The notes beneath the pieces are model-generated. The model was not told where the DNA came from. It ran no database searches and saw only the letters and a program-made list of their open reading frames with translations. Positions 1 to 64,000 of a stretch of 64,000 bases of DNA are shown in pieces. Position numbers and translations under genes: made by a program. This DNA is from Knoellia sp. Soil729 (GTDB lineage Bacteria > Actinomycetota > Actinomycetes > Actinomycetales > Dermatophilaceae). The stretch is from assembly GCF_001427985.1 (NCBI RefSeq), contig NZ_LMSA01000001.1, positions 67,629 to 131,628 on the forward strand, given 5' to 3'. How positions within the stretch are numbered: the stretch's first letter is position 1; each line of letters starts with the position of its first letter.

Positions 1-1
1 C

Positions 2-151
2 GGCAGCGTCATCGCGACCGTCGGCACCCTGCGTGACAGCTACGACGTCGTCGCCCCCCACGGTGGCCGCATCGTGGAGTGGCTCGTCGAGGACGGCGAC
101 CCTGTCTCTCCCGGCCAGCCCATCGTCCGTCTCCACCCCCAGGAAGGCTGA
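2..151 (+). CDS. Biotinyl/lipoyl-like domain protein, C-terminal fragment
   Basis: Only the last 49 codons are in the window; the 5' end lies upstream. The visible part reads as the second half of a biotinyl/lipoyl barrel: a VVAPHGGRIVEW strand, then LVEDGDPVSPGQPIVRL, the usual hairpin end of biotin carboxyl carrier domains. Counting back from the AP(H) turn, the position of the biotinylated Lys in the (A/V)MKM motif holds Arg in a GTLRDS context, so this copy may not be biotinylated. It ends 5 bp before fabH, so it is the upstream gene of the same operon and probably relates to acyl-CoA carboxylation. Full length, partner domains and exact family cannot be judged from this fragment. Confidence 0.6.
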   Translation, partial: GSVIATVGTLRDSYDVVAPHGGRIVEWLVEDGDPVSPGQPIVRLHPQEG

Positions 152-156
152 GCCGC

Positions 157-1158
157 ATGCCCGGCGTCATCAGCACCAGGACCGGCGCGGCCCACGCGCG
201 CATCACCGGCATCGGTGCCTACCGTCCCCGACGCGTCGTGCCCAACTCCGAGCTCGTCGAGGCGATCGACTCGTCCGACGAGTGGATCCAGGAGCGGTCC
301 GGCATCAAGACCCGCCACTTCGCCGGTGAGGGCGAGAGCGTCATCGACATGTCCGAGTTCGCCACTCGCGACGCCCTCGAGATGGCGGGCCTGGAGGCGG
401 GTGAGGTCGACGCGGTCGTCCTCGCCACGGTCTCGCACCCCTACCAGACGCCCGCCGCCGCACCGGCGCTCGCGGACCGGATGGGGATGGACAAGCCGGT
501 TGCCTTCGACATCTCGGCAGCGTGCGCCGGCTACTGTCACGGCATCAGCCTGGCCAACGACATGGTCCGCGGTGGCAGCGCCCGCAACGTCGCCGTCATC
601 GGCGTCGAACGGCTCTCGGACTTCACGAGCCGGACCGACCGCGGGACGGCCTTCATCTTCGGTGACGGCGCGGGCACCGCGATCGTGTCCGCCGCCGAGG
701 AGCCCGGCATCGGGCCCACGGTCTGGGGCTCCGAGGGTGACAAGTGGGACGTCATCGCCCAGAACGAGAGCTGGATCGACGTCCACGAGCAGAAGCTCGA
801 CTGGCCCACCATCGGCATGCAGGGCCAGCGCGTCTTCCGCTGGGCGGTCTGGAGCATGGCTCCGGTGGCGCAGCGGGCCCTCGACGTCGCGGGAGTGAGC
901 GTGGACCAGCTCGACGCTTTCATCCCCCACCAGGCCAACGTCCGCATCATCGACGCCCTGTGCAAGCAGCTCAGGATGCCCGAGCACGTTCCGGTGGCCC
1001 GCGACATCATCGACTCGGCCAACACCTCGGCGGCTTCGGTCCCCCTGGCGACCGAGCGAATGCTGCGGGAGGGCCTCGCCCCACGAGGCGGACTCGCGCT
1101 GCAGATCGGCTTCGGTGCCGGCCTGTCGTATGCCGCCCAGGTCATCACCCTTCCCTAG
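157..1158 (+). CDS. fabH: 3-oxoacyl-ACP synthase III (KAS III)
   Basis: Condenses an acyl-CoA primer with malonyl-ACP to begin type II fatty-acid synthesis in the cytoplasm. At 333 aa it has the usual length. The thiolase-fold catalytic triad is visible: Cys123 in ISAACAGYCHG, His258 in PHQANVRI and Asn289 in DSANTSAAS, plus a C-terminal glycine loop GFGAGLSYA. The ATG at 157 is preferred over the in-frame one at 79, because the upstream gene ends at 151 and the extra 26 residues are Arg/Pro-rich shadow sequence. It is the first complete gene of the fabH-acpP-fabF-accD operon. In actinobacteria FabH often accepts branched primers; that is family knowledge, not visible here. Confidence 0.95.
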   Translation: MPGVISTRTGAAHARITGIGAYRPRRVVPNSELVEAIDSSDEWIQERSGIKTRHFAGEGESVIDMSEFATRDALEMAGLEAGEVDAVVLATVSHPYQTPAAAPALADRMGMDKPVAFDISAACAGYCHGISLANDMVRGGSARNVAVIGVERLSDFTSRTDRGTAFIFGDGAGTAIVSAAEEPGIGPTVWGSEGDKWDVIAQNESWIDVHEQKLDWPTIGMQGQRVFRWAVWSMAPVAQRALDVAGVSVDQLDAFIPHQANVRIIDALCKQLRMPEHVPVARDIIDSANTSAASVPLATERMLREGLAPRGGLALQIGFGAGLSYAAQVITLP

Positions 1159-1254
1159 GACTCCCGAGGCCCGCGGGCACCACGGGCCACCGCATCACCC
1201 GCCCCACCCATGAGCGTCCGCAACCGGCGGACCGCAACCACGAAGGAGCAGGAC

Positions 1255-1503
1255 ATGGCTCAGAGTGAGCAGGAGATCCTCGCGGGTCTCGCAGAGATCG
1301 TCAACGAGGAGACCGGACTCGACCCCGAGGCCGTCCAGAGCGACAAGGCGTTCACCGACGACCTCGACATCGACTCCCTCTCGATGATGACCATTGTCGT
1401 CAACGCCGAGGAGAAGTTCGGCGTGCGCATCCCCGACGACGAGGTCAAGAACCTGCGCACCGTCGGCGACGCCGTGACGTTCATCAAGAACAACCAGGCC
1501 TGA
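1255..1503 (+). CDS. acpP: Acyl carrier protein
   Basis: Small acidic carrier of 82 aa that holds acyl chains on a 4'-phosphopantetheine arm during fatty-acid synthesis. The attachment serine is Ser41 in the DIDSLSMM motif. Acidic helices and the C-terminal VGDAVTFIKNN helix match the family. The ATG at 1255 follows a GAAGGAG ribosome site; an in-frame ATG at 1210 would add 15 basic residues foreign to ACPs and is rejected. It lies 96 bp after fabH and 118 bp before fabF; the second gap contains a long inverted repeat that could shape transcript levels between the genes. Confidence 0.95.
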   Translation: MAQSEQEILAGLAEIVNEETGLDPEAVQSDKAFTDDLDIDSLSMMTIVVNAEEKFGVRIPDDEVKNLRTVGDAVTFIKNNQA

Positions 1504-1514
1504 CCCCCTCCCTT

Positions 1515-1589
1515 CGACTTATTGCGCTTTTGTGCACCCGGATGAGCGGCCACACCGCTACGGGACATGCACAAAAGCGCAATAAGTCG
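1515..1589. repeat. Long inverted repeat between acpP and fabF
   Basis: Two perfect 22-nt arms at 1515-1536 and 1568-1589 (core ttattgcgcttttgtgca and its complement) flank a 31-nt loop. The loop contains a smaller stem (cccg/cggg outside agcgg/ccgct). There is no T-run, so it is not a textbook intrinsic terminator. It sits inside an operon, so partial termination or mRNA processing is possible. The arm shares ATTGCGC with the arrays near 28.7 kb and 37.8 kb. Confidence 0.85.
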
Positions 1590-1621
1590 GACACCACCCC
1601 CACGCCAAGGAGTCATCGAAC

Positions 1622-2866
1622 ATGAGCACCGAACGTCGCGTCGTCGTCACCGGTCTCGGCGCCACCACCCCGCTCGGCGGCACGATCACGCAGACGTGGG
1701 ACGCGATCCTCGCCGGGACCTCCGGCGCCCGCCCGCTGACCCAGGACTGGGTGCAGGAGTACGACCTCCCGGTCACCTTCGCCGCCACGATCCACACCTC
1801 TCCCGAAGAGGTGCTCAGCAAGGTCGAGTGCCGCCGGATGGACCCCAGCGCGCAGTACGCCATGGTCGCCTCCCGTGAGGCCTGGGCCGACGCAGGCTCC
1901 CCCGAGGTCGACCCCGACCGCTTCATGGTCGCCATCGGCACCGGGATGGGCGGCGTCAACACCCTCCTGGACCAGTGGGACAACCTGCGCGAGAAGGGCG
2001 TGCGTCGCGTCTTCCCGCTGACCGTCCCGATGATCATGCCCAACAGCAGCAGCGGCAACGTCTCGCTCGCGCTCGGAGCCCGCGCCGGCGCCCACACGGC
2101 CGTGTCGGCCTGCGCCTCCGGAGCCGAGTCCATGGCCCTGGCCATGGACCAGATCCGGCTCGGCCGCGCCGACATCGTCATCGCCGGTGGCACCGAGGCC
2201 GCCATCCACCCCCTTCCCTTCGCCGGCTTCGCGCAGATGCAGGCGCTCTCGAAGCGCAACGACGACCCAGCCGGTGCCTCGCGCCCCTACGACACGGGCC
2301 GTGACGGCTTCGTCATGGGCGAGGGCGCGGGCGTCATCGTCCTGGAGTCCGAGGAGCACGCCAGGGCTCGTGGCGCGCGCATCTATGCCGAGCTCTCTGC
2401 AGCTGGCATGTCAGCGGACGCCCACCACATCACCGCTCCCGAGCCCGAGGGCGCAGGCGCCTCCCGCGCCATGGTCGAGGCCGTCAAGCGCGCCGGCCTC
2501 ACCCCGGCGGACATCGTGCACATCAACGCCCACGCGACGTCGACCCCGGTCGGTGACGTCGCCGAGGCCAACGCCATCCGGCGGGCCTTCGGGGATGCGA
2601 CCGACGGCATGTGCGTCACCGGGACCAAGTCGATGACCGGCCACCTGCTCGGTGCGGCCGGTGCCCTCGAGGCGCTCTTCACGATCCTCTCGGTGCACCA
2701 CCGCATCGCGCCCGCCACGATCAACATCGAGGAGCTCGACCCGGCCATCGCGCTCGACGTCGTGCGCGGCGAGCACCGCACGCTGCCCGACGGTGACATC
2801 GCAGCCCTCAACAACTCGTTCGGGTTCGGCGGGCACAACGTCGCCCTCACCGTGAAGAGCATCTGA
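1622..2866 (+). CDS. fabF: 3-oxoacyl-ACP synthase II (KAS II)
   Basis: Elongating condensing enzyme of type II fatty-acid synthesis, 414 aa, the normal size. The Cys-His-His triad is visible: nucleophile Cys164 in AVSACASGAE, one His in INAHATSTPVGD and one in KSMTGHLLGAAGA. The C-terminus has the characteristic NNSFGFGGHN loop. ATG at 1622 follows AAGGAGT. The stop overlaps the ATG of the next gene by one base (TGATG), so the two are translationally coupled. Known role: transfer of acyl groups from ACP to the active-site Cys, then condensation with malonyl-ACP. Confidence 0.95.
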   Translation: MSTERRVVVTGLGATTPLGGTITQTWDAILAGTSGARPLTQDWVQEYDLPVTFAATIHTSPEEVLSKVECRRMDPSAQYAMVASREAWADAGSPEVDPDRFMVAIGTGMGGVNTLLDQWDNLREKGVRRVFPLTVPMIMPNSSSGNVSLALGARAGAHTAVSACASGAESMALAMDQIRLGRADIVIAGGTEAAIHPLPFAGFAQMQALSKRNDDPAGASRPYDTGRDGFVMGEGAGVIVLESEEHARARGARIYAELSAAGMSADAHHITAPEPEGAGASRAMVEAVKRAGLTPADIVHINAHATSTPVGDVAEANAIRRAFGDATDGMCVTGTKSMTGHLLGAAGALEALFTILSVHHRIAPATINIEELDPAIALDVVRGEHRTLPDGDIAALNNSFGFGGHNVALTVKSI

Positions 2867-4314
2867 TGGCGCACCAGCCCAACGAGTCCTCCGCCACCGC
2901 CTCGGCGGCGACCAAGCCCAAGCCGGACCGCGCCACCGACCCCCGCAACCCGCGGCTGCGCCTCCAGGCGTTCTTCGACGAGGGCTCCGTCGAGCTCATC
3001 ACTCCCGAGGACGACTCGGGCATGCTGGCCGCCATCGGCACCTGCCAGGGCGTGCCCGTCGTGTCCTTCTGCTCCGACGCCACGATCATGGGCGGTGCCA
3101 TGGGTGTCGCCGGCTGCAAGGTCGTCGTGGCGGCCTACGAGCGTGCGCTGGCGGACGGCATACCGGTCGTCGGGATCTGGCACTCGGGCGGAGCCCGCCT
3201 GCCCGAGGGCGTGGTCAGCCTGCACGCCGTCGGTGAGGTGTTCGCGATCATGACCCGCGCGTCGGGCAAGATCCCGCAGATCTCCGTCGTCATCGGTGCC
3301 GCCGCGGGCGGAGCGGCCTACGGGCCGGCCCTGACCGACATCGTGATCCTTGCCCCGGACGGGCGGATCTTCGTCACCGGCCCCGACGTCGTGCGCTCCG
3401 TCACCGGTGAGAACGTCGACGCTCTGCGGCTGGGCGGCCCCGAGCCGCACGGCCGCCGCAGCGGCGTCGTCCACATCGTCACCGACTCGACCGAGCAGGC
3501 CTACGAGCGTGGTCGCCAGCTCTGCTCGCTGCTCGCCGACCAGGGCACGCTCGACGTCTCTGCGGTCGAGGACTTCGACCTGGAGGAGACCTTCCCGGAG
3601 TCCGCGAAGCGGGCCTACGACGTGCACCCGGTCGTCGACAACGTGCTCGACAAGGGTGCCGACTCGATCGAGCTGCACCCGCGCTGGGCGCCCAACATCG
3701 TCACCCAGCTCGGACGCTTCGGCGGCCGCACGGTCGGTGTCGTCGCCAACAACCCGATGCGTCTCGGCGGGTGCCTCGACTCCCCCTCGGCGGAGAAGGC
3801 TGCCCGCTTCGTGCGCATGTGCGACGCGTTCGGCGTGCCGCTCATCGTCCTCGTCGACGTCCCCGGCTACCTGCCGGGAGTCGGCCAGGAGTGGGATGGT
3901 GTCGTCCGGCGAGGGGCCAAGCTGCTCCACGCCTTCGCCGAGGCCACGGTGCCGCGCGTGACACTCGTGACCCGCAAGACCTATGGCGGGGCCTACATCG
4001 CGATGAACTCGCGCTCGCTCGGTGCCACGCGCGTCTTTGCCTGGCCGACGGCGCACGTCGCCGTCATGGGCTCGGTGGCGGCCATCCGCATCCTGCACCG
4101 TCGGCGTCTCGCCGAGGTCGACGACGCCGAGCGCGCCGCCGTGGAGCAGCAGCTCGCCGACGAGCACGACCTCATGTCGGGCGGTCTGGCCCGCGCGGTC
4201 GAGATCGGCGTGGTCGACGAGATCGTCGAGCCGTCGGTCACCCGGTCGGCCCTGGCCAGGGCGATCGCCGAGGCACCCCAGCGCCGCGGCGACCACAACA
4301 ACATCCCCCTCTGA
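2866..4314 (+). CDS. accD: Acyl-CoA carboxylase beta subunit (carboxyltransferase)
   Basis: Transfers CO2 from biotin carrier protein to acetyl- or propionyl-CoA, supplying malonyl-CoA (or methylmalonyl-CoA) to the upstream fab genes. The protein is 482 aa. The N-terminal crotonase-like half has GAAAGGAAYGPALTD, an oxyanion-hole region. The C-terminal half has VDVPGYLPGVGQEWDGVVRRGAKLL and KTYGGAYIAMNS, typical of the actinobacterial AccD/PccB family rather than of E. coli AccD, as there is no zinc finger. A 30-residue Ala/Lys-rich N-terminus precedes the domain. Start overlaps the fabF stop. Which acyl-CoA it prefers cannot be told from sequence alone. Confidence 0.9.
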   Translation: MAHQPNESSATASAATKPKPDRATDPRNPRLRLQAFFDEGSVELITPEDDSGMLAAIGTCQGVPVVSFCSDATIMGGAMGVAGCKVVVAAYERALADGIPVVGIWHSGGARLPEGVVSLHAVGEVFAIMTRASGKIPQISVVIGAAAGGAAYGPALTDIVILAPDGRIFVTGPDVVRSVTGENVDALRLGGPEPHGRRSGVVHIVTDSTEQAYERGRQLCSLLADQGTLDVSAVEDFDLEETFPESAKRAYDVHPVVDNVLDKGADSIELHPRWAPNIVTQLGRFGGRTVGVVANNPMRLGGCLDSPSAEKAARFVRMCDAFGVPLIVLVDVPGYLPGVGQEWDGVVRRGAKLLHAFAEATVPRVTLVTRKTYGGAYIAMNSRSLGATRVFAWPTAHVAVMGSVAAIRILHRRRLAEVDDAERAAVEQQLADEHDLMSGGLARAVEIGVVDEIVEPSVTRSALARAIAEAPQRRGDHNNIPL

Positions 4315-4343
4315 CCCCAGGCGCCCCGACTTTTGCTCCCCAT

Positions 4344-4400
4344 GAGGGAACGTCGAGGGACCGGATGGGACCTTTCCCTCCGGACCCCCAACGTTCCCTC
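4344..4400. repeat. Inverted repeat at the accD / DUF3145 convergent junction
   Basis: Arms gagggaacgt (4344-4353) and acgttccctc (4391-4400) enclose an inner ccgg...ccgg stem. The segment ttccctccgg is present twice in direct orientation (4374 and 4394) and once inverted, the same two-plus-one layout as the 37.8 kb element. Placement between convergent genes fits a bidirectional terminator. Confidence 0.7.
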
Positions 4401-4418
4401 CGGTCGGAATGCCGCCGG

Positions 4419-4934
4419 TCAGCCGACCTGGTGCAGCCAGCGCACGGGAGCGCCGTCACCGGCGTAGCGGAACGGTTCGAGCTCGTTGTCCCAGTCGGTG
4501 CCCAGGACCTCCTCGACCATCTCCTCGATCGCCTCGGAGGACCCCTGAGCGAGGAGCAGGATCTCCTTGAGCCGCTCCTCGTTGACCACGGCGTCGCCGC
4601 TGGCGGAGGTCGTGGAGTGGTGGATGCCCAGGCTCGGGGTGTGGGACCAGCGCGAGCCGTCGCAGCCCGCGCTGGGGTCCTCGGTGACCTCGTAGCGCAG
4701 GCCTTGCCAACCCCGCAGGGTCGAGGCCAGGCGCGCACCGGTGCCCTGCTCGCCGATCCAGGACCACTCACCGCGCATGAGGCCGGGAGCGGCGGGTTGG
4801 GAGGTCCAGTCGATGGAGACGCGCGAACCCGTTGCGGACTCGAGCGCCCAGTTGATGTGAGGGCACAGCGCTGCCGGGGCCGAGTGGATGAACACCACTC
4901 CCCGGGTCGACACACGTCGCGTCGCGACAGACAT
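4419..4934 (-). CDS. DUF3145 family protein
   Basis: Protein of 171 aa of unknown function. The family is conserved in actinobacteria and is commonly placed beside the fab operon, as here. The N-terminus MSVATRRVSTRGVVFIHSAP and the following CPHINWALES segment are the recognisable family signature; the middle is rich in Trp and Gly. The ATG at 4934 follows GAAGGAGGCC. An in-frame ATG at 5105 would add 57 residues with no family match. No signal peptide or membrane segment is present. Linkage suggests a role around lipid synthesis, but nothing in the sequence shows a reaction. Confidence 0.85.
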   Translation of the reverse strand: MSVATRRVSTRGVVFIHSAPAALCPHINWALESATGSRVSIDWTSQPAAPGLMRGEWSWIGEQGTGARLASTLRGWQGLRYEVTEDPSAGCDGSRWSHTPSLGIHHSTTSASGDAVVNEERLKEILLLAQGSSEAIEEMVEEVLGTDWDNELEPFRYAGDGAPVRWLHQVG

Positions 4935-5322
4935 CCTGGCCTCCTTCACGTGCAAGGGACGTCTTCCCCAACGCCGTCGCACGTGTCCTGGAGGGCAACA
5001 GATCTGTATGCCGGTCAGCTCACTTTGTGGGCACCTCGCTGGGTGCCGTTGTCGTTCACGCTCACACGCCTCAGGAGCCAACTCCAGAACCGTCTGCCTC
5101 ATCATGCCGCATGGGCACCATCTCCACCATGCAGAACACGCACGTCATGAGCACTGATGTGCCGTCGATGCAGGCTCAGGCTCCTGGAACACGCGCGAGC
5201 GCACCCTATAGTCATTTTGAGTCATTTAGCTGATCCGAGTTGCCTAAGTTGACCCCCGCCTTGACCATTGGGCGTGGCCCGTCTGGGTCAACCCCGCCCT
5301 GCGTCACACGAGGAGCACCCCG
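4935..5322. other. 388-bp divergent intergenic region
   Basis: Lies between the DUF3145 start and the secreted-protein start, so it should hold two promoters. Visible structure: a direct repeat agtcattt...agtcattt near 5211-5226, and an inverted pair gttgaccc/gggtcaac near 5248 and 5286 flanking the presumed start region of the secreted gene. These look like an operator, but no regulator can be named. No convincing gene is seen in it. Confidence 0.5.
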
Positions 5323-6525
5323 ATGGGTACCCGCCCCCTGTCAGCCCGTCCCCTGCTCGCCGCCCTCGCGGCCACCGCTGTCAGCCTCGGCTGCGTCGGC
5401 ATGGCCGCCGGCCCCGCACAGGCCAAGAAGCCCAAGCCGCCCGCCACGACCACGACCACGGCGGCTCTACCGACCTACCCGACCTCGATCGTGGGCGTGA
5501 GCCCGCAGGCGCTGGCCAAGCCCAACGAGTCCGGCCGCACCATCCGCAGCCTGACCATGGACAACGGCAAGTTCTACGTCGGCTACGGCGACTACATCGT
5601 CAACGGTGGCCCGACCGCCGTGAGCACCTTCGACCCGGCCACCTCCCAGTTCGCCGACTCCGGTCTGACCGCCCCCACCGAGGAGATCACGACCTTCCGC
5701 AAGATCAACGGCAAGCTCTACGCCCCGTGGACGGACCCGACCGGCTCGGCGACCTCGAACCAGGGCTTCTCCACCAACGCCAGCGGCACGTGGACCAACG
5801 AGTTCAAGGCTCCCGCCGAGCACGTCTATGACGTGGCCACGCTCAACGGCTCGGACCTGTGGATGGTGGGCTCCGCCAAGAATGTCGAGGGAACCAAGGG
5901 CGGCGCCGCTGCCTACCGCTCCACCGACGGTGGTGCGTCCTGGTCGCTCGTGGCCAAGGACACCTCGAGCGTCGAGATGGGTCGCGAGCGCTACTACTGG
6001 GCCGCGGCGCTCAACGGGAAGATGTACATGCAGGCGCAGGACGTCCTCGAGGGAGCGCCGCTGCGCGTCTTCAACGGCACGTCCTGGTCGACCGTCTCGG
6101 GCGCCAAGCCCTGCAACACGGTGGAGGCTCGCTCGGTCGAGGTCTACAACGGCCGGATCCTCTGCACCAGCTTCGGTGTCGGCATCGTCGCCTTCGACGG
6201 GACGAGGTCCACCACCGTCCTTCCCATGACCGACTGGAACGTGCTCGACTTCGACATCCCGGGCGACGGCTACATCTACGCCCTGTCCCGTGGAGGCGTG
6301 TACCGCAGCGCCGACGGACTCAGCTGGAAGGGCCTGACCACCGTGCCCGAGTACGCCTGGTCGATCGGCGTGCACAACGGCACGATGTACCTCGGCGAGC
6401 GGCTCAACGCCACGATCCGCAAGGTCGACGGGCTGAACACCAACGCGGTGCCTGCCGCGACGGCCCCGGCTCCGACGCCCACCGTGACCACGCAGTGCAA
6501 GGGCAAGTCCGGGAAGGGCTGCTGA
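5323..6525 (+). CDS. Secreted protein with sialidase/BNR-like propeller repeats
   Basis: Exported protein of 400 aa with unknown function. Residues 1-35 form a Sec signal peptide (Arg-containing n-region, Ala/Leu core, AQA-KK cleavage site), followed by a short Lys/Pro/Thr linker. The body is a beta-rich repeat domain. Two segments, YRSTDGGASWSLV and VYRSADGLSWKGL, are Asp-box (S-x-D-x-G-x-x-W) motifs, as in BNR/sialidase-like propellers. There is no obvious catalytic Arg triad or Tyr nucleophile, so a hydrolase role is not supported. The C-terminus ends CKGKSGKGC, with two Cys that could pair. ATG at 5323 follows GAGGAG. It is followed directly by a strong hairpin, so it is monocistronic. 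Confidence 0.7.
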   Translation: MGTRPLSARPLLAALAATAVSLGCVGMAAGPAQAKKPKPPATTTTTAALPTYPTSIVGVSPQALAKPNESGRTIRSLTMDNGKFYVGYGDYIVNGGPTAVSTFDPATSQFADSGLTAPTEEITTFRKINGKLYAPWTDPTGSATSNQGFSTNASGTWTNEFKAPAEHVYDVATLNGSDLWMVGSAKNVEGTKGGAAAYRSTDGGASWSLVAKDTSSVEMGRERYYWAAALNGKMYMQAQDVLEGAPLRVFNGTSWSTVSGAKPCNTVEARSVEVYNGRILCTSFGVGIVAFDGTRSTTVLPMTDWNVLDFDIPGDGYIYALSRGGVYRSADGLSWKGLTTVPEYAWSIGVHNGTMYLGERLNATIRKVDGLNTNAVPAATAPAPTPTVTTQCKGKSGKGC

Positions 6526-6540
6526 CCCCTGCCACATGCT

Positions 6541-6576
6541 GAAGGCGGGCAGACCCACACGGGTCTGCCCGCCTTC
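6541..6576 (+). terminator. Hairpin terminator after the secreted protein
   Basis: Perfect 16-bp arms (gaaggcgggcagaccc and complement) around the loop acac, starting 15 bp after the stop codon. There is no T-run, as is usual for actinobacterial terminators. Confidence 0.85.
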
Positions 6577-7159
6577 GTCGTGCCCCGCGGGTGGAGCATG
6601 CCCTTCTCGCCGCCACCATGACGCTGTTTCTGGGATCCGCTCAGCCAGCCTCGACGGAAACCCACGGGGCGCTCTTCTGCTTCGCGGATTTCCACCTTTC
6701 CCCCGGGGTCGGGTCGATAGGGTCCGTATTGGCGTGGGCCCGCCCTGTGCGTGTGTATACGGGTCCGCGCAGCGAGTGAGGTAGCTGCTGCCTCGCTTCG
6801 CGGCGGCGCCCCCTCCCTAGACGGAGACTCCCTGTGTCTCCCGGGAGGGGGCGTCTGTCCGAGCCGTCACGTCCTGCGCGTTACGTGCTGGCCCTGCCGT
6901 CGAGGGTCCATGACCCCGGTCGGCTGGTCAAAGGTCACTTTGGGCCATCGCGACTGACTACATTGCGCTCCCCCTGCTAGTGACTGCTGCATCGAGGCGG
7001 GCCCAGCCGCATGCCCGGGCTGTCGGTGGGTACATACCTGACGCGGCCCCCGTCTCCTCATCCCCGTAGACGGGGGTCGCGCCACCAGACTCCGAGATGG
7101 CCAAGTCGTGTCCGGCAAGGTGGCTGCCGGCCTCGGTCGCTGACCTGCTGGAACATGTG
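6577..7159. other. Structured non-coding region before tRNA(CAU)
   Basis: About 580 bp without a convincing gene. It holds two strong hairpins. One is at 6807-6853: 11-bp arms cgccccctccc/gggagggggcg enclosing an inner ggagac/gtctcc stem. The other is at 7042-7081: near-perfect 14-bp arms cgcg(g/a)cccccgtct. The second lies just downstream of the minus-strand tRNA and could terminate it. The rest includes a near-palindrome caaaggtcactttg around 6928. A non-coding RNA is possible but unproven. Confidence 0.5.
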
Positions 7160-7233
7160 TGGGGCGGCTGGGGCTTGAACCCAGGACCGACGGATTATGA
7201 GTCCGCTGCTCTGACCAACTGAGCTACCGCCCC
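7160..7233 (-). tRNA. tRNA with CAU anticodon (Met or Ile2)
   Basis: Read on the minus strand, the 7-bp acceptor stem GGGGCGG pairs with CCGCCCC and is followed by discriminator A. A D-arm (AGCTCAGTTGGTCAGAGC), an anticodon arm with CTCATAA in the loop and a T-arm with GGTTCAA are all present, 74 nt in total. CCA is not encoded. The anticodon CAU fits elongator tRNA-Met or a TilS-modified tRNA-Ile2. The GGACTCATAATCC anticodon arm resembles Ile2, but I cannot settle it by eye. Confidence 0.9.
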
Positions 7234-7371
7234 TGAAGCGGAGCCGAGCCTACCTGCGCCGGGCGACCGCCCGGCATACCGAGGCCGTGAACGAGGCACC
7301 GACGTTGCGAAACGGTGACTCATCGGGCCAGTCCGACGTCACGGGGGCCACAGGGCGGTAGGTTTCCGTGC

Positions 7372-8112
7372 ATGACTGAGCCCCTCGTCGTCCTCAAGGA
7401 CGTCAACAAGCACTACGGCGACCTCCATGTCCTCCAGGAGATCAACCTCGAGATCGGCAAGGGTGAGGTGGTCATCGTCATCGGCCCCTCCGGCTCGGGC
7501 AAGTCAACGCTGTGCCGGGCGATCAACCGCCTCGAGACCATCGAGTCCGGCACGATCACCATCGACGGCAAAACCCTCCCCGAGGAGGGCAAGGCCCTGG
7601 CCGAGCTGCGCGCCGACGTCGGCATGGTCTTCCAGTCCTTCAACCTCTTCGCGCACAAGTCGATCCTCGACAACGTGACGCTCGGACCGATCAAGGTCCG
7701 CAAGCAGAACAAGGCCGAGGCCGAGAAGCGCGCCATGGAGCTTCTCGAGCGCGTCGGTGTCGCGCACCAGGCCCAGAAGTTCCCGGCTCAGCTCTCCGGT
7801 GGCCAGCAGCAGCGCGTGGCCATCGCCCGCTCCCTCGCGATGGACCCCAAGGTGATGCTCTTCGACGAGCCGACCTCCGCGCTGGACCCCGAGATGATCA
7901 ACGAGGTCCTCGACGTCATGGTCGAGCTCGCCAAGTCGGGGATGACGATGGTCGTCGTCACCCACGAGATGGGCTTCGCCCGCAAGGCAGCCAACCGGGT
8001 CGTCTTCATGGCCGATGGCCAGATCGTCGAGCAGAACACACCCGAGGAGTTCTTCACCCACCCCACGAGCGACCGGGCCAAGGACTTCCTCGGCAAGATC
8101 CTCACCCACTGA
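7372..8112 (+). CDS. gluA: Glutamate ABC transporter ATP-binding protein
   Basis: ATPase of a polar amino-acid importer, 246 aa, acting at the inner face of the membrane. Walker A is GPSGSGKST at residues 38-46, the signature LSGGQQQR and Walker [13 protein letters not shown] follow, and the switch His is in VVTHEMGFA. The family is GlnQ/GluA. ATG at 7372 is chosen over the in-frame one at 7315, since homologues begin close to the LxVxxV strand and the 19 extra residues look non-coding. The first of four genes gluABCD: binding protein next, then two permeases. The substrate glutamate (or glutamine/aspartate) is assigned from the gluABCD order known in Corynebacterium. Confidence 0.9.
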
Positions 8113-8136
8113 CCCAAGCCCAACAGGAGGAAACAC

Positions 8137-8985
8137 ATGAAGGTTCGCCAGCTCAGCGCGGTTCTCGCCGCCTCTGTGCTCACACTTGGTCTCGCCGCCT
8201 GCGGTGACAGCGCCAAGGACGGAGCCACTGACTCCGGCAGCACCGGCAGCAGCGGCGGCAAGTCCGTCAAGATCGGCATCAAGTTCGACCAGCCGGGCCT
8301 GGGCCTCAAGGTCGGCTCCGACTACAAGGGCTTCGACGTCGACGTCGCCAAGTACGTCGCCAAGGAGCTCGGCGACAGCGACATCACCTGGGTCCAGTCG
8401 CCGTCGGCACAGCGCGAGACGCTGCTGTCCACCGGCCAGGTCGACATGATCTTCGCGACATACTCGATCACGGACAAGCGCAAGGAGCAGGTCTCCTTCG
8501 CCGGTCCGTACTTCATCGCCGGTCAGGACCTCCTCGTGCGGGCAGACGACTCGAGCATCACCGGCCCGGACTCGCTGACCGGCAAGAAGCTGTGCTCGGT
8601 CACCGGCTCCACGTCCGCGCAGAAGGTCAAGGACAAGTACCCCGGCGTGCAGCTGCAGGAGTTCGGCACCTACTCCGAGTGCGTGGCAGCGCTGGTGTCC
8701 AAGGGCGTCGACGCCCTGACGACGGACAACACGATCCTCGCCGGCTACGCGTCCCAGGACCAGTACAAGGGCAAGCTCAAGGTCGTCGGCAAGACCTTCT
8801 CCGAGGAGCGCTACGGCGTCGGCATCAAGAAGGGCGACACCGCCCTCTGCGAGAAGATCAACACCGCCCTCAAGAAGATGGTGGACTCCGGTGACTGGCA
8901 GAAGGCTGTCAACGACAACCTCGGCCCGGCCGGGTTCAAGGTCGACACGAGCGTGAACCCGCCGAAGCCGGACCCCTGCTCCTGA
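8137..8985 (+). CDS. gluB: Glutamate-binding lipoprotein
   Basis: Extracellular solute-binding protein of the importer, 282 aa. A lipoprotein signal peptide ends in the lipobox LAAC with Cys22. A Ser/Gly-rich linker follows, then a type II periplasmic binding fold (SBP_bac_3) with the family motif FDVDVAKYVAKELG near residue 70. It starts 24 bp after gluA with an AGGAGG site at 8125-8130. A 19-bp perfect hairpin immediately follows the stop and separates it from the permease genes, a common way to keep binding protein in excess over membrane subunits. Confidence 0.93.
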   Translation: MKVRQLSAVLAASVLTLGLAACGDSAKDGATDSGSTGSSGGKSVKIGIKFDQPGLGLKVGSDYKGFDVDVAKYVAKELGDSDITWVQSPSAQRETLLSTGQVDMIFATYSITDKRKEQVSFAGPYFIAGQDLLVRADDSSITGPDSLTGKKLCSVTGSTSAQKVKDKYPGVQLQEFGTYSECVAALVSKGVDALTTDNTILAGYASQDQYKGKLKVVGKTFSEERYGVGIKKGDTALCEKINTALKKMVDSGDWQKAVNDNLGPAGFKVDTSVNPPKPDPCS

Positions 8986-8996
8986 CCCGACTGTGA

Positions 8997-9042
8997 GACG
9001 AGGTATGCCGCCCGCTCTCGTGGGCGGGCGGCATACCTCGTC
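8997..9042 (+). terminator. Intra-operon hairpin between gluB and gluC
   Basis: Perfect 19-bp arms (8997-9015 and 9024-9042) around an 8-nt loop, beginning 11 bp after the gluB stop. Probably a partial terminator or mRNA stabiliser. Each arm contains the octamer GTATGCCG/CGGCATAC that is enriched through this window. Confidence 0.8.
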
Positions 9043-9077
9043 CGACCTGCGTCTCCTCACAACCGAAAGGTCCGTGC

Positions 9078-9743
9078 ATGCGCGAGATCTTGAACAACTA
9101 CGACGTGCTGGGCGCGTTCTGGGGCACCATCAAGCTCTCGATCCTGGGCACGATCGGTGCGTTGATCCTCGGGACGATCGTGGCCGTGCTCCGACTGTCG
9201 CCGGTGCGCGTCTTCCAGTGGATCGGCACGTGGTACGTCAACACGTTCCGCAACACCCCGCTGACGCTGCTCATGCTGTTCAGCATCCTCGGGATGTCCT
9301 ACATCCTCGGCATCCAGCTCAACACCACCGACATCAGCAGCAACGTCTTCCGGTGGGCCGTGGTGATGCTCTCCGTCTACCACGGTGCGTTCATCTGTGA
9401 GGCCCTGCGCTCCGGGGTGAACACGGTGCCGGCCGGTCAGTCGGAGGCTGCGCGAGCCATCGGGCTGACGTTCGGCCAGAGCATGCAGCACGTGCTGCTC
9501 CCCCAGGCGTTTCGGGGAGCGGTCGCCCCGATCGGTTCGACCATCATCGCCCTGATCAAGAACAGCACGGTGGCGGCCGTGATCGGCGCCGGGGAAGCAG
9601 CAAACCTCATGTCCGTCGTCATCGAGAACGAGGGCAGCGGGTTCAGCGTGTTCCTCACCTTCGCGATCGGCTTCGTCATCCTCACGCTGCCGCTCGGTCT
9701 GCTCATCACGCGGATGTCGCGCCGCCTGGCGGTGAAGCGATGA
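9078..9743 (+). CDS. gluC: Glutamate ABC transporter permease
   Basis: Inner-membrane subunit of 221 aa, His/Glu/Gln/Arg/opine family (BPD_transp_1). About five hydrophobic segments are visible, and the conserved EAA loop reads SEAARAIGLTFGQSMQHVLLPQAFR. It ends with a basic tail. ATG at 9078 follows GAAAGG. The stop overlaps the start of the second permease by 4 bp (ATGA), so the two are co-translated as a heterodimer. Confidence 0.92.
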   Translation: MREILNNYDVLGAFWGTIKLSILGTIGALILGTIVAVLRLSPVRVFQWIGTWYVNTFRNTPLTLLMLFSILGMSYILGIQLNTTDISSNVFRWAVVMLSVYHGAFICEALRSGVNTVPAGQSEAARAIGLTFGQSMQHVLLPQAFRGAVAPIGSTIIALIKNSTVAAVIGAGEAANLMSVVIENEGSGFSVFLTFAIGFVILTLPLGLLITRMSRRLAVKR

Positions 9744-10618
9744 GCGCCCAGGCCACCCTCTTCGACGCCCCCGGCCCGAAGGCCCGGCGCCGTCACGCGA
9801 TCCTCACCGGTGTAGGTGTCGTGCTGGCACTCCTGGCGCTCTACGTCGTGTTCCGCAAGATGCAGACGGCCAACCAGCTGCAGGGCTTCATGTGGAAGCC
9901 GTTCGTGACCGACCGCTCGATCTGGCGGGACTACCTCATCCCGGGCCTGTGGGGCACCATCAAGGCAGCCCTCATCTCCATCGTCTTCGCCGCCATCTTC
10001 GGGCTGGTCTTCGGCATCGGCAGGCTGTCCCAGATCGCTGCTGTGCGCTGGGTCAGCAGCGTCGTCGTCGAGTTCTTCCGTTCGGTCCCCGTGCTGATCA
10101 TGATGATCTTCGCGTTCGGGGTCTACACCCGCAACGGCGTCTTCGCCAACGACCTCAACCCGCTCGCCGCGGTGGTCACGGCCCTGACCCTCTACAACGG
10201 TGCCGTCATCGCCGAGCTCGTCCGCGCGGGAGTGTTCGCCCTGCCCAAGGGACAGGGCGAGGCCGGGCTGTCCATCGGGCTCACCCCGGGTCAGGTGCTC
10301 CGCTCGATCCAGCTGCCACAGGCCCTCACCGCGATGCTCCCCGCCCTCATCGGGCAGTTCGTCACGGTCCTCAAGGACTCGGCCCTCGGCACGGCCATCA
10401 CCTACACCGAGCTGCTCACCTGGTCCAAGACCACCGGCTCGGCCTTCGCCAATACCGTGCCGGCCTACATCGTGGCGGCCATCCTGTTCATCACGATGAA
10501 CTACCTGCTGTCCCTGCTGGCGGTCTACGTCGAGCGTCGCCTGTCCCGTCGGGGACGCACCAAGGTCCTCCACGACGTGGTCCTGCTGGATCCCACGAAC
10601 ACTGGTGCGAGTACCTGA
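9740..10618 (+). CDS. gluD: Glutamate ABC transporter permease
   Basis: Second membrane subunit, 292 aa, longer at the N-terminus than GluC: a 25-residue cytoplasmic lead and an extra segment (MQTANQLQGFMWKPF) before the core. The EAA loop is GEAGLSIGLTPGQVLRSIQLPQALT. The start is the ATG within the ATGA overlap with gluC. A strong hairpin lies just after the stop, so gluD ends the operon. Confidence 0.92.
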   Translation: MSAQATLFDAPGPKARRRHAILTGVGVVLALLALYVVFRKMQTANQLQGFMWKPFVTDRSIWRDYLIPGLWGTIKAALISIVFAAIFGLVFGIGRLSQIAAVRWVSSVVVEFFRSVPVLIMMIFAFGVYTRNGVFANDLNPLAAVVTALTLYNGAVIAELVRAGVFALPKGQGEAGLSIGLTPGQVLRSIQLPQALTAMLPALIGQFVTVLKDSALGTAITYTELLTWSKTTGSAFANTVPAYIVAAILFITMNYLLSLLAVYVERRLSRRGRTKVLHDVVLLDPTNTGAST

Positions 10619-10626
10619 CAGCTCGA

Positions 10627-10667
10627 CGACGAAGGGCCCGGATCGTGAGGATCCGGGCCCTTCGTCG
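10627..10667. terminator. Terminator at the gluD / tRNA-Asn convergent junction
   Basis: Perfect 18-bp arms (cgacgaagggcccggatc and complement) with a 5-nt loop, 8 bp after the gluD stop and 5 bp from the 3' end of the minus-strand tRNA-Asn. It probably serves both transcripts. Confidence 0.9.
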
Positions 10668-10672
10668 GTCGG

Positions 10673-10745
10673 CTCCCCCGGTTGGACTCGAACCAACAAC
10701 CTGCCGATTAACAGTCGGCTGCTCTGCCAATTGAGCTACAGGGGA
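10673..10745 (-). tRNA. tRNA-Asn (GUU)
   Basis: Minus-strand cloverleaf of 73 nt. Acceptor TCCCCTG pairs with CGGGGGA and is followed by discriminator G. The D-arm is GCTCAATTGGCAGAGC, the anticodon loop CTGTTAA gives GUU, and the T-arm contains GGTTCGAGTCC. CCA is not encoded. Confidence 0.95.
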
Positions 10746-10878
10746 ATGCATCCGACCCACACTGCCTCAGTGTCGATCGTGGTGCGTGACGTGCCGCGGG
10801 CGGCGCGCTGCGCAACCCTAGCAAAGGGTGGGCCCAGTCACGAAAACGCCCCCGACAGACGCGCCGTCGGCACCCATC

Positions 10879-11397
10879 TCAGTCGAGCCCGACCTGCTCG
10901 CGCAGCCGGTCGAGAGCGAGACGCGTCTGCTCGCGCACGCCCGGGTCGGAGGACCGCACGCCGCGTCCCAGGATCGTCTGGCTCATGAGGGCGCCGGTGG
11001 CGAGGTCCCTGCGGACGACGACCCGAGCTCGCCGCTTCGCCCCGAGGTCGACCTCGTCGGAGAGCACCACCGTGGCCTGGACTCGCTCACGCAGGACCTG
11101 CGGGAACGTCCCCGGCTCGTGGAGCTCCCACACCGAGGCCGGAGCCCTGTCCACCCACGTCACGGTGAGCCGGGCGGACTCGTCCACCCAGCTCCCCTGG
11201 TCGACCATGTGCCACGGACGGTCGAGGACCACGGAACCGTCGCGGACGGCATACACGTGCGTCTTGGTCGCGAGGAGGTATGCCGTGGAGCGGGCGTCCC
11301 GTGTGGCGGACAGGACGTCCGTGGCTCGCTCGCCCAACGCAGCCTGTGCCTCCGCCGGGACCTCTGGGCCGCGACGTCCGAGCCGGGGCAGCCTCAT
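10879..11397 (-). CDS. Conserved hypothetical protein downstream of dnaG
   Basis: Protein of 172 aa without recognised domain; no signal peptide or membrane span. The sequence alternates short beta-like strands (AYLLATKTHVYAV, VTWVDRAPASVWEL) with Arg-rich loops, suggesting a small cytoplasmic beta-barrel-type fold. The C-terminal 30 residues form a probable amphipathic helix (DRLREQVG). ATG at 11397 overlaps the dnaG stop by 4 bp (ATGA), so it is translationally coupled to primase and probably co-expressed. An upstream in-frame start at 11700 lies inside dnaG and is rejected. Function unknown. Confidence 0.75.
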   Translation of the reverse strand: MRLPRLGRRGPEVPAEAQAALGERATDVLSATRDARSTAYLLATKTHVYAVRDGSVVLDRPWHMVDQGSWVDESARLTVTWVDRAPASVWELHEPGTFPQVLRERVQATVVLSDEVDLGAKRRARVVVRRDLATGALMSQTILGRGVRSSDPGVREQTRLALDRLREQVGLD

Positions 11398-13364
11398 GAG
11401 GTGAGCCGGTCGCGCAGGCGGGCGCGGTTCATCTCGAGCTCGATGAGTCGTCGGGAGCGGGCACGCAGGGCCTCTTGGTCGGGCTCGGGTGAGTTCTGCA
11501 GCCGGCGGATGGCGGCGGTCTCGTCGGCGATCTGGCGGCTGAGGCCGGAGTCGTGGACGCCGATGACGAGCGACTCCAGGTAGCGCTGGGGCGGCAGGCC
11601 GGTCGTCGCGTCCACGCGCGTGGGCAGCGGTGCGACGGACAGCTCGGCGAGCAGCCCGCGCACGGCGAGGGGGGCAGCGTCGGTGACCGCCGCCGCCCAC
11701 CCCGCCGTGGACAGCTGCGAGGCGCGTCCGGCGACGGTCCGCACGCCGTCGAAGATGGCCGCGTGCGCGGGGGCGGTGAAGGCCACCGGTGGGATGGCGT
11801 CGATGGTCTCCGTGGTGAAGCGCGTGGGGTACTGCAGGAGGGCCTGGAGCAGCTGGCGCTCGTTGTTGACGACGGGGTCGCGCAGGTTGGGAGGAGGCAG
11901 CGCAAAGCCGCCCTCATGGGCGTTGGGCTCCGGGACGTCGTCGGTGGAGGCGGGGACCCGTTCACCCGGCCGCGCGGTACCCGAGCCGGGCCCGGAACCC
12001 GAGCCGCCGTCAGCACCCTCGCGAGCCTTGATCCGCCCCGCGCGCTGCACCTCGCTGAGCACCTGCTCCACCTCGAGGCCGAGCATGCCGGCCACGCTGC
12101 GCATGTACTCGGGGCGCAGTGAGGAGTCACGGATCGAGTTGATGATCGGCGCCACCGCACGCATCGCCTGCACGCGTCCTTCGGGCGTCTCGAGGTCGAA
12201 GCGCTTCATCGTCGTGCGCACCGCGAACTCGAACATCGGGACGGCGTCCTCCACGAGAGCCTTGACCGCCTCGTCACCGCGCGCGAGGCGCAGGTCGCAG
12301 GGATCCATGCCGTCCGGAGCCACGGCGACGAACGACTGCGACGCCCAGCGCTGGTCCTCGCCGAAGGCCTTCATCGCGGCCTTCTGTCCGGCCGCGTCGC
12401 CGTCGAAGGTGAAGATCACCTTGGCGGGGGCGCCGTCGGCCTCGTCGCGCATGATGCGCCGGAGGATCTTGATGTGGTCGATGCCGAACGCCGTGCCGCA
12501 GGTCGCGACGGCGCCGGTCACCCCGGACAGGTGGGCCGCCATGACGTCGGTGTAGCCCTCGACGACCACGGCCTGACGGTCCGCCGCGATGGACTTCTTG
12601 GCGACGTCGAGGCCGTAGAGGACGAGCGACTTCTTGTAGATGGGGGTCTCGGAGGTGTTGAGGTACTTCGCGGCGATGCGGTCGTCATCCAGGAGCCGGC
12701 GCGCACCGAAGCCGACGGTGTCACCGGTGACGTCACGGATCGGCCAGACGAGCCGCCCACGGAACCGGTCGTAGAGCCCGCGGCTCCCCCGCCCGGAGAG
12801 GCCGGCGGTGACCATCTCGTCCTCGCTGAAGCCCTTCTCACGCAGGTGACGCGTGAGGTCCTCGCCACCTCGCGGGGCGAAGCCCATGCCGAACTGCTCG
12901 GCGATGACCCGGTTGAACCCGCGGTCCCGGATGAAGTCGCGCGCCGGTCGGGCATCGGGACGGTCCACGAGCGACGCGGCATAGAACTCCTCGGCGACGC
13001 GGTGCGCCTCGATGAGCCTCGACCGACGCCCGATGCCGCCCTCGCGCGGCCCCCCACCCTCGTCGTAGCGCAGCTCCATGCCGATCTTGGCGGCGAGCCG
13101 CTCGACGGACTCGGAGAAGGTCAGGTGCTCGACCTTCTGCACGAAGGAGATGACGTCGCCCCCCTCGCCGCAGCCGAAGCAGTGGTAGGCCCCCACGGCC
13201 GGGCGCACGGTGAACGACGGGGTCTTCTCGTCGTGGAACGGGCACAGGCCCTTGAGCGAGCCGACACCACCGGGCCGCAGCGTCACGTGGTCGCGCACGA
13301 CGTCCTCGATCGAGGAGCGTTCCTTGACGGACTGGATGTCGTCAGCGTTGATCCGGCCCGCCAC
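11394..13364 (-). CDS. dnaG: DNA primase
   Basis: Makes RNA primers for the replication fork; 656 aa, normal for actinobacteria. The N-terminal zinc-binding domain shows CPFHDE and, 20 residues on, CFGCGEGGD (CHC2 type). The RNA polymerase core with TOPRIM follows: VVEGYTDV and TFDGDAAG acidic motifs. The C-terminal part (about 440-656) is the helicase-binding region, with a low-complexity Gly/Ser/Pro linker near 450-475. ATG at 13364 gives the standard N-terminus MAGRINADDIQSV. It lies after dgt, the usual dgt-dnaG order in actinobacteria, with a 91-bp gap. Confidence 0.96.
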   Translation of the reverse strand: MAGRINADDIQSVKERSSIEDVVRDHVTLRPGGVGSLKGLCPFHDEKTPSFTVRPAVGAYHCFGCGEGGDVISFVQKVEHLTFSESVERLAAKIGMELRYDEGGGPREGGIGRRSRLIEAHRVAEEFYAASLVDRPDARPARDFIRDRGFNRVIAEQFGMGFAPRGGEDLTRHLREKGFSEDEMVTAGLSGRGSRGLYDRFRGRLVWPIRDVTGDTVGFGARRLLDDDRIAAKYLNTSETPIYKKSLVLYGLDVAKKSIAADRQAVVVEGYTDVMAAHLSGVTGAVATCGTAFGIDHIKILRRIMRDEADGAPAKVIFTFDGDAAGQKAAMKAFGEDQRWASQSFVAVAPDGMDPCDLRLARGDEAVKALVEDAVPMFEFAVRTTMKRFDLETPEGRVQAMRAVAPIINSIRDSSLRPEYMRSVAGMLGLEVEQVLSEVQRAGRIKAREGADGGSGSGPGSGTARPGERVPASTDDVPEPNAHEGGFALPPPNLRDPVVNNERQLLQALLQYPTRFTTETIDAIPPVAFTAPAHAAIFDGVRTVAGRASQLSTAGWAAAVTDAAPLAVRGLLAELSVAPLPTRVDATTGLPPQRYLESLVIGVHDSGLSRQIADETAAIRRLQNSPEPDQEALRARSRRLIELEMNRARLRDRLTS

Positions 13365-13455
13365 GCTCGCTCCTCTCGTCCTCGTCCGCTCTCGACGTGT
13401 GAGCGTTCAGTATGCCGCGCCAGCACTTCTCGGGTCCGACCCCGTCCCCAAGGGG

Positions 13456-14682
13456 TCAGGACCAGAGGCGGTGCAGCTGGAGGGCTCGCACGTCCGTGAG
13501 GGAGGCGACCTGGTCGACGACGACGCGCAGGGCCTCGTCGTCATTGGTGGCGGCGTCGTGGTCGGCGCGCAGCTCGGGGTCGAGACGGGTCGGTTCCGCA
13601 CGGTAGGCCGCGACGAGGTCGGCGATGATCTCGCGCTCCCCCGCCATGAGCTCGACGCGCTCGACGGCATTCATCACGAAGTGCGCCGCAGTGGCCTTGA
13701 GGACAGCGCACTCGGCCCGCGTCCCGTCGGGCACGACGAGGTCGGCCTCGTGCCGCACGAGGTCGCCCCAGCCGTGACGCTCACGGGTTGCCGTCTCGAC
13801 GGCCTGCACGAAGCGTCCGATGAGGCGCGAGGTCATGTCCTTGAGGCCGGCGAGGTCGGCACGCGTGCCTGCGTATGCCGTGGGCAGGGCGCCCGTGGCC
13901 ACGATGCGTTCCAGCGCCGCACCCAGGTCGTCGCGGGAGAGGTCCGTGGCATAGGACCTCGTCGCGACGTCCAGCACCATGTCGACATCACTGCCGTCGC
14001 GCAGCAGGCGCGGGTCGAGGCGGCCGGAGGCGATGGCGTCCTCGACGTCGTGCACCGAGTAGGCGACGTCGTCGGACCAGTCCATGACCTCGGCCTCGAA
14101 GGCCCGCTCGCTCGTCGGGACACGCGCACGGAACCACTCGAAAACCGGGAGGTCAGCGGCATACACACCGAACTTGGGTGTGGGAGAAGGTGACTCACCA
14201 CGGGCCCATGGGTACTTCGTGGTCGCGTCCAGGGACGCGCGCGTGAGGTTCAGGCCGGCCGGACGCCCGTCCGCGTGGAAGCGCTTCGGCTCGAGCCGGG
14301 TGAGGATGCGCAGGGTCTGGGCGTTGCCCTCGAAGCCACCGATCTCGGCGGCGATGGCGTTGAGGGCGGTCTCTCCGTTGTGGCCGAACGGCGGGTGGCC
14401 GAGGTCGTGGGCCAGGCAGGCCGTGTCGACCACGTCAGCGTCACAGCCCAGGGCCGCTCCGAACTCGCGACCGATCTGGGCGACCTCGAGGCTGTGGGTG
14501 AGCCGGTTGCGGATGAAGTCGTCGCTGCCCGGCTGGAGGACCTGAGTCTTGGCCGACAGGCGGCGCAGCGACGCAGAGTGGACGAGTCGCGCGCGGTCGC
14601 GGGCGAAGTCGTCACGGTCGGCACGCTTCTGTGCCGGGTCCTCGGCCACCCAGCGTTCGCGATCACCCGCGGTGTACGTCAC
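13456..14682 (-). CDS. dgt: dGTP triphosphohydrolase-like protein
   Basis: HD-domain phosphohydrolase of 408 aa that cleaves dNTPs to nucleoside and triphosphate. Metal ligands are visible: H in RLTHSLEVAQIG, the HD pair in CLAHDLGHPPFGHNGE and a later D in WSDDVAYSVHDVEDA. The N-terminus includes the family motif RLVHSASLRRLSAKTQV. ATG at 14682. It is followed by dnaG on the same strand. Substrate preference among dNTPs is not evident from sequence. Confidence 0.92.
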   Translation of the reverse strand: MTYTAGDRERWVAEDPAQKRADRDDFARDRARLVHSASLRRLSAKTQVLQPGSDDFIRNRLTHSLEVAQIGREFGAALGCDADVVDTACLAHDLGHPPFGHNGETALNAIAAEIGGFEGNAQTLRILTRLEPKRFHADGRPAGLNLTRASLDATTKYPWARGESPSPTPKFGVYAADLPVFEWFRARVPTSERAFEAEVMDWSDDVAYSVHDVEDAIASGRLDPRLLRDGSDVDMVLDVATRSYATDLSRDDLGAALERIVATGALPTAYAGTRADLAGLKDMTSRLIGRFVQAVETATRERHGWGDLVRHEADLVVPDGTRAECAVLKATAAHFVMNAVERVELMAGEREIIADLVAAYRAEPTRLDPELRADHDAATNDDEALRVVVDQVASLTDVRALQLHRLWS

Positions 14683-14715
14683 GGAACCGACCCTACGGGT
14701 GCGGGCCGTCGTCGC

Positions 14716-16326
14716 TCAGGTGCGGGCTGCGACGAGGTGGTCCCAGTCCACGGCGAACCCGGTGCCGGTGCTGGTGTTCCTCGAAGCGTGCAGCTCCGCC
14801 AGGTTGGGCTTGGCCGGGTGGCGCCTGCCCAACGGGCCCTTGGCCATCTCAGTGAGCAGCGTCGTCGTCAGGGCGCGGGCGAAGGCCACGCTGTCGGCGG
14901 TGATGCCGTGCTCGGCCATGGGTCCGTTGAAGCACCTCGAGAACACCATGCTGCCGGTCGAGACCACGCCAGCCCCCGAGCTGGCCGTGTAGTAGGTGAG
15001 GTCCGAATGTGTCGTCCCTCGCCCGCCCGGAGCCGCCACCGGTGAGTGCATGACCACCTGCAGGCTCTCGGGAGTTCCCGGCACGGGATAGGCACGGTCG
15101 ATCTCGATCCCGACAAGTCCGGGGAACCGGTCACCGGCCTTGGCGCCCGTGCCCTCAAGCAGGAAATGGCTCTCGTCGTGCACGACCATGGAGCCCTGCG
15201 CCGGGAATGCCTCGTAGAGCATGCCGGTCAGGGTGTTCTCCGGGTCGGCGTCCGGCCGGCGCCGCCACAGGTCCGTGGTGTCCTCCGCACCCTTCTTCGG
15301 ATCCTCGGCCGCTGACTTGAAACAGACGACCCGCCGATGGCGACCCAGCTCGCTGTCCTCCATGCGGACCCGCCAGTAGCACGCGTTGGCGCCGAGGAAG
15401 GCGAGGTTGCTGCCGGCGTCCCGAGCCTGCTCCATCGCCCGCCTCGTCGGCACGGTCCAGTACTCGTCGTGGCCCAGCGTGACGATGCCACTGGCGCCGA
15501 GGACCGAGGCCGGGTCCGCGTGGACGTCGACGGAGGTGGTGTACGCCAGGTCGAGGCCAAGGCTCTCCGCGAGGGCAATCGTCGGCGCCTCCTCACGCAT
15601 CAGTCGACTTGCCCCGTTGGAGTTGTAGGGCCGGTCGAAGCTCACGCCCCTCGAGCGCGTCCCGAAGGAGCCGTCCGGGCCCTTGTAGAGCGAGTGCCCA
15701 CCCCACTGGTTGTAGGCCTGCCATGTCGTGACCGCGTTGACGAGGACGAGTCGACCCTTGGGATCGGCAGTACGCACGGTGAGCGGCGTCCAGCAGGACT
15801 TGCCGCGGGCGGCGATCTTGAAGACGTAGCTGCCCTCCGGCCAGCCCGTCGTGTCCACCTTCAGCGTCTCTGCCCAGTGCGTCTCGACGACATCGAAGCG
15901 GTCCTTGACCGACTTGGGCTGCTTCGACGCCGCGACGGGCTGCGGCGAGCGCCACACCTCGCGTGCCCGCGAACCCGCGTACCACCCCAGGCGGTGCGCC
16001 GAGATGGTCACCGCTCCGAGCCCGGAGGACACGCGCAACCCGACACTCTCCCCCGGCAGCACGCTGACGCGGTCGCAGAAGGCGCCGAGCTCCCCGTTGC
16101 GAGCCACCTTCTCCAGCCGCCACCTGCGGTCCCCGGGCCGCTCGTTCTCGGTGCGCACCCAGGCGGGGTCCCTCGTGGGCGTCACCTGGGGCTGCGCAGT
16201 GCCGGGCCCCGCCGAGGACGGGGCCGACGGCGACCGGTCCTGCGCGATCGAGCAACCGCCGAGAAGGGGGATCGCACCCAGCACCATGCGGCGGGAGACC
16301 TTGGGTTCACGGGGAGCAGAAGTCAC
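14716..16326 (-). CDS. Exported lipoprotein with N,N-dimethylformamidase-like domain
   Basis: About 536 aa. The N-terminus has twin Arg (SRRMVLGAIP) and the lipobox LLGGC, so it is probably a Tat- or Sec-exported lipoprotein. Motifs spread through the body (NAVTTWQAYNQWGGHSLY, GVSFDRPYNSNGA, TLGHDEYWT, AFLGANACYWRVR) match the C-terminal domain family of the N,N-dimethylformamidase large subunit. No small-subunit gene is nearby, so the true substrate is unknown; this exported form is unlikely to be a bona fide DMFase. GTG at 16326 is preferred, since a TAGGGT -10-like element lies just upstream and fits a leaderless message. An ATG at 16368 would add 14 residues. Confidence 0.7.
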   Translation of the reverse strand: MTSAPREPKVSRRMVLGAIPLLGGCSIAQDRSPSAPSSAGPGTAQPQVTPTRDPAWVRTENERPGDRRWRLEKVARNGELGAFCDRVSVLPGESVGLRVSSGLGAVTISAHRLGWYAGSRAREVWRSPQPVAASKQPKSVKDRFDVVETHWAETLKVDTTGWPEGSYVFKIAARGKSCWTPLTVRTADPKGRLVLVNAVTTWQAYNQWGGHSLYKGPDGSFGTRSRGVSFDRPYNSNGASRLMREEAPTIALAESLGLDLAYTTSVDVHADPASVLGASGIVTLGHDEYWTVPTRRAMEQARDAGSNLAFLGANACYWRVRMEDSELGRHRRVVCFKSAAEDPKKGAEDTTDLWRRRPDADPENTLTGMLYEAFPAQGSMVVHDESHFLLEGTGAKAGDRFPGLVGIEIDRAYPVPGTPESLQVVMHSPVAAPGGRGTTHSDLTYYTASSGAGVVSTGSMVFSRCFNGPMAEHGITADSVAFARALTTTLLTEMAKGPLGRRHPAKPNLAELHASRNTSTGTGFAVDWDHLVAART

Positions 16327-16395
16327 GGCGAAGACCCTAACGGCAGGCGGCCCGCAGGGGCTGACCACCCGACTCGTCGCTGCCCAGTGGGGCTG

Positions 16396-17067
16396 TCAGT
16401 CGTCTCGGTGCGCGGCCGCCTCCGCCGCCGCTGCGGCAGCCCGCGCCACCCACCCGGGTTGCTTGCCGTAGCGCTGGCTCGGGATGAGCCGGCCGTGGGC
16501 GCTGTCGTCGATGAGCTGGAGGAGGCGCTTCTCGCGTGTCTCCTCGCGCTTTGCGGTCACCACCCAGTTCTCGGCGACCTTGCGGTAGGACGGCGAGGCG
16601 ACCTCCCAGAACGCGGCCACCGCCGGGTCGGCGAGGAGCTGCGCGCGCTGCACCTCGCCGAGCTCCCGCCCGGCCTCGTAGGCATAGATCCCGCTGCGCT
16701 CGGGCCTGCGCCGCTCGTAGGCCGCGATGCCCGCCGGCTGCATCCTGCCCTCGGCCAGGAGCCGCTCGACGTGGGCGATGTTGACCGCGCTCCAGATGCT
16801 CGAGGACTTGCGCGGCGTCCACCGCTGGCGACGGGTGTCCTCGTCGATGCGCTGGGAGACGCTGTCGATCCAGCCGAAGCACAGGGCTTCGGGAACCGCG
16901 TCATCCCACGTGAGACCGCGGTCGGCCACGTGCTTCTTCTCCAGGCCCATCCACAGCTCGGTGGCGGTGTCGGAGTTCGCCTCGAGCCACGCCCGGAACT
17001 GCGCGGCATCGCGGAAGAAGATCGCGGGACGCTCAACCGAGCCACCCGGCATACCGATCTGGGTCAT
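16396..17067 (-). CDS. YdeI/OmpD-associated family protein
   Basis: Cytoplasmic protein of 223 aa. Family marks are EALCFGWIDSVSQRID, RWTPRKSSSIWSAVN and ERLLAEGRMQPAG, followed by a helical C-terminal Bacteriocin-protection (YdeI) type tail ending in an Ala-rich helix and HRDD. The biochemical role of the family is not established; some members are linked to peptide or stress tolerance. ATG at 17067. It lies 12 bp downstream of dusB and probably shares its message. Confidence 0.8.
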   Translation of the reverse strand: MTQIGMPGGSVERPAIFFRDAAQFRAWLEANSDTATELWMGLEKKHVADRGLTWDDAVPEALCFGWIDSVSQRIDEDTRRQRWTPRKSSSIWSAVNIAHVERLLAEGRMQPAGIAAYERRRPERSGIYAYEAGRELGEVQRAQLLADPAVAAFWEVASPSYRKVAENWVVTAKREETREKRLLQLIDDSAHGRLIPSQRYGKQPGWVARAAAAAAEAAAHRDD

Positions 17068-17079
17068 GCCGGCAGTCTG

Positions 17080-18303
17080 TCAGCCACCTGAGACAGAGAG
17101 CTCCGCCTGCGCGATCTGGGCGCGCTGGGCCTCGTTGAGCTCACGGGAGCTGAGCCAGTTCTCGGGCAGCGCCACGACGCGGGGCGAGCCTGCCCGGCCG
17201 CGCTGGCCCTCTGCCGGGTCGCCGGGCCAGGGCGCTTGCAGGTCCATCGTGCCGATGAGGTCGTCGAGCGCCTGAAGGCTGTCGACGAGGGCGAGCTGGT
17301 TGCGGACCGTGGAGCCGGCCGGGAAGCCCTTGAGGTACCAGGCGATGTGCTTGCGGATGTCGCGGCAGGCGCGCAGCTCGTCCCCGTCATAGAAGTCGAC
17401 GAGGTATGCCGTGTGCCGACGCAGCGTGTCCGTCACCTCTCGCAGCCCGGGCTGGACCCGCGACGTCGTGCCGGCGAACGCGGCCGCGAGGTCGGTGAAG
17501 AGCCACGGACGCCCGAGGCAGCCCCGGCCGACGACGACCCCGTCGCAACCGGTCCGGCGCACCATCTCCAGCGCGTCCTCCGCGGACCAGATGTCGCCGT
17601 TGCCCAGGACGGGGACGGTGGTGACCGCCTCCTTGAGGCGCGCGATGGCCGACCAGTCGGCCTGGCCGGAGTAGGCCTGTGAGGCGGTCCGCCCGTGCAG
17701 CGCGACGGCTGCTGCGCCCTCGCCCTCGGCGATGCGCCCGGCATCGAGGTAGGTGGTGTGCTCGGCGTCGATGCCGATGCGCATCTTGACCGTGACCGGG
17801 ACGTTGTAGGGGTGGGCCTCGCGCACGACCGCGCTGACGATCCCGCGGAAGAGCTCGGTCTTCCACGGCAGAGCCGCTCCCCCGCCCTTGCGGGTCACCT
17901 TGGGCACGGGGCAGCCGAAGTTGAGGTCGATGTGGTCGGCCCGGTCCTCGGTGACGAGCATGCGCGCGGCGAGACCCGCCGTGACCGGGTCGACGGAGTA
18001 CAGCTGCACCGACCGGGGGTGCTCCTCGGGCCCGTGGCTGATGAGGCGCATCGTCTCGGGGGTGCGCTCGACGAGGGCGCGGGACGTCACCATCTCGTTG
18101 ACGTAGAGGCTCGACGCACCGTTCGCGCCACCGGCCTGCGACCCGGCGGAGCCGTACTCGCGGCACAGGCGACGGAAGGCCCGGTTGGTGATGCCAGCCA
18201 TCGGGGCCAGCACGACCGGCGACTCGATGGTGTGACGCCCGATCTGCAGGGGTGGCAGGACCGGCGTGGCGGTGGCCCGTGACTCGATGACTTCAGCACT
18301 CAT
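17080..18303 (-). CDS. dusB: tRNA-dihydrouridine synthase B
   Basis: FMN enzyme reducing uridines in the tRNA D-loop, 407 aa. The N-terminal TIM barrel begins VLAPMAGITNRAFRRLCREYG. The catalytic Cys is in NFGCPVPKVTRKGGGAALP, with phosphate-binding GNGDIWS and GVVVGRGCLGRPW motifs near the end of the barrel. A helical tRNA-binding domain follows. ATG at 18303; the in-frame start at 18417 would run through the promoter of the divergent rhodanese gene. Placement near glyS, dgt and dnaG is the usual actinobacterial arrangement. Confidence 0.93.
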   Translation of the reverse strand: MSAEVIESRATATPVLPPLQIGRHTIESPVVLAPMAGITNRAFRRLCREYGSAGSQAGGANGASSLYVNEMVTSRALVERTPETMRLISHGPEEHPRSVQLYSVDPVTAGLAARMLVTEDRADHIDLNFGCPVPKVTRKGGGAALPWKTELFRGIVSAVVREAHPYNVPVTVKMRIGIDAEHTTYLDAGRIAEGEGAAAVALHGRTASQAYSGQADWSAIARLKEAVTTVPVLGNGDIWSAEDALEMVRRTGCDGVVVGRGCLGRPWLFTDLAAAFAGTTSRVQPGLREVTDTLRRHTAYLVDFYDGDELRACRDIRKHIAWYLKGFPAGSTVRNQLALVDSLQALDDLIGTMDLQAPWPGDPAEGQRGRAGSPRVVALPENWLSSRELNEAQRAQIAQAELSVSGG

Positions 18304-18337
18304 GACGCCCCAGTCTCTCACTGGTTGACTGGGGTGC

Positions 18338-19198
18338 ATGTCCACGCTCATGACTCCTGCCGAGCTCGCCGCAGCCATCGAGGCGGGCACCGTGCGCGTG
18401 CTGGACGTCCAGTACACGCTCGGCGGCGACGGACCAGCCCTGTATGCCGCGGCGCACCTCGCCGGCGCACCGCACCTCGACCTCGACGCGGTTCTGGCGG
18501 GCCCGCCCGGGGCCGGCGGCCGGCACCCGCTGCCCGAGCCGCACGTGCTCGAGGAGGGTCTGCGGGCGGTCGGCGTGCGGGAGGGCGAGACCGTCGTCGT
18601 CTATGACCAGCAGACGTCCTTGGCCGCGGCCCGTGCCTGGTGGGTGCTGCGGTGGGCCGGGTTGTCCGACGTGCGAGTCCTCGACGGTGGGCTCGCCGCA
18701 TGGCAGTCCGCGGGCCTTGAGGTGACGACAGAGGTGCCGACGCCCGCGACCGGGGACGTGACCGTGCGCCCGGGTTCGGTGCCGGTCCTCGACGCCGAGG
18801 GAGCGGCGCGGGTCGCGCGCGACGGCATACTCCTCGACTCCCGTGCGGGGGAGCGCTTCCGGGGCGAGACCGAACCGATCGACACCGTGGCGGGCCACAT
18901 TCCGGGAGCGCGCAACGCCCCCATGGCCGAGCAGCTCCAGGGTGACGGACGGTTCCGTCCGGTGCGCGAGCTGCGCGACTACTTCGCGGGGCTGGGAGCA
19001 GGGAGCTCAGTCGAGATGGGCACCTCGTGCGGATCGGGCGTCACCGCCGCCCACACGGCGCTTGCCCTGCACCTGGTCGGCTTCGAGGCAACGCCCTACG
19101 TCGGCTCCTGGAGCCACTGGATCACCGACCCGGAGCGCCCGGTCGAGACCGGGTCAGGGCGCGAGGGCAACCGTCAGCCCGGCTCTGCCCACGGGTGA
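18338..19198 (+). CDS. Sulfurtransferase with two rhodanese domains
   Basis: Thiosulfate or mercaptopyruvate sulfurtransferase-like protein of 286 aa, cytoplasmic. The N-terminal rhodanese domain (about 1-130) lacks the catalytic Cys. The C-terminal domain holds Cys in TSCGSGVTAAHTALAL; the CGSGVT loop is nearer to mercaptopyruvate sulfurtransferases than to the CRKGVT of classic rhodanese. ATG at 18338, 34 bp from divergent dusB. The 3' end overlaps the convergent sigma-like gene by 45 bp, so the two messages are antisense at their ends. Confidence 0.88.
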   Translation: MSTLMTPAELAAAIEAGTVRVLDVQYTLGGDGPALYAAAHLAGAPHLDLDAVLAGPPGAGGRHPLPEPHVLEEGLRAVGVREGETVVVYDQQTSLAAARAWWVLRWAGLSDVRVLDGGLAAWQSAGLEVTTEVPTPATGDVTVRPGSVPVLDAEGAARVARDGILLDSRAGERFRGETEPIDTVAGHIPGARNAPMAEQLQGDGRFRPVRELRDYFAGLGAGSSVEMGTSCGSGVTAAHTALALHLVGFEATPYVGSWSHWITDPERPVETGSGREGNRQPGSAHG

Positions 19199-20833
19199 GC
19201 CCTCTGGTGGGTCGGGCAGGGACGACACCCGGGACAGAACGCCCGTCTGCACGTTCCAGGCGAGAAGCTGGCTGCCGTCCCACCGGAGGAGGACCTGGTC
19301 GTCGAAGGCCCAGCCGAGCACCTCGCAGCATCCCAGCGACTCCCCCTCCCCTCCGGGCGCGACGAGCATCCGCGGTGAACCCGGCTGCGCGACATCGATG
19401 GTGAACACGCCCTGCAGAGGCGAGCCACCCCGGTCACGGGCGACCTGCTGGGTGGCCACGTCGTCGAGGAGCACTCCGGTGGCCACCCGGCCGGTGCTGT
19501 TGGAGATGCTGGAGCCCCACAGTCCGGAGAGGACCTGGGGACCGCTGGAGGACCCGACGTTGGAGCCCTTGTCGTCGAAGTCGAGGATGCGCATCGCGGT
19601 GCCGGCCTGCGCCTGGATGAGGCGACGCCCCGGGTAGGAGCCGGCCGCCACCGGATGCACCGCGCCCGTCGCCGGGGTGACGCGCCAGACCTTCTTCTGG
19701 GACCACACGATGAGGTCGGCCCCACCCGGTGTCCAGCCGCCGCCCTCGAGGTAGTTGTCGCCGACCGGGATGGTCGTGAGCTCCCCCGTGAAGGCGTCGA
19801 GCACGAGGACCTTGCCTCGCTGGAGGAACATCACCTGCCGTCGGTCGTCGGCGACCGCGGTGACCTCGAGGGGTTCGCTGCTGTTGCCGTCCACATCGAG
19901 GTTGGCCGCGAGCGGGATCGTGTCGACGAGGACGAACGGGCCGTCCGTGATGGTGGGGCGCACGAGCACCGGGAAGAAGCCGTCAGGCGCGCGCCGCAGC
20001 AGGACGGCTCTCACGGGTGCGCTGTCACCGCCGACGTCGCTGAGCCGTGGCATGGCGACGTCCGGCGAGAAGTCGAGAACCCTGGGCAGGGCGAGCTGGT
20101 TGCGCGTGAGGTCGTCGATCTCGGGCAGGCGCCACACCTGTGGCCGCTGCGGTCCCACCTGTGTGCGCACGTCGCCCACGTCGAAGCTCCGGGGATTCCA
20201 GTCCGGGTCGGTCGAGCTCGAGCTGGGGCGGCTCGGCCCCGGCGTGGCCCGGTCCTGCGAGGCCTGCGACGGGAACAGGGAGAACGCGCCGGCCACCAGC
20301 ACCGCCGCTGCGAGGACACCGGCTCCCGCGCGCCGGCGGTGACGACGACGCGACCGCCCACCGGCCTTGGCCGCCTCGACGAAGTCGATCTCGCTCACGG
20401 GTTCGGCCAGGTCCCGGAGCAACCCGTCGAGGCCGTCACCCATGCGCGACTGGCTGCGCACAGCGCCGAGCGAGAGCCCGAGGACCTCAGCGGTCTCGTG
20501 CTCGCTGCGGTGCTCATAGTGGAGCAGGACGGTGACCGCGCGCTGCTTGGGAGTGAGCCTGTCGAGGGCCTGCACGTCATGAGGACCGCTGGGCCGCACC
20601 GACATCGCACGTCGATAGAGGGTCGAGCGCACGTCGGTGTCCGGGGAGTCGTCCTTGACCCGTCGCCAGTGCAGCGCCAGGACCTCGAACCCGTCCAGGG
20701 TCACCCCGGCGGCAGCGCGCTCGTTGCCGCAGACGAGGCGGGCGGCACGCAGCAGCTGGTGCTGGCGGGCGCGCACGAACTCGGCGAAGTCGTCCTCGAT
20801 CTCGCCGTTCCGTCTCTCCGGGAACCGCCTCAC
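19154..20833 (-). CDS. Sigma-70-like protein fused to a membrane-anchored propeller domain
   Basis: Unusual 559-aa fusion. Residues 12-80 resemble a degraded SigE-family region 2 (FVRARQHQLLRAARLVCG). Residues 88-140 are a region 4 helix-turn-helix (LTPKQRAVTVLLHYEHRSEHETAEVLGLSLGAVRSQSRM, read as separate helices). A strongly basic stretch precedes a single membrane segment at about 169-187, and the remaining 370 residues are extracytoplasmic and WD/propeller-like (repeated strand-turn-strand with W, D and G). It could couple an outside signal to promoter recognition, or act as a tethered anti-sigma-like protein. No separate anti-sigma gene adjoins. GTG at 20833 is preferred; the longer frame to 20914 would run through an inverted repeat. 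Confidence 0.7.
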   Translation of the reverse strand: MRRFPERRNGEIEDDFAEFVRARQHQLLRAARLVCGNERAAAGVTLDGFEVLALHWRRVKDDSPDTDVRSTLYRRAMSVRPSGPHDVQALDRLTPKQRAVTVLLHYEHRSEHETAEVLGLSLGAVRSQSRMGDGLDGLLRDLAEPVSEIDFVEAAKAGGRSRRRHRRRAGAGVLAAAVLVAGAFSLFPSQASQDRATPGPSRPSSSSTDPDWNPRSFDVGDVRTQVGPQRPQVWRLPEIDDLTRNQLALPRVLDFSPDVAMPRLSDVGGDSAPVRAVLLRRAPDGFFPVLVRPTITDGPFVLVDTIPLAANLDVDGNSSEPLEVTAVADDRRQVMFLQRGKVLVLDAFTGELTTIPVGDNYLEGGGWTPGGADLIVWSQKKVWRVTPATGAVHPVAAGSYPGRRLIQAQAGTAMRILDFDDKGSNVGSSSGPQVLSGLWGSSISNSTGRVATGVLLDDVATQQVARDRGGSPLQGVFTIDVAQPGSPRMLVAPGGEGESLGCCEVLGWAFDDQVLLRWDGSQLLAWNVQTGVLSRVSSLPDPPEGSPVGRAGLTVALAP

Positions 20834-20858
20834 TCCCCCAGTCTCGGCCCCCGACGCA

Positions 20859-20919
20859 ACTTCGTGCTCCTTCTGGACAGGACGAGCCCAGCGAGGCGGG
20901 TCCCAGAAGGGCACGAAGT
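20859..20919. repeat. Imperfect inverted repeat upstream of the sigma-like gene
   Basis: Arms acttcgtgctccttctgg (20859-20876) and ccagaagggcacgaagt (20903-20919) differ by one bulged base; the loop is about 26 nt. Outer bases ccgac/gtcgg extend the pairing. The arm starts with GCAACTTCGTGC, close to the core of the other intergenic elements. It lies between the sigma-like start and the flavin reductase stop. Confidence 0.75.
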
Positions 20920-20949
20920 CGGTGGTTCGGCGGGAGGTCGGTCAGGCGT

Positions 20950-21609
20950 TCAGTCGGTGACGCGACGGAGCAGGTCGGCGAAGTCGGGCACCTCGTCGAA
21001 GCGGTCGGTGAACCCCGCCTCGCGCTGCTCGTCGTTGGCCGGCAGGAAGCCCGAGTGGTTGGACCCGGCACCCGCAGTGGCACCAAGCATCGTCCGCACC
21101 AGCTCGGCCGCGGCCCGGTCCACGCGGCGGTCCAGGCCCGTGGTGCCGAAGTCGTCGGTGGCCGCCATGACGCCGGTGGGGACGACCGACGCGTGCAGGT
21201 AGCTGAAGAGCGGACGCATGGCGTGCTCGAGCATGAGCGAGTGCCGGGCGGACCCACCCGTCGCACCAATGAGCACCGGCTTGCCGTCGAGCGCGTTGGT
21301 GTCGAGGTTGTCGAAGAAGCTCTTGAACAGTCCGCTGTAGGACCCCGAGAACACCGGTGACACGGCGATGAGCGCATCGGCACCGAGCACCTTCTCGATC
21401 GCCGCGGTGAGCTCACCGCTGGGGAAGCGGGTGAGCATCTGGTCGGCGATGAGCCGCGCCAGGGGACGCAGCTCGACGACCTCGGCGGTCATGTCCTCAC
21501 CATGGGCGCTGACGTGGCGCTCGACCGCTTGGAGAAGGCTGTCGGTGAGCATGCGCGTCGAGCTGGGCTCGGACAGGCCGGCGCTCACGGCGACGATGCG
21601 CCGGGTCAT
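20950..21609 (-). CDS. NAD(P)H-dependent FMN reductase
   Basis: Flavodoxin-fold reductase of 219 aa (CE1759 family). The N-terminus MTRRIVAVSAGLSEPSSTR is the phosphate-binding loop that holds FMN, and PVFSGSYSGLFKSFFDN is the family dimer/flavin motif. It supplies reduced FMN to a partner oxygenase. The partner is almost certainly the upstream LLM-class monooxygenase: the genes are 1 bp apart on the same strand. ATG at 21609. The longer frame to 21735 runs antisense into the partner's coding region and is rejected. Confidence 0.88.
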   Translation of the reverse strand: MTRRIVAVSAGLSEPSSTRMLTDSLLQAVERHVSAHGEDMTAEVVELRPLARLIADQMLTRFPSGELTAAIEKVLGADALIAVSPVFSGSYSGLFKSFFDNLDTNALDGKPVLIGATGGSARHSLMLEHAMRPLFSYLHASVVPTGVMAATDDFGTTGLDRRVDRAAAELVRTMLGATAGAGSNHSGFLPANDEQREAGFTDRFDEVPDFADLLRRVTD

Positions 21610-21610
21610 G

Positions 21611-22708
21611 TCAGACCTCCACTGGGGTTCCGTCGAGAGCCCGGAGGCGCTCGGCGTGGCGGGGTGCCGTGGCCGGCACGTGAGCGGGGCGGCGTGCGTC
21701 CGCGATCTTGCGGAGCTCGGGGACGACCTCGCCACCGAGGATCTCGATCTGCTCGAGGACGGTCTTGAGGGGCAGCCCGGCGTGGTCGATGAGGAACAGC
21801 TGACGCTGGTAGTTCCCGACGTGGTCAGCCATCGTGGCGTAGCGCTCGATGACCTGCTGCGGCGACCCGACGGTCAGCGGTGTCTCACGCGCGAACTCCT
21901 CGAGCGAGGGCCCGTGGCCATAGACCGGCGCGTTGTCGAAGTAGGGGCGGAACTCACGCACGGCGTCCTGGCTGTTGGCCCGCATGAACACCTGGCCACC
22001 CAGGCCGACGATCGCCTGGTCGTGCTTGCCATGACCGTGGTGCTGGTAGCGGCGGCGATAGAGGTTGACCATCTGCTTGGTGTGCGACAGCGGCCAGAAG
22101 ATGTTGTTGTGGAAGAACCCGTCGCCGTAGAAGGCGGCCTGCTCGGCGATCTCGGGGCTGCGGATCGAGCCGTGCCACACGAACGGCGCGATGCCGTCGA
22201 GCGGGCGCGGCGAGGACGTGAAGCCCTGGAGCGGGGTGCGGAACTTGCCCTGCCAGGTGACGTTCTCCTCGCGCCAGAGGCGGTGCAGGAGCGCGTAGTT
22301 CTCGATCGCGAGGTTGAGCCCCTCACGGATGTCCTTGCCGAACCACGGGTAGACGGGGCCGGTGTTGCCGCGGCCCATCATGAGGTCCATGCGCCCGTCC
22401 GACAGGTGCTGCAGGTAGGCGTAGTCCTCGGCGATGCGCACGGGGTCGTTCGTCGTGATGAGGGTGGTCGACGTCGAGAGCAGCAGGCGCTCGGTCTGGG
22501 CGGCGATGTGCGCGAGGAGCACCGTCGGGTTCGCGGGCGCGGCGAACGGCGGGTTGTGGTGCTCACCGGTCGCGAACACGTCGAGGCCGACCTCTTCGGC
22601 CTTCTTGGCGATGGCGACGGTGTCCTTGATGCGCTCGTGCTCGGTGGGCTCGCGTCCCGTGGTCGGGTCGACGGTGACGTCCCCGATGGTGAAGATGCCG
22701 AACTCCAT
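21611..22708 (-). CDS. LLM-class flavin-dependent monooxygenase
   Basis: F420/FMN-dependent luciferase-like TIM-barrel enzyme, 365 aa, of the CE1758 family that is usually paired with a CE1759-type reductase, as here. Visible motifs: GLDVFATGEHHNPPFAAPAN near the N-terminus, LSTSTTLITTNDPVRIAEDYA, and DLMMGRGNTGPVYPWFG. ATG at 22708 follows GGAGGAACTGAG. Substrate unknown. The pair forms a two-gene operon, and the inverted repeat at 22813-22850 marks its upstream boundary. Confidence 0.88.
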   Translation of the reverse strand: MEFGIFTIGDVTVDPTTGREPTEHERIKDTVAIAKKAEEVGLDVFATGEHHNPPFAAPANPTVLLAHIAAQTERLLLSTSTTLITTNDPVRIAEDYAYLQHLSDGRMDLMMGRGNTGPVYPWFGKDIREGLNLAIENYALLHRLWREENVTWQGKFRTPLQGFTSSPRPLDGIAPFVWHGSIRSPEIAEQAAFYGDGFFHNNIFWPLSHTKQMVNLYRRRYQHHGHGKHDQAIVGLGGQVFMRANSQDAVREFRPYFDNAPVYGHGPSLEEFARETPLTVGSPQQVIERYATMADHVGNYQRQLFLIDHAGLPLKTVLEQIEILGGEVVPELRKIADARRPAHVPATAPRHAERLRALDGTPVEV

Positions 22709-22812
22709 CTCAGTTCCTCCATGCCAAGGTAGTTGAATGTTCATCTATCCAAACACGGGTATGGGGCCGGACATTCCCGGGGTCCCTCGCCCCCCCATCG
22801 GTCGGGGTTTGC

Positions 22813-22850
22813 GTGACGAGTCGCGACCGTTGGGCGCGGCGACTCGTCAC
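22813..22850. repeat. Inverted repeat overlapping a stop codon
   Basis: Perfect 12-bp arms gtgacgagtcgc (22813-22824) and complement (22839-22850), with a 14-nt loop. The stop codon of the following minus-strand gene (TCA at 22847-22849) lies inside the right arm, so the element provides both translation stop and probable terminator. Confidence 0.75.
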
Positions 22851-23707
22851 CCGAGGCCCGAACGGTGCGTGCGCGCAGCGTCGAGACGCTTCTGGGCCGC
22901 CACGACCGCCTTGCGGGCCGTGCGCGCCGCATCCTCGGCCTCCTCCAGCCTCCCTTGGGCGACCTTCATCTCGGCCTCCGCGGCAGTGACCTCGGCCTCG
23001 GCCGCACGACGGGCCCTCGCCGCCGCCTTGGCCGCCTTGGCGGCAGCCACGGCCGCTGCGAGCTCCTCCTCGGTCAGCTCGTCCTCGTCATCCTCCTCCT
23101 CGTCCTCCTCGTCAGACTCGCGCTCCGACGCAGCCTCGACGTCGGCATCGGGTTTGCCACCCCTGAGCACCGACATGATCGAGCCAGAGCTCGTGATCCC
23201 GACCGCCCCGGACAGGTCGACCTCGCCGAACCCGCTGTAGCTCAGCGCCCGGGTCAGCTGCCCGCTCGCGAGGGCATGCGACGCGCTCTCGTCGGCGAGC
23301 GCCGCGATCGCGGAGGCCCGCACCTCGTCCCGCCCACTCCCGCTCAGGGCGGCACCTGCCGTCGTGGCGACCTGCGCGACGTGTTCGACGTATGCCGCCA
23401 GGGTCGCGTCGCGCTCGCCCCTCACCGAGGTGAGCACGCTCGCGTCCAGGCGCGCCTGGGCCGCTCTCATCCGGGCGCCGAGCCCGACCAGGTCGCGGAT
23501 CACGCCCGGGTCCGCGCGCGAGGCGAGGTTCATGGCCCAGGCCGTGACCGTGGGCTTGCGCAGCGCGAGGATCTCCTTGGCCGCTGCGGCGTCGCCGTCG
23601 GCCTTCGCCGAGGCAGCCAACACCTTGCGGGAAGCGACGAACTCGGCCAGCGGGACGGCATACAGCTGCGCCGCGGCAGCGGCGACGACGTGGTCGGTGT
23701 CGCTCAC
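22847..23707 (-). CDS. Hypothetical protein with acidic run and Ala-rich coiled coil
   Basis: Protein of 286 aa, no recognised enzyme domain. The N-terminal half is helical and Ala-rich (AMNLASRADPGVIRDLVGLG). Residues around 185-205 form a nearly pure Glu/Asp run. The last 90 residues are an Ala/Lys/Glu heptad-like helix, probably a long coiled coil. The composition recalls DNA- or chromatin-associated spacer proteins, but no function can be assigned. GTG at 23707 is used, 22 bp after the glyS stop, so it is likely co-transcribed with glyS; the upstream ATG at 23812 lies inside glyS. Confidence 0.7.
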   Translation of the reverse strand: MSDTDHVVAAAAAQLYAVPLAEFVASRKVLAASAKADGDAAAAKEILALRKPTVTAWAMNLASRADPGVIRDLVGLGARMRAAQARLDASVLTSVRGERDATLAAYVEHVAQVATTAGAALSGSGRDEVRASAIAALADESASHALASGQLTRALSYSGFGEVDLSGAVGITSSGSIMSVLRGGKPDADVEAASERESDEEDEEEDDEDELTEEELAAAVAAAKAAKAAARARRAAEAEVTAAEAEMKVAQGRLEEAEDAARTARKAVVAAQKRLDAARTHRSGLG

Positions 23708-23729
23708 CGCAGACCCACGCCCCGCACCA

Positions 23730-25124
<1,395 letters not shown>

Positions 25125-25244
25125 GGCCGACAGGCTACTGGCCGTGCGGCGCCGCCCTGCCACCGGTTTGTCGGGCGGCGGCAGTCCTCGTCCGGACCGG
25201 TCGACCACGAGGGTGTGCCGGGCGCTCGCGTAGGCTCCTCGCTC

Positions 25245-25526
25245 GTGTCACCCCTACGCGAATCCCTTGAGAACACGAGCGCGCCGGTCCTGCAGACCCT
25301 GGCCGCGCTCCCCCGAGTCGTCCCGTTCCTCCTCGTCCTCGGACTGATGATCGCCGGCATCGTCATCCCGGGATGGGGCTGGGTGCTCCTCGCGGTCGTG
25401 ACCCTCTTCCTGCTCTGGCTGCTCCTTCTCGGGTGGCCCCGGCTCACCGGCCCCGAGCGGCTCATGCGGTTCGCCGTCGTCGCCATCGCCGCGGCCATCA
25501 CGGTCACCCAGGCCTTCCCCCGCTGA
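25245..25526 (+). CDS. Small membrane protein, DUF6703-like
   Basis: Protein of 93 aa with two or three hydrophobic segments: [32 protein letters not shown] and [14 protein letters not shown]. The N-terminal [18 protein letters not shown] followed by a hydrophobic span is typical of the actinobacterial DUF6703 family; assignment is from pattern only. GTG at 25245 is chosen because a longer frame lies antisense to glyS. It is divergent from glyS and precedes the zinc operon, whose Zur boxes start 8 bp after its stop. Function unknown. Confidence 0.65.
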
Positions 25527-25533
25527 ACGGCGT

Positions 25534-25571
25534 TTGACAACCATTCTCAACTGAGTTGAGAATGATTGTCA
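25534..25571 (+). promoter_or_regulatory. Promoter with two Zur boxes
   Basis: Two 15-bp 7-1-7 palindromes of the TGAnAATnATTnTCA type: tgacaaccattctca at 25535-25549 (one mismatch) and tgagaatgattgtca at 25557-25571 (perfect). A TTGACA -35 (25534-25539) and a GAGAAT -10 (25558-25563) are covered by the boxes. Spacing places the transcript start at or next to the znuA ATG, so the message is probably leaderless. Zn-loaded Zur should block polymerase. Confidence 0.85.
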
Positions 25572-26503
25572 TGAAGCGTTCTGTCGTCGCCCTGCCGCTC
25601 GCCAGCACGCTCCTGCTGACGCTGGGCGGATGCGGCTCGTCGCCGGACGCATCGGGGAAGACCGGTGACACCGTGGCGGTCACGGCCGCCTTCTACCCCT
25701 TGGCGTATGCCGTGGAGCGGGTCGGAGGTGCCCTCGTCACCGTGACCACCCTGGCCAAGCCGGGCGCCGAGCCCCACGACGTCGAGCTCACCCCGAAGGA
25801 CGTCGCCGGGCTCAGGGACGCTGGTCTCGTCGTCTACGAGAAGGGCTTCCAGCCGGCGGTCGACTCAGCCGTGGACGACGTCGACACGGGCAGGGCGCTC
25901 GACGTGTCCACCGCCGTGGACCTGACGATCCAGGCGACCGACGACGGGCACGAGCACGCGGGAGGCAACGACGCCCACGAGGGCCCCGACCCGCACTTCT
26001 GGCTCGACCCCACCCGCTACGCAAGCGCTGTCACCTCGATCTCCACGAAGCTGGCGAAGGTCGACCCGGCCAACGCGACGGCATACGCACAGAACGCGCG
26101 GACGTTCGTCGCTGAGCTCACCGAGCTCGACCAGGAGTTCGCCGCCGGCCTCAAGAGCTGCAGCAACCGCGACCTCGTGACAGGGCACGCGGCCTTCGCC
26201 TACCTCGCCGAGCGCTACGACCTGCACCAGGAAGGTATTGCCGGCCTCTCCCCCGACGCCGAGCCGAACGCCGCGGCGATGACGTCGGTCGTCGAGCACG
26301 TGCGCGAGCACGGGGTCTCGACGGTCTATGCCGAGACGCTCGCCAACAAGGACCTCACCGAGACCATCGCCAAGGAGACCAACGCGAGCGTTGCGGTGCT
26401 CGACCCCATCGAAGGCCTGAGTGACGCCTCGGCCGGCACGAACTACCTTGAGGTGATGCGCTCCAACCTCGCGACCCTCAGGAAGGGACAGGGATGCGCG
26501 TGA
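25571..26503 (+). CDS. znuA: Zinc ABC transporter substrate-binding lipoprotein
   Basis: Cluster A-I metal-binding protein, 310 aa from this start, anchored outside the membrane. Lipobox LGGC lies at about residues 19-22. Zinc ligands are expected in KPGAEPHDVELTPKD, in PDPHFWLDPTRY, and in TGHAAFAYLAERY. A short His/Asp-rich loop GHEHAGGNDAHEG just before the second ligand is typical of ZnuA. The ATG at 25571 overlaps the second Zur box; in-frame starts at 25556 (TTG) and 25562 (ATG) would lie inside it. First gene of znuA-znuC-znuB-zur. Confidence 0.92.
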   Translation: MKRSVVALPLASTLLLTLGGCGSSPDASGKTGDTVAVTAAFYPLAYAVERVGGALVTVTTLAKPGAEPHDVELTPKDVAGLRDAGLVVYEKGFQPAVDSAVDDVDTGRALDVSTAVDLTIQATDDGHEHAGGNDAHEGPDPHFWLDPTRYASAVTSISTKLAKVDPANATAYAQNARTFVAELTELDQEFAAGLKSCSNRDLVTGHAAFAYLAERYDLHQEGIAGLSPDAEPNAAAMTSVVEHVREHGVSTVYAETLANKDLTETIAKETNASVAVLDPIEGLSDASAGTNYLEVMRSNLATLRKGQGCA

Positions 26504-27312
26504 ACGCCCCACCGTTGATCTCGCTGCACTCGGCATCCTTCGGCTACGCCGAGCGCCGGGTCGTCGACGGCGTCACCCTGTCGCAGGGACCCGGCGAGGT
26601 CATCGCCCTCCTCGGGCCCAACGGCTCCGGCAAGACGACCCTGGTCAAGGGCCTGCTCGGACTCTCGGAGCACCTCGGCGGGGAGGTCGCCCTCTTCGGC
26701 ACCCCGCTTGAGCAGTTCCACGACAAGCCGCGCATCGGCTATGTGCCGCAGCGGCATTCGCTCTCGGCGTCCGTTCGAGCGACGGTGCGCGAGATCGTGG
26801 AGATCGGTCGACTTCCCCTCCGGCCGTGGTGGCGGCCGGCCAACGCCACGGACTCGGCCGTGGTCGACGAGGCACTCGACGCCGTCGGGCTGCGCGACCG
26901 CGAGCGTGAGGACGTCGCCGCACTCAGTGGCGGCCAGCAGCGGCGGGTCCTCATCGCGCGGGCCCTCGCGGCCCAGCCCGACGTCCTCGTCATGGACGAG
27001 CCGACGGCCGGCGTCGACATCGCCAACCAGCGCATCCTCGCCCAGGTCCTGGCCACGCTCGCGGCGCGCGGGACGTCCATGCTCATCGTCACCCACGAGC
27101 TGGCCGCCCTGCGCGACGTGGTCACCCGCATCGTCTGCATGGACGGAGGGCACGTGGACTTCGACGGCTCCCCCGCCGACTACCAGCTGGGCCACCGAGG
27201 ACACGAGCCCGGCGGCGGACACCACCACGGCTCACCCGGCTCGGTCGGGCGCAGCGACGGACTGGCCGCCATCGTCACCGACACGCTGCCGTCACGGGAG
27301 GCGCAGTCATGA
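26494..27312 (+). CDS. znuC: Zinc ABC transporter ATP-binding protein
   Basis: ATPase of the zinc importer, 272 aa. Walker A is LLGPNGSGKTTL, Q-loop YVPQRHSL, signature ALSGGQQRR, Walker B VLVMDEPTAGVD and switch His VTHELAAL. The C-terminal 40 residues include GHRGHEPGGGHHHGSPG, a His cluster that could bind zinc in the cytoplasm. It overlaps the znuA end by 10 bp and the znuB start by 4 bp. Confidence 0.93.
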   Translation: MRVNAPPLISLHSASFGYAERRVVDGVTLSQGPGEVIALLGPNGSGKTTLVKGLLGLSEHLGGEVALFGTPLEQFHDKPRIGYVPQRHSLSASVRATVREIVEIGRLPLRPWWRPANATDSAVVDEALDAVGLRDREREDVAALSGGQQRRVLIARALAAQPDVLVMDEPTAGVDIANQRILAQVLATLAARGTSMLIVTHELAALRDVVTRIVCMDGGHVDFDGSPADYQLGHRGHEPGGGHHHGSPGSVGRSDGLAAIVTDTLPSREAQS

Positions 27313-28313
27313 GCGACCTCCTCGCACTTGACTTCATGCGCCAGGCGCTCATCGCAGCCGTGCTCGTCGGGCTGGCCGCACCTCTCGTCGGGGCATTCCT
27401 CGTGCAGCGGCGCATGTCACTCATCGGCGACGGCATCGGGCACGTCGCCCTCGCCGGGGTGGCCGTCGGGATCCTCACCGGTTCCATGCCCGTCTTCACC
27501 GCCCTCATCGCCGCCGTGGCCGCCGCCGTGGGCGTCGAGCTCATCCGTGCCACGGGTCGCACGAGCGGTGACATCGCCCTGGCGGTCATGTTCTATGGCG
27601 GCATCGCCCTCGGCGTCGTCCTCATCTCGAAGTCGACGGCGTCCTCCTCCAACCTCACGGGCTACCTCTTCGGCGCGATCCTCACGACGAGCCGCACCGA
27701 CATCGTCGTGTTCGCGATCCTGGCCGTCGTCGTCGTGGGGGTGACGTGGGTCCTGCGGCATCGTTTCTTCGCCGTCGCCAACGACGAAGAGTATGCACGG
27801 GCCGTCGGCCTGCCGGTCATGGGCTACAACATCGCCCTGTCGGTCCTCACCGCCGTCACGGTCGTCGTCTCCATGCGGGTGGTGGGGCTGCTGCTCATCA
27901 CCGCGCTGATGATCATCCCCAACGCCACCGCGCAGCTCGTCTCGCGCAGCTTCCGGAGTTCGCTTGCGTGGGCGTCACTCATCGGACTCGCGTCGAGCGT
28001 GAGCGGCGTCATCGCCTCGTTCTATGCCGAGACCCCTTCCGGCGGGACGATCGTGCTGCTCGCCATCGGGACCTTCCTCGTCGTGAGCATCGTCAGTGGA
28101 CTGGTGACGCGCGCCCGCCGCGCCGCCCACGACCGTGCGGAGCGTCATGAGCACGAGCACGGCCCGGTGTGCGGCCACCAGGCCATCCCCCACGGGGGGC
28201 ACGTCGACTACCTCCACGACGGCCACCGGCACGCGCCGCACGCGGACCATTACGACGAGCACGACGCGCAGGCTCATCCCGCCCCCCAGGACACCCAGGA
28301 GGTCTCCCGATGA
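27309..28313 (+). CDS. znuB: Zinc ABC transporter permease with His-rich tail
   Basis: Membrane subunit of the ABC-3 family, 334 aa, with about eight or nine hydrophobic segments and the conserved MSLIGDGIGHVALAGVA loop. After the last span (about residue 270), a cytoplasmic tail of about 60 residues has more than a dozen His with Asp, Glu and one Cys (HEHEHGPVCGHQ, HGGHVDYLHDGHRHAPHADH). Such tails on transporters are thought to buffer or sense zinc; here that is inference. ATGA overlap with znuC before and zur after. Confidence 0.92.
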   Translation: MSDLLALDFMRQALIAAVLVGLAAPLVGAFLVQRRMSLIGDGIGHVALAGVAVGILTGSMPVFTALIAAVAAAVGVELIRATGRTSGDIALAVMFYGGIALGVVLISKSTASSSNLTGYLFGAILTTSRTDIVVFAILAVVVVGVTWVLRHRFFAVANDEEYARAVGLPVMGYNIALSVLTAVTVVVSMRVVGLLLITALMIIPNATAQLVSRSFRSSLAWASLIGLASSVSGVIASFYAETPSGGTIVLLAIGTFLVVSIVSGLVTRARRAAHDRAERHEHEHGPVCGHQAIPHGGHVDYLHDGHRHAPHADHYDEHDAQAHPAPQDTQEVSR

Positions 28314-28735
28314 CCAGCCCGTCCGGCCGGGCCAGCGCGGCCGCCGCCGCCACCGCCTCCCGCCGACCCACCCGCCAGCGGGCGGCCCTGGCCGAGCTCA
28401 TGTCCGAGACCTCCGAGTTCCTCTCGGCGCAGGAGCTGCACGCCAAGCTGCAGTCGCGCGGAGACTCGGTGAGCCTCGCGACCGTCTATCGCAACCTGCA
28501 GGCCATGGCCGCCGACGGGGACGTCGACGCCCTGCGCACCGACGACGGCGAGAGCGTCTTCCGCTCGTGCGCGACGCAGGCGCATCACCACCACCTCGTG
28601 TGCCGCGAGTGCGGTCGCACCGTCGAGGTCGAGGGCCCGACCGTCGAGAAGTGGGCCGCCGAGGTCGCGCGGCAGAACGGCTTTGCCGACGTCACCCACA
28701 CCATCGAGCTCTTCGGCACCTGCACCTCCCACTGA
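28310..28735 (+). CDS. zur: Zinc uptake regulator, Fur family
   Basis: Fur-type repressor, 141 aa. Winged helix at about 15-95 (TRQRAALAELMSETSEFLSAQELHAKL, then SLATVYRNLQAM recognition helix), followed by the metal site HHHHLVCRECG (His cluster and CxxC). A second CxxC is absent; the C-terminus ends FGTCTSH with one more Cys and His. As the last gene of the operon it should repress, it is probably autoregulated through the boxes at 25535-25571. The ATG at 28310 overlaps the znuB stop. Its stop codon TGA lies inside the first unit of the 33-bp repeat array. Confidence 0.92.
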   Translation: MTSPSGRASAAAAATASRRPTRQRAALAELMSETSEFLSAQELHAKLQSRGDSVSLATVYRNLQAMAADGDVDALRTDDGESVFRSCATQAHHHHLVCRECGRTVEVEGPTVEKWAAEVARQNGFADVTHTIELFGTCTSH

Positions 28736-29050
28736 CTGCGCGTTCGGCCAGTCCCCCCGCACCACTCATTGCGCGTTCGGCCAGTCCTTGGGCACCACTG
28801 ATTGCGCGTTCGGCCAGTCCCTGGGCACCACTGATTGCGCGTTCGGCCAGTCCCTGGGCACCACTGATTGCGCGTTCGGCCAGTCCCTGGGCACCACTGA
28901 TTGCGCGTTCGGCCAGACCTTGTGTGCACTCCGCCTCCCTCCGCTGGCCGTACGCGCAACCAGTGAGTGAGTTCGAGCCCCAGCCATGTGCCGAACGCGC
29001 AATCAGTGGCGGAAATCCAGCCGCGCCAACTGGCCGAACGCGCAATCAGT
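28731..29050. repeat. 33-bp tandem array with inverted copies between zur and uppS
   Basis: Six forward units start at 28731, 28764, 28797, 28830, 28863 and 28896, an exact 33-bp step. Each has the core ctgattgcgcgttcggccag (first two copies vary by one or two bases) and a spacer tccctgggcacca. Three inverted copies follow at 28944-28964, 28987-29007 and 29030-29050, 43 bp apart, with different spacers. The zur stop (28733-28735) is inside unit 1 and the uppS stop (29046-29048) inside the last inverted copy. Forward and inverted units can pair into several alternative hairpins. Spacers are near-identical, so this is not CRISPR. Confidence 0.92.
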
Positions 29051-29828
29051 CGGTCGTGGTGGCGGCCTGGTCGATCGCGCCGCCGTAGCGGCGGTCGCGG
29101 TCGGCATAGATCTCGATGGCCCGCCACAGGTCTCGCCGGTCGAAGTCGGGCCACAGCGTGTCGAGGAACACCATCTCGGCGTAGGCGCTCTGCCACAGCA
29201 GGAAGTTGCTCGTGCGCTGCTCTCCCGACGACCTGACGAACAGGTCGACGTCGGGCATGTCCGGCTCGGGCAGGTAGCGGGCCAGCGTGCGGTCGTCGAC
29301 GTTCCTGGGCTTGACCCGGCCACGCGCCACGTCCTCGGCAAGAGCCCGAGCCGCGTCACCGAGCTCGGCCCGCCCGCCGTAGTTCACGCAGAAGTAGAGG
29401 GTGAGCCCGGTGTTGTGCTGGGTCAGCTCCTGGGCGACCTCGAGCTCCTTGATGACCGAGGACCACAACCGCGGTCGCCGCCCCACCCAGCGCATCCGCA
29501 CGCCCCACTCGTGGAGCTGGTCGCGGCGCCGGCGGATGACGTCACGGTTGAACCCCATGAGGAAGCGCACCTCCTCGGGAGAGCGCTTCCAGTTCTCGGT
29601 CGAGAACGCATAGGTCGACAGATGCGTCACGCCGGACTCGATGGCGCCCGCGACGACGTCGAGCAGGGCACCCTCGCCGGCCTCGTGACCCTTGGTACGC
29701 GGCAGCCCTCGCTGGTTGGCCCAGCGGCCGTTGCCGTCCATGACGATGGCGACGTGGCCGGGGACCTGAGCCGGATCAAGGGGTGGCGGCTGCGCTCCGC
29801 TGGGGTGAGCAAAGGGGCGGCTGGTCAC
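29046..29828 (-). CDS. uppS: Isoprenyl (undecaprenyl/decaprenyl) diphosphate synthase
   Basis: Cis-prenyltransferase, 260 aa, making the polyprenyl carrier for cell-wall synthesis. Motifs: [17 protein letters not shown] (catalytic Asp, diphosphate loop), [14 protein letters not shown], and the C-terminal [27 protein letters not shown] region. GTG at 29828 overlaps the recO stop (GTGA); the upstream in-frame ATG lies inside recO. Product chain length is not readable. The recO-uppS pair is conserved in actinobacteria. Confidence 0.93.
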
Positions 29829-30550
29829 CGCTCCACCATACGGAGCGAGCGCACCCCGTGCTCGAGGTGCCACTGCAGGAAGGCGGTGGTCAGCCCGCTG
29901 CCCTCCCGGCGGTGACGGACGTCGGAGTCGTCCGCGATGAACCAGTCCCCGGCGAGCAGCGCGGCCAGCAACCGAAGCGTCTCGGGCGCGGGCGCTGCGG
30001 ATCCCGGCGGGCGGCACGACGAGCAGACCGCCCCACCCGAGACGATGTGGAAGGCGCGGTGAGGGCCCTCGGCCCCGCACTTCGCGCAGTCGTGGAAGCT
30101 CGGCGCCCAGCCGGCAATCGCCAGCGCGCGCAGGAGGTAGGCGTCGAGCACGAGGTTGGGGTCGTGCTCCTTGCCTGCGAGGGAACGCAGGGCACCGGTC
30201 ACCAGCAGGAACTGCTGCAGCGCCGGCTCGCGCTCCTCGGTGAGCCGGTCGCAGGTCTCGAGCACAGCGCTGGCGGCCGTCCAGGCACCGTAGTCCCGCG
30301 ACACGACGTCACCCCACGACTCGAGCGTCTCGGCCTGGGTCACCGTGTCGAGGTTGCGCCCTTCGTAGCACTGGAGGTCGACGAGCATCCCCGGCTCGAG
30401 CCGCGCGCCGAAGCGCGACTTCGTGCGGCGCACGCCCTTGCCGACCGTGCGCACCTTGCCCATGCTGCGCGTGAGCACGGTGATGATCCGGTCTGCCTCG
30501 CCCAGCTTGTGGGTGCGCAGCACGATCCCCTGGTCACGGTAGAGCGGCAC
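29825..30550 (-). CDS. recO: DNA repair protein RecO
   Basis: RecFOR-pathway mediator that loads RecA at gaps, 241 aa. The N-terminal OB fold begins [22 protein letters not shown] zinc-binding cluster appears as [11 protein letters not shown] and, about 15 residues later, CSSC. Length and motifs match the family. ATG at 30550. It is 69 bp from a divergent degraded gene and coupled to uppS at its 3' end. Confidence 0.93.
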
Positions 30551-30619
30551 GTCTCATTGTCTCCCGACACCCTGACAAAGCCCGTATGCCGTGCCGCCGG
30601 TCGGGCAGACGGGCTCGCC

Positions 30620-31276
30620 ATGATCCCTCGAGAACCGTTCTTCGAACCGCCGGTTCCGCATCCGGAGGAGCCCGAGGGAGGGCGCCAGTTCGCGAATATG
30701 CCGCGGGCGCCACCCATCAATGTCGTACCCGTGCAGGTCCCGCTCGAGATCGACGTCGTCGCCACGGACGATGTCGTCATCCGGATCATGGATGTCCGGG
30801 CCTACGACCGAGGAATGCTCGTGCGAGTCGAGGCGTGGCTGCACCCAGACGCGGCAGTGCGCGCCCGGGACGTGCACGGCCTTCCGGAGGAGCCGCAGAT
30901 CGGCTTGCTCCTCGACGGGGTCACCAGGCTCGGGGCCGGCGAACCCGGCCACTCACCTGACGTCGGCCCCACCGAGTCGTCGACGGACGCTCCGTTGTTC
31001 ACGACGGCGGGTGGCGGCACCGGAGAGCTGAGCGTCACCCAGACCTGGCGGGTGGCGCCGGTGCCCACGGGCATGCCGAGCTCGTCGTCGCGTGGCCGGC
31101 ACTCGACGTGCCGGAGACCTTTGTCCGCCTCGACCTCGATGCGGTGCGCGAGGCCAGCACGCGCGCCCGCGAGCTCTGGCCGCTGCCCGACGTCGAAACG
31201 CAGGAGCTCGGATGGTTCGGTTACGCGCCCGTGGGCACACGGCATACAGGCCGTGACTCGGCCGCTCGACGGATGA
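30620..31276 (+). pseudogene. Hypothetical protein, probably frameshifted
   Basis: The frame starting at ATG 30620 reads well for about 150 residues (MIPREPFFEPPVPHPEEPEG, then VPLEIDVVATDDVVIRIMDV) with strong G/C third positions. It then turns into Ser/Arg-rich shadow sequence after WRVAPVPTG near 31070. From about 31075 a different frame continues sensibly (AELVVAWPALDVPETFVRLD, then AVREASTRARELWPL) to about 31225. One indel near 31065-31075 would join them. The reconstructed protein would be about 200 aa, family unrecognised, cytoplasmic. No clean stop follows in the second frame, so the 3' end may also be damaged. A sequencing error is the alternative. Confidence 0.6.
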
Positions 31277-31296
31277 CGACTGAGAGCGCGACCGGC

Positions 31297-31425
31297 TCAG
31301 CCCCACCAGAAAGACGTGGCGATGACGCGGTAGAGCGCGATGAGGGCCGTGCCCTCGAGCCACGTCGACTCGCCGTCGAACGCGATCAACGCCGTGAGGA
31401 TGACTGCGAGCACGCTTGCTCCACT
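31297..31425 (-). pseudogene. C-terminal remnant of a cation/proton antiporter-like gene
   Basis: The last 40 or so residues before a stop (VLAVILTALIAFDGESTWLE then GTALIALYRVIATSFWW) look like the final helices of a CaCA-type Ca2+/H+ antiporter: hydrophobic helix, GES/TWLEG motif, hydrophobic helix. No upstream part exists, as the frame soon enters the alkB promoter. It is probably a deletion relic. The short length makes the family call tentative. Confidence 0.4.
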
Positions 31426-31440
31426 AGAACAGGCGTTCGA
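31425..31440 (+). promoter_or_regulatory. LexA (SOS) box upstream of the alkB homologue
   Basis: The 16-mer tagaacaggcgttcga fits the actinobacterial/Gram-positive SOS consensus TCGAACnnnnGTTCGA read on either strand, with mismatches only in the outer two bases of one half. It ends 19 bp before the ATG, and a TAGGCT -10 element (31447-31452) follows it, so LexA bound here would cover the promoter. Confidence 0.7.
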
Positions 31441-31459
31441 TCTGCAGTAGGCTGGTCGC

Positions 31460-32083
31460 ATGGCCGCAGCGCTGCAGCACTCGCTCTTCGACACCGGTGA
31501 CGCCATCGAGCTCGGTCCGTTGGCGCCGGCCCGCACGCACCTGTCCCGCGGTGCGTGGGTGGACTACCAGCCCAGCTGGCTCACGGGTGCCGACCTGCTC
31601 TTCGACGCGCTTCACGACGACGTGCCGTGGAAGGCCGAGCGCCGCGAGATGTATGAGCGGGTCGTCGACGTGCCGCGGCTGCTGAAGTTCTACGAGGCGG
31701 GCGAGCCACTCCCCCACCCAGTCCTCACCCAAGCGCGAAACACCCTGTCCGACAGGTATGCCGGTGAGCTGGGTGAGCCCTTCGTCTCCGCTGGGATGTG
31801 CCTCTACCGGGACGGCCGCGACTCCGTGGCGTGGCACGGTGACCGGATCGGACGCTCCAAGGACCAGGACACGATGGTGGCGATCCTGTCCGTGGGGTCC
31901 GCCCGGTCACTGATGCTGCGACCTCGTGGCGGCGGCTCGTCGCTCGGCTTCTCGCTCGGTCATGGCGACCTCGTGGTCATGGGTGGCTCGTGCCAGCGCA
32001 CTTGGGACCACGCGATCCCCAAGACGAGCAAGCCTGTCGGGCCCCGGATCTCGATCCAGTTCCGGCCGCGCGGAGTGCGCTGA
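31460..32083 (+). CDS. alkB: AlkB-family 2-oxoglutarate/Fe(II) dioxygenase
   Basis: Oxidative DNA/RNA dealkylation repair enzyme, 207 aa. The iron ligands are His and Asp in AWHGDRIGRSKDQDT and His in RTWDHAIPKTSKP; the 2OG-binding Arg lies in RISIQFRPRGVR. The length and the layout match the AlkB/ABH group. ATG at 31460 lies 7 bp after a TAGGCT -10 element, implying a leaderless message. A LexA-like box overlaps the promoter, so SOS induction is likely. It stands alone between gene relics and a strong convergent terminator. Confidence 0.88.
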   Translation: MAAALQHSLFDTGDAIELGPLAPARTHLSRGAWVDYQPSWLTGADLLFDALHDDVPWKAERREMYERVVDVPRLLKFYEAGEPLPHPVLTQARNTLSDRYAGELGEPFVSAGMCLYRDGRDSVAWHGDRIGRSKDQDTMVAILSVGSARSLMLRPRGGGSSLGFSLGHGDLVVMGGSCQRTWDHAIPKTSKPVGPRISIQFRPRGVR

Positions 32084-32115
32084 CAGCGGCAAGGCCGCAC
32101 CTCACCTCACCAGCC

Positions 32116-32176
32116 GTCGAGAGGAGACAGAGTCCCGCCTCAGGGCACCTGAGGCGGGACTCTGTCTACTCTCGAC
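32116..32176. terminator. Bidirectional terminator between alkB and leuA
   Basis: Two 29-nt arms (32116-32144 and 32148-32176) with one mismatch, and a 3-nt loop. It lies between convergent genes, 33 bp after alkB and 13 bp from the leuA stop. The core of the arm is gacagagtcccgcctcagg. Confidence 0.92.
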
Positions 32177-32188
32177 TGCTTGGGTGGG

Positions 32189-34127
<1,939 letters not shown>

Positions 34128-34895
34128 TCAGCCCCGACAGCGCACGGACAGGCAGGTGACGCAGCCCTCGAGCTTCTCGAACTCGCTGATGTCGACGGTG
34201 ACGACCTCGTGACCGCGCGAGCGCAGCAGCTCGGCCGTGCGCGGTGCGCTGGCTGCCATGAGCAGCGTGGTGTCGTCGAGCAGCACGACGTGTGCGCCGC
34301 CCTCCTCGGGCATGCCCTCGTAGGCCGGGAAGGCGCCGGGCCAGTCGACGACCGGGTCCCATCCGATGACGGTGCCGTCCGGCAGCGCGGTCACGGCCGA
34401 CTTGAGGTGGAGCACGCGCTCGACCGTCACCGCCTGGGTGCGCATGCCGACCGTGGCCAGGTGCCCCGAGAGCTGCTGGACGCCAGCACCGTTGGTGCGA
34501 CCTCCCAAGCCGACGTATGCCGTGTCGCCCACCTTGAGCACGTCACCCCCGTCGAGCGTGCCCGGGTCCTCGATCCGGACCACCCGGTAGCCGAGGTCCC
34601 GCACCACGTCCTCGACGGCCGCGACCTCCGGTTTGCGCTCTGGCGCACCGGGATTGGTCAGCACTGCCAGGTCACCCCAGACCACGACGGCGTCCTCGAC
34701 GAACACCGCGTCGGGGCAGTCGTCGGCCGGCGGAACCTCGAGCGTCTCCCATCCCGCGGAACGCAGGCACGCGGCATACGCCTCCCACTGCTCGAACGCG
34801 AGGTCCAGGTCGATGGGGAGCTTCTCGAGGTGGGTGACGAGGCCGTCCGCAAGGCGCGGACCGGGGCGGCGGATGAGGGCGGTGCGAGAGGTCAC
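34128..34895 (-). CDS. ddaH: Dimethylarginine dimethylaminohydrolase
   Basis: Hydrolyses methylated arginines to citrulline and methylamines; 255 aa, cytoplasmic. The catalytic Cys is in EGCVTCLSVR near the C-terminus, the His in RVLHLKSAVTALPDG, and substrate-binding acids in VFVEDAVVV and TLDGGDVLKVGD. GTG at 34895 overlaps the MFS stop (GTGA). It is the last gene of a regulator-MFS-ddaH operon, hinting that the exporter or importer handles a methylated arginine or related guanidino compound. An arginine deiminase-like role cannot be excluded. Confidence 0.88.
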   Translation of the reverse strand: MTSRTALIRRPGPRLADGLVTHLEKLPIDLDLAFEQWEAYAACLRSAGWETLEVPPADDCPDAVFVEDAVVVWGDLAVLTNPGAPERKPEVAAVEDVVRDLGYRVVRIEDPGTLDGGDVLKVGDTAYVGLGGRTNGAGVQQLSGHLATVGMRTQAVTVERVLHLKSAVTALPDGTVIGWDPVVDWPGAFPAYEGMPEEGGAHVVLLDDTTLLMAASAPRTAELLRSRGHEVVTVDISEFEKLEGCVTCLSVRCRG

Positions 34896-36160
34896 AGCGC
34901 GACTTTATGCGGTGCGTCGAGCTCCTCGATGGTGCGGGTTGCGGGGATGGGCGACCCGACGAGCCACAGGATCGAGAGCGTCCCTCCGACCGCCGCCAGC
35001 ACCATCGTCGGCGCGATCCCGATCCACTCCCCCAGCAGCCCACCGAGCACGGCCCCGACCGGCCGGATTCCGTAGTTCATGCTGCTGAACGCACCCACGA
35101 CACGGCTGCGGATCTCGTCCGGGGTCACTGCCGTCTGCAGGGCGTTGAGCGGGACGTCGAGGAGCATCACCCCGAACCCCGACATGAGCTCGACCACCCC
35201 GAGCACGCCCATGCGCATCCACAGGGGTCCACCGGCGAGAGGCAGCAACGCGAAGGGTGCACAGAAGAGCACCGCGCCCACGCAGATGGTGCGACCCACG
35301 CCGAGCCAACGGGTGACTCGTCCAGCGAGGACGGCACCCAGCACGCCGCCGGTGGCGCCGATCCCGAGGGCCAGTCCGATCGCACCGGCCGACAGGCCGA
35401 GCTCCCTGCTCGCAAAGAGAATCAGCAGGGCGGCGGCGACGAAGGTGAAGAAGTTGATCGTCGTGACGCAGGCGAGCGAGGCCCGCAGGTAGGGGTGTCG
35501 GAGCACGAGCCGCATCCCCTCGCGGGCCCGGCTCAGCAGCCCGTCCTTCGGCTCCTCGACGGGGCGGTCCGCCACCCTGACGCGCCCGATGAGGAGCGCG
35601 GAGACGAGGAAGGACAGGGCATCGAGCACGAGCGCCACCGGTGCGGTGAAGGCCTGGATGAGTCCACCAGCGACCGCCGGCCCACCGACGAACGAGACCG
35701 AACGGGTCGAGCTGAGCAGTCCGTTCGCTTCGACGAACTGGTCCCGCCGCACGAGAGAGACGAAAAAGCTGGGGTATGCCGTCTGGTACAGCACCTGCCC
35801 CAGCCCCGCGACCAGCGCGACGGCGACCAGCTGACCCATGGTCACGACACCGAACCAGTGCGCCAGCGGGAGGCTGAGCAGGACCACCGCCCGCAGAACG
35901 TCGGCAAGGACGAGCAGGCGCTTCTTGCGGAGCTGGTGGTCCACCCAGGAGCCGATGAAGAGCGACAGGATGTTGGGCGCCCAGACCGCTGCGGTGAGCA
36001 GGCCGAGCGTCGGGGCGCTCGCGTGCAGGGTGGTCACCGCGATGAGGGGCAGCGCCAGCTCGGTGATCCGGTCACCGAACTGGGAGATGCCCTGCCCTGC
36101 CCAGTAGGTCGCAAACCGGCGGTCGCGCCACAGCGGCCGGGCGCGACCTCCGGAGGTCAC
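34892..36160 (-). CDS. MFS transporter
   Basis: Integral membrane protein of 422 aa with about 12 hydrophobic spans. It resembles the enterobactin-exporter/macrolide-efflux type of the major facilitator family (FATYWAGQGISQFGDRITELALPL at the N-terminus, then the loop WVDHQLRKKRLLVLADVLR). GTG at 36160 overlaps the stop of the upstream regulator gene, and its own stop overlaps the ddaH start, so all three are co-translated. The substrate is unknown. The long frame to 36508 is antisense shadow of the regulator gene. Confidence 0.88.
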   Translation of the reverse strand: MTSGGRARPLWRDRRFATYWAGQGISQFGDRITELALPLIAVTTLHASAPTLGLLTAAVWAPNILSLFIGSWVDHQLRKKRLLVLADVLRAVVLLSLPLAHWFGVVTMGQLVAVALVAGLGQVLYQTAYPSFFVSLVRRDQFVEANGLLSSTRSVSFVGGPAVAGGLIQAFTAPVALVLDALSFLVSALLIGRVRVADRPVEEPKDGLLSRAREGMRLVLRHPYLRASLACVTTINFFTFVAAALLILFASRELGLSAGAIGLALGIGATGGVLGAVLAGRVTRWLGVGRTICVGAVLFCAPFALLPLAGGPLWMRMGVLGVVELMSGFGVMLLDVPLNALQTAVTPDEIRSRVVGAFSSMNYGIRPVGAVLGGLLGEWIGIAPTMVLAAVGGTLSILWLVGSPIPATRTIEELDAPHKVAL

Positions 36161-36738
36161 GACCCATCCTGCGGAGCGGACGGCAGGACGTAGCGCAGGA
36201 GCCTGACCCGGCGGGCGCCCTCCGGAGATACCCCACTGTTCTTGCGCACCACGTACGGCGCGAGAACGTCCTCGATGAGCGACTCGATCCGGTCCAGCTC
36301 GTCGGCCGTCGCGATGATGCTCGTGTTCGACAGACCGGCGGAGCGGCGCCACTGCGGTTCGAGGAGGGGCTCCTCGTCCCGGGCCCAGACGGCGGGGAGC
36401 CGGTCGGCCTGGTCGAACATCACGCGGGACAGCAGGGAGGCCGCGTCGAGGCCGGCCTCGTCCTCGACGGGCGCGAAGCGGAAGCCGGTCCCCACCGACT
36501 CCCACCACCGCTGGCGTCCGTCCGACTCGACCTCCGCGTCACGCACCAACCCGTGCTCCGCGAGGTGGCGCAGGTGCCAGCTCGTCACGGACGGCGACGC
36601 GCCGACCAGGGGTGCCAACGCGGTGGCCGTGCTCGGGCCATGCCGCTGCAGGCGGCTGAGGATCGCCAGCCGGACAGGATGCGCCACGGCACGCATGCTC
36701 TTGGGGGTGAGCTCGACATCTCCGTAGGGGTTGGTCAT
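36157..36738 (-). CDS. ArsR-like winged-helix regulator
   Basis: Transcription factor of 193 aa. The N-terminal winged helix (residues 10-80) reads MRAVAHPVRLAILSRL, then an Ala-rich helix and ASPSVTSWHLRHLAEHGLV recognition helix. No Cys metal site is present, so it is not a typical metal sensor. The C-terminal 110 residues are a probable ligand/dimer domain. ATG at 36738. First gene of the operon with the MFS and ddaH genes, and probably its local repressor. TCTCTC/GAGAGA repeats lie directly upstream. Confidence 0.85.
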   Translation of the reverse strand: MTNPYGDVELTPKSMRAVAHPVRLAILSRLQRHGPSTATALAPLVGASPSVTSWHLRHLAEHGLVRDAEVESDGRQRWWESVGTGFRFAPVEDEAGLDAASLLSRVMFDQADRLPAVWARDEEPLLEPQWRRSAGLSNTSIIATADELDRIESLIEDVLAPYVVRKNSGVSPEGARRVRLLRYVLPSAPQDGS

Positions 36739-36752
36739 CGCGGCCCATTGCC

Positions 36753-36795
36753 TCTCTCGCACGATATGAGAGAACCCTCTCGAAAGTAGTCTCTC
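36753..36795. promoter_or_regulatory. Candidate operator of the ArsR-like regulator
   Basis: Four copies of a TCTCTC-type hexamer in alternating orientation: tctctc at 36753, gagaga at 36768, cctctc at 36776 and tctctc at 36790. The first two form an inverted repeat with a 9-bp gap. The site starts 15 bp upstream of the regulator ATG and also faces the GNAT gene on the other side. Confidence 0.5.
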
Positions 36796-36865
36796 ACAGT
36801 TGACAGCCTCGGCCAAGAGCGGAAATGGCGCGACAGCATCGGACGCCATCCGGCACTCTCCTTCC

Positions 36866-37762
36866 ATGGCACTCCCCGATGGCTACAGCGCGCGGCCCCA
36901 CACCCTCGCCGACGCGCAGGCAGTGTGCGACCTCGTCGCCGCGACCGAGCGGGTCGACGCCGGCGAGGTCGCAATCGAGCTCGAGGACATCCAGGGTGAC
37001 TGGGCGCGGGGCAGCTTCGACCTGGCGACCCAGAGCATCGGCGTCTGGTCGGGTGGCCGGCTCGTCGCCGCGGCCGAGGTGTTCAAGGGGCGCCGGGCGG
37101 ACGCAGGGGTCCACCCGGAGCACCGTGGGCGCGGCCTGGGCACGTGGCTCGCCGGCTGGGTCGAGGACCGCGCGAGGACGAGCGGCTCGAAGCTTGTCGG
37201 ACAGACCGTCCCCGGCGGCAGTGGGCCCGAGGAGTTCCTCCGCGCTCGCGGCTACCGCGAAGGGTGGACGTCGTGGGTCCTCCGGCTTCCCGCAGGCGCG
37301 GTGATTGAACCGCAGCCGCTCCCCGGGGGCTGCGCCCTACGGGACTTCACGGGAGGTGAGGATGGGCGGGCCGCATTCCAGCTCATCGAGGACGCGTTCA
37401 GCGAGTGGCCGGACCGTGAGCCGTCCACCTTCGCCGACTGGGCTCCGCGTGGTCCGTTGCGACCGGGATTCGAGCCCTGGCAGATCCGGTTCGTCACCGA
37501 CAGCACCGGCACCGATGTCGGTGTCTGCTACACGATCCTGGCCGGCGAGACCGGCTACGTGGACGCCATTGCCGTGCGTGCCGACCAGCGCGGCCTCGGC
37601 CTCGCCCGAGCCCTGCTCGTCGACGCCTTTGCTCGTGCCCGCGAGCGCGGCGCCCGCGGAAGCGAGCTGTCGACCGACTCACGCACCGGCGCGCTCGGCC
37701 TCTACGAGCACGTGGGCATGGAGGTCACCCAGACGTGGCGGCACTGGATGACCGACCTCTGA
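36866..37762 (+). CDS. GNAT acetyltransferase, two domains
   Basis: Tandem GNAT protein of 298 aa. The N-terminal domain has HPEHRGRGLGTWLAGWV (acetyl-CoA pyrophosphate loop R-G-x-G-x-G/A near residue 90). The C-terminal domain has VRADQRGLGLARALLVDAF near residue 240 and GLYEHVGMEVTQTW. Such two-domain forms resemble mycothiol synthase (MshD) in layout, but key similarity is not enough to call it. ATG at 36866. Convergent with fahA and separated by a repeat element. Confidence 0.82.
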   Translation: MALPDGYSARPHTLADAQAVCDLVAATERVDAGEVAIELEDIQGDWARGSFDLATQSIGVWSGGRLVAAAEVFKGRRADAGVHPEHRGRGLGTWLAGWVEDRARTSGSKLVGQTVPGGSGPEEFLRARGYREGWTSWVLRLPAGAVIEPQPLPGGCALRDFTGGEDGRAAFQLIEDAFSEWPDREPSTFADWAPRGPLRPGFEPWQIRFVTDSTGTDVGVCYTILAGETGYVDAIAVRADQRGLGLARALLVDAFARARERGARGSELSTDSRTGALGLYEHVGMEVTQTWRHWMTDL

Positions 37763-37777
37763 CCCATTCCTCCGGCG

Positions 37778-37849
37778 ACTGATTGCGACTTCGCACAGTC
37801 ATCCCGCCCCACTGATTGCGACTTCGCACAGTGCGAAGTCGCAATCAGT
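37778..37849. repeat. Repeat element between GNAT gene and fahA
   Basis: Two direct copies of ctgattgcgacttcgcacag (37779 and 37812) are 33 bp apart, and an inverted copy pairs with the second: 19-bp perfect arms at 37811-37829 and 37831-37849 with a one-base loop. The core and the 33-bp step match the array at 28731-29050, although the inner bases differ. Lies between convergent genes. Confidence 0.92.
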
Positions 37850-37853
37850 GGCG

Positions 37854-39062
37854 TCAGGTTTGACGAGCAGGCACGATACGGCCGCGCGCCTCACCGAAGC
37901 CGATGCGCACCCCGTCTGCGCCCGGCGCGGAAGCGGTGATGACCACCTCGTCACCGTCCTCGAGGAAAGTGCGGACCTCGCCACCGACCTGCACCGGCTC
38001 AGCACCGCCCCAGGTCAGCTCGATGAAGGCTCCGCGGGAGTCCTTCGCCGGGCCCGAGATCGTGCCCGATGCGAAGACGTCACCGGTGCGGGCCGACGCA
38101 CCGTTGACGGTCTGGTGGGCGAGCATCTGCGCCGGGGACCAGTACATCTCGCGGTAGGGCGGGCGGCTCACCACCTCACCGTTCCAGGAGACGGCCAGGT
38201 CGAGGTCGAGACCCCACGGCTCGGCGGCAGCGAGGTAGGGCAGAGGGGCCGGCTCCTGTCGCGGCGTGGGCACCTTCGCCTCCTGCAGGGCCAACATCGG
38301 CACCACCCACGGAGCCATGGTGGACGCGAAGGACTTGCCCAGGTGGGGGCCTAGCGGCACGTACTCCCACGCCTGCAGGTCGCGCGCCGACCAGTCGTTG
38401 AACAGGGCGACCCCGAACAGGTGCCGCTCCGCATCCTCCACGGTGATGGGCGTGCTCAGCGGCGTTCCTGTGCCGACGACGAAGGCCAGCTCGGCCTCGA
38501 TGTCCAGGCGGGTGCTGGGACCGAACACCGGGGTCGCGTCGTCGGGCCCCTTGCGCTGCCCGCTCGGGCGCACGACGTCCGTTCCCGACACGACGATCGT
38601 GCCGGCGCGGCCGTGGTAGCCGATGGGCAGGTGCTTCCAGTTCGGGGTGAGGGGGTCCGGGTTCTGCGGACGGAACAGCCGACCGAGGTTTGCGGCGTGG
38701 TGCTCCGAGGCGTAGAAGTCGACGTAGTCGGCCACCTCCACCGGCAGGTGCAGCCGGACCTCGTCGAGCTGGTGCACCGCCGTGGCGGGCACCTCGCCCT
38801 CCAGCGCTGCCCGCAGCGAGGAGCGCACGTCCGCCCAGCGCTCATGTCCCTGTGCCATGAAGGCGTTGAGGCTGGGTGAGGCGAAGATGTCGTCCTCGAG
38901 GAGCAGGGCCAGGTCGACGACGACGTCCCCCAGACGGGTTGCGACCCGGGGCTCACTGCCGTCGACCGAGTAGACGCCGTAGGGCAGGTTGCCCAGCCCG
39001 TAGAGCGAGCCCTCGGGCACAGTGAGGCGCGTCGTGGCACGGGACAGGGTTGCGGAAGTCAT
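37854..39062 (-). CDS. fahA: Fumarylacetoacetase
   Basis: Last step of the homogentisate pathway: fumarylacetoacetate to fumarate and acetoacetate. 402 aa. Motifs: DFYASEHHAANLGRLFRP (catalytic His and metal site), LDIEAELAFVVGTGTPL, FNDWSARDLQAWEYVPLGPHLGKSF and the late SGTISGPAKDSRGAFIELTWGG. ATG at 39062 overlaps the stop of the upstream gene (4 bp). It is the last gene of a five-gene operon with an MHS transporter, an FAD hydroxylase, hmgA and an unknown protein. Confidence 0.95.
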   Translation of the reverse strand: MTSATLSRATTRLTVPEGSLYGLGNLPYGVYSVDGSEPRVATRLGDVVVDLALLLEDDIFASPSLNAFMAQGHERWADVRSSLRAALEGEVPATAVHQLDEVRLHLPVEVADYVDFYASEHHAANLGRLFRPQNPDPLTPNWKHLPIGYHGRAGTIVVSGTDVVRPSGQRKGPDDATPVFGPSTRLDIEAELAFVVGTGTPLSTPITVEDAERHLFGVALFNDWSARDLQAWEYVPLGPHLGKSFASTMAPWVVPMLALQEAKVPTPRQEPAPLPYLAAAEPWGLDLDLAVSWNGEVVSRPPYREMYWSPAQMLAHQTVNGASARTGDVFASGTISGPAKDSRGAFIELTWGGAEPVQVGGEVRTFLEDGDEVVITASAPGADGVRIGFGEARGRIVPARQT

Positions 39063-39931
39063 GGAACTGGTGCTCCTTCTGTGGTGGTGAGCAGGTCGAG
39101 GTCGACAAGGTCGGTGACGGGCTCGTCGATGCTGCAGGTGCCGACCGAGCGGAACGCCTTGCGCAGCGCACCGACTGGGAATGCGAGCGAGGCCGACCGG
39201 CTGGCAAGACCGTCTCCGTCGCGAGTGGCCAGGAGTTGGGCGACCGTGTCGACGTCGGCGCCGTCCAGCGCGCAGGCGACGGCCGACATGATGTTGAGGA
39301 AGCCGTGCTGCTCGAACCCCGTCCTCGCGTCGGTGTTGCGCACGGCATGGTGCAAACCGGCGGTGGCCTTGAACGGCACCCGAGCCCGAACCAGCCTGAC
39401 GATGACGTCTGCCAGCTCCCGCTCGTCGGGGTGGAGGTCGGCGCGCACGCCGCCACAGCGCAACTTCGCAAGGTATGCCGTGTGGCTGAGTTCGGAGACC
39501 AGGCCGCCGCGTCGCGCATCGCGCGGGAGCTCGACAAAGACCTCGATGCCAGAACGCCCGGTCAGTGCTGCGTCCAGGGCGGGGACGACGTCGGTCACCG
39601 CCACGTCGACGGGCACCGCGACCTCGATGGAGCGCACCAGCAGTGCGGGCACCCGATCGGCCCGCCCCAGGGCGTCACGCACGGCACCGGGCGCGGTCAC
39701 CGTCAGCGCGATGTCGAAGGACGCCCGTGGAAGGTCCGCGGTCCGGGCAGCCAACGCGTCCAGCGCGGACGCGGCGACCACGAACGGGCCCACCAGGGCG
39801 GCGTGGGGTGAGGTGCGGTGGGCCTGGTGTGCGCGCACCGCCTCGGGCAGCGCCAAGGATCCCGGCGGGAAGATGGCGGCATCGTCGAAGAACGTGTCGA
39901 AGAGACCGCCGACGGACGTGAGCCGGCCCAT
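39059..39931 (-). CDS. Unknown protein between hmgA and fahA
   Basis: Protein of 290 aa, not recognised as a known enzyme. Alternating strands and helices suggest a TIM-barrel-like fold (SGIEVFVELP, CGGVRADLHPDE, VPFKATAGLHHAVRN). The N-terminus FDTFFDDAAIFPPG and the late HGFLNIMSA segment look conserved. It sits 1 bp after hmgA and overlaps fahA, exactly where a maleylacetoacetate isomerase (maiA) would be expected, yet it shows neither a GST fold signature nor a DinB-type one. It could be a thiol-independent isomerase or an accessory protein; that is inference. No signal peptide or membrane span. Confidence 0.75.
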   Translation of the reverse strand: MGRLTSVGGLFDTFFDDAAIFPPGSLALPEAVRAHQAHRTSPHAALVGPFVVAASALDALAARTADLPRASFDIALTVTAPGAVRDALGRADRVPALLVRSIEVAVPVDVAVTDVVPALDAALTGRSGIEVFVELPRDARRGGLVSELSHTAYLAKLRCGGVRADLHPDERELADVIVRLVRARVPFKATAGLHHAVRNTDARTGFEQHGFLNIMSAVACALDGADVDTVAQLLATRDGDGLASRSASLAFPVGALRKAFRSVGTCSIDEPVTDLVDLDLLTTTEGAPVP

Positions 39932-39932
39932 C

Positions 39933-41144
39933 TCAGGACGACTCGTGGAGGCGACGACCGCCGGACCACGAGTAGGCGTAGGTGCCGTCGTCGGTGGCTC
40001 GCGCGGCCTCGCCCAGCTCCAGCGGGCGGAAGGTGTCGACCATCACCGCCAGCTCGTCGAAGTACTCCGCACCGAGCGAGCGCTCCATGGCGCCCGGCTG
40101 CGGTCCGTGCGGGTGGCCGCCGGGATGCAGTGAGATGGAACCTTGGGTGATTCCCGAGCCCTTGCGCGCCTCGTAGTCGCCGCCGCAGTAGAACATCACC
40201 TCGTCGGAGTCGACATTGGAGTGGTAGTACGGCACGGGCACGGCAAGGGGGTGGTAGTCGACCTTGCGCGGCACAAAGTTGCAGATGACGAAGTTGTTGC
40301 CCTCGAACACCTGGTGGGCCGGCGGCGGCTGGTGTACTCGGCCGGTGATCGGCTCATAGTCGCTGATGTTGAACGCGTAGGGGTACAGGCAACCGTCCCA
40401 TCCGACGACATCGAACGGATGCTGGGGGTAGACGTGGACCGTGCCGGCGATCCCACCGGGCCCCGGGCCACGGTGCTTGATGAAGACCTCGACGTCTGCG
40501 CCCTCAACAACCTTGGGCCCGGTCGGACCGCGCAGGTCACGCTCGCAGTACGGCGCGTGCTCGAGCAGCTGGCCGAACCTGGACAGGAAGCGCTTCGGCG
40601 GACCGATGTGGGAGTTGGCCTCGACCACGTAGAGGCGGACCGGCGCCGGGCCTGTGGGGACGATGCGGTGGGTCGTCGCACGCGGCACGATGACGTAGTC
40701 GCCCTCGCTGACGTCGAGCTCCCCGAACAGCGTCTCGACAGTCGCCGAGCCTGACTCCACGTAGAGGCACTCGTCGCCGATCGCGTTGCGGTACAGGGGA
40801 CTTGGCGCATCGGCGACCACATAGGCCAGTCGCACGTCGCCGTTTCCGAGGAGCAGCCGCCGCCCACCCACGGCGTCCACACCGGTCTCGCCCTCGTCGA
40901 ACAGTGCGTGCGTCGAGAAGTGTCGCGCCGCGAGAGGGTGGTTGGGCACGAGGGCCTGGTCGGGCAGCTCCCACGCGCGCACGTCGACGACGGCAGACGG
41001 GATGTTGCGGTGGTAGAGCAAGGACGAGTCCGAGGAGAAGCCCTCCTCCCCCATGAGCTCCTCGTAGTAGAGGCCCCCGTCGGGGGTGCGGTGCTGGGTG
41101 TGGCGCTTGGGCGGGATGCTGCCCAAGCTGCGGTAGAACGGCAT
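39933..41144 (-). CDS. hmgA: Homogentisate 1,2-dioxygenase
   Basis: Ring-cleaving non-heme iron enzyme, homogentisate to maleylacetoacetate; 403 aa. The double-cupin fold is suggested by FDVVGWDGCLYPYAFN and the C-terminal SISLHPGGHPHGPQPGAMER with iron-binding His. The N-terminus YRSLGSIPPKRHTQHR is typical. ATG at 41144 follows GAGGGAGAAG. Its product needs isomerisation before fahA; no known isomerase gene is nearby. It follows the FAD hydroxylase by 20 bp. Confidence 0.95.
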   Translation of the reverse strand: MPFYRSLGSIPPKRHTQHRTPDGGLYYEELMGEEGFSSDSSLLYHRNIPSAVVDVRAWELPDQALVPNHPLAARHFSTHALFDEGETGVDAVGGRRLLLGNGDVRLAYVVADAPSPLYRNAIGDECLYVESGSATVETLFGELDVSEGDYVIVPRATTHRIVPTGPAPVRLYVVEANSHIGPPKRFLSRFGQLLEHAPYCERDLRGPTGPKVVEGADVEVFIKHRGPGPGGIAGTVHVYPQHPFDVVGWDGCLYPYAFNISDYEPITGRVHQPPPAHQVFEGNNFVICNFVPRKVDYHPLAVPVPYYHSNVDSDEVMFYCGGDYEARKGSGITQGSISLHPGGHPHGPQPGAMERSLGAEYFDELAVMVDTFRPLELGEAARATDDGTYAYSWSGGRRLHESS

Positions 41145-41164
41145 GTCTTCTCCCTCAGGTCTCG

Positions 41165-43060
41165 TCAGCGCACTGAGGTCGCGCTAGCCACGGCCCGTGC
41201 GAAGTCGTCGGTGCTCACCTGGTCACCCAGGAGGAGCGAAAGGCGGGCAAGGAAGCCCTCGCGGTCGTCGGGCGCCGCTGCGTTGATGCCGTCCGAGAGG
41301 GCAAGCCACGCAGACTCACGCCGGGCCTCCTCGACGGGGACGAGCACCTGGGCGTCGATGTCACCGGGCCGGCTTTCGGCCGCCACGCCACCGGCCAGGA
41401 GGTGGTGCGGCAGGCCGGCCAGGTCTTCGACCCGACCACGTGCCACGACCAGGCCATCGGGCCGGATGACGATCACCTCGCCCGGATCGGTGCCCCACGC
41501 GCGCGTCACGGCACCTTCGTTGTCGTCGATCACCGTGTCGTATGCCGCGCTGCCGGGCTCCCGGCACACGAGGGCCAAGGTGGCCGCCTCGGAAGCGAAG
41601 GTGGCAGCAAGGTCGTCGCGCAGCCGCTCTGCCGCGGCGACCGACCCCGGAGCGAGGTCCACGCCGAGGACGGCGAACCCGCTCCCCCGCAGCTCGCCCA
41701 GGGACGATTCCTTGCCATCGGCCAGCACCACGCGGCGGTCCTCCAAGGGGTCGCCGGGCAGGAGGCCGTCGACAGCTGTCGACGCGACCGCAGGAAGGGT
41801 GAGAGCCGACCGACGAGCGTGGGTGGCGCTCGACTGGCGAGGGTTGATGAGGTGGCTGAACTCGGGACGGGTCGTGGCCAGCGCGAGGAGGGCGTCACGC
41901 GTGGTGCGGTGCCCATGGCTGCCCGGGGTCATGATGAGGGTGGACTTGCCGGCGTTGGCGATGTTCTGCTGCCACGCGTCATGCCGCTCCGCCGAGTAGG
42001 CCTGCAGCAGAGCGGGATCTGCGCCCGCCGAGAGGACGGCTGAGAGCATCCAGGTGAGGGCCTCGGCATCCTCCATCCCGGAGTTGAGCCCGCGGACACC
42101 GAAGATGGGCACGAGGTGGGCCGCGTCACCGGCGAACAGGACTCGCCCATGGACGAAACTGTCCAGTGCCAGTGCGTGGGCCTTGTAGAAGCCGTGCCAT
42201 TCGAGCGTCCAGGGGCGGTCGTTGCCGAGCCACTCGAGGTGGCTGGTGATGCGCGCGCGGATCCGGTCCTCACGCGTCTCGACCTCGGCGTCCTGACGGG
42301 GGTCGAGCTGGTAGTCGATCCGCCAGATGTCTCTCGGCTGCCGGTGCATGATCACCGTCGAGCCGGGATTGCTCGGCGGGTCGAACCAGACCGTGCGCTC
42401 TGCGGGCAGCTCGCTCACCCAGTGGATGTCGGCGATGACGTAGCGACCCTCGTAGCTGGCACCCTGCAACGAGGTGCCGACGAGGTCACGCGTCACGCTG
42501 CGCCCACCATCGGCTGCGACGACCCATTCGGCCCGCAGGATGCGCGGCCCATCCACGGTCTCGACGGTGACGGTGGCCTCGTTCCCTTCCTGGATGAGGC
42601 CGGTGATCGCCGTGCCCCAGTGCAGCGTCACCAACGGGTGCGCCTCGAGCGCGTCTGCCATGACCTGCTCGAGCTCGGACTGCGAGACGTTGACCATGGG
42701 ACCTCGCACGTCGTGGTCGTCGTGCTTCATGAGGAAGTGCAGCACCTGGGTGTCGCGGTAGAAGCTGCGTCCACCGTGCCACGGCAGGACGAGATCGCTC
42801 AGCTGCTCGCCGAAGCCGAGGCGGTCGGCGACCTCGAGGGTGTGCCTCGAGACGCAGATCGCGCGGCTGCCGAAGGAGACCTGGGTGGCTGCCTCGATCA
42901 CGGTGACGCGCGTGCCACGCCGGGCGAGGCCGAGGGCCACCGCCATGCCGACCGGGCCAGCGCCGACGACGACGACCGGCAGGGCCACGTCATCCGAGGG
43001 CAGTGACGTGAAGCTCGACGGCGCGTACTGACGAGGCTGGTAGTACGGGGAGGCGACCAT
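41165..43060 (-). CDS. FAD-dependent aromatic hydroxylase with fused DUF2783-like domain
   Basis: Class A flavoprotein monooxygenase, 631 aa. FAD-binding GAGPVG at residues 33-38, a DG motif in VVAADGGRSVTRD, and GDAAHLVPIFGVRGLNSGMEDA. A thioredoxin-like domain (about 440-570) follows, as in the phenol/resorcinol hydroxylase group. The last 60 residues contain EGFLARLSLLLGDQVSTDDF (FLARLSLLL at 603-611), which resembles DUF2783, a small protein usually encoded separately. In Pseudomonas putida, MhaA plus a tiny coupling protein MhaB convert 3-hydroxyphenylacetate to homogentisate. By operon context this protein may be a natural MhaA-MhaB fusion. ATG at 43060; 1 bp after the MHS gene. Confidence 0.8.
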   Translation of the reverse strand: MVASPYYQPRQYAPSSFTSLPSDDVALPVVVVGAGPVGMAVALGLARRGTRVTVIEAATQVSFGSRAICVSRHTLEVADRLGFGEQLSDLVLPWHGGRSFYRDTQVLHFLMKHDDHDVRGPMVNVSQSELEQVMADALEAHPLVTLHWGTAITGLIQEGNEATVTVETVDGPRILRAEWVVAADGGRSVTRDLVGTSLQGASYEGRYVIADIHWVSELPAERTVWFDPPSNPGSTVIMHRQPRDIWRIDYQLDPRQDAEVETREDRIRARITSHLEWLGNDRPWTLEWHGFYKAHALALDSFVHGRVLFAGDAAHLVPIFGVRGLNSGMEDAEALTWMLSAVLSAGADPALLQAYSAERHDAWQQNIANAGKSTLIMTPGSHGHRTTRDALLALATTRPEFSHLINPRQSSATHARRSALTLPAVASTAVDGLLPGDPLEDRRVVLADGKESSLGELRGSGFAVLGVDLAPGSVAAAERLRDDLAATFASEAATLALVCREPGSAAYDTVIDDNEGAVTRAWGTDPGEVIVIRPDGLVVARGRVEDLAGLPHHLLAGGVAAESRPGDIDAQVLVPVEEARRESAWLALSDGINAAAPDDREGFLARLSLLLGDQVSTDDFARAVASATSVR

Positions 43061-43061
43061 G

Positions 43062-44456
43062 TCAGCGCACCCCGGCGAGGGACGGCTCGGCGGCCGGCTC
43101 GGCGGCATACGTGTCCTCGGTGGCGTGAGCCTCCTCAGCGACGTGCGGACGACGCAGGAGCACCACCGTGCAGGCCAGGCTGATCAGGCTCACGACGACG
43201 AAGTAGACGGTGATGGCCGAGGTTGTGCCGAAGCTCGCGTAGAGCCACGTCGCGATGAAGGGGGCGATGCCCCCACCGAGGATGGCGCCGACCTGGTAGC
43301 CCAGGGAGGCACCGGAGTAGCGGACATGCGCTGGGAAGAGCTCCGCGAACAGGGCCGACTGCGGTCCGACCGTGGCGCCGAGGACGAAGGCGAGCAAGAG
43401 CATGGCCACGAGCATCAGCGGGACCGACGCCGAGTCGATGAGCGTGAAGAAGCCTGCGGAGACGACGAGGAGCGCCACCGTGGACGTCACGTAGACGCGC
43501 CGACGGCCGAGGGTGTCGGAGAGGTGGGCGGAGATGCCCATCCCTGCCATCCACACGGGGCACGAGGCGATGAGCATCGTCAGCATGGTGCCACGGCTGA
43601 AGCCGAGCTCCTTGGTGCCGTAGGCGAGGACGAAGACCATGAAGACGTAGGCGATGCCGTTGGTGGCAATGAACGTCCCACCCGCGAGCAGGACCGTCCG
43701 CCAGCTGTTCTTGAGCACGTCCACGATCGGGATCTTGGTGATCCGGTCCTCCTTCTCGACGGCCTGGAAGGCAGGGCTCTCCATGACACCGAGGCGGATC
43801 CACAGGGCGGCGCCGACGAGGGCGGCACTCAGCAGGAAGGGGATGCGCCAGCCCCAGGAGGCGAACTGGTCGTTGCTCATCGACTGGGAGCACAGGAGGA
43901 AGACGACATTGGCGAGGATGACGCCGGCGGGAACCCCCATCTGGGGAGCGGCTCCGTAGAGGCCGGTCTTGCCCTTGGGTGCATGCTCGGTGGCCATGAG
44001 CACGGCCCCGCCCCACTCGCCCCCGACGCCGATGCCCTGGAGGAAGCGCAGGACCACGAGGAGGATCGGCGCCCAGACGCCGATCGCGTCGTAGTTGGGC
44101 AGCAGGCCGATGCCGACGGTGGCCACGCCCATGGTCAGCAGCGAGGTGACCAGCATCGACTTGCGACCGGTCCGGTCCCCGAAGTGACCCATGACCACGC
44201 CACCGACCGGCCGGGCGAGGAAGCCCACCGCAAGAGTCGCGAAAGCAGCCAGCGTGCCAGCAAGGTCCGATCCGCCGGGGAAGAACTGCGGGCCGAACAC
44301 CAATGCGGCAGCGGTGCCGTAGATGAAGAAGTCGTACCACTCGATGGCGGTGCCGACGAAGCTGCTGGCGACGGCTCGGCGCACGCCACGGGCGTCGGAA
44401 GACTGGGGCGGGGTGCCTGCCGGGGATGCGGCGCGGTCTGCACTGACCGGGTTCAT
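43062..44456 (-). CDS. MHS-family aromatic acid transporter
   Basis: Major facilitator of the metabolite:H+ symporter type, 464 aa, about 12 membrane spans. Hallmarks: SSFVGTAIEWYDFFIYGTAA in the first span, GHFGDRTGRKSML loop, and LRFLQGIGVGGEWGGAVLMA. First gene of the homogentisate operon; the likely substrate is a hydroxyphenylacetate or related aromatic acid, inferred from its partners. ATG at 44456. The regulator gene ends 102 bp upstream. Confidence 0.9.
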   Translation of the reverse strand: MNPVSADRAASPAGTPPQSSDARGVRRAVASSFVGTAIEWYDFFIYGTAAALVFGPQFFPGGSDLAGTLAAFATLAVGFLARPVGGVVMGHFGDRTGRKSMLVTSLLTMGVATVGIGLLPNYDAIGVWAPILLVVLRFLQGIGVGGEWGGAVLMATEHAPKGKTGLYGAAPQMGVPAGVILANVVFLLCSQSMSNDQFASWGWRIPFLLSAALVGAALWIRLGVMESPAFQAVEKEDRITKIPIVDVLKNSWRTVLLAGGTFIATNGIAYVFMVFVLAYGTKELGFSRGTMLTMLIASCPVWMAGMGISAHLSDTLGRRRVYVTSTVALLVVSAGFFTLIDSASVPLMLVAMLLLAFVLGATVGPQSALFAELFPAHVRYSGASLGYQVGAILGGGIAPFIATWLYASFGTTSAITVYFVVVSLISLACTVVLLRRPHVAEEAHATEDTYAAEPAAEPSLAGVR

Positions 44457-44558
44457 CTGGTGGCCTCTCTGGTCGGCCGCGGCATCGGTGCCGTGGCGTT
44501 GATCCAGAGTGGGGGCGGACCGCTTGCTTTGAAAAGCAGAGGTTTCCCGTGAGATTCC

Positions 44559-45509
44559 TCAGTTCTTCCGGGGTATGCCCAAGCGGTCCGTCTCGGCGAG
44601 CCGCACTGCGTGGGTGATGAAGGCGCGCGATGCCCGGCTCAACAGTGACTCCGGGTGCCAGACGACGTTGACCGCCACATCGGGCAGTACGGGTGACGAA
44701 ATGTCTTTCACGACAACGGGTTTGCCCTCATAGGTGACACTCGCGCTCGGCCTCTGGAGTAGCAGGGTCCATCCGAGACCACGCCCCACGAACGACCTCG
44801 CGGTCTCGTAGGTGCGGGCCCGGTAGACGACCTTCGGGGTGAACCCCGCCTGCGCGCAGCAGAAGTAGGCGTGGTTGGTGCTCGGCGGAGCGTCGAGCAG
44901 CACCATGGGGTCGTTCCTGAGGTGCGCGAGGTCGACGGGACCGGCGCGGTCCGCAAAGCGGTGTTCGGCGGGCAGGACGACGCTCGGCGACAACTGGGCG
45001 AGCACCACCGACTTCCACGTCGGGTCGAGGTCGAGGTCGTAGACGATCGCCAGGTCCAGCTCACCGGTCTCGATGGCCTTGCTCAGCTGGTCCTGGGTGT
45101 TCTCGATGACCTCCAGACGGGCATCCGGGTTCGCGCGGGTGAACTCGGAGATGAGCACCGGCAGGGCGGTCGGCGCCAAGCTTGGGTAGCAGCCGATCCG
45201 GACCGCGCCGGACACGCCACGCTCCTCCCCCCTCGCGTCGGCCTCGAGCTCCCCAGCCTGGTGCAGGAGGAACCTCGCACGCTGCAGGACGACCTCACCG
45301 GTGGGGGTGAGGCTCACTCCCTTTGCCTTGCGCCGGCGCAGCAGCTGCGCCTGCAGCGATCGTTCGAGCTCGGTGACGGCGGCTGACAGCGCGGACGGGG
45401 AGACATGGAGCCGCTCGGCCGCACCACTGATGGTGCCCGCCTCCGCCACGGCAACGAAGGCGGCCAGCTGGTTGATGGTGAACGCGGGTGCGCCCTGAGC
45501 CTTGGCCAC
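44559..45509 (-). CDS. LysR-family regulator
   Basis: Transcription factor of 316 aa. The N-terminal winged helix reads FTINQLAAFVAVAEAGTISGAAERLHVSPSALSAAVTELERSL in order; the effector domain follows from about residue 90. It is transcribed in the same direction as the homogentisate operon, 102 bp upstream, rather than divergently as is usual for LysR genes. It probably activates that operon in response to its aromatic substrate. Gene start ATG at 45509, 17 bp after asd on the same strand. Confidence 0.9.
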   Translation of the reverse strand: MAKAQGAPAFTINQLAAFVAVAEAGTISGAAERLHVSPSALSAAVTELERSLQAQLLRRRKAKGVSLTPTGEVVLQRARFLLHQAGELEADARGEERGVSGAVRIGCYPSLAPTALPVLISEFTRANPDARLEVIENTQDQLSKAIETGELDLAIVYDLDLDPTWKSVVLAQLSPSVVLPAEHRFADRAGPVDLAHLRNDPMVLLDAPPSTNHAYFCCAQAGFTPKVVYRARTYETARSFVGRGLGWTLLLQRPSASVTYEGKPVVVKDISSPVLPDVAVNVVWHPESLLSRASRAFITHAVRLAETDRLGIPRKN

Positions 45510-45526
45510 GTCGGACGCCCCAGCGC

Positions 45527-46570
<1,044 letters not shown>

Positions 46571-46603
46571 CTAGGAGCCATGCGAGCAAGGTGCCTTCGG
46601 CGA

Positions 46604-48469
46604 TCAGGTGGTGGGCGTCGAACCCGCCGTGACGACCTCGTGCTCGTGCCCGACCTCGGGAGCGAGCTCGGTCGCTGCGGCCGGGGTCGCCCCAGGCAGC
46701 GTCACGTGCTCGCCGACACCCTCGCCGGGCGCGGTCTGCTCATAGGTGAGCGTGAAGTCGTCGCCGTGGTCGGTGACACCGGCCACGATCGCCTGCTCCA
46801 CCGCGGCCACGGCATAGGCGCGCCGGACCACGAGCGGGTCGTTCGAGAGGTCCTTCACGAGCGCGACTGCCAACCCGACCATGACGAGCAGGAACGGCAG
46901 GGCCGCGATGATGGTGATGTTCTGCAGGCCCGAGAGCGCATCGGCGCCACCGACGATGAGCATCACCGCGGCGACGGCACCGGTGGCCGCACCCCAGAAG
47001 ATGACCGTCGGGCGGCTCGGCACCAGGGTCCCTCGCTCCGAGAGCGTGCCCATGACGATGGACGCGGCGTCCGCACCGGACACGAAGAAGATCGCGACGA
47101 GCAGCATGACGACGATCGAGGTGAGCGTTGCCAGCGGCATCGTGTCGAGCATGCTGAAGAGCGTCGCCTCGGGCGACTCGGCGCCGGCGAGGTCGGTGCC
47201 GCTGCGCTGGGTGAAGATGCCGGCACCACCGAAGACGGCGAACCAGACCAGCGACACCAGGCTGGGCACGAGCAGGACACCGGTGACGAACTGGCGGATG
47301 GTGCGACCACGCGAGATGCGGGCGATGAACATGCCCACGAAGGGCGTCCACGAGACCCACCAGGCCCAGTAGAAGATCGTCCAGCCCGAGAGCCACGTCT
47401 GCATGGCGTCTCCGCCCGCGGCGTCGGTGCGGGCCGACATCATGGCGAGGTCCTGGAAGTAGCTGCCCACGGCCGTCGGCACCAGGTTGAGGATGAAGAC
47501 CGTCGGGCCCACGACGAAGACGAAGACCGCGAGCGTGAGCGCCAGCACCATGTTGATGTTGGACAGCCACTGGATGCCCTTGGAGACACCGGAGACGGCC
47601 GAGAGGATGAAGCAGAGGGTCAGGACGGTGATGATCGTGACGAGGATGGCGTTGCTCGTGCCGTCGACACCGCCGACGATCTCGAGGCCGGAGCCGATCT
47701 GGAGCGCACCCAGCCCGAGGGAGGCGGCCGAGCCGAACAGCGTCGCGAAGATCGCCAGGATGTCGATGACGCGGCCTGCGGGGCCGTGTGCACGGCGCTC
47801 ACCGAGCAGGGGCGCGAAGGCGGAGCTGATGAGCAGCGAGCGTCCACGACGGAACACGCCGTAGGCCACGGCAAGGCCGACGACCGCATAGATCGCCCAC
47901 GGGTGCAGGGTCCAGTGGAAGAGCGTCGTCGCCATCGCGGTCTGGACGGCGTGCGCGTTGCCCGCCTCGCCGGTCCCGGGCGGCGGGGTGACGAAGTGCG
48001 CGACGGGCTCGGACACGCCGTAGAACATCAGGCCGATGCCCATGCCGGCCGAGAACATCATCGCGATCCACGACACGGTCCTGAACTCCGGCTGCTCGTC
48101 GTCGCGACCGAGCGGGATGCGACCGAACTTGCCCGCCGCCAGCCAGATGACGAAGACGACGAACCCGGAGGCCACGAGCGAGAAGAGCCAGCCCATGTTG
48201 TGCACGACCCAGCCCAGCCCGCTCGAGGAGGCCGACCCGAGGGTCTCGGTGCTGAGGAAGCCCCAGAGCACGAATCCGATCGCGATGGCGGCGGTGACGC
48301 CGAAAACGATGGTGTCGAGCTTCTGTGGGGCCGCGGCCTGGTGTTCCTCGACGGCGTGGTCGAGGGCTGGGTGGGGCGTCTCGTCGAGGAGGGGACCGTC
48401 GAGCACGTCGCGCTCTCCTGCGGCATCGCCCGGGGCTGAGGGGCCAGTTCTCAAAAGTTTCTGGTTCAC
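46604..48469 (-). CDS. BCCT-family betaine/choline/carnitine transporter
   Basis: Twelve-span osmolyte importer of 621 aa. Motifs: IAMMFSAGMGIGLMFYGVSEPV in the Gly-rich span, HWTLHPWAIYAVVGLAVAY, and the Trp-rich span FYWAWWVSWTPFVGMFIARISRGRTI, the BCCT hallmark with aromatic box. Long N- and C-terminal tails (about 50 and 80 residues) could be osmosensory, as in BetP. ATG at 48469. It is preceded by a 469-bp non-coding region. Confidence 0.92.
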   Translation of the reverse strand: MNQKLLRTGPSAPGDAAGERDVLDGPLLDETPHPALDHAVEEHQAAAPQKLDTIVFGVTAAIAIGFVLWGFLSTETLGSASSSGLGWVVHNMGWLFSLVASGFVVFVIWLAAGKFGRIPLGRDDEQPEFRTVSWIAMMFSAGMGIGLMFYGVSEPVAHFVTPPPGTGEAGNAHAVQTAMATTLFHWTLHPWAIYAVVGLAVAYGVFRRGRSLLISSAFAPLLGERRAHGPAGRVIDILAIFATLFGSAASLGLGALQIGSGLEIVGGVDGTSNAILVTIITVLTLCFILSAVSGVSKGIQWLSNINMVLALTLAVFVFVVGPTVFILNLVPTAVGSYFQDLAMMSARTDAAGGDAMQTWLSGWTIFYWAWWVSWTPFVGMFIARISRGRTIRQFVTGVLLVPSLVSLVWFAVFGGAGIFTQRSGTDLAGAESPEATLFSMLDTMPLATLTSIVVMLLVAIFFVSGADAASIVMGTLSERGTLVPSRPTVIFWGAATGAVAAVMLIVGGADALSGLQNITIIAALPFLLVMVGLAVALVKDLSNDPLVVRRAYAVAAVEQAIVAGVTDHGDDFTLTYEQTAPGEGVGEHVTLPGATPAAATELAPEVGHEHEVVTAGSTPTT

Positions 48470-48938
48470 GGGTGATTCGGCGCGAACGCCGCTCCTTCGC
48501 TGTTCTCGTCAGTTACGTATGTGTGTTGGTGGTGTCGTACGGCGCTGTGCAACCTGTCCACCATGCCGAAGAGTCGTGGCAATCTCAACTTCGCAGGGCA
48601 CGTGGCACCCGCCCCGGTATGCCGGGTGCGCACCTTCGCGGGTCGGCAGAGGTTCCGCTGTCGGCGGAAGGCCGCCACCTTCACCGAGCTCATGGGAGTC
48701 CTCGCGCTCCCCAAGGACACGGACGCTTCCGACATACCCGAGAGGCTCGAGACGGTCCTCGACGAGGTCACCATCTCTGCGCCGGTCGCTCGACCGGCAC
48801 TCACGATGGTGACCGCCGCTCCCATGGGAGCGCCGGTCGTCAGCCTGTGCCACCGTCGCGCGACCGGCGCAGATGTCAGGCCGCCTCAGGATTGCGAGGC
48901 GGGTGCGAGGCCACCTTCTCGGTGAACCCTTTGGCGGA
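48470..48938. other. Structured intergenic region between era and the BCCT gene
   Basis: 469 bp that should carry the promoter of the BCCT gene and the end of the era message. A plus-strand frame at 48563-48925 has G/C-rich third positions (120 codons, starts MPKSRGNLNFAGHV), but it has no recognisable family and no ribosome site, and its second half coincides with a large hairpin, so I do not call it a gene. A 7-bp stem ccgcctc/gaggcgg near 48881-48903 may terminate era. Confidence 0.5.
48776..48873. repeat. 98-bp hairpin with central palindrome
   Basis: Outer arms tctgcgccggtcgc (48776-48789) and gcgaccggcgcaga (48860-48873) are perfectly complementary. Inside lie a left gccggtcg/cgaccggc stem and a central 16-bp perfect palindrome cgctcccatgggagcg (48817-48832). 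It can fold as a cruciform or a branched RNA upstream of the BCCT gene. Confidence 0.75.
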
Positions 48939-49877
48939 TCAGAAACCCAGGCGCTGCAACTGTTTTGGGTCGCGCTGCCAGTCCTTGGCGATCTTGACGT
49001 GCAGGTCGAGGTGCACGCGCTGACCGAGCAGTCGTTCGATCCCCTCGCGTGCGGTGGCGCCGACCTCCTTGAGCCGGGATCCTCCCCGACCGATGATGAT
49101 CGCTTTCTGCGACGAGCGCTCCACGAAGACGTTGACCCGCACGTCCATGAGGGGCTTGCCCTCGGGCCGGTCCGCGCGGGGCAACATCTCCTCCACCACG
49201 ACGGCGAGCGAGTGCGGCAGCTCGTCGCGGATCCCCTCGAGAGCCGCCTCACGGACCAGCTCGGCGATCATGACCTCGTGGGGCTCGTCGGTGAGGACGT
49301 CGTCGGGATAGAGCGGACCGGGCGAGGGCGGCAGGTACTTCGAGATGACGGATGCCACGACGTCGACCTGGTCGCCACGGGTCGCGGAGCAGGGGACGAT
49401 CTCGGCCCACTCACCGAGCTGGTCGATGGCGATGAGGTGCTCGGCCAGCCGCTGCCGGTCGACCTTGTCGGACTTGGTGGCCAGAGCGATGATCGGGGTG
49501 CGCTTGGCCTGCCGGAGCTCGGCGAGCTCGCGCGCGATGAACTGGTCGCCGGGTCCGATGCGCTGGTCGGCCGGGAGGCAGAAGCCCACGACGTCGACGT
49601 TGAGCAACGTCTCGCGCACGAGGTCGTTGAGGCGCTCCCCGAGCAGGGTCCTCGGCTTGTGCAGCCCGGGGGTGTCGACGAGCACGATCTGGCTCGAGGG
49701 GCCGGTGACGATGCCGCGGATCGTGTGACGGGTCGTCTGCGGCTTGCTCGACGTGATGGCGACCTTCTCACCGACGAGGGCGTTGGTCAGGGTCGACTTG
49801 CCCGCGTTGGGGCGGCCGATGAGGCAGGCGAACCCCGCGACGTAGCCCGGGGCGTCAGGCGTGGCGTGGTCACTCAT
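48939..49877 (-). CDS. era: GTPase Era
   Basis: Ribosome-assembly GTPase that binds the 3' end of 16S rRNA; 312 aa. G1 GRPNAGKSTLTNAL, G3 DTPGLHKPRTLLG, G4 TKSDKVDRQ. The C-terminal KH domain contains IIIGRGGSRLKEVGATAREGIERLLG. ATG at 49877 lies 8 bp inside the end of the CNNM gene. The ybeY-CNNM-era order is conserved in actinobacteria. Downstream, the conserved neighbour recO is displaced by about 18 kb. Confidence 0.95.
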   Translation of the reverse strand: MSDHATPDAPGYVAGFACLIGRPNAGKSTLTNALVGEKVAITSSKPQTTRHTIRGIVTGPSSQIVLVDTPGLHKPRTLLGERLNDLVRETLLNVDVVGFCLPADQRIGPGDQFIARELAELRQAKRTPIIALATKSDKVDRQRLAEHLIAIDQLGEWAEIVPCSATRGDQVDVVASVISKYLPPSPGPLYPDDVLTDEPHEVMIAELVREAALEGIRDELPHSLAVVVEEMLPRADRPEGKPLMDVRVNVFVERSSQKAIIIGRGGSRLKEVGATAREGIERLLGQRVHLDLHVKIAKDWQRDPKQLQRLGF

Positions 49878-51171
49878 GGGCGCTCCAGGTGTCGGCGTGG
49901 TGCATCATCTCGCGCTCGGCCGGTGCGACGCGCTCGACGATGACGGTGGCGATGCGGTGCCTGCGTCCGGCCATGCGTTCGGCCGTGAGGCGCAGGCCGG
50001 CCACCTCGCACGTGGAGCCGAGGATGGGCACTCGGCCCAGGGTCTTGCCGATGAGGCCACCCACGGTGTCGACCTCGTCCTCCTCGATCGTCACGCCGAG
50101 CTCCTCGGCCAGGTCGTCGATGTCCATGGTGGCGTCGACCCGCCAGCGCCCGTCGTCGAGCTGCTCGAGGTCAGGGGTCTCGCGGTCGTACTCGTCGGCG
50201 ATCTCCCCGACGATCTCCTCGATGATGTCCTCGATCGTCACGAGCCCGGCGGTGCCTCCCCACTCGTCGATGACGAGGGCGAAGTGCGTCTGGTCGCGCT
50301 GCATCTCGCGCAGCAGGACGTCGACCGGCTTGGACTCGGGGATGAAGGGCATGGGCCGCATGAGCTCGGAGACGGGCATCGCGGAGCTCGCGGGGTCGGA
50401 GGTGACCCGGCGCACGACGTCCTTGAAATACAGGAGGCCGAGCACGTCGTCGGAGTCCTCGCCCGTGACGGGGATGCGTGAGTAGCCACTGCGCAGGAAG
50501 AGGTTCATGGCCTTGCGGGCTTCACGGCCGGAGTCGATGGTCACCATGTCGGTGCGCGGGACCATCACCTCGCGGGCCAGGGTGTCGCCCAGCTCGAAGA
50601 CCGAGTGGATCATCTGGCGCTCGCCCGCCTCGATGAGCGAGGACTCCCCCGCGAGGTCGACGAGGTCGCGCAGCTCGGACTCGCTCTCGAACGGACCGTC
50701 GCGGAAGCCACCGCCCGGCGTCACGGCGTTGGCCATGAGGACGAGCAGGCGCGAGAGCGGCCCGAGGACCCGCCGGACCCAGATCGCGATGGGTGCCGCG
50801 ACGAGCGACACCGACGTGGCGTGCTGTGCGCCGAGCGTGCGCGGCGAGACGCCGACCAGGGCGAAGGACACGACCGCCATGAGGACGATCGCCGTCAGCA
50901 GGGGCATCCACGTGCCGTCCACGACCCGGTGCACGGCCACGGTCACGAGCACCGCCGTGGTCATCTCGGCGATGACGCGCACGAAGGCCAGGACGGAGAG
51001 GTAGGCCGCGCTGTCGGCCACGACGGTGGACAGGGCCCTGGAGCCGGCGCGGCCGTCCTCGAGGAGGTCGTGTGCCCGCACGCGGGAGACGCGGGAGATG
51101 GCAGCCTCGGCAGCCGAGAGGGCGAAGGCCAGGATGATACCGAGAATGCTGATGACGATGAGCCTGGTCAT
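49870..51171 (-). CDS. CNNM/CorC-type transporter-associated protein
   Basis: Membrane protein of 433 aa (hemolysin C family). The N-terminal DUF21 region has four membrane spans. Two CBS domains follow (VMVPRTDMVTIDSG, then VLGLLYFKDVVRRV and FVIDEWGG-like LVIDEWGGTAGLVTIEDIIEEIVGEI). A C-terminal CorC_HlyC domain ends the protein. Related proteins take part in magnesium or cobalt efflux. ATG at 51171, 52 bp after ybeY. Confidence 0.9.
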   Translation of the reverse strand: MTRLIVISILGIILAFALSAAEAAISRVSRVRAHDLLEDGRAGSRALSTVVADSAAYLSVLAFVRVIAEMTTAVLVTVAVHRVVDGTWMPLLTAIVLMAVVSFALVGVSPRTLGAQHATSVSLVAAPIAIWVRRVLGPLSRLLVLMANAVTPGGGFRDGPFESESELRDLVDLAGESSLIEAGERQMIHSVFELGDTLAREVMVPRTDMVTIDSGREARKAMNLFLRSGYSRIPVTGEDSDDVLGLLYFKDVVRRVTSDPASSAMPVSELMRPMPFIPESKPVDVLLREMQRDQTHFALVIDEWGGTAGLVTIEDIIEEIVGEIADEYDRETPDLEQLDDGRWRVDATMDIDDLAEELGVTIEEDEVDTVGGLIGKTLGRVPILGSTCEVAGLRLTAERMAGRRHRIATVIVERVAPAEREMMHHADTWSAHE

Positions 51172-51222
51172 GGGCCCACCGCCGGGGTCCCCGGCACCGC
51201 GAGGGTACCGGGACTGGCTGGG

Positions 51223-51686
51223 TCAGGCACCGGGTCGGCCCCTCGTCGCGAGGAAGGTGAGCAGGAGCTGGCGCTGCAGCTCGAACATCTCGTGTTCTTC
51301 CTCGGGCTCGGCGTGGTCGTAGCCAAGCAGGTGGAGGATGCCGTGGGTGGTGAGGAGGAGCAGCTCCTCCTCGGTGGCGTGGCCGGCGTCGGTCGCCTGC
51401 TTCTGCGCCACGCTGGGGCACAGGACGATGTCGCCGAGCACACCCTCCTCGAGGTCCTCGTCCTCGCTGCCGGGGCGCAGCTCGTCCATGGGGAAGCTCA
51501 TCACGTCGGTCGGCCCGGGCAGGTCCATCCACTGCACGTGGAGGGTCTCCATCGCAGCTTCGTCGACCAGTCGGAGGCAGAGGTCGGCCTGGGGATGGAC
51601 CTTCATCTCCCCCAGCACGTAGCGGGCACACGCGACCAGCTCGAGCTCGTCGAGCGCGAAGTCGGTCTCGTTGAGGACGTCGATGC

Positions 51687-51690
<4 letters not shown>
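51223..51690 (-). CDS. ybeY: rRNA maturation endonuclease YbeY
   Basis: Single-strand endoribonuclease involved in 16S rRNA 3' maturation, 155 aa. The zinc triad is visible as HGILHLLGYDHAEPEEEHEMF (H-x3-H-x5-H). ATG at 51690 overlaps the phoH stop by 4 bp, in keeping with the conserved phoH-ybeY pairing. Confidence 0.95.
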
Positions 51691-52757
<1,067 letters not shown>

Positions 52758-52782
52758 GTCACCCCTGAGTCTACGGTTCCGC

Positions 52783-53142
52783 TCAGCCCGGGGGCCATTC
52801 CATCGACCGGCCACCGAGGACGTGGACGTGGGCGTGGAAGACGAGCTGGTTGGCCGCGGCCCCCGTGTTGGCCACGGTGCGGTAGCCGGCATCGAGCCCC
52901 TCCGAGTCGGCGACGACCGGGATGAGCCGCATGAGGTCGACGAGCTCGTCGGGCGCGGCAGCGGTGAGCGCTGCCACATCGGGCACGTGACGACGGGGAA
53001 TCACGAGGACATGCGTCGGCGCCTGGGGCGTGATGTCGCGAAAGGCGATGCTGTGCTCGCTCTCGTGGACGATCGTCGCCGGGACGTCGCCGGCAACAAT
53101 CTTGCAGAAGAGGCAGTCGGGGTCGCTCTGCACCGTGCTCAT
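52783..53142 (-). CDS. HIT-family nucleotide-binding protein
   Basis: Histidine-triad hydrolase of 119 aa, HinT-like. N-terminal CLFCKIVAGDVPATIVHE with a probable zinc Cys pair, and the triad HAHVHVLGG near the end. It probably hydrolyses nucleoside phosphoramidates. ATG at 53142; 26 bp upstream of phoH on the same strand, and divergent from the sigma factor gene with a 51-bp gap. Confidence 0.92.
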   Translation of the reverse strand: MSTVQSDPDCLFCKIVAGDVPATIVHESEHSIAFRDITPQAPTHVLVIPRRHVPDVAALTAAAPDELVDLMRLIPVVADSEGLDAGYRTVANTGAAANQLVFHAHVHVLGGRSMEWPPG

Positions 53143-53193
53143 GGGACCGACAGTAAACCGATGTGCGGCGCTACGCGTCCTCCAGGCGTGACA

Positions 53194-53733
53194 ATGACCC
53201 CCGTGGGCACACGACGGGACGCCGCGGCGCGCGCAGCCGCCGACGATGGCGTCTCCACGCTGTATGCCGTCCACTGGCGTCCCATGGTCCGCCTCGCCTG
53301 GCTCTTCGTGCACGACGACCTCCTCGCCGAGGAGATCGCGCAGGACGCCTTCGTCTCGCTCCACCGCAAGTGGAACGACGTCCGTGAGGGTCGCGGCGCG
53401 GCATACCTGCGTCAGTGCGTCGTCAACGGTGCGCGCTCAGCACTGCGGCACCACAAGGTCGAGCAGCGCTACCTGGAGTCGACCCGGGCCAGGGGCCGCC
53501 TGCACGTCGCGAGCGCGGAGGACGAGGCACTGTCGGTCACCGGCGCCGACGAGCTCTTCGGTCGCCTGCAGCGGCTCCCGGACCGCCAGCGAGAGGTGCT
53601 CGTCCTGCGCTACTTCCTCGACCTCAGCGAGGCCCAGATCGCCGAGACGCTGGGCATCGCGCCCGGGTCGGTCAAGGCGCACGCCCACCGCGGCCTCGCC
53701 GCGCTGCGCACCCAGATGGAGGAGCGGACATGA
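53194..53733 (+). CDS. SigE-family RNA polymerase sigma factor
   Basis: ECF-like sigma factor of 179 aa. Region 2 reads RLAWLFVHDDLLAEEIAQDAFVSLHRKW; region 4 reads LPDRQREVLVLRYFLDLSEAQIAETLGIAPGSVKAHAHRG. The TIGR02983-type SigE family is abundant in actinobacteria. ATG at 53194. It overlaps the next gene by ATGA, so the two are co-expressed. It is inserted between the HIT gene and rsmE, which are close neighbours in related genomes. Confidence 0.9.
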   Translation: MTPVGTRRDAAARAAADDGVSTLYAVHWRPMVRLAWLFVHDDLLAEEIAQDAFVSLHRKWNDVREGRGAAYLRQCVVNGARSALRHHKVEQRYLESTRARGRLHVASAEDEALSVTGADELFGRLQRLPDRQREVLVLRYFLDLSEAQIAETLGIAPGSVKAHAHRGLAALRTQMEERT

Positions 53734-54821
53734 CGACCCACGAGGACCAGTCGCAGACCGAGCGCGAGCTGCGCGCGGCTCTCGCCGACCGGGCACGGGA
53801 GATCCAGCCGTCCTCACGTCTGGAGGCGATCCTCAGCGAGGCGTCGGCTCAGGAGGAAGGGCCGAGCCGCTCCCGGTGGCTCGCCGGAGTCGGCGTCGCA
53901 GCGGCCGCCGCCGTCGTGGCGGCCACGGTGTGGGCGAGCTGGCCGGACACCGACCCCACACTGCCCGGAGGCCCGGCGAGCGCATCCTCGAGCCCCACGG
54001 CCACCGTGCCGACGCCCTCGGCCTCCTCCTCACCGTCGACGTCGACCGACTCACCCTCGAGCCCGGCACCCTCGAGCCCGGCGCCGTCGGGCACGGCGCC
54101 GTCGGGTGCGACGTCGGTCGTGGCGCAGGCCATCTACCGGGTGGGCACCAACGGTGGCAGCACGAACCGACCGGGGCTCGTGCGCGAGTTCCGGTCCGCA
54201 GCCGTCGGCGGCTCTGAGCCCGCCCGTGTGTCGTCGGCCGTGGCCGAGTCACTGCGCCGCACACAGCTGTGGGACGGCGTCACCCTCGACGGCGTGGAGG
54301 TCACCAGCGGCGGCATCACCCTGCGGCTCAGCGGATCCGGCGACCGAGCACCCGACTCGGACCGAGCCCGGCTGGCCGTCGCGTCACTCGTCTGGACGGC
54401 GCAGGCTGCCGTCGGTCGCGGTGACCAGCCCGTGACGATCCGTCCTGGCGACGGCGGGGAGCTCCTGGGCCGCCTCAGCTCTGCGAAGCCCTTCACCCGG
54501 GCGGGCACCGCACCAGAGGCGCTGTGCGACATCTGGGTCGACACCCCCGCGCCGGGCGCGACGCTGGCGCCCTCGAAGCCGGTGGTCGTTCGCGGTCAGG
54601 CCGTGGCGTTCGAGGCCACCGTCGAGTGGCAGCTGCGGCGTGGAGATGCAAGCGTGCGCGACGGCTTCGTGACGGCGTCCATCGGCGCACCGTCGAGGGG
54701 AACCTTCACCGTCGACCTCGGACGGCTCGACTCCGGAACCTATACGTTCCGCGCGTTCACGAGCTCGGCCAAGGACGGGTCCACGCTGGCTGAACGTGTC
54801 GTGACGTTCAGCGTGGGCTGA
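53730..54821 (+). CDS. Membrane-anchored GerMN/Gmad2 domain protein (sigma factor partner)
   Basis: Protein of 363 aa. The N-terminal 45 residues are cytoplasmic and short for a zinc anti-sigma domain. One membrane span is at about 50-70 (WLAGVGVAAAAAVVAATVW). A Ser/Thr/Pro linker (80-130) leads to a GerMN-like domain (about 135-255), then a Gmad2 immunoglobulin-like domain with CDIWVDTPAPGATL and GTFTVDLGRLDSGTYTFRAF. By position and topology it is the likely anti-sigma or sensor for the upstream sigma factor, though no HCC zinc motif is present. ATG at 53730 in an ATGA overlap. Confidence 0.8.
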   Translation: MTTHEDQSQTERELRAALADRAREIQPSSRLEAILSEASAQEEGPSRSRWLAGVGVAAAAAVVAATVWASWPDTDPTLPGGPASASSSPTATVPTPSASSSPSTSTDSPSSPAPSSPAPSGTAPSGATSVVAQAIYRVGTNGGSTNRPGLVREFRSAAVGGSEPARVSSAVAESLRRTQLWDGVTLDGVEVTSGGITLRLSGSGDRAPDSDRARLAVASLVWTAQAAVGRGDQPVTIRPGDGGELLGRLSSAKPFTRAGTAPEALCDIWVDTPAPGATLAPSKPVVVRGQAVAFEATVEWQLRRGDASVRDGFVTASIGAPSRGTFTVDLGRLDSGTYTFRAFTSSAKDGSTLAERVVTFSVG

Positions 54822-54848
54822 TCACACGCCGGCGGGCAGCGGCCCTGG

Positions 54849-55592
54849 TCAGCGCCAGCGGCTCGCCGCGCTGAGCACCGCGAGTGCTGCGGGGCCGGCG
54901 CTCGAGGATCGCAGGACGGTCTCACCCAGTCGCACGACCTCGGCTCCTGCGTCGCCGAAGGCGGCGAGCTCCTCGGGAGCAATTCCGCCCTCGGGGCCCA
55001 CGACGACGATGACGTCGCCCTCGGTCGGCAGCGTCAGGGCTGCCAACGGGACGTCCGCGTCCTCGTGCAGGACGTATGCCGTTGCGCCCTCGGCGATCCT
55101 GGCCGCCAGGGACGACGTGGTCGCCGCGGGCGCGAGGACGGGTCGGCGAGCCCGACGCGACTGCTTCGTCGCGGCGACGAGGACCGCGTCCCACTTGGCC
55201 CACGCCTTGGCGCCACGGTCACCGCGCCACTGCACGATGCTGCGGCTGGCCTGCCAGGGCACGACCTCGTCGACGCCCAGCTCGGTGGCCGCCTCGATGG
55301 CCTGGTCGTCGCGGTCCCCCTTGGTCAGGGCCTGCACGAGGACGAAGCGAGGGCTGTGCTCGGGCACGTCCTCGACCTCGTCGGCCCGCAGGGTGAGCCG
55401 GTCCTTCTCGACCGAGACCACCTCACCCGTGACGACCCGGCCGGCGCCGTCGGCGAGCCTGAGCCGCTCCCCCGGCTGGGTGCGCTTGACCGTGGCCGCG
55501 TGCCGCCCCTCGGCCCCGTCGAGCACGACGACGTCACCCACCGTCGTGGTGTCGAGCGCCCCAGCAGCCAGCAGATAGAGGTGAAGGCTCAC
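54849..55592 (-). CDS. rsmE: 16S rRNA (m3U1498) methyltransferase
   Basis: SPOUT methyltransferase, 247 aa. N-terminal PUA-like domain (GAEGRHAATVKRTQPGERL), C-terminal knot with VVVGPEGGIAPEELAAF and RLGETVLRSSSAGPAALAVL for AdoMet binding. GTG at 55592. It is usual downstream of dnaJ, as here; the gap holds an inverted repeat. Confidence 0.93.
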   Translation of the reverse strand: MSLHLYLLAAGALDTTTVGDVVVLDGAEGRHAATVKRTQPGERLRLADGAGRVVTGEVVSVEKDRLTLRADEVEDVPEHSPRFVLVQALTKGDRDDQAIEAATELGVDEVVPWQASRSIVQWRGDRGAKAWAKWDAVLVAATKQSRRARRPVLAPAATTSSLAARIAEGATAYVLHEDADVPLAALTLPTEGDVIVVVGPEGGIAPEELAAFGDAGAEVVRLGETVLRSSSAGPAALAVLSAASRWR

Positions 55593-55612
55593 GAGGACAC
55601 CCCTACGGCCAA

Positions 55613-55683
55613 CTGGTGAGATGTGGCAACGCGCGCGTTTGGGACGAAGTCACAACTGAGCGCGTGTTGCCACATCTCACCAG
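55613..55683. repeat. Inverted repeat between dnaJ and rsmE
   Basis: Arms of 23 nt (55613-55635 and 55661-55683) with one mismatch; outer part ctggtgagatgtggcaac. The 25-nt loop cgtttgggacgaagtcacaa... is closely related to the loop of the 59.5 kb element. Read on the minus strand it contains TTGTGACTTCGTCC. Spans the gap between dnaJ stop and rsmE start. Confidence 0.88.
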
Positions 55684-55702
55684 GCCAAGTGCGTTGCACG
55701 AG

Positions 55703-56833
55703 TCAGCGGACCTTGAAGGCGTCGCGGAGCTTGCCGAACAGCGAGCCCTCGGCCGGGTTGGCCAGGAGACCGGTCGGCTTCTCCTCGTCGCGCAGGGTGG
55801 CGAGGCGGCGCAGCAGCTCCTCCTGCTCCTGGGTGAGCTTCGTGGGCGTCTGCACCATCGCGTGGATGATGATGTCGCCGCGGCCGGAGCCCCGCAGGTG
55901 CGTCACTCCGAGACCTCTCAGCAGGATCTGCTCACCGGACTGGATGCCGCTGCGGACCTCGAGGTCGCTCACGCCGTCGAACGTCTCGAAGGGCACGGTG
56001 GCACCGAGTGCGGCTGCGGTCATGGGCAGCTCCAGCGTTGCGTGCAGGTCGTCGCCCTGGCGCTGGAAGCGCTTGTCGCCGCGCACCGCCACCTCGACGT
56101 AGAGGTCGCCGGCCGGACCGTTGCCAGCACCGACCTCACCCTCACCGGCGAGCTGAATGCGGGTCCCGGTGTCGACGCCTGCGGGAACACGGATCGTCAT
56201 GCTGCGGCGGGTGCGCACCCGCCCGTCGCCCGAGCACTCGTAGCAGGGAGCCTCGATGACCTGACCGGTCGCCTGGCAGTTGATGCAGGGACGGGAGGTC
56301 ATGACCTGGCCCAGGAAGCTGCGCTGCACCTGCTGGACCGAACCCTGCCCCTGGCAGACGTCACACGTGCGGGTGCCGGTGCCCGGCTGGGTGCCGGCGC
56401 CGTGGCACGTGCTGCAGCCGACGGCCGTGTCGACGACGAGCTCCTTCTCGGCGCCGAAGACGGCATCGACGAGGTCGAGGTCGAGCCGCACGAGGGCGTC
56501 CTGCCCCCGCGACTGGCGCGAGCGCGGCCCGCGGCCCTGGGGCTGCCCGGCACCCTGCCCGAAGAACGCGTCCATGATGTCGCTGAAGGCGAAGCCCTGG
56601 CCGAAGCCTGCGGCGCCCCCCGCATAGGGGTCCGAGCCCATGTCGTAGTTCCGGCGCTTCTCCGGGTCGGAGAGCACGTCGTAGGCCTGTGAGACCTTCT
56701 TGAACTGCTCCTCGGCCTCGGGGCCGGGGTTGACGTCGGGGTGGAGCTTGCGGGCGGAGCGGCGGTAGGCCTTCTTGATGTCGTCGGCGGTCGCGTCGCG
56801 GGCCACGCCGAGGTCGGCGTAGTAGTCGTTCAC
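55703..56833 (-). CDS. dnaJ: Chaperone DnaJ
   Basis: Hsp40 co-chaperone of DnaK, 376 aa (DnaJ2 type). J domain with HPD in [18 protein letters not shown]-rich linker near 70-105, zinc domain with four CxxCxGxG-type repeats ([32 protein letters not shown]), then the substrate-binding C-terminus. GTG at 56833. It lies 80 bp downstream of hrcA, so the CIRCE site should control both. Confidence 0.95.
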
Positions 56834-56913
56834 TGTGGTGGACGTCCTTCGCTGGGATCTGTTGCGGTCAGGTGGGGCTGGAGTCGATCGGTCAGGAGGT
56901 GGTTGTGTGCGGG

Positions 56914-57945
56914 TCAGTCGGTGAGGATGCGGCTGACGTAGGTCGCCACGGCGCGCACCGCAGCCATCGTCGTCGGGTAGTCCATCCGGGTCGGGCCGAC
57001 GACGCCGAGGCCGGCCACGAGGTCGGAACCCGACCCGTAGCCGGAGGTGACGAGCGAGGTCGACTGCAACCCGGCATACGGGTTCTCGGCACCGATCCGC
57101 ACGGCGACGGCGTCGCCCTGCTCGGTGACGCTGCCGAGGAGCTTGAGGAGGACGACGTGCTCCTCGAGCGCCTCGAGGACCGGCCCGATGGAGCTCGGGA
57201 AGTCCTCACCGGACCGCACGAGGTGTGAGGTGCCGGCCATGACGACCCGCTCCTCCCGCTGCTCCACGAGGACCTCGGTGAGCTCGGCGGCGATGGCGGC
57301 CAGCAGGCCCCGCGCGGCCGGGTCGACCTGGCCCGGCAGCTCACCGAGCCCGCCCGCCGCGTCGGCCAGGGTCTTGCCGACGGTCGCGCCGTTGACGTCG
57401 GAGCGCAGCGAGGCGAGCATCCGCTCGGACGCGGGCTCGGCCAGGTCCATGCCGGTCTCGAGGATGCGTTGCTCGACGCGACCCGTCGTCGTGATGAGCA
57501 CGACGAGGAGGCGCGAGCCGCCCAGCGGCACGAGCTCGATGTGGCGCACCGACGACCTGGTGAGCGAGGGGTACTGGACGACGGCGACCTGCCGGGTGAG
57601 TGAGGCGAGCAGGCGCACGGTCCGGTCGACGACGTCGTCGAGGTCGATCGCGCCGTCGAGCAGCGAGCTGATCGCGCGCCTCTCGGCGCCGCTGAGGGGC
57701 TTGACCCCGCTGAGGCGGTCGACGAACAGCCGGTAGCCCGCATCGGTGGGGATGCGGCCGGCACTCGTGTGCGGCGCCACGATGAGGCCCTCTTCCTCGA
57801 GGGCGGCCATGTCGTTGCGCACCGTCGCGGCGGAGACACCGAGCTGGTGACGCTCGAGCAGTGCCTTGGAGCCCACGGGCTCGGACGTCTCGACGTAGTC
57901 CTGCACGATGGCGCGCAGCACCGCGAGCCGACGATCGTCACTCAT
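56914..57945 (-). CDS. hrcA: Heat-inducible repressor HrcA
   Basis: Repressor that binds CIRCE elements, 343 aa. N-terminal winged helix ([26 protein letters not shown], then [20 protein letters not shown]) and a long GAF-like regulatory domain. ATG at 57945 is chosen over an in-frame one at 57993, which would sit inside the CIRCE operator. A GAGGTG ribosome site precedes it. Autoregulated through the CIRCE 22 bp upstream. Confidence 0.95.
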
Positions 57946-57966
57946 TTCCGACACCTCCCGTCCTTG

Positions 57967-57993
57967 CTGGCACTCATGCTTGGTGAGTGCCAA
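57967..57993. promoter_or_regulatory. CIRCE operator
   Basis: Inverted repeat (c/t)tggcactc - 9 bp - gagtgccaa, matching TTAGCACTC-N9-GAGTGCTAA with the usual A-to-G drift in high-GC genomes. It lies between divergent hrcA and the DUF3097 gene and should repress hrcA-dnaJ at normal temperature. Confidence 0.92.
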
Positions 57994-58015
57994 TTCTACG
58001 TCTACCCTCGCGCAG

Positions 58016-58888
58016 GTGACTGATCGCTACGGCCAGGACGTCCTCTCCGGCGACTGGAAGGTGCCCCGCAACGGCCGCTCCGCCCCGCTGGCCGCCGAGC
58101 TGGGCGTGGTCGTCGAGGACGTCGAGACCGGCTGGGTCGGTGCGGTCGTGCGCGTCGAGAAGGCCGGCGGCATCCACGTCGTGCACCTTGAGGACCGCCG
58201 CGGCAGGACCAAGGCCTTCCCGCTGGGGCCCGGCTTCCACGTCGACGGTCGCCCCGTCACCCTCACGAAGCCGGCCGTGGCGGCCGATGCCCGCCTCGCG
58301 GCCGCCCGCCAGGGTGCCACGCGCACGGCGAGCGGTTCGCGCGCCGTCGCTGATGCTCGCGCCAAGGTCGCGAGCGCCTCGCGGATCTTCGTCGAGGGCA
58401 CGCACGACGCCGAGCTCGTCGAGAAGGTGTGGGGGCACGACCTGCGCGTCGAGGGTGTCGTCGTCGAGCCCCTCGGCGGCGTGGACGACCTCGAGGCGGC
58501 CATCCGAGACTTCGCTCCCGGACCCGGCCGGCGGATGGGCGTCCTCGTCGACCACCTCGTGCCGGGTACCAAGGAGACCCGAGTGGTCGAGGCGGCCTCG
58601 AGGCTCAAGCCCTTTGCGCCGCACGTCCTCATCGTCGGCCACCCCTACGTCGACGTCTGGCAGTCGGTGCGTCCGGAGCGGCTCGGCATGAAGGAGTGGC
58701 CGGTGATCCCGCGCAACATCGAGTGGAAGCACGGCATCTGCGCCCACCTCGGCTGGCCGCACGACGACCAGGCCGACATCGCCCGCGCCTGGAAGCAGAT
58801 CCTGGGCACCGTGCGCTCCTACGCCGACCTCGAGCCGTCGCTGCTCGGCCGCGTCGAGGAGCTCATCGACTTCGTCACGGCCCCCTGA
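58016..58888 (+). CDS. DUF3097 family protein
   Basis: Cytoplasmic protein of 290 aa conserved in actinobacteria. After an N-terminal small barrel ([20 protein letters not shown]), the central part reads [18 protein letters not shown] and [19 protein letters not shown], a TOPRIM-like pattern of acidic residues. The C-terminus has [17 protein letters not shown]. Function unknown; a nucleic-acid role is suggested only by the fold pattern. GTG at 58016. The CIRCE lies 23 bp upstream, so it might also respond to heat, although CIRCE orientation cannot decide this. Confidence 0.82.
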
Positions 58889-59000
58889 GCCGGGGAGGGT
58901 CACCCCTGACCGCACCCTGATCTCACCCCGAAGTGGGGATGAATCGTGCTCTCGATGGGTTTGACTGGGTGAAAGCACCCCGTCCCCTGAAGGAGGACAC

Positions 59001-59480
59001 ATGACCACCACCCCGCAACCCGAGCGCCCGCAGGGACCCGAGCAGCACACGTCGCCGCAGCAGCCCTACCAGCCGCCGACGGCCGGGCAGCCCTACCCGG
59101 GCCAGCCCGTGGCCTACCGCCAGCAGCAGGTCCTCGACCCGGCCCAGCAGCGCCAGTGGGGCATGCTCAGCCACCTCATCCCGCTCATCGCGATGGTGCT
59201 CAGCGCCGGAGTGCTCGGCTTCGTCGGCTCGCTCATCATCTACGTGATGTACAAGGACCGCGGTGACTTCGTGCGCCAGCACGCGGCCAACTCGCTCAAC
59301 ATCCAGATCATCACCGGGATCATCCTGCTCATCTCGATCCCGCTGATGTTCGTGCTCGTCGGCTTCGCGACCTATGGCATCGCCCTCGTCGTGGCCTTCA
59401 TCCTCCACATTCTCGGAGCGATGCGCGCCAACGAAGGCAAGCAGTGGACGCCGCCGATGACCCCGCGGTTCGTCAAGTAA
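59001..59480 (+). CDS. DUF4870 membrane protein
   Basis: Protein of 159 aa with a Pro/Gln-rich N-terminal tail of about 50 residues (repeated QPY/GQP) followed by three hydrophobic segments. The DUF4870 marks are WGMLSHLIPLIAMVLSAGVLGF, DRGDFVRQHAANSLNIQI and a final span before a short basic tail. Function unknown. ATG at 59001 follows GAAGGAGGACAC. Confidence 0.85.
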   Translation: MTTTPQPERPQGPEQHTSPQQPYQPPTAGQPYPGQPVAYRQQQVLDPAQQRQWGMLSHLIPLIAMVLSAGVLGFVGSLIIYVMYKDRGDFVRQHAANSLNIQIITGIILLISIPLMFVLVGFATYGIALVVAFILHILGAMRANEGKQWTPPMTPRFVK

Positions 59481-59516
59481 CCGGAAGACCTGGCGGTACA
59501 GCGCAAGCTGAGCACG

Positions 59517-59566
59517 GTCGCGAGGGGTGCGTTCGGACGAAGTCCCGACTAAGCGCCCCTCGTGAC
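59517..59566. repeat. Inverted repeat between DUF4870 gene and SDR gene
   Basis: Arms gtcgcgaggggtgcg and cgcccctcgtgac pair with small mismatches. The loop ttcggacgaagtcccgacta matches the loop of the 55.6 kb element at most positions. On the minus strand it carries GGGACTTCGTCC. Located at a convergent junction. Confidence 0.8.
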
Positions 59567-59592
59567 GTGCCAGCGTCGCTTCCGCAGCGCTT

Positions 59593-60360
59593 TCAGACGC
59601 CGCCCTTGAGGAGCAGCCCACCGTCGACGACGACGAGCTGGCCGGTCATCCAGGCGGCATCGTCGGACAACAGGAACGCCACGACCCCAGCGATGTCCTC
59701 GGGCACCCCGAGGCGCTTGAGCGGGTACGCAGCGGCAACCTCCTCCTCGCGGCCTTCGTACAACGCCGTCGCGAACCGGGTCTTCACGACCGCCGGCGCG
59801 ACGGCGTTGACGCGCACGCTGGGGCCGAGCTCGACGGCGAGCTCCTCGGTGAGGTGGATGAGCATCGCCTTGCTTGCTCCGTAGAAGCCGATACCGGGCG
59901 CGGGGCGCACCCCGGCAACGGACGAGACGTTGACGATGGCGCCTCCGCGCTCCTCGAGCCCGGAGGACACGGCCTTCTGGATCCAGGACAGCGCCGCGAT
60001 GCAGTTGACCTCGACGATCTTGCGGGCGGCATCGAGGTCGAGGTCGACAAGGCGTCCGTATGCCGGGTTGATGCCGGTGTTGTTGACGAGCAGGTCGACC
60101 GGGCCGAAGGTCTCCCCCACGCGTGCCAGCACGTCGTCCTGGTGTGCCGGGTCGTCGGCTCGGCCGGCCACTGCCATGGCGACCTCGGGACCACCGAGCG
60201 CGGCGACGGCCTCGTCCAGCGCCTCCTGCTTGCGGGCCGTGACGCACACCCGGGCACCCTCGGCGACGAGCCGATGGGCGATGCCCAGACCGATACCTCG
60301 GCTGGCTCCGGTGACGATGGCGGTGCGGCCCTCGAGCCGGCCGGCACTTGGGGAAGTCAT
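59593..60360 (-). CDS. SDR-family oxidoreductase
   Basis: Short-chain dehydrogenase of 255 aa. NAD(P) loop TGASRGIGLGIAHRL (TGxxxGIG), NNTGINPAYG, catalytic Ser in VNVSSVAG and YxxxK in YGASKAMLIHL. C-terminal lid and GQLVVVDGGLLLKGG match the FabG-like group. The substrate is unknown. ATG at 60360. It lies between two inverted repeats and is probably monocistronic. Confidence 0.9.
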   Translation of the reverse strand: MTSPSAGRLEGRTAIVTGASRGIGLGIAHRLVAEGARVCVTARKQEALDEAVAALGGPEVAMAVAGRADDPAHQDDVLARVGETFGPVDLLVNNTGINPAYGRLVDLDLDAARKIVEVNCIAALSWIQKAVSSGLEERGGAIVNVSSVAGVRPAPGIGFYGASKAMLIHLTEELAVELGPSVRVNAVAPAVVKTRFATALYEGREEEVAAAYPLKRLGVPEDIAGVVAFLLSDDAAWMTGQLVVVDGGLLLKGGV

Positions 60361-60379
60361 GTCGTCACTCTAGGACTCG

Positions 60380-60427
60380 CCTTGTGTGCCTCACGCAGGC
60401 GTATACGTCTGCGTGAGGCACACAAGG
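60380..60427. terminator. Hairpin between hemW and SDR genes
   Basis: Perfect 19-bp arms (ccttgtgtgcctcacgcag and complement) around a 10-nt self-complementary loop gcgtatacgt. With one mismatch the pairing extends to 60376-60431. It lies 8 bp after the hemW stop and probably terminates hemW. Confidence 0.9.
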
Positions 60428-60434
60428 TGAGGTT

Positions 60435-61652
60435 TCAGCCCAGGAGTCGGCGCACGACCGTGTCGGTGAGCAGGCGCCCGCGCAGGGTCAGCCGGACCTG
60501 CCGGTCGCGCACCGCTGCCACGCCGTCAACCAGCCCGTCGGCCACCAGACCGGCGACTGCACGCCGTCCCACCTCGTCGAGCTCCTCGACCGCCAAACCG
60601 TCGCGCACACGCACCTGCAGGAGCACCTGCTCGTCGCGCTTCTGCTCCTCAGTCAACGTCTCGCGCCCGGCAGCCGGCGATGCACCGGCAGCCAGCCGGC
60701 CGGCATACGCCCTGGGGTGCTTGACGTTCCACCAGCGCACGCCGCCCACGTGACTGTGCGCGCCGGGACCGACGCCCCACCAGTTCCCTCCGGTCCAGTA
60801 CCCGTCGTTGTGGCGGCAGCGACCAGCCGGCGTGCGCGTCCAGTTGCTCACCTCGTACCAGTCGAACCCCGCGGCGGACAGCATCTCGTCGGCGATCTCG
60901 TACTTCGTCGCCTCGTCGTCGTCATCCGGCCTCGCCACCTCACCGCGACGCACCTGCGCGGCGAGCTTGGTGCCCTCCTCCACGACGAGCGCGTAGGCCG
61001 AGACGTGCTCAGACCCGAGCGAAATCGCCTGGTCGAGGCTCCGCCGCCAGTCCTCGACGGACTCCCCGGGGGTGCCATAGATGAGGTCGACACTCGTCAC
61101 CAGCCCAGCGTGCTGGGCAGCACGCACGGCACGCCCGACACCGGCGGGGTCGTGCGTCCGGTCCAGCGTCTTGAGCACGTGCGGGACGGCGGACTGCATG
61201 CCCAGCGAGATCCGGGTGAACCCGCCGTCCGCGAGCTCGCGCAACGACTCGGGCGTGACGGAGTCCGGGTTCGCCTCCGTAGTCACCTCCACGTCGTCCG
61301 CCAGGCCAAACCGATCGCGTATGCCGTCCACGGCCTTCACGAGATCGGCTGCGGCGAGCATCGTGGGCGTCCCACCGCCGACGAAGATCGTGTCGACGCG
61401 GGGCACGCGGTCCCCGAGGACGGACCGCGCGAGGTCGAGCTCGGCCAACGTCGTGTCCACGAACGTCGCCGTGCTGGCGCCGGGGCCGAGCTCGGTCAGC
61501 GTGTAGGTGTTGAAGTCGCAGTAGCCGCAGCGCACCCGGCAGAACGGCACGTGCAGGTAGATCCCGAAAGGCCTCTCCCCGAGTCCGGCCAGGGCGGACA
61601 CCGGCAGCTCCCCGGAGTCCGGTGCGGGGTCTCCGTCGGGCAGTCGGGGCAT
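60435..61652 (-). CDS. hemW: Heme chaperone HemW (radical SAM)
   Basis: Radical-SAM protein of 405 aa related to oxygen-independent coproporphyrinogen oxidase. The 4Fe-4S motif CRVRCGYC (CxxxCxxC) is in FGIYLHVPFCRVRCGYCDFN near residue 40; VGGGTPTML follows. The C-terminal HemN domain includes NVKHPRAYAGRL. The CxxxCxxC cluster without an added Cys agrees with HemW rather than HemN. ATG at 61652. Upstream lepA, its usual neighbour, is not in the window. Confidence 0.92.
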   Translation of the reverse strand: MPRLPDGDPAPDSGELPVSALAGLGERPFGIYLHVPFCRVRCGYCDFNTYTLTELGPGASTATFVDTTLAELDLARSVLGDRVPRVDTIFVGGGTPTMLAAADLVKAVDGIRDRFGLADDVEVTTEANPDSVTPESLRELADGGFTRISLGMQSAVPHVLKTLDRTHDPAGVGRAVRAAQHAGLVTSVDLIYGTPGESVEDWRRSLDQAISLGSEHVSAYALVVEEGTKLAAQVRRGEVARPDDDDEATKYEIADEMLSAAGFDWYEVSNWTRTPAGRCRHNDGYWTGGNWWGVGPGAHSHVGGVRWWNVKHPRAYAGRLAAGASPAAGRETLTEEQKRDEQVLLQVRVRDGLAVEELDEVGRRAVAGLVADGLVDGVAAVRDRQVRLTLRGRLLTDTVVRRLLG

Positions 61653-61978
61653 GGGCAGATCCTCCCACCTCAGGTCGACGCGACCGTGCCCACCCACCTC
61701 CCGCCGACCACACCCGAGGCTTCTCGCTGACAGGACGAGACGGCGTGTCCCTCGTGACACGCCGCGGCCCTCGACAAAGTCCGCCCGATCGTCGTCGAAG
61801 TGGTTGCCAAGCCGCACCCCACCCACTAGACATACCCCTACGCACTCACCTCGGTGAGAGCGTCAGATCAGGAACTTCGGTTCGTGACCTGCGAGGGCCT
61901 CGGAAACTCATACTTTCCGAGGCCCTCACCTCTTGGCGCCCCACCCCGACGTGCGGGGGTCCCGCTAGGTTGGCGTGC
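61653..61978. other. Divergent intergenic region upstream of hemW
   Basis: 326 bp. It holds a stem cggcgtgt/acacgccg near 61743-61767 and a 14-bp perfect inverted repeat at 61893-61927, plus the motif aacttcggttcg near 61873. A TAGGTT -10 element lies at 61966-61971, just upstream of the GTG of the next gene. No convincing coding region is seen. Confidence 0.55.
61893..61927. repeat. Inverted repeat upstream of the cyclodeaminase-like gene
   Basis: Perfect 14-bp arms gagggcctcggaaa (61893-61906) and complement (61914-61927), with a 7-nt loop ctcatac. A terminator for upstream read-through or an operator are both possible. Confidence 0.75.
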
Positions 61979-62917
61979 GTGCGCATCCTCACCGACGCCG
62001 ACGTGCGAGCCAGCCTCCCTCCCCTCGTCGAGGTGGTCGACCTCGTCGCGGACGCGCTCTCCGCCCTCGCCGAAGGCCGGGCAGACGTCCCGCCCAAGCC
62101 GACCGTGCGCACCTCCCCGGGCATGTTCGCCAACGCGATGCCGGCGGCCTACCCTGAGCGAAACCTGTTGGGCTGCAAGTGGATCAGTCTTGTTCCCGAC
62201 AACCCCGTGCGAGAGCTACCCACCGCGAGCGGTGTCATGGTCGTCAACGACGGCACGACCGGGGTGCCGCGCGCACTCCTGCCGGCGGCTGAGCTGACCG
62301 CTGTGCGGACGGCCGCCGTGACGGGCGCGTGCGTGCGGGCGCTTGCCCCAGCCGACGCCTCGATCTCCTATCTGGGAGCCGGGGTGCAGGCAGCCTCCCA
62401 CATCCGCATCCTCGAGGCCCTGGGCCACGCGGAGGTGCACGTGTGGGCCCGCCGGCGAGAGGCGATCGACGCCTTGGTGAGCGAGTCGGCCACGGTGGCA
62501 CCCGGCATACGCATCGTTGCGTGCCCGTCGCGGGAGGCCGCGGTGCGTGACAGGGACGTCGTCATCACGGGCCTGTCGATCGGGCTCACCGACATGGCGA
62601 TCCCGGCGACGTGGCCGCGCGACGACGCGCTGCTCCTGCCGATCGACTACGCCAGCTCGGTCGGGGCCGACCTCGCCGACAGTGCTGTCCTCGCGGCCGA
62701 CGACCCGCAGCAGTTCGCCGCGGTGCGGGCGGTCCGGGGCAAGCTCGACGGCTACCCGGCGCCGACGACCTGGACCGGTCACCTGCTCCACGCGCCGCGC
62801 CCCGACGGCCGGCTGGTGATCCAGAACCTCGGCTCCGGGATCACCGACCTTGTCGTCGCCAGTGCCGTCGCGGACCGTGCCGAGGCGTCTGGAACGGGCC
62901 TGCTCGTCGACGTCTGA
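61979..62917 (+). CDS. Ornithine cyclodeaminase / mu-crystallin family protein
   Basis: NAD(P)-binding dehydrogenase-like protein of 312 aa. The N-terminus MRILTDADV (GTG start) and GLTDMAIPATW match the family. The Rossmann loop is YLGAGVQAASHI near residue 128 (GxGxxA). Substrate could be ornithine, a ketimine or a similar amino acid; not decidable here. GTG at 61979 lies 7 bp after a TAGGTT -10 element, so the message is probably leaderless. Followed by a tyrosine phosphatase after 18 bp. Confidence 0.85.
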   Translation: MRILTDADVRASLPPLVEVVDLVADALSALAEGRADVPPKPTVRTSPGMFANAMPAAYPERNLLGCKWISLVPDNPVRELPTASGVMVVNDGTTGVPRALLPAAELTAVRTAAVTGACVRALAPADASISYLGAGVQAASHIRILEALGHAEVHVWARRREAIDALVSESATVAPGIRIVACPSREAAVRDRDVVITGLSIGLTDMAIPATWPRDDALLLPIDYASSVGADLADSAVLAADDPQQFAAVRAVRGKLDGYPAPTTWTGHLLHAPRPDGRLVIQNLGSGITDLVVASAVADRAEASGTGLLVDV

Positions 62918-62935
62918 GCGACCTACGATGACGGG

Positions 62936-63745
62936 GTGAGCGACGTGAGCAAGCAGCCGCCGACCGACGGGCCCCCGCCCCAACGCTGGATCGAGCTGGA
63001 GGGCGTGGTCAACATGCGCGACTCCGGCGGTCTGCCCACCCATGACGGCGGGATGATCCAGCCCCACCGGTTGCTGCGCTCGGACAACCTGCAGGACCTC
63101 TCGGAGACTGACATCCGGCAGTTCGTGGAGGTGCTCGGCGTGAGCGACATCGTCGACCTGCGCAGCGACACCGAGGTGCGCACCGAGGGACCGGGCCCGC
63201 TGTGGCAGGTCGAGTCCCTGACCCACCACCACCACTCGCTGGTCAGCGATGACCGTGAGTTCAACCCCCGCGAGGCCTTGGCCCTGCAGGAGTCCTCCGA
63301 CCGGCCCACGCGCGACGCCGAGTTCTGGACCACGCACTACCTCGGTTACCTGGCGGCCCGCCCCGACTCCATCTCTGCCGCCCTGGAGGTCGTGTCGCGC
63401 AGCAGTGGAGGGACGGTCATCCACTGCGCCGCCGGGAAGGACCGCACCGGCACCGTGGTCGCCCTCGCCCTCGACGCCGCCGGGGTTCCGCACGAGGCCA
63501 TCGTCGAGGACTACGCCCTGAGCGCCGAGCGAATCGAGCGCATCATCGCCCGCCTCCTGCCTCGCGATCTCTACGGCGTGGCGCTGCGCCGTCAGAGCGT
63601 GGACGAGCAGCGACCCCGCCCCGAGACCATGCAGACCATCCTGGCCACCGTGCAGAGCGAGTTCGGCGGGGCGACCGGGTGGCTGCGTGAACAGGGCTGG
63701 AGCAGCGAGGACGTCACCCGGCTGCGCGAGCGGCTCACGTCATGA
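62936..63745 (+). CDS. Tyrosine-protein phosphatase
   Basis: Protein of 269 aa in the Y_phosphatase3 (PtpB/Siw14-like) group. Signature P-loop HCAAGKDRTGTVVAL (HCxxGxxR) near residue 163. The N-terminal GVVNMRDSGGLPT and VDLRSDTEV are typical. Cytoplasmic, as no signal is seen. GTG at 62936, with a TACGAT -10-like element 6 bp upstream, possibly leaderless. It overlaps the NUDIX gene start by 4 bp. Confidence 0.9.
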   Translation: MSDVSKQPPTDGPPPQRWIELEGVVNMRDSGGLPTHDGGMIQPHRLLRSDNLQDLSETDIRQFVEVLGVSDIVDLRSDTEVRTEGPGPLWQVESLTHHHHSLVSDDREFNPREALALQESSDRPTRDAEFWTTHYLGYLAARPDSISAALEVVSRSSGGTVIHCAAGKDRTGTVVALALDAAGVPHEAIVEDYALSAERIERIIARLLPRDLYGVALRRQSVDEQRPRPETMQTILATVQSEFGGATGWLREQGWSSEDVTRLRERLTS

Positions 63746-64000
63746 CGCCTCCGCGCGCTGCACTCCCTGCTCCACGCGGGGACTCGCGCCCGCGCATCCG
63801 TCGGCGCGCCATGAGGGTGCTGCTCGTCGACGGCGCCGACCGGTTGCTCCTCTTCAAGGACAGCGACCCGGGGATCCTGCCCCTGCCGACGTTCTGGATC
63901 ACCCCCGGCGGCGGGGTCGACCCGGGCGAGAGCGACCTCCAGGCCGCCGTGCGCGAGATCGCCGAGGAGACCGGCCTCGTCGTGGCTGAGGGTGACCTCC
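63742..64000 (+). CDS. NUDIX hydrolase, N-terminal part
   Basis: The first 86 codons are in the window. An Arg/Pro-rich lead of about 20 residues precedes AMRVLLVDGADRLLLFKDSD, then the NUDIX box GGGVDPGESDLQAAVREIAEETGL (GX5EX7REUXEEXGU). ATG at 63742 overlaps the phosphatase stop (ATGA). An internal ATG at 63811 is an alternative start that would drop the basic lead. The rest of the gene lies beyond the window. Confidence 0.85.
   Translation, partial: MTPPRAALPAPRGDSRPRIRRRAMRVLLVDGADRLLLFKDSDPGILPLPTFWITPGGGVDPGESDLQAAVREIAEETGLVVAEGDL

Follow-up and report, generated by a model that had tools for sequence, protein, structure and literature searches.

The gap between the convergent genes zur and uppS of Knoellia sp. 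Soil729 is filled by six direct and three inverted copies of a short sequence arm. The locus lies in a stretch of 64,000 nucleotides of this genome (the window), whose numbering is used below unless another locus is named. The gene names are presumptive, being those of the original prediction. The features of the locus are:

28310..28735, plus strand: zur gene, upstream of the array
28731..28751, plus strand: forward arm 1, ACTGACTGC..., whose ACTGA contains the zur stop codon TGA at 28733-28735
28764..28784, plus strand: forward arm 2, ACTCATTGC...
28797..28817, plus strand: forward arm 3, in the first of the identical units 3-5
28830..28850, plus strand: forward arm 4, in a unit identical to 3 and 5
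28863..28883, plus strand: forward arm 5, in a unit identical to 3 and 4
28896..28916, plus strand: forward arm 6, the closest partner of inverted arm 1 (69 bp end to end, a length on the lattice described below)
28944..28964, minus strand: inverted arm 1, ACTGGTTGCGCGTACGG with two changes
28987..29007, minus strand: inverted arm 2
29030..29050, minus strand: inverted arm 3, whose ACTGA contains the uppS stop at 29046-29048
29046..29741, minus strand: uppS coding region (used as the query), convergent with zur

The direct arms start at 28731, 28764, 28797, 28830, 28863 and 28896, a step of exactly 33 bp; for the inverted arms the last positions are 28964, 29007 and 29050, a step of 43 bp. These coordinates, together with the Tandem Repeats Finder result (28729-28916, period 33, 5.7 copies, 94% matches, score 334), uphold the six forward and three inverted units read in the original prediction, and each of the two stop codons does lie inside an arm as had been claimed, the zur TGA in forward arm 1 and the minus-strand uppS TGA in inverted arm 3. 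The tandem, near-identical units are as in a VNTR or minisatellite, the number of arms at the locus differing between species, and all arms are a locus-specific GCGCG variant, point changes aside. Units 3-5 are identical, spacer included, whereas units 1, 2 and 6 diverge; the spacer conservation claimed for the forward units is thus true of the former and fails for the latter.

For the RNA of 28725-29060 the folding energy is -181.7 kcal/mol, whereas shuffled sequences average -130.6 (z -10.15, with 0 of 100 shuffles as good), and the array therefore has the stable hairpin of a canonical intrinsic terminator. Across 28300-29800, a scan restricted to loops of 3-8 gave no terminator-like site with a U-tract, and a promoter scan gave none at the array; Rfam returned just two matches, both far under the gathering score. 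The array had been proposed as a possible "tunable bidirectional terminator", which would suit the place where it lies, but the scan revealed nothing of the canonical kind there.

A search for the core elsewhere in the genome, which the original prediction had called for, shows that it is dispersed. The 18-mer arm has 99 matches with up to 2 mismatches in the Soil729 genome (3,605,744 bp, 8 contigs) and 0 for the reversed control, and a broader core has 144 matches, again with 0 for its control. Because of this dispersal, local duplication is rejected as the whole story, and the refuting outcome named in the original prediction, which required a core present nowhere else, did not come about. 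Forty stretches around sites, together with the window, contain 56 clusters, comprising 38 single two-arm hairpins, 13 clusters with neighbouring arms in the same orientation and 5 lone arms. Most often the element reads (CG)ACT[G/T]ATTGC..loop..GCAAT[C/A]AGT(CG), and the two-arm pattern with a free interior occurs at 28 sites in the genome (control 0). Forward arms of the CCGTTCGG type number 76 in the Soil729 stretches; for 27 of these, array members included, no inverted arm follows at a distance of 30-85 bp. Two further sites of the family lie in the window:

1515..1589: second family element, with a motif-to-motif length of 71 bp, CG ends in addition and a ACTTATTGCGCTTTTGTGCA stem; the orthologous site in K. 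remsis carries a 49-bp element with a different stem
37778..37849: third site, with forward arms at 37778 and 37811 (a step of 33) and one inverted arm ending at 37849; a 39-bp hairpin with a GCGACTTCGC stem

The two-arm hairpin ACTKATTGC...GCAATMAGT was found in 9 of 9 Knoellia genomes, at 5-66 sites per genome, whereas 0 of 49 further genomes from the family and order have it, the collections searched having one genome per species. In a class-wide draw of 394 genomes it occurs in one, Soil729 itself, which is the only Knoellia of that draw. No paper on the ACTKATTGC hairpin family was found in the open-access literature. The zur-uppS array is an enlarged case of a genus-wide Knoellia family of gene-end hairpins. 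In stretch L042 nine forward arms follow one gene without an inverted partner (4080-4370), the longest run among the Soil729 clusters; five inverted arms follow another gene (5546-5694), and an atypical gene lies between the two runs. The open reading frames between the paired arrays of L042 and of L037, where an autonomous element might lie, are not obviously transposases by eye.

The basic element has two inverted arms of about 22-24 bp and measures about 38-82 bp end to end. Its anatomy was taken from 160 distinct elements of six species, identical copies within a species being counted once. Arm positions -1 to 11 are conserved as C G A C T K A T T G C S C, position 0 being G or C and in some elements A; positions 12-15 are variable even inside one genome. 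The stem is paired between position -1 and roughly position 20-22, and both ends are sharp. For the class of 57-62 bp, positions -1 to 20 are each paired in 70-79 of 79 elements, a number that falls to 36 at position -2 and to 24 at position 23; positions 12-20 hold only 0.3-0.8 bit, yet are paired. Terminal inverted repeats of the kind that MITEs have are thus present. As for the short imperfect palindrome that each REP unit forms by itself, a small dyad within the arm is suggested by eye for some arms and not for others. The pairing and intactness of this set are partly due to selection, because the elements were required to have at least n-4 of n arm positions paired (n up to 17) and came from stretches chosen by arm matches. 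Cleaner support is given by the named genomes, where no pairing filter was applied: among the matches listed, 22 of 22 in Knoellia pair at 7-9 of the 9 inner bases, and 83 of the 86 scattered ones at no more than 6. The regions from G002 (K. remsis), G003 and G007 (K. sinensis) were picked from matches of 33-63 bp only, which leaves their 70-bp class under-sampled. The G002 sample comprised 20 regions, with 34 of the 66 sites of that genome listed.

The elements are placed at the 3' ends of genes. With genes called by a home-made codon score, 89 of 159 elements lie between convergent genes, 56 between tandem genes, 10 between divergent genes and 4 inside a called gene; among 674 baseline gaps, 137 are convergent and 178 divergent. 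The median distance from stop codon to arm is 14 bp (234 gene ends), and at tandem sites the element is a median of 13 bp from the upstream stop versus 88 bp from the downstream start. These are dispersed extragenic palindromes by gene ends, in inverted pairs, as in REP and BIME families. A stop codon inside the ACTGA of an arm, as at zur and uppS, occurs at 17 of the 234 ends and is a minority trait across the family. A Rho rut signal was sought and rejected, C-richness before the elements (44%) equalling the baseline after stops (44%, 59 gene pairs). Mismatches on the sense strand at tandem sites comprise 18 G-U, 17 A-C and 50 others; since G-U is not clearly above A-C, selection on an RNA hairpin is not visible in them.

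Orthologous sites, defined by reciprocal-best flanking genes, gave 50 directed comparisons, in 38 of which an element is present on both sides; counted once each, these are 19 orthologous pairs. Over the 11 positions of the inner arm, 16 of the 19 pairs show differences, amounting to at least 5 positions in 10 of them, and the two arms of any one of these elements mismatch each other at 0-2 of the 11: the arms covary. In just 5 of the 19 are the two lengths within 3 bp of each other. One gene pair in three species (L030, L228 and L256) has three different stems. The element thus retains its place and its pairing while its sequence and length step change. In 12 of the 50 directed comparisons no element was counted on the other side; true empty sites are fewer than 12, because at several of these there is a lone arm or a related hairpin, or else an identical copy that had been removed by de-duplication.

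Length changes by steps of about one turn of the DNA helix. Motif-to-motif lengths in the 160-element set are 38-42, 48-54, 56-62, 69-73 and 80-81 bp, with one at 114 and none at 43-47 or 63-68. The class means are 39.2, 49.8, 60.4, 70.6 and 80.5, so that the clusters near 39, 50, 60, 71 and 81 form a lattice of about 10.7 bp, from which 54, 56 and 114 in this set, and two further 63-bp sites of G005 outside it, depart. At 10.7 bp the phasing statistic R is 0.80 (n=159, motif-defined ends). Counting each species-by-length value once gives 0.65 (n=49), and not one of 2000 uniform nulls (largest 0.454) attains the best R of these values over periods of 8-14; distinct species-by-stem-by-length values give 0.77 (n=119). 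The claim of phasing rests on motif-defined ends, because with pairing-defined ends it is weak (R 0.235 for the Knoellia family, 0.10 for other hairpins). A control hairpin family from the same DNA, GTATGCCG, has R 0.09 at 10.7 bp (n=40; best 0.34, at 8.0) and 0.08 after a pairing filter (n=38), a control limited by having 26 of its 40 lengths within 26-42 bp and 11 chance-like pairs 80-109 bp apart.

Arms in the same orientation are spaced in a similar manner. Direct-arm distances, with every pair counted and arrays thus contributing multiples, cluster at 31-33, 41-44, 52-55 and 64-66 bp (R 0.68 at 11.0), and others are 23-25, 29, 46 and 57-62 bp, of which the steps of 23-25, 29 and 46 are off the lattice. 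Tail-to-tail distances are 3-4, 14-15, 22-23, 57-59 and 68 bp, and most of the 16 fall on the same lattice. The period is near the B-DNA repeat, which would be consistent with double-stranded DNA being read from one side. Spacing by about whole helix turns hints at a putative protein that grips the arms.

Other repeated hairpins occur in the same genomes. The GGTATGCCG..CGGCATACC family is dispersed (8997-9042 of the window, and intergenic places in L009-L281), and its lengths have no 10.7-bp phasing; hairpins with another repeated stem, CCTTGTGTGCC..GGCACACAAGG, are found at 60380-60427 of the window and at L040 1033. A near-perfect palindrome, TGACAACCATTCTCAACT/AGTTGAGAATGATTGTCA, lies at 25535-25571 just before a metal-binding lipoprotein-like gene; it resembles the consensus of a Zur operator, which would fit the zur gene downstream. 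A separate hairpin family, ACTGATTGCTATCAGTC..GACTGATAGCAATCAGT, of 52-54 bp, is found in one Calditrichia MAG (L074, L103, L104, L116, L117, L120, L139, L156, L159 and L161), with 8 of 9 inner bases paired in 10 matches among those listed.

A family with a different motif was reached through L307 2205-2281, a GTCGAGTGG-family locus with repeated arms. In G024, from another genus of the taxonomic family to which Knoellia belongs, lengths of 26-56 bp were allowed in the search for the GTCGAGTGG...CCACTCGAC motif, and each of the 16 sites is 33, 42-43 or 52-53 bp long, several of the sites being tandem neighbours and hence non-independent. G025 has five GTCGAGTGG-type sites with lengths of 34, 34, 48, 54 and 54. 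The motif is found in none of the other 36 of 38 genomes; the reversed control matched once or twice in each of four of them, so a single match means little. These lengths suggest that the phased-arm architecture may extend beyond Knoellia.

The zur-uppS locus itself was compared with its counterparts in the eight other Knoellia genomes, in none of which is an array present at up to 720 bp from the end of uppS. Both zur and uppS were found at six of the eight loci; in G002 and G003 no zur was found beside uppS, and the same gap is not established for these two. K. flava has a single ACTK-type hairpin with another stem directly after zur and about 600 bp further to uppS, and K. locipacati a single ACTK-type hairpin whose stem is unlike that of the array. 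K. sinensis has one hairpin with both outer arms altered to ACTTTGTG, its loop matching that of K. locipacati at 16 of 23 positions inverted versus 9 of 23 direct. K. remsis has a lone arm at the uppS stop, with the TGA inside the arm and a 10-bp hairpin alongside, and G001, G003, G005 and G006 have no arm, with 1 mismatch allowed, over this distance of 720 bp. In G005, G001 and G006 zur ends in CAC-TGA where no arm is present; the array therefore overlaps an older zur stop, and the proposal that it supplied or captured that stop, as an account of its origin, is rejected. Among 27 loci scanned in other genera, 22 have no perfect arm of at least 9 bp and five (L307, L295, L296, L305 and L308) have one; at 12 of the 27, where no zur was found, the scan covered 200 bp before the uppS end, and in three long gaps the first 700 bp.

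The G003 counterpart of a second array, L044, is a single hairpin that has the same arms. Given this and the absence of an array at the uppS loci of relatives, the zur-uppS array is most simply a local expansion in the Soil729 lineage, in agreement with the recent tandem duplication that had been read from its units. That the additional arms are a neutral, minisatellite-type expansion of the hairpin, without added function, is a real possibility, if short of an even chance. The identity of units 3-5, the array-free uppS loci of the eight relatives and the restriction of arrays to 13 of the 56 Soil729 clusters all favour it, but direct arms are also seen in other species, with spacings that are mostly 31-33 bp in K. 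remsis, and 32-35 and 53 bp in K. locipacati; apart from some exceptions, these are close to whole turns.

The reading that we prefer, with a probability of roughly one half, is that of a bidirectional 3'-end element that stops or insulates transcription through its hairpin together with a putative protein bound to the phased arms; in kind, it is probably a REP-like bidirectional 3'-end element acting as a terminator or insulator. The element would halt or insulate transcription arriving from both sides. A hairpin would form in the transcript of either direction and act at the gene end, and the putative protein would bind every arm as double-stranded DNA on one face of the helix. Additional direct arms, at steps of 33 and 43 bp (about 3 and 4 turns), could serve as further in-phase binding sites and would also provide alternative hairpin partners.

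If the elements are instead selfish DNA of the REP or MITE type, the arms would be recognition ends for a transposase, the spacing would result from joining two ends on very short DNA, the 3'-end position would reflect tolerated or targeted insertion, and any terminator effect would be incidental. Stem subfamilies that appear by eye to be amplified in each genome, inverted pairs and tandem arrays like those of BIMEs, and occupancy that varies among species (the 12 of 50 comparisons above, the true empty sites being fewer) would all suit such an origin. RAYT was sought and rejected, however: the genome-wide transposase search, which covered the Y1_Tnp family (PF01797), was positive in 0 of 9 Knoellia genomes at E up to 0.001, the control being positive in 5 of 14 named genomes. 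Target duplication was seen in at most 3 of 155 elements at any length of 3-9 bp, a 2-bp CG/CG match at 95 of the 155 being part of the palindrome. No transposase was seen by eye between the paired arrays of L042 or L037, and the same gene ends retain the element though stem and length change. A selfish origin is, on this evidence, on the unlikely side.

The mechanism by which transcription is stopped in GC-rich actinobacteria is, to our knowledge, unsettled. U-tracts are weak in Streptomyces terminators, and a terminator without Us is credible because those terminators are reported as long, stable, U-poor hairpins with covariation (PMC12207403). The Knoellia element might accordingly be a plain RNA hairpin terminator of the GC-rich actinobacterial type, with a long stem of free sequence and a length lattice that is the by-product of a few inherited loop types. 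The location of elements after stops and between convergent genes is as expected of one, and many elements of 57-62 bp have a common loop like GCTCGCTG(G)CGCTCGC, as judged by eye. About eleven outer positions are nevertheless conserved in six species, which a free stem would not need; the steps between direct arms are mostly phased as well, species-by-stem-by-length values remain phased (R 0.77, n=119), and a G-U excess is not clear. We regard a plain terminator as unlikely. A DNA uptake sequence or chromosome-organising site is highly improbable: the family is dispersed, with a conserved core and inverted pairs at gene ends, but classic uptake sequences are far more numerous per genome than the 144 core matches of Soil729, and the stems vary between loci. 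A comparable arrangement has been reported for uptake sequences within terminators (PMC2267715).

The bidirectional 3'-end element with an arm-binding protein may be extended to a broader, doubtful proposal. An Intrasporangiaceae lineage would mark its gene ends with genus-specific palindromes, each read on one helix face by a cognate protein, as a protein-dependent bidirectional terminator or insulator that would be a bacterial counterpart of the Pol I terminator arrays. Site sequences would drift with the protein while hairpin and phase were kept, and the other genus, with its GTCGAGTGG motif, would have the same architecture. The element keeps its place, pairing and phase despite the turnover of its stem, which offers a natural test of which feature matters, and the phasing predicts a specific DNA-binding partner.

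Among known systems, the eukaryotic Pol I terminator arrays (Sal boxes, the sites of the TTF-I protein) likewise have repeated short sites just after a gene in a fixed orientation; the Knoellia arms are bacterial, are inverted to form hairpins and would bind a putative protein, and the likeness is one of resemblance only. MITEs are by definition short, dispersed, bounded by terminal inverted repeats and amplified in subfamilies, all of which the Knoellia elements share, but these were found with neither target duplication nor, among Y1_Tnp genes and the open reading frames between the arrays of L042 and L037, a related transposase, and their stems turn over at fixed places. The U-poor terminators of GC-rich actinobacteria have in common with them long stable hairpins, few Us and pair covariation (PMC12207403). 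The Knoellia element differs in its shared outer motif of about 11 bp, its palindromic two-way use, its helical spacing and its arrays of direct-repeat arms, and its role in termination is putative. REPs also have their place at gene ends. They and BIMEs, with RAYT, are like the Knoellia family in being dispersed extragenic palindromes in inverted pairs and tandem arrays, with species-specific sequence families, and the feet of REP hairpins are of the GTAG or TGTGG type (PMC2817692). The Knoellia foot is CGACTKATTGC and not of the GTAG type, its long hairpin is made from two arms 38-82 bp end to end with phasing at about 10.7 bp, and no Y1_Tnp gene is found in the 9 Knoellia genomes. Because neither a RAYT nor the GTAG-type foot was found, the element is not classed as a REP; REP/BIME is the nearest known kind.
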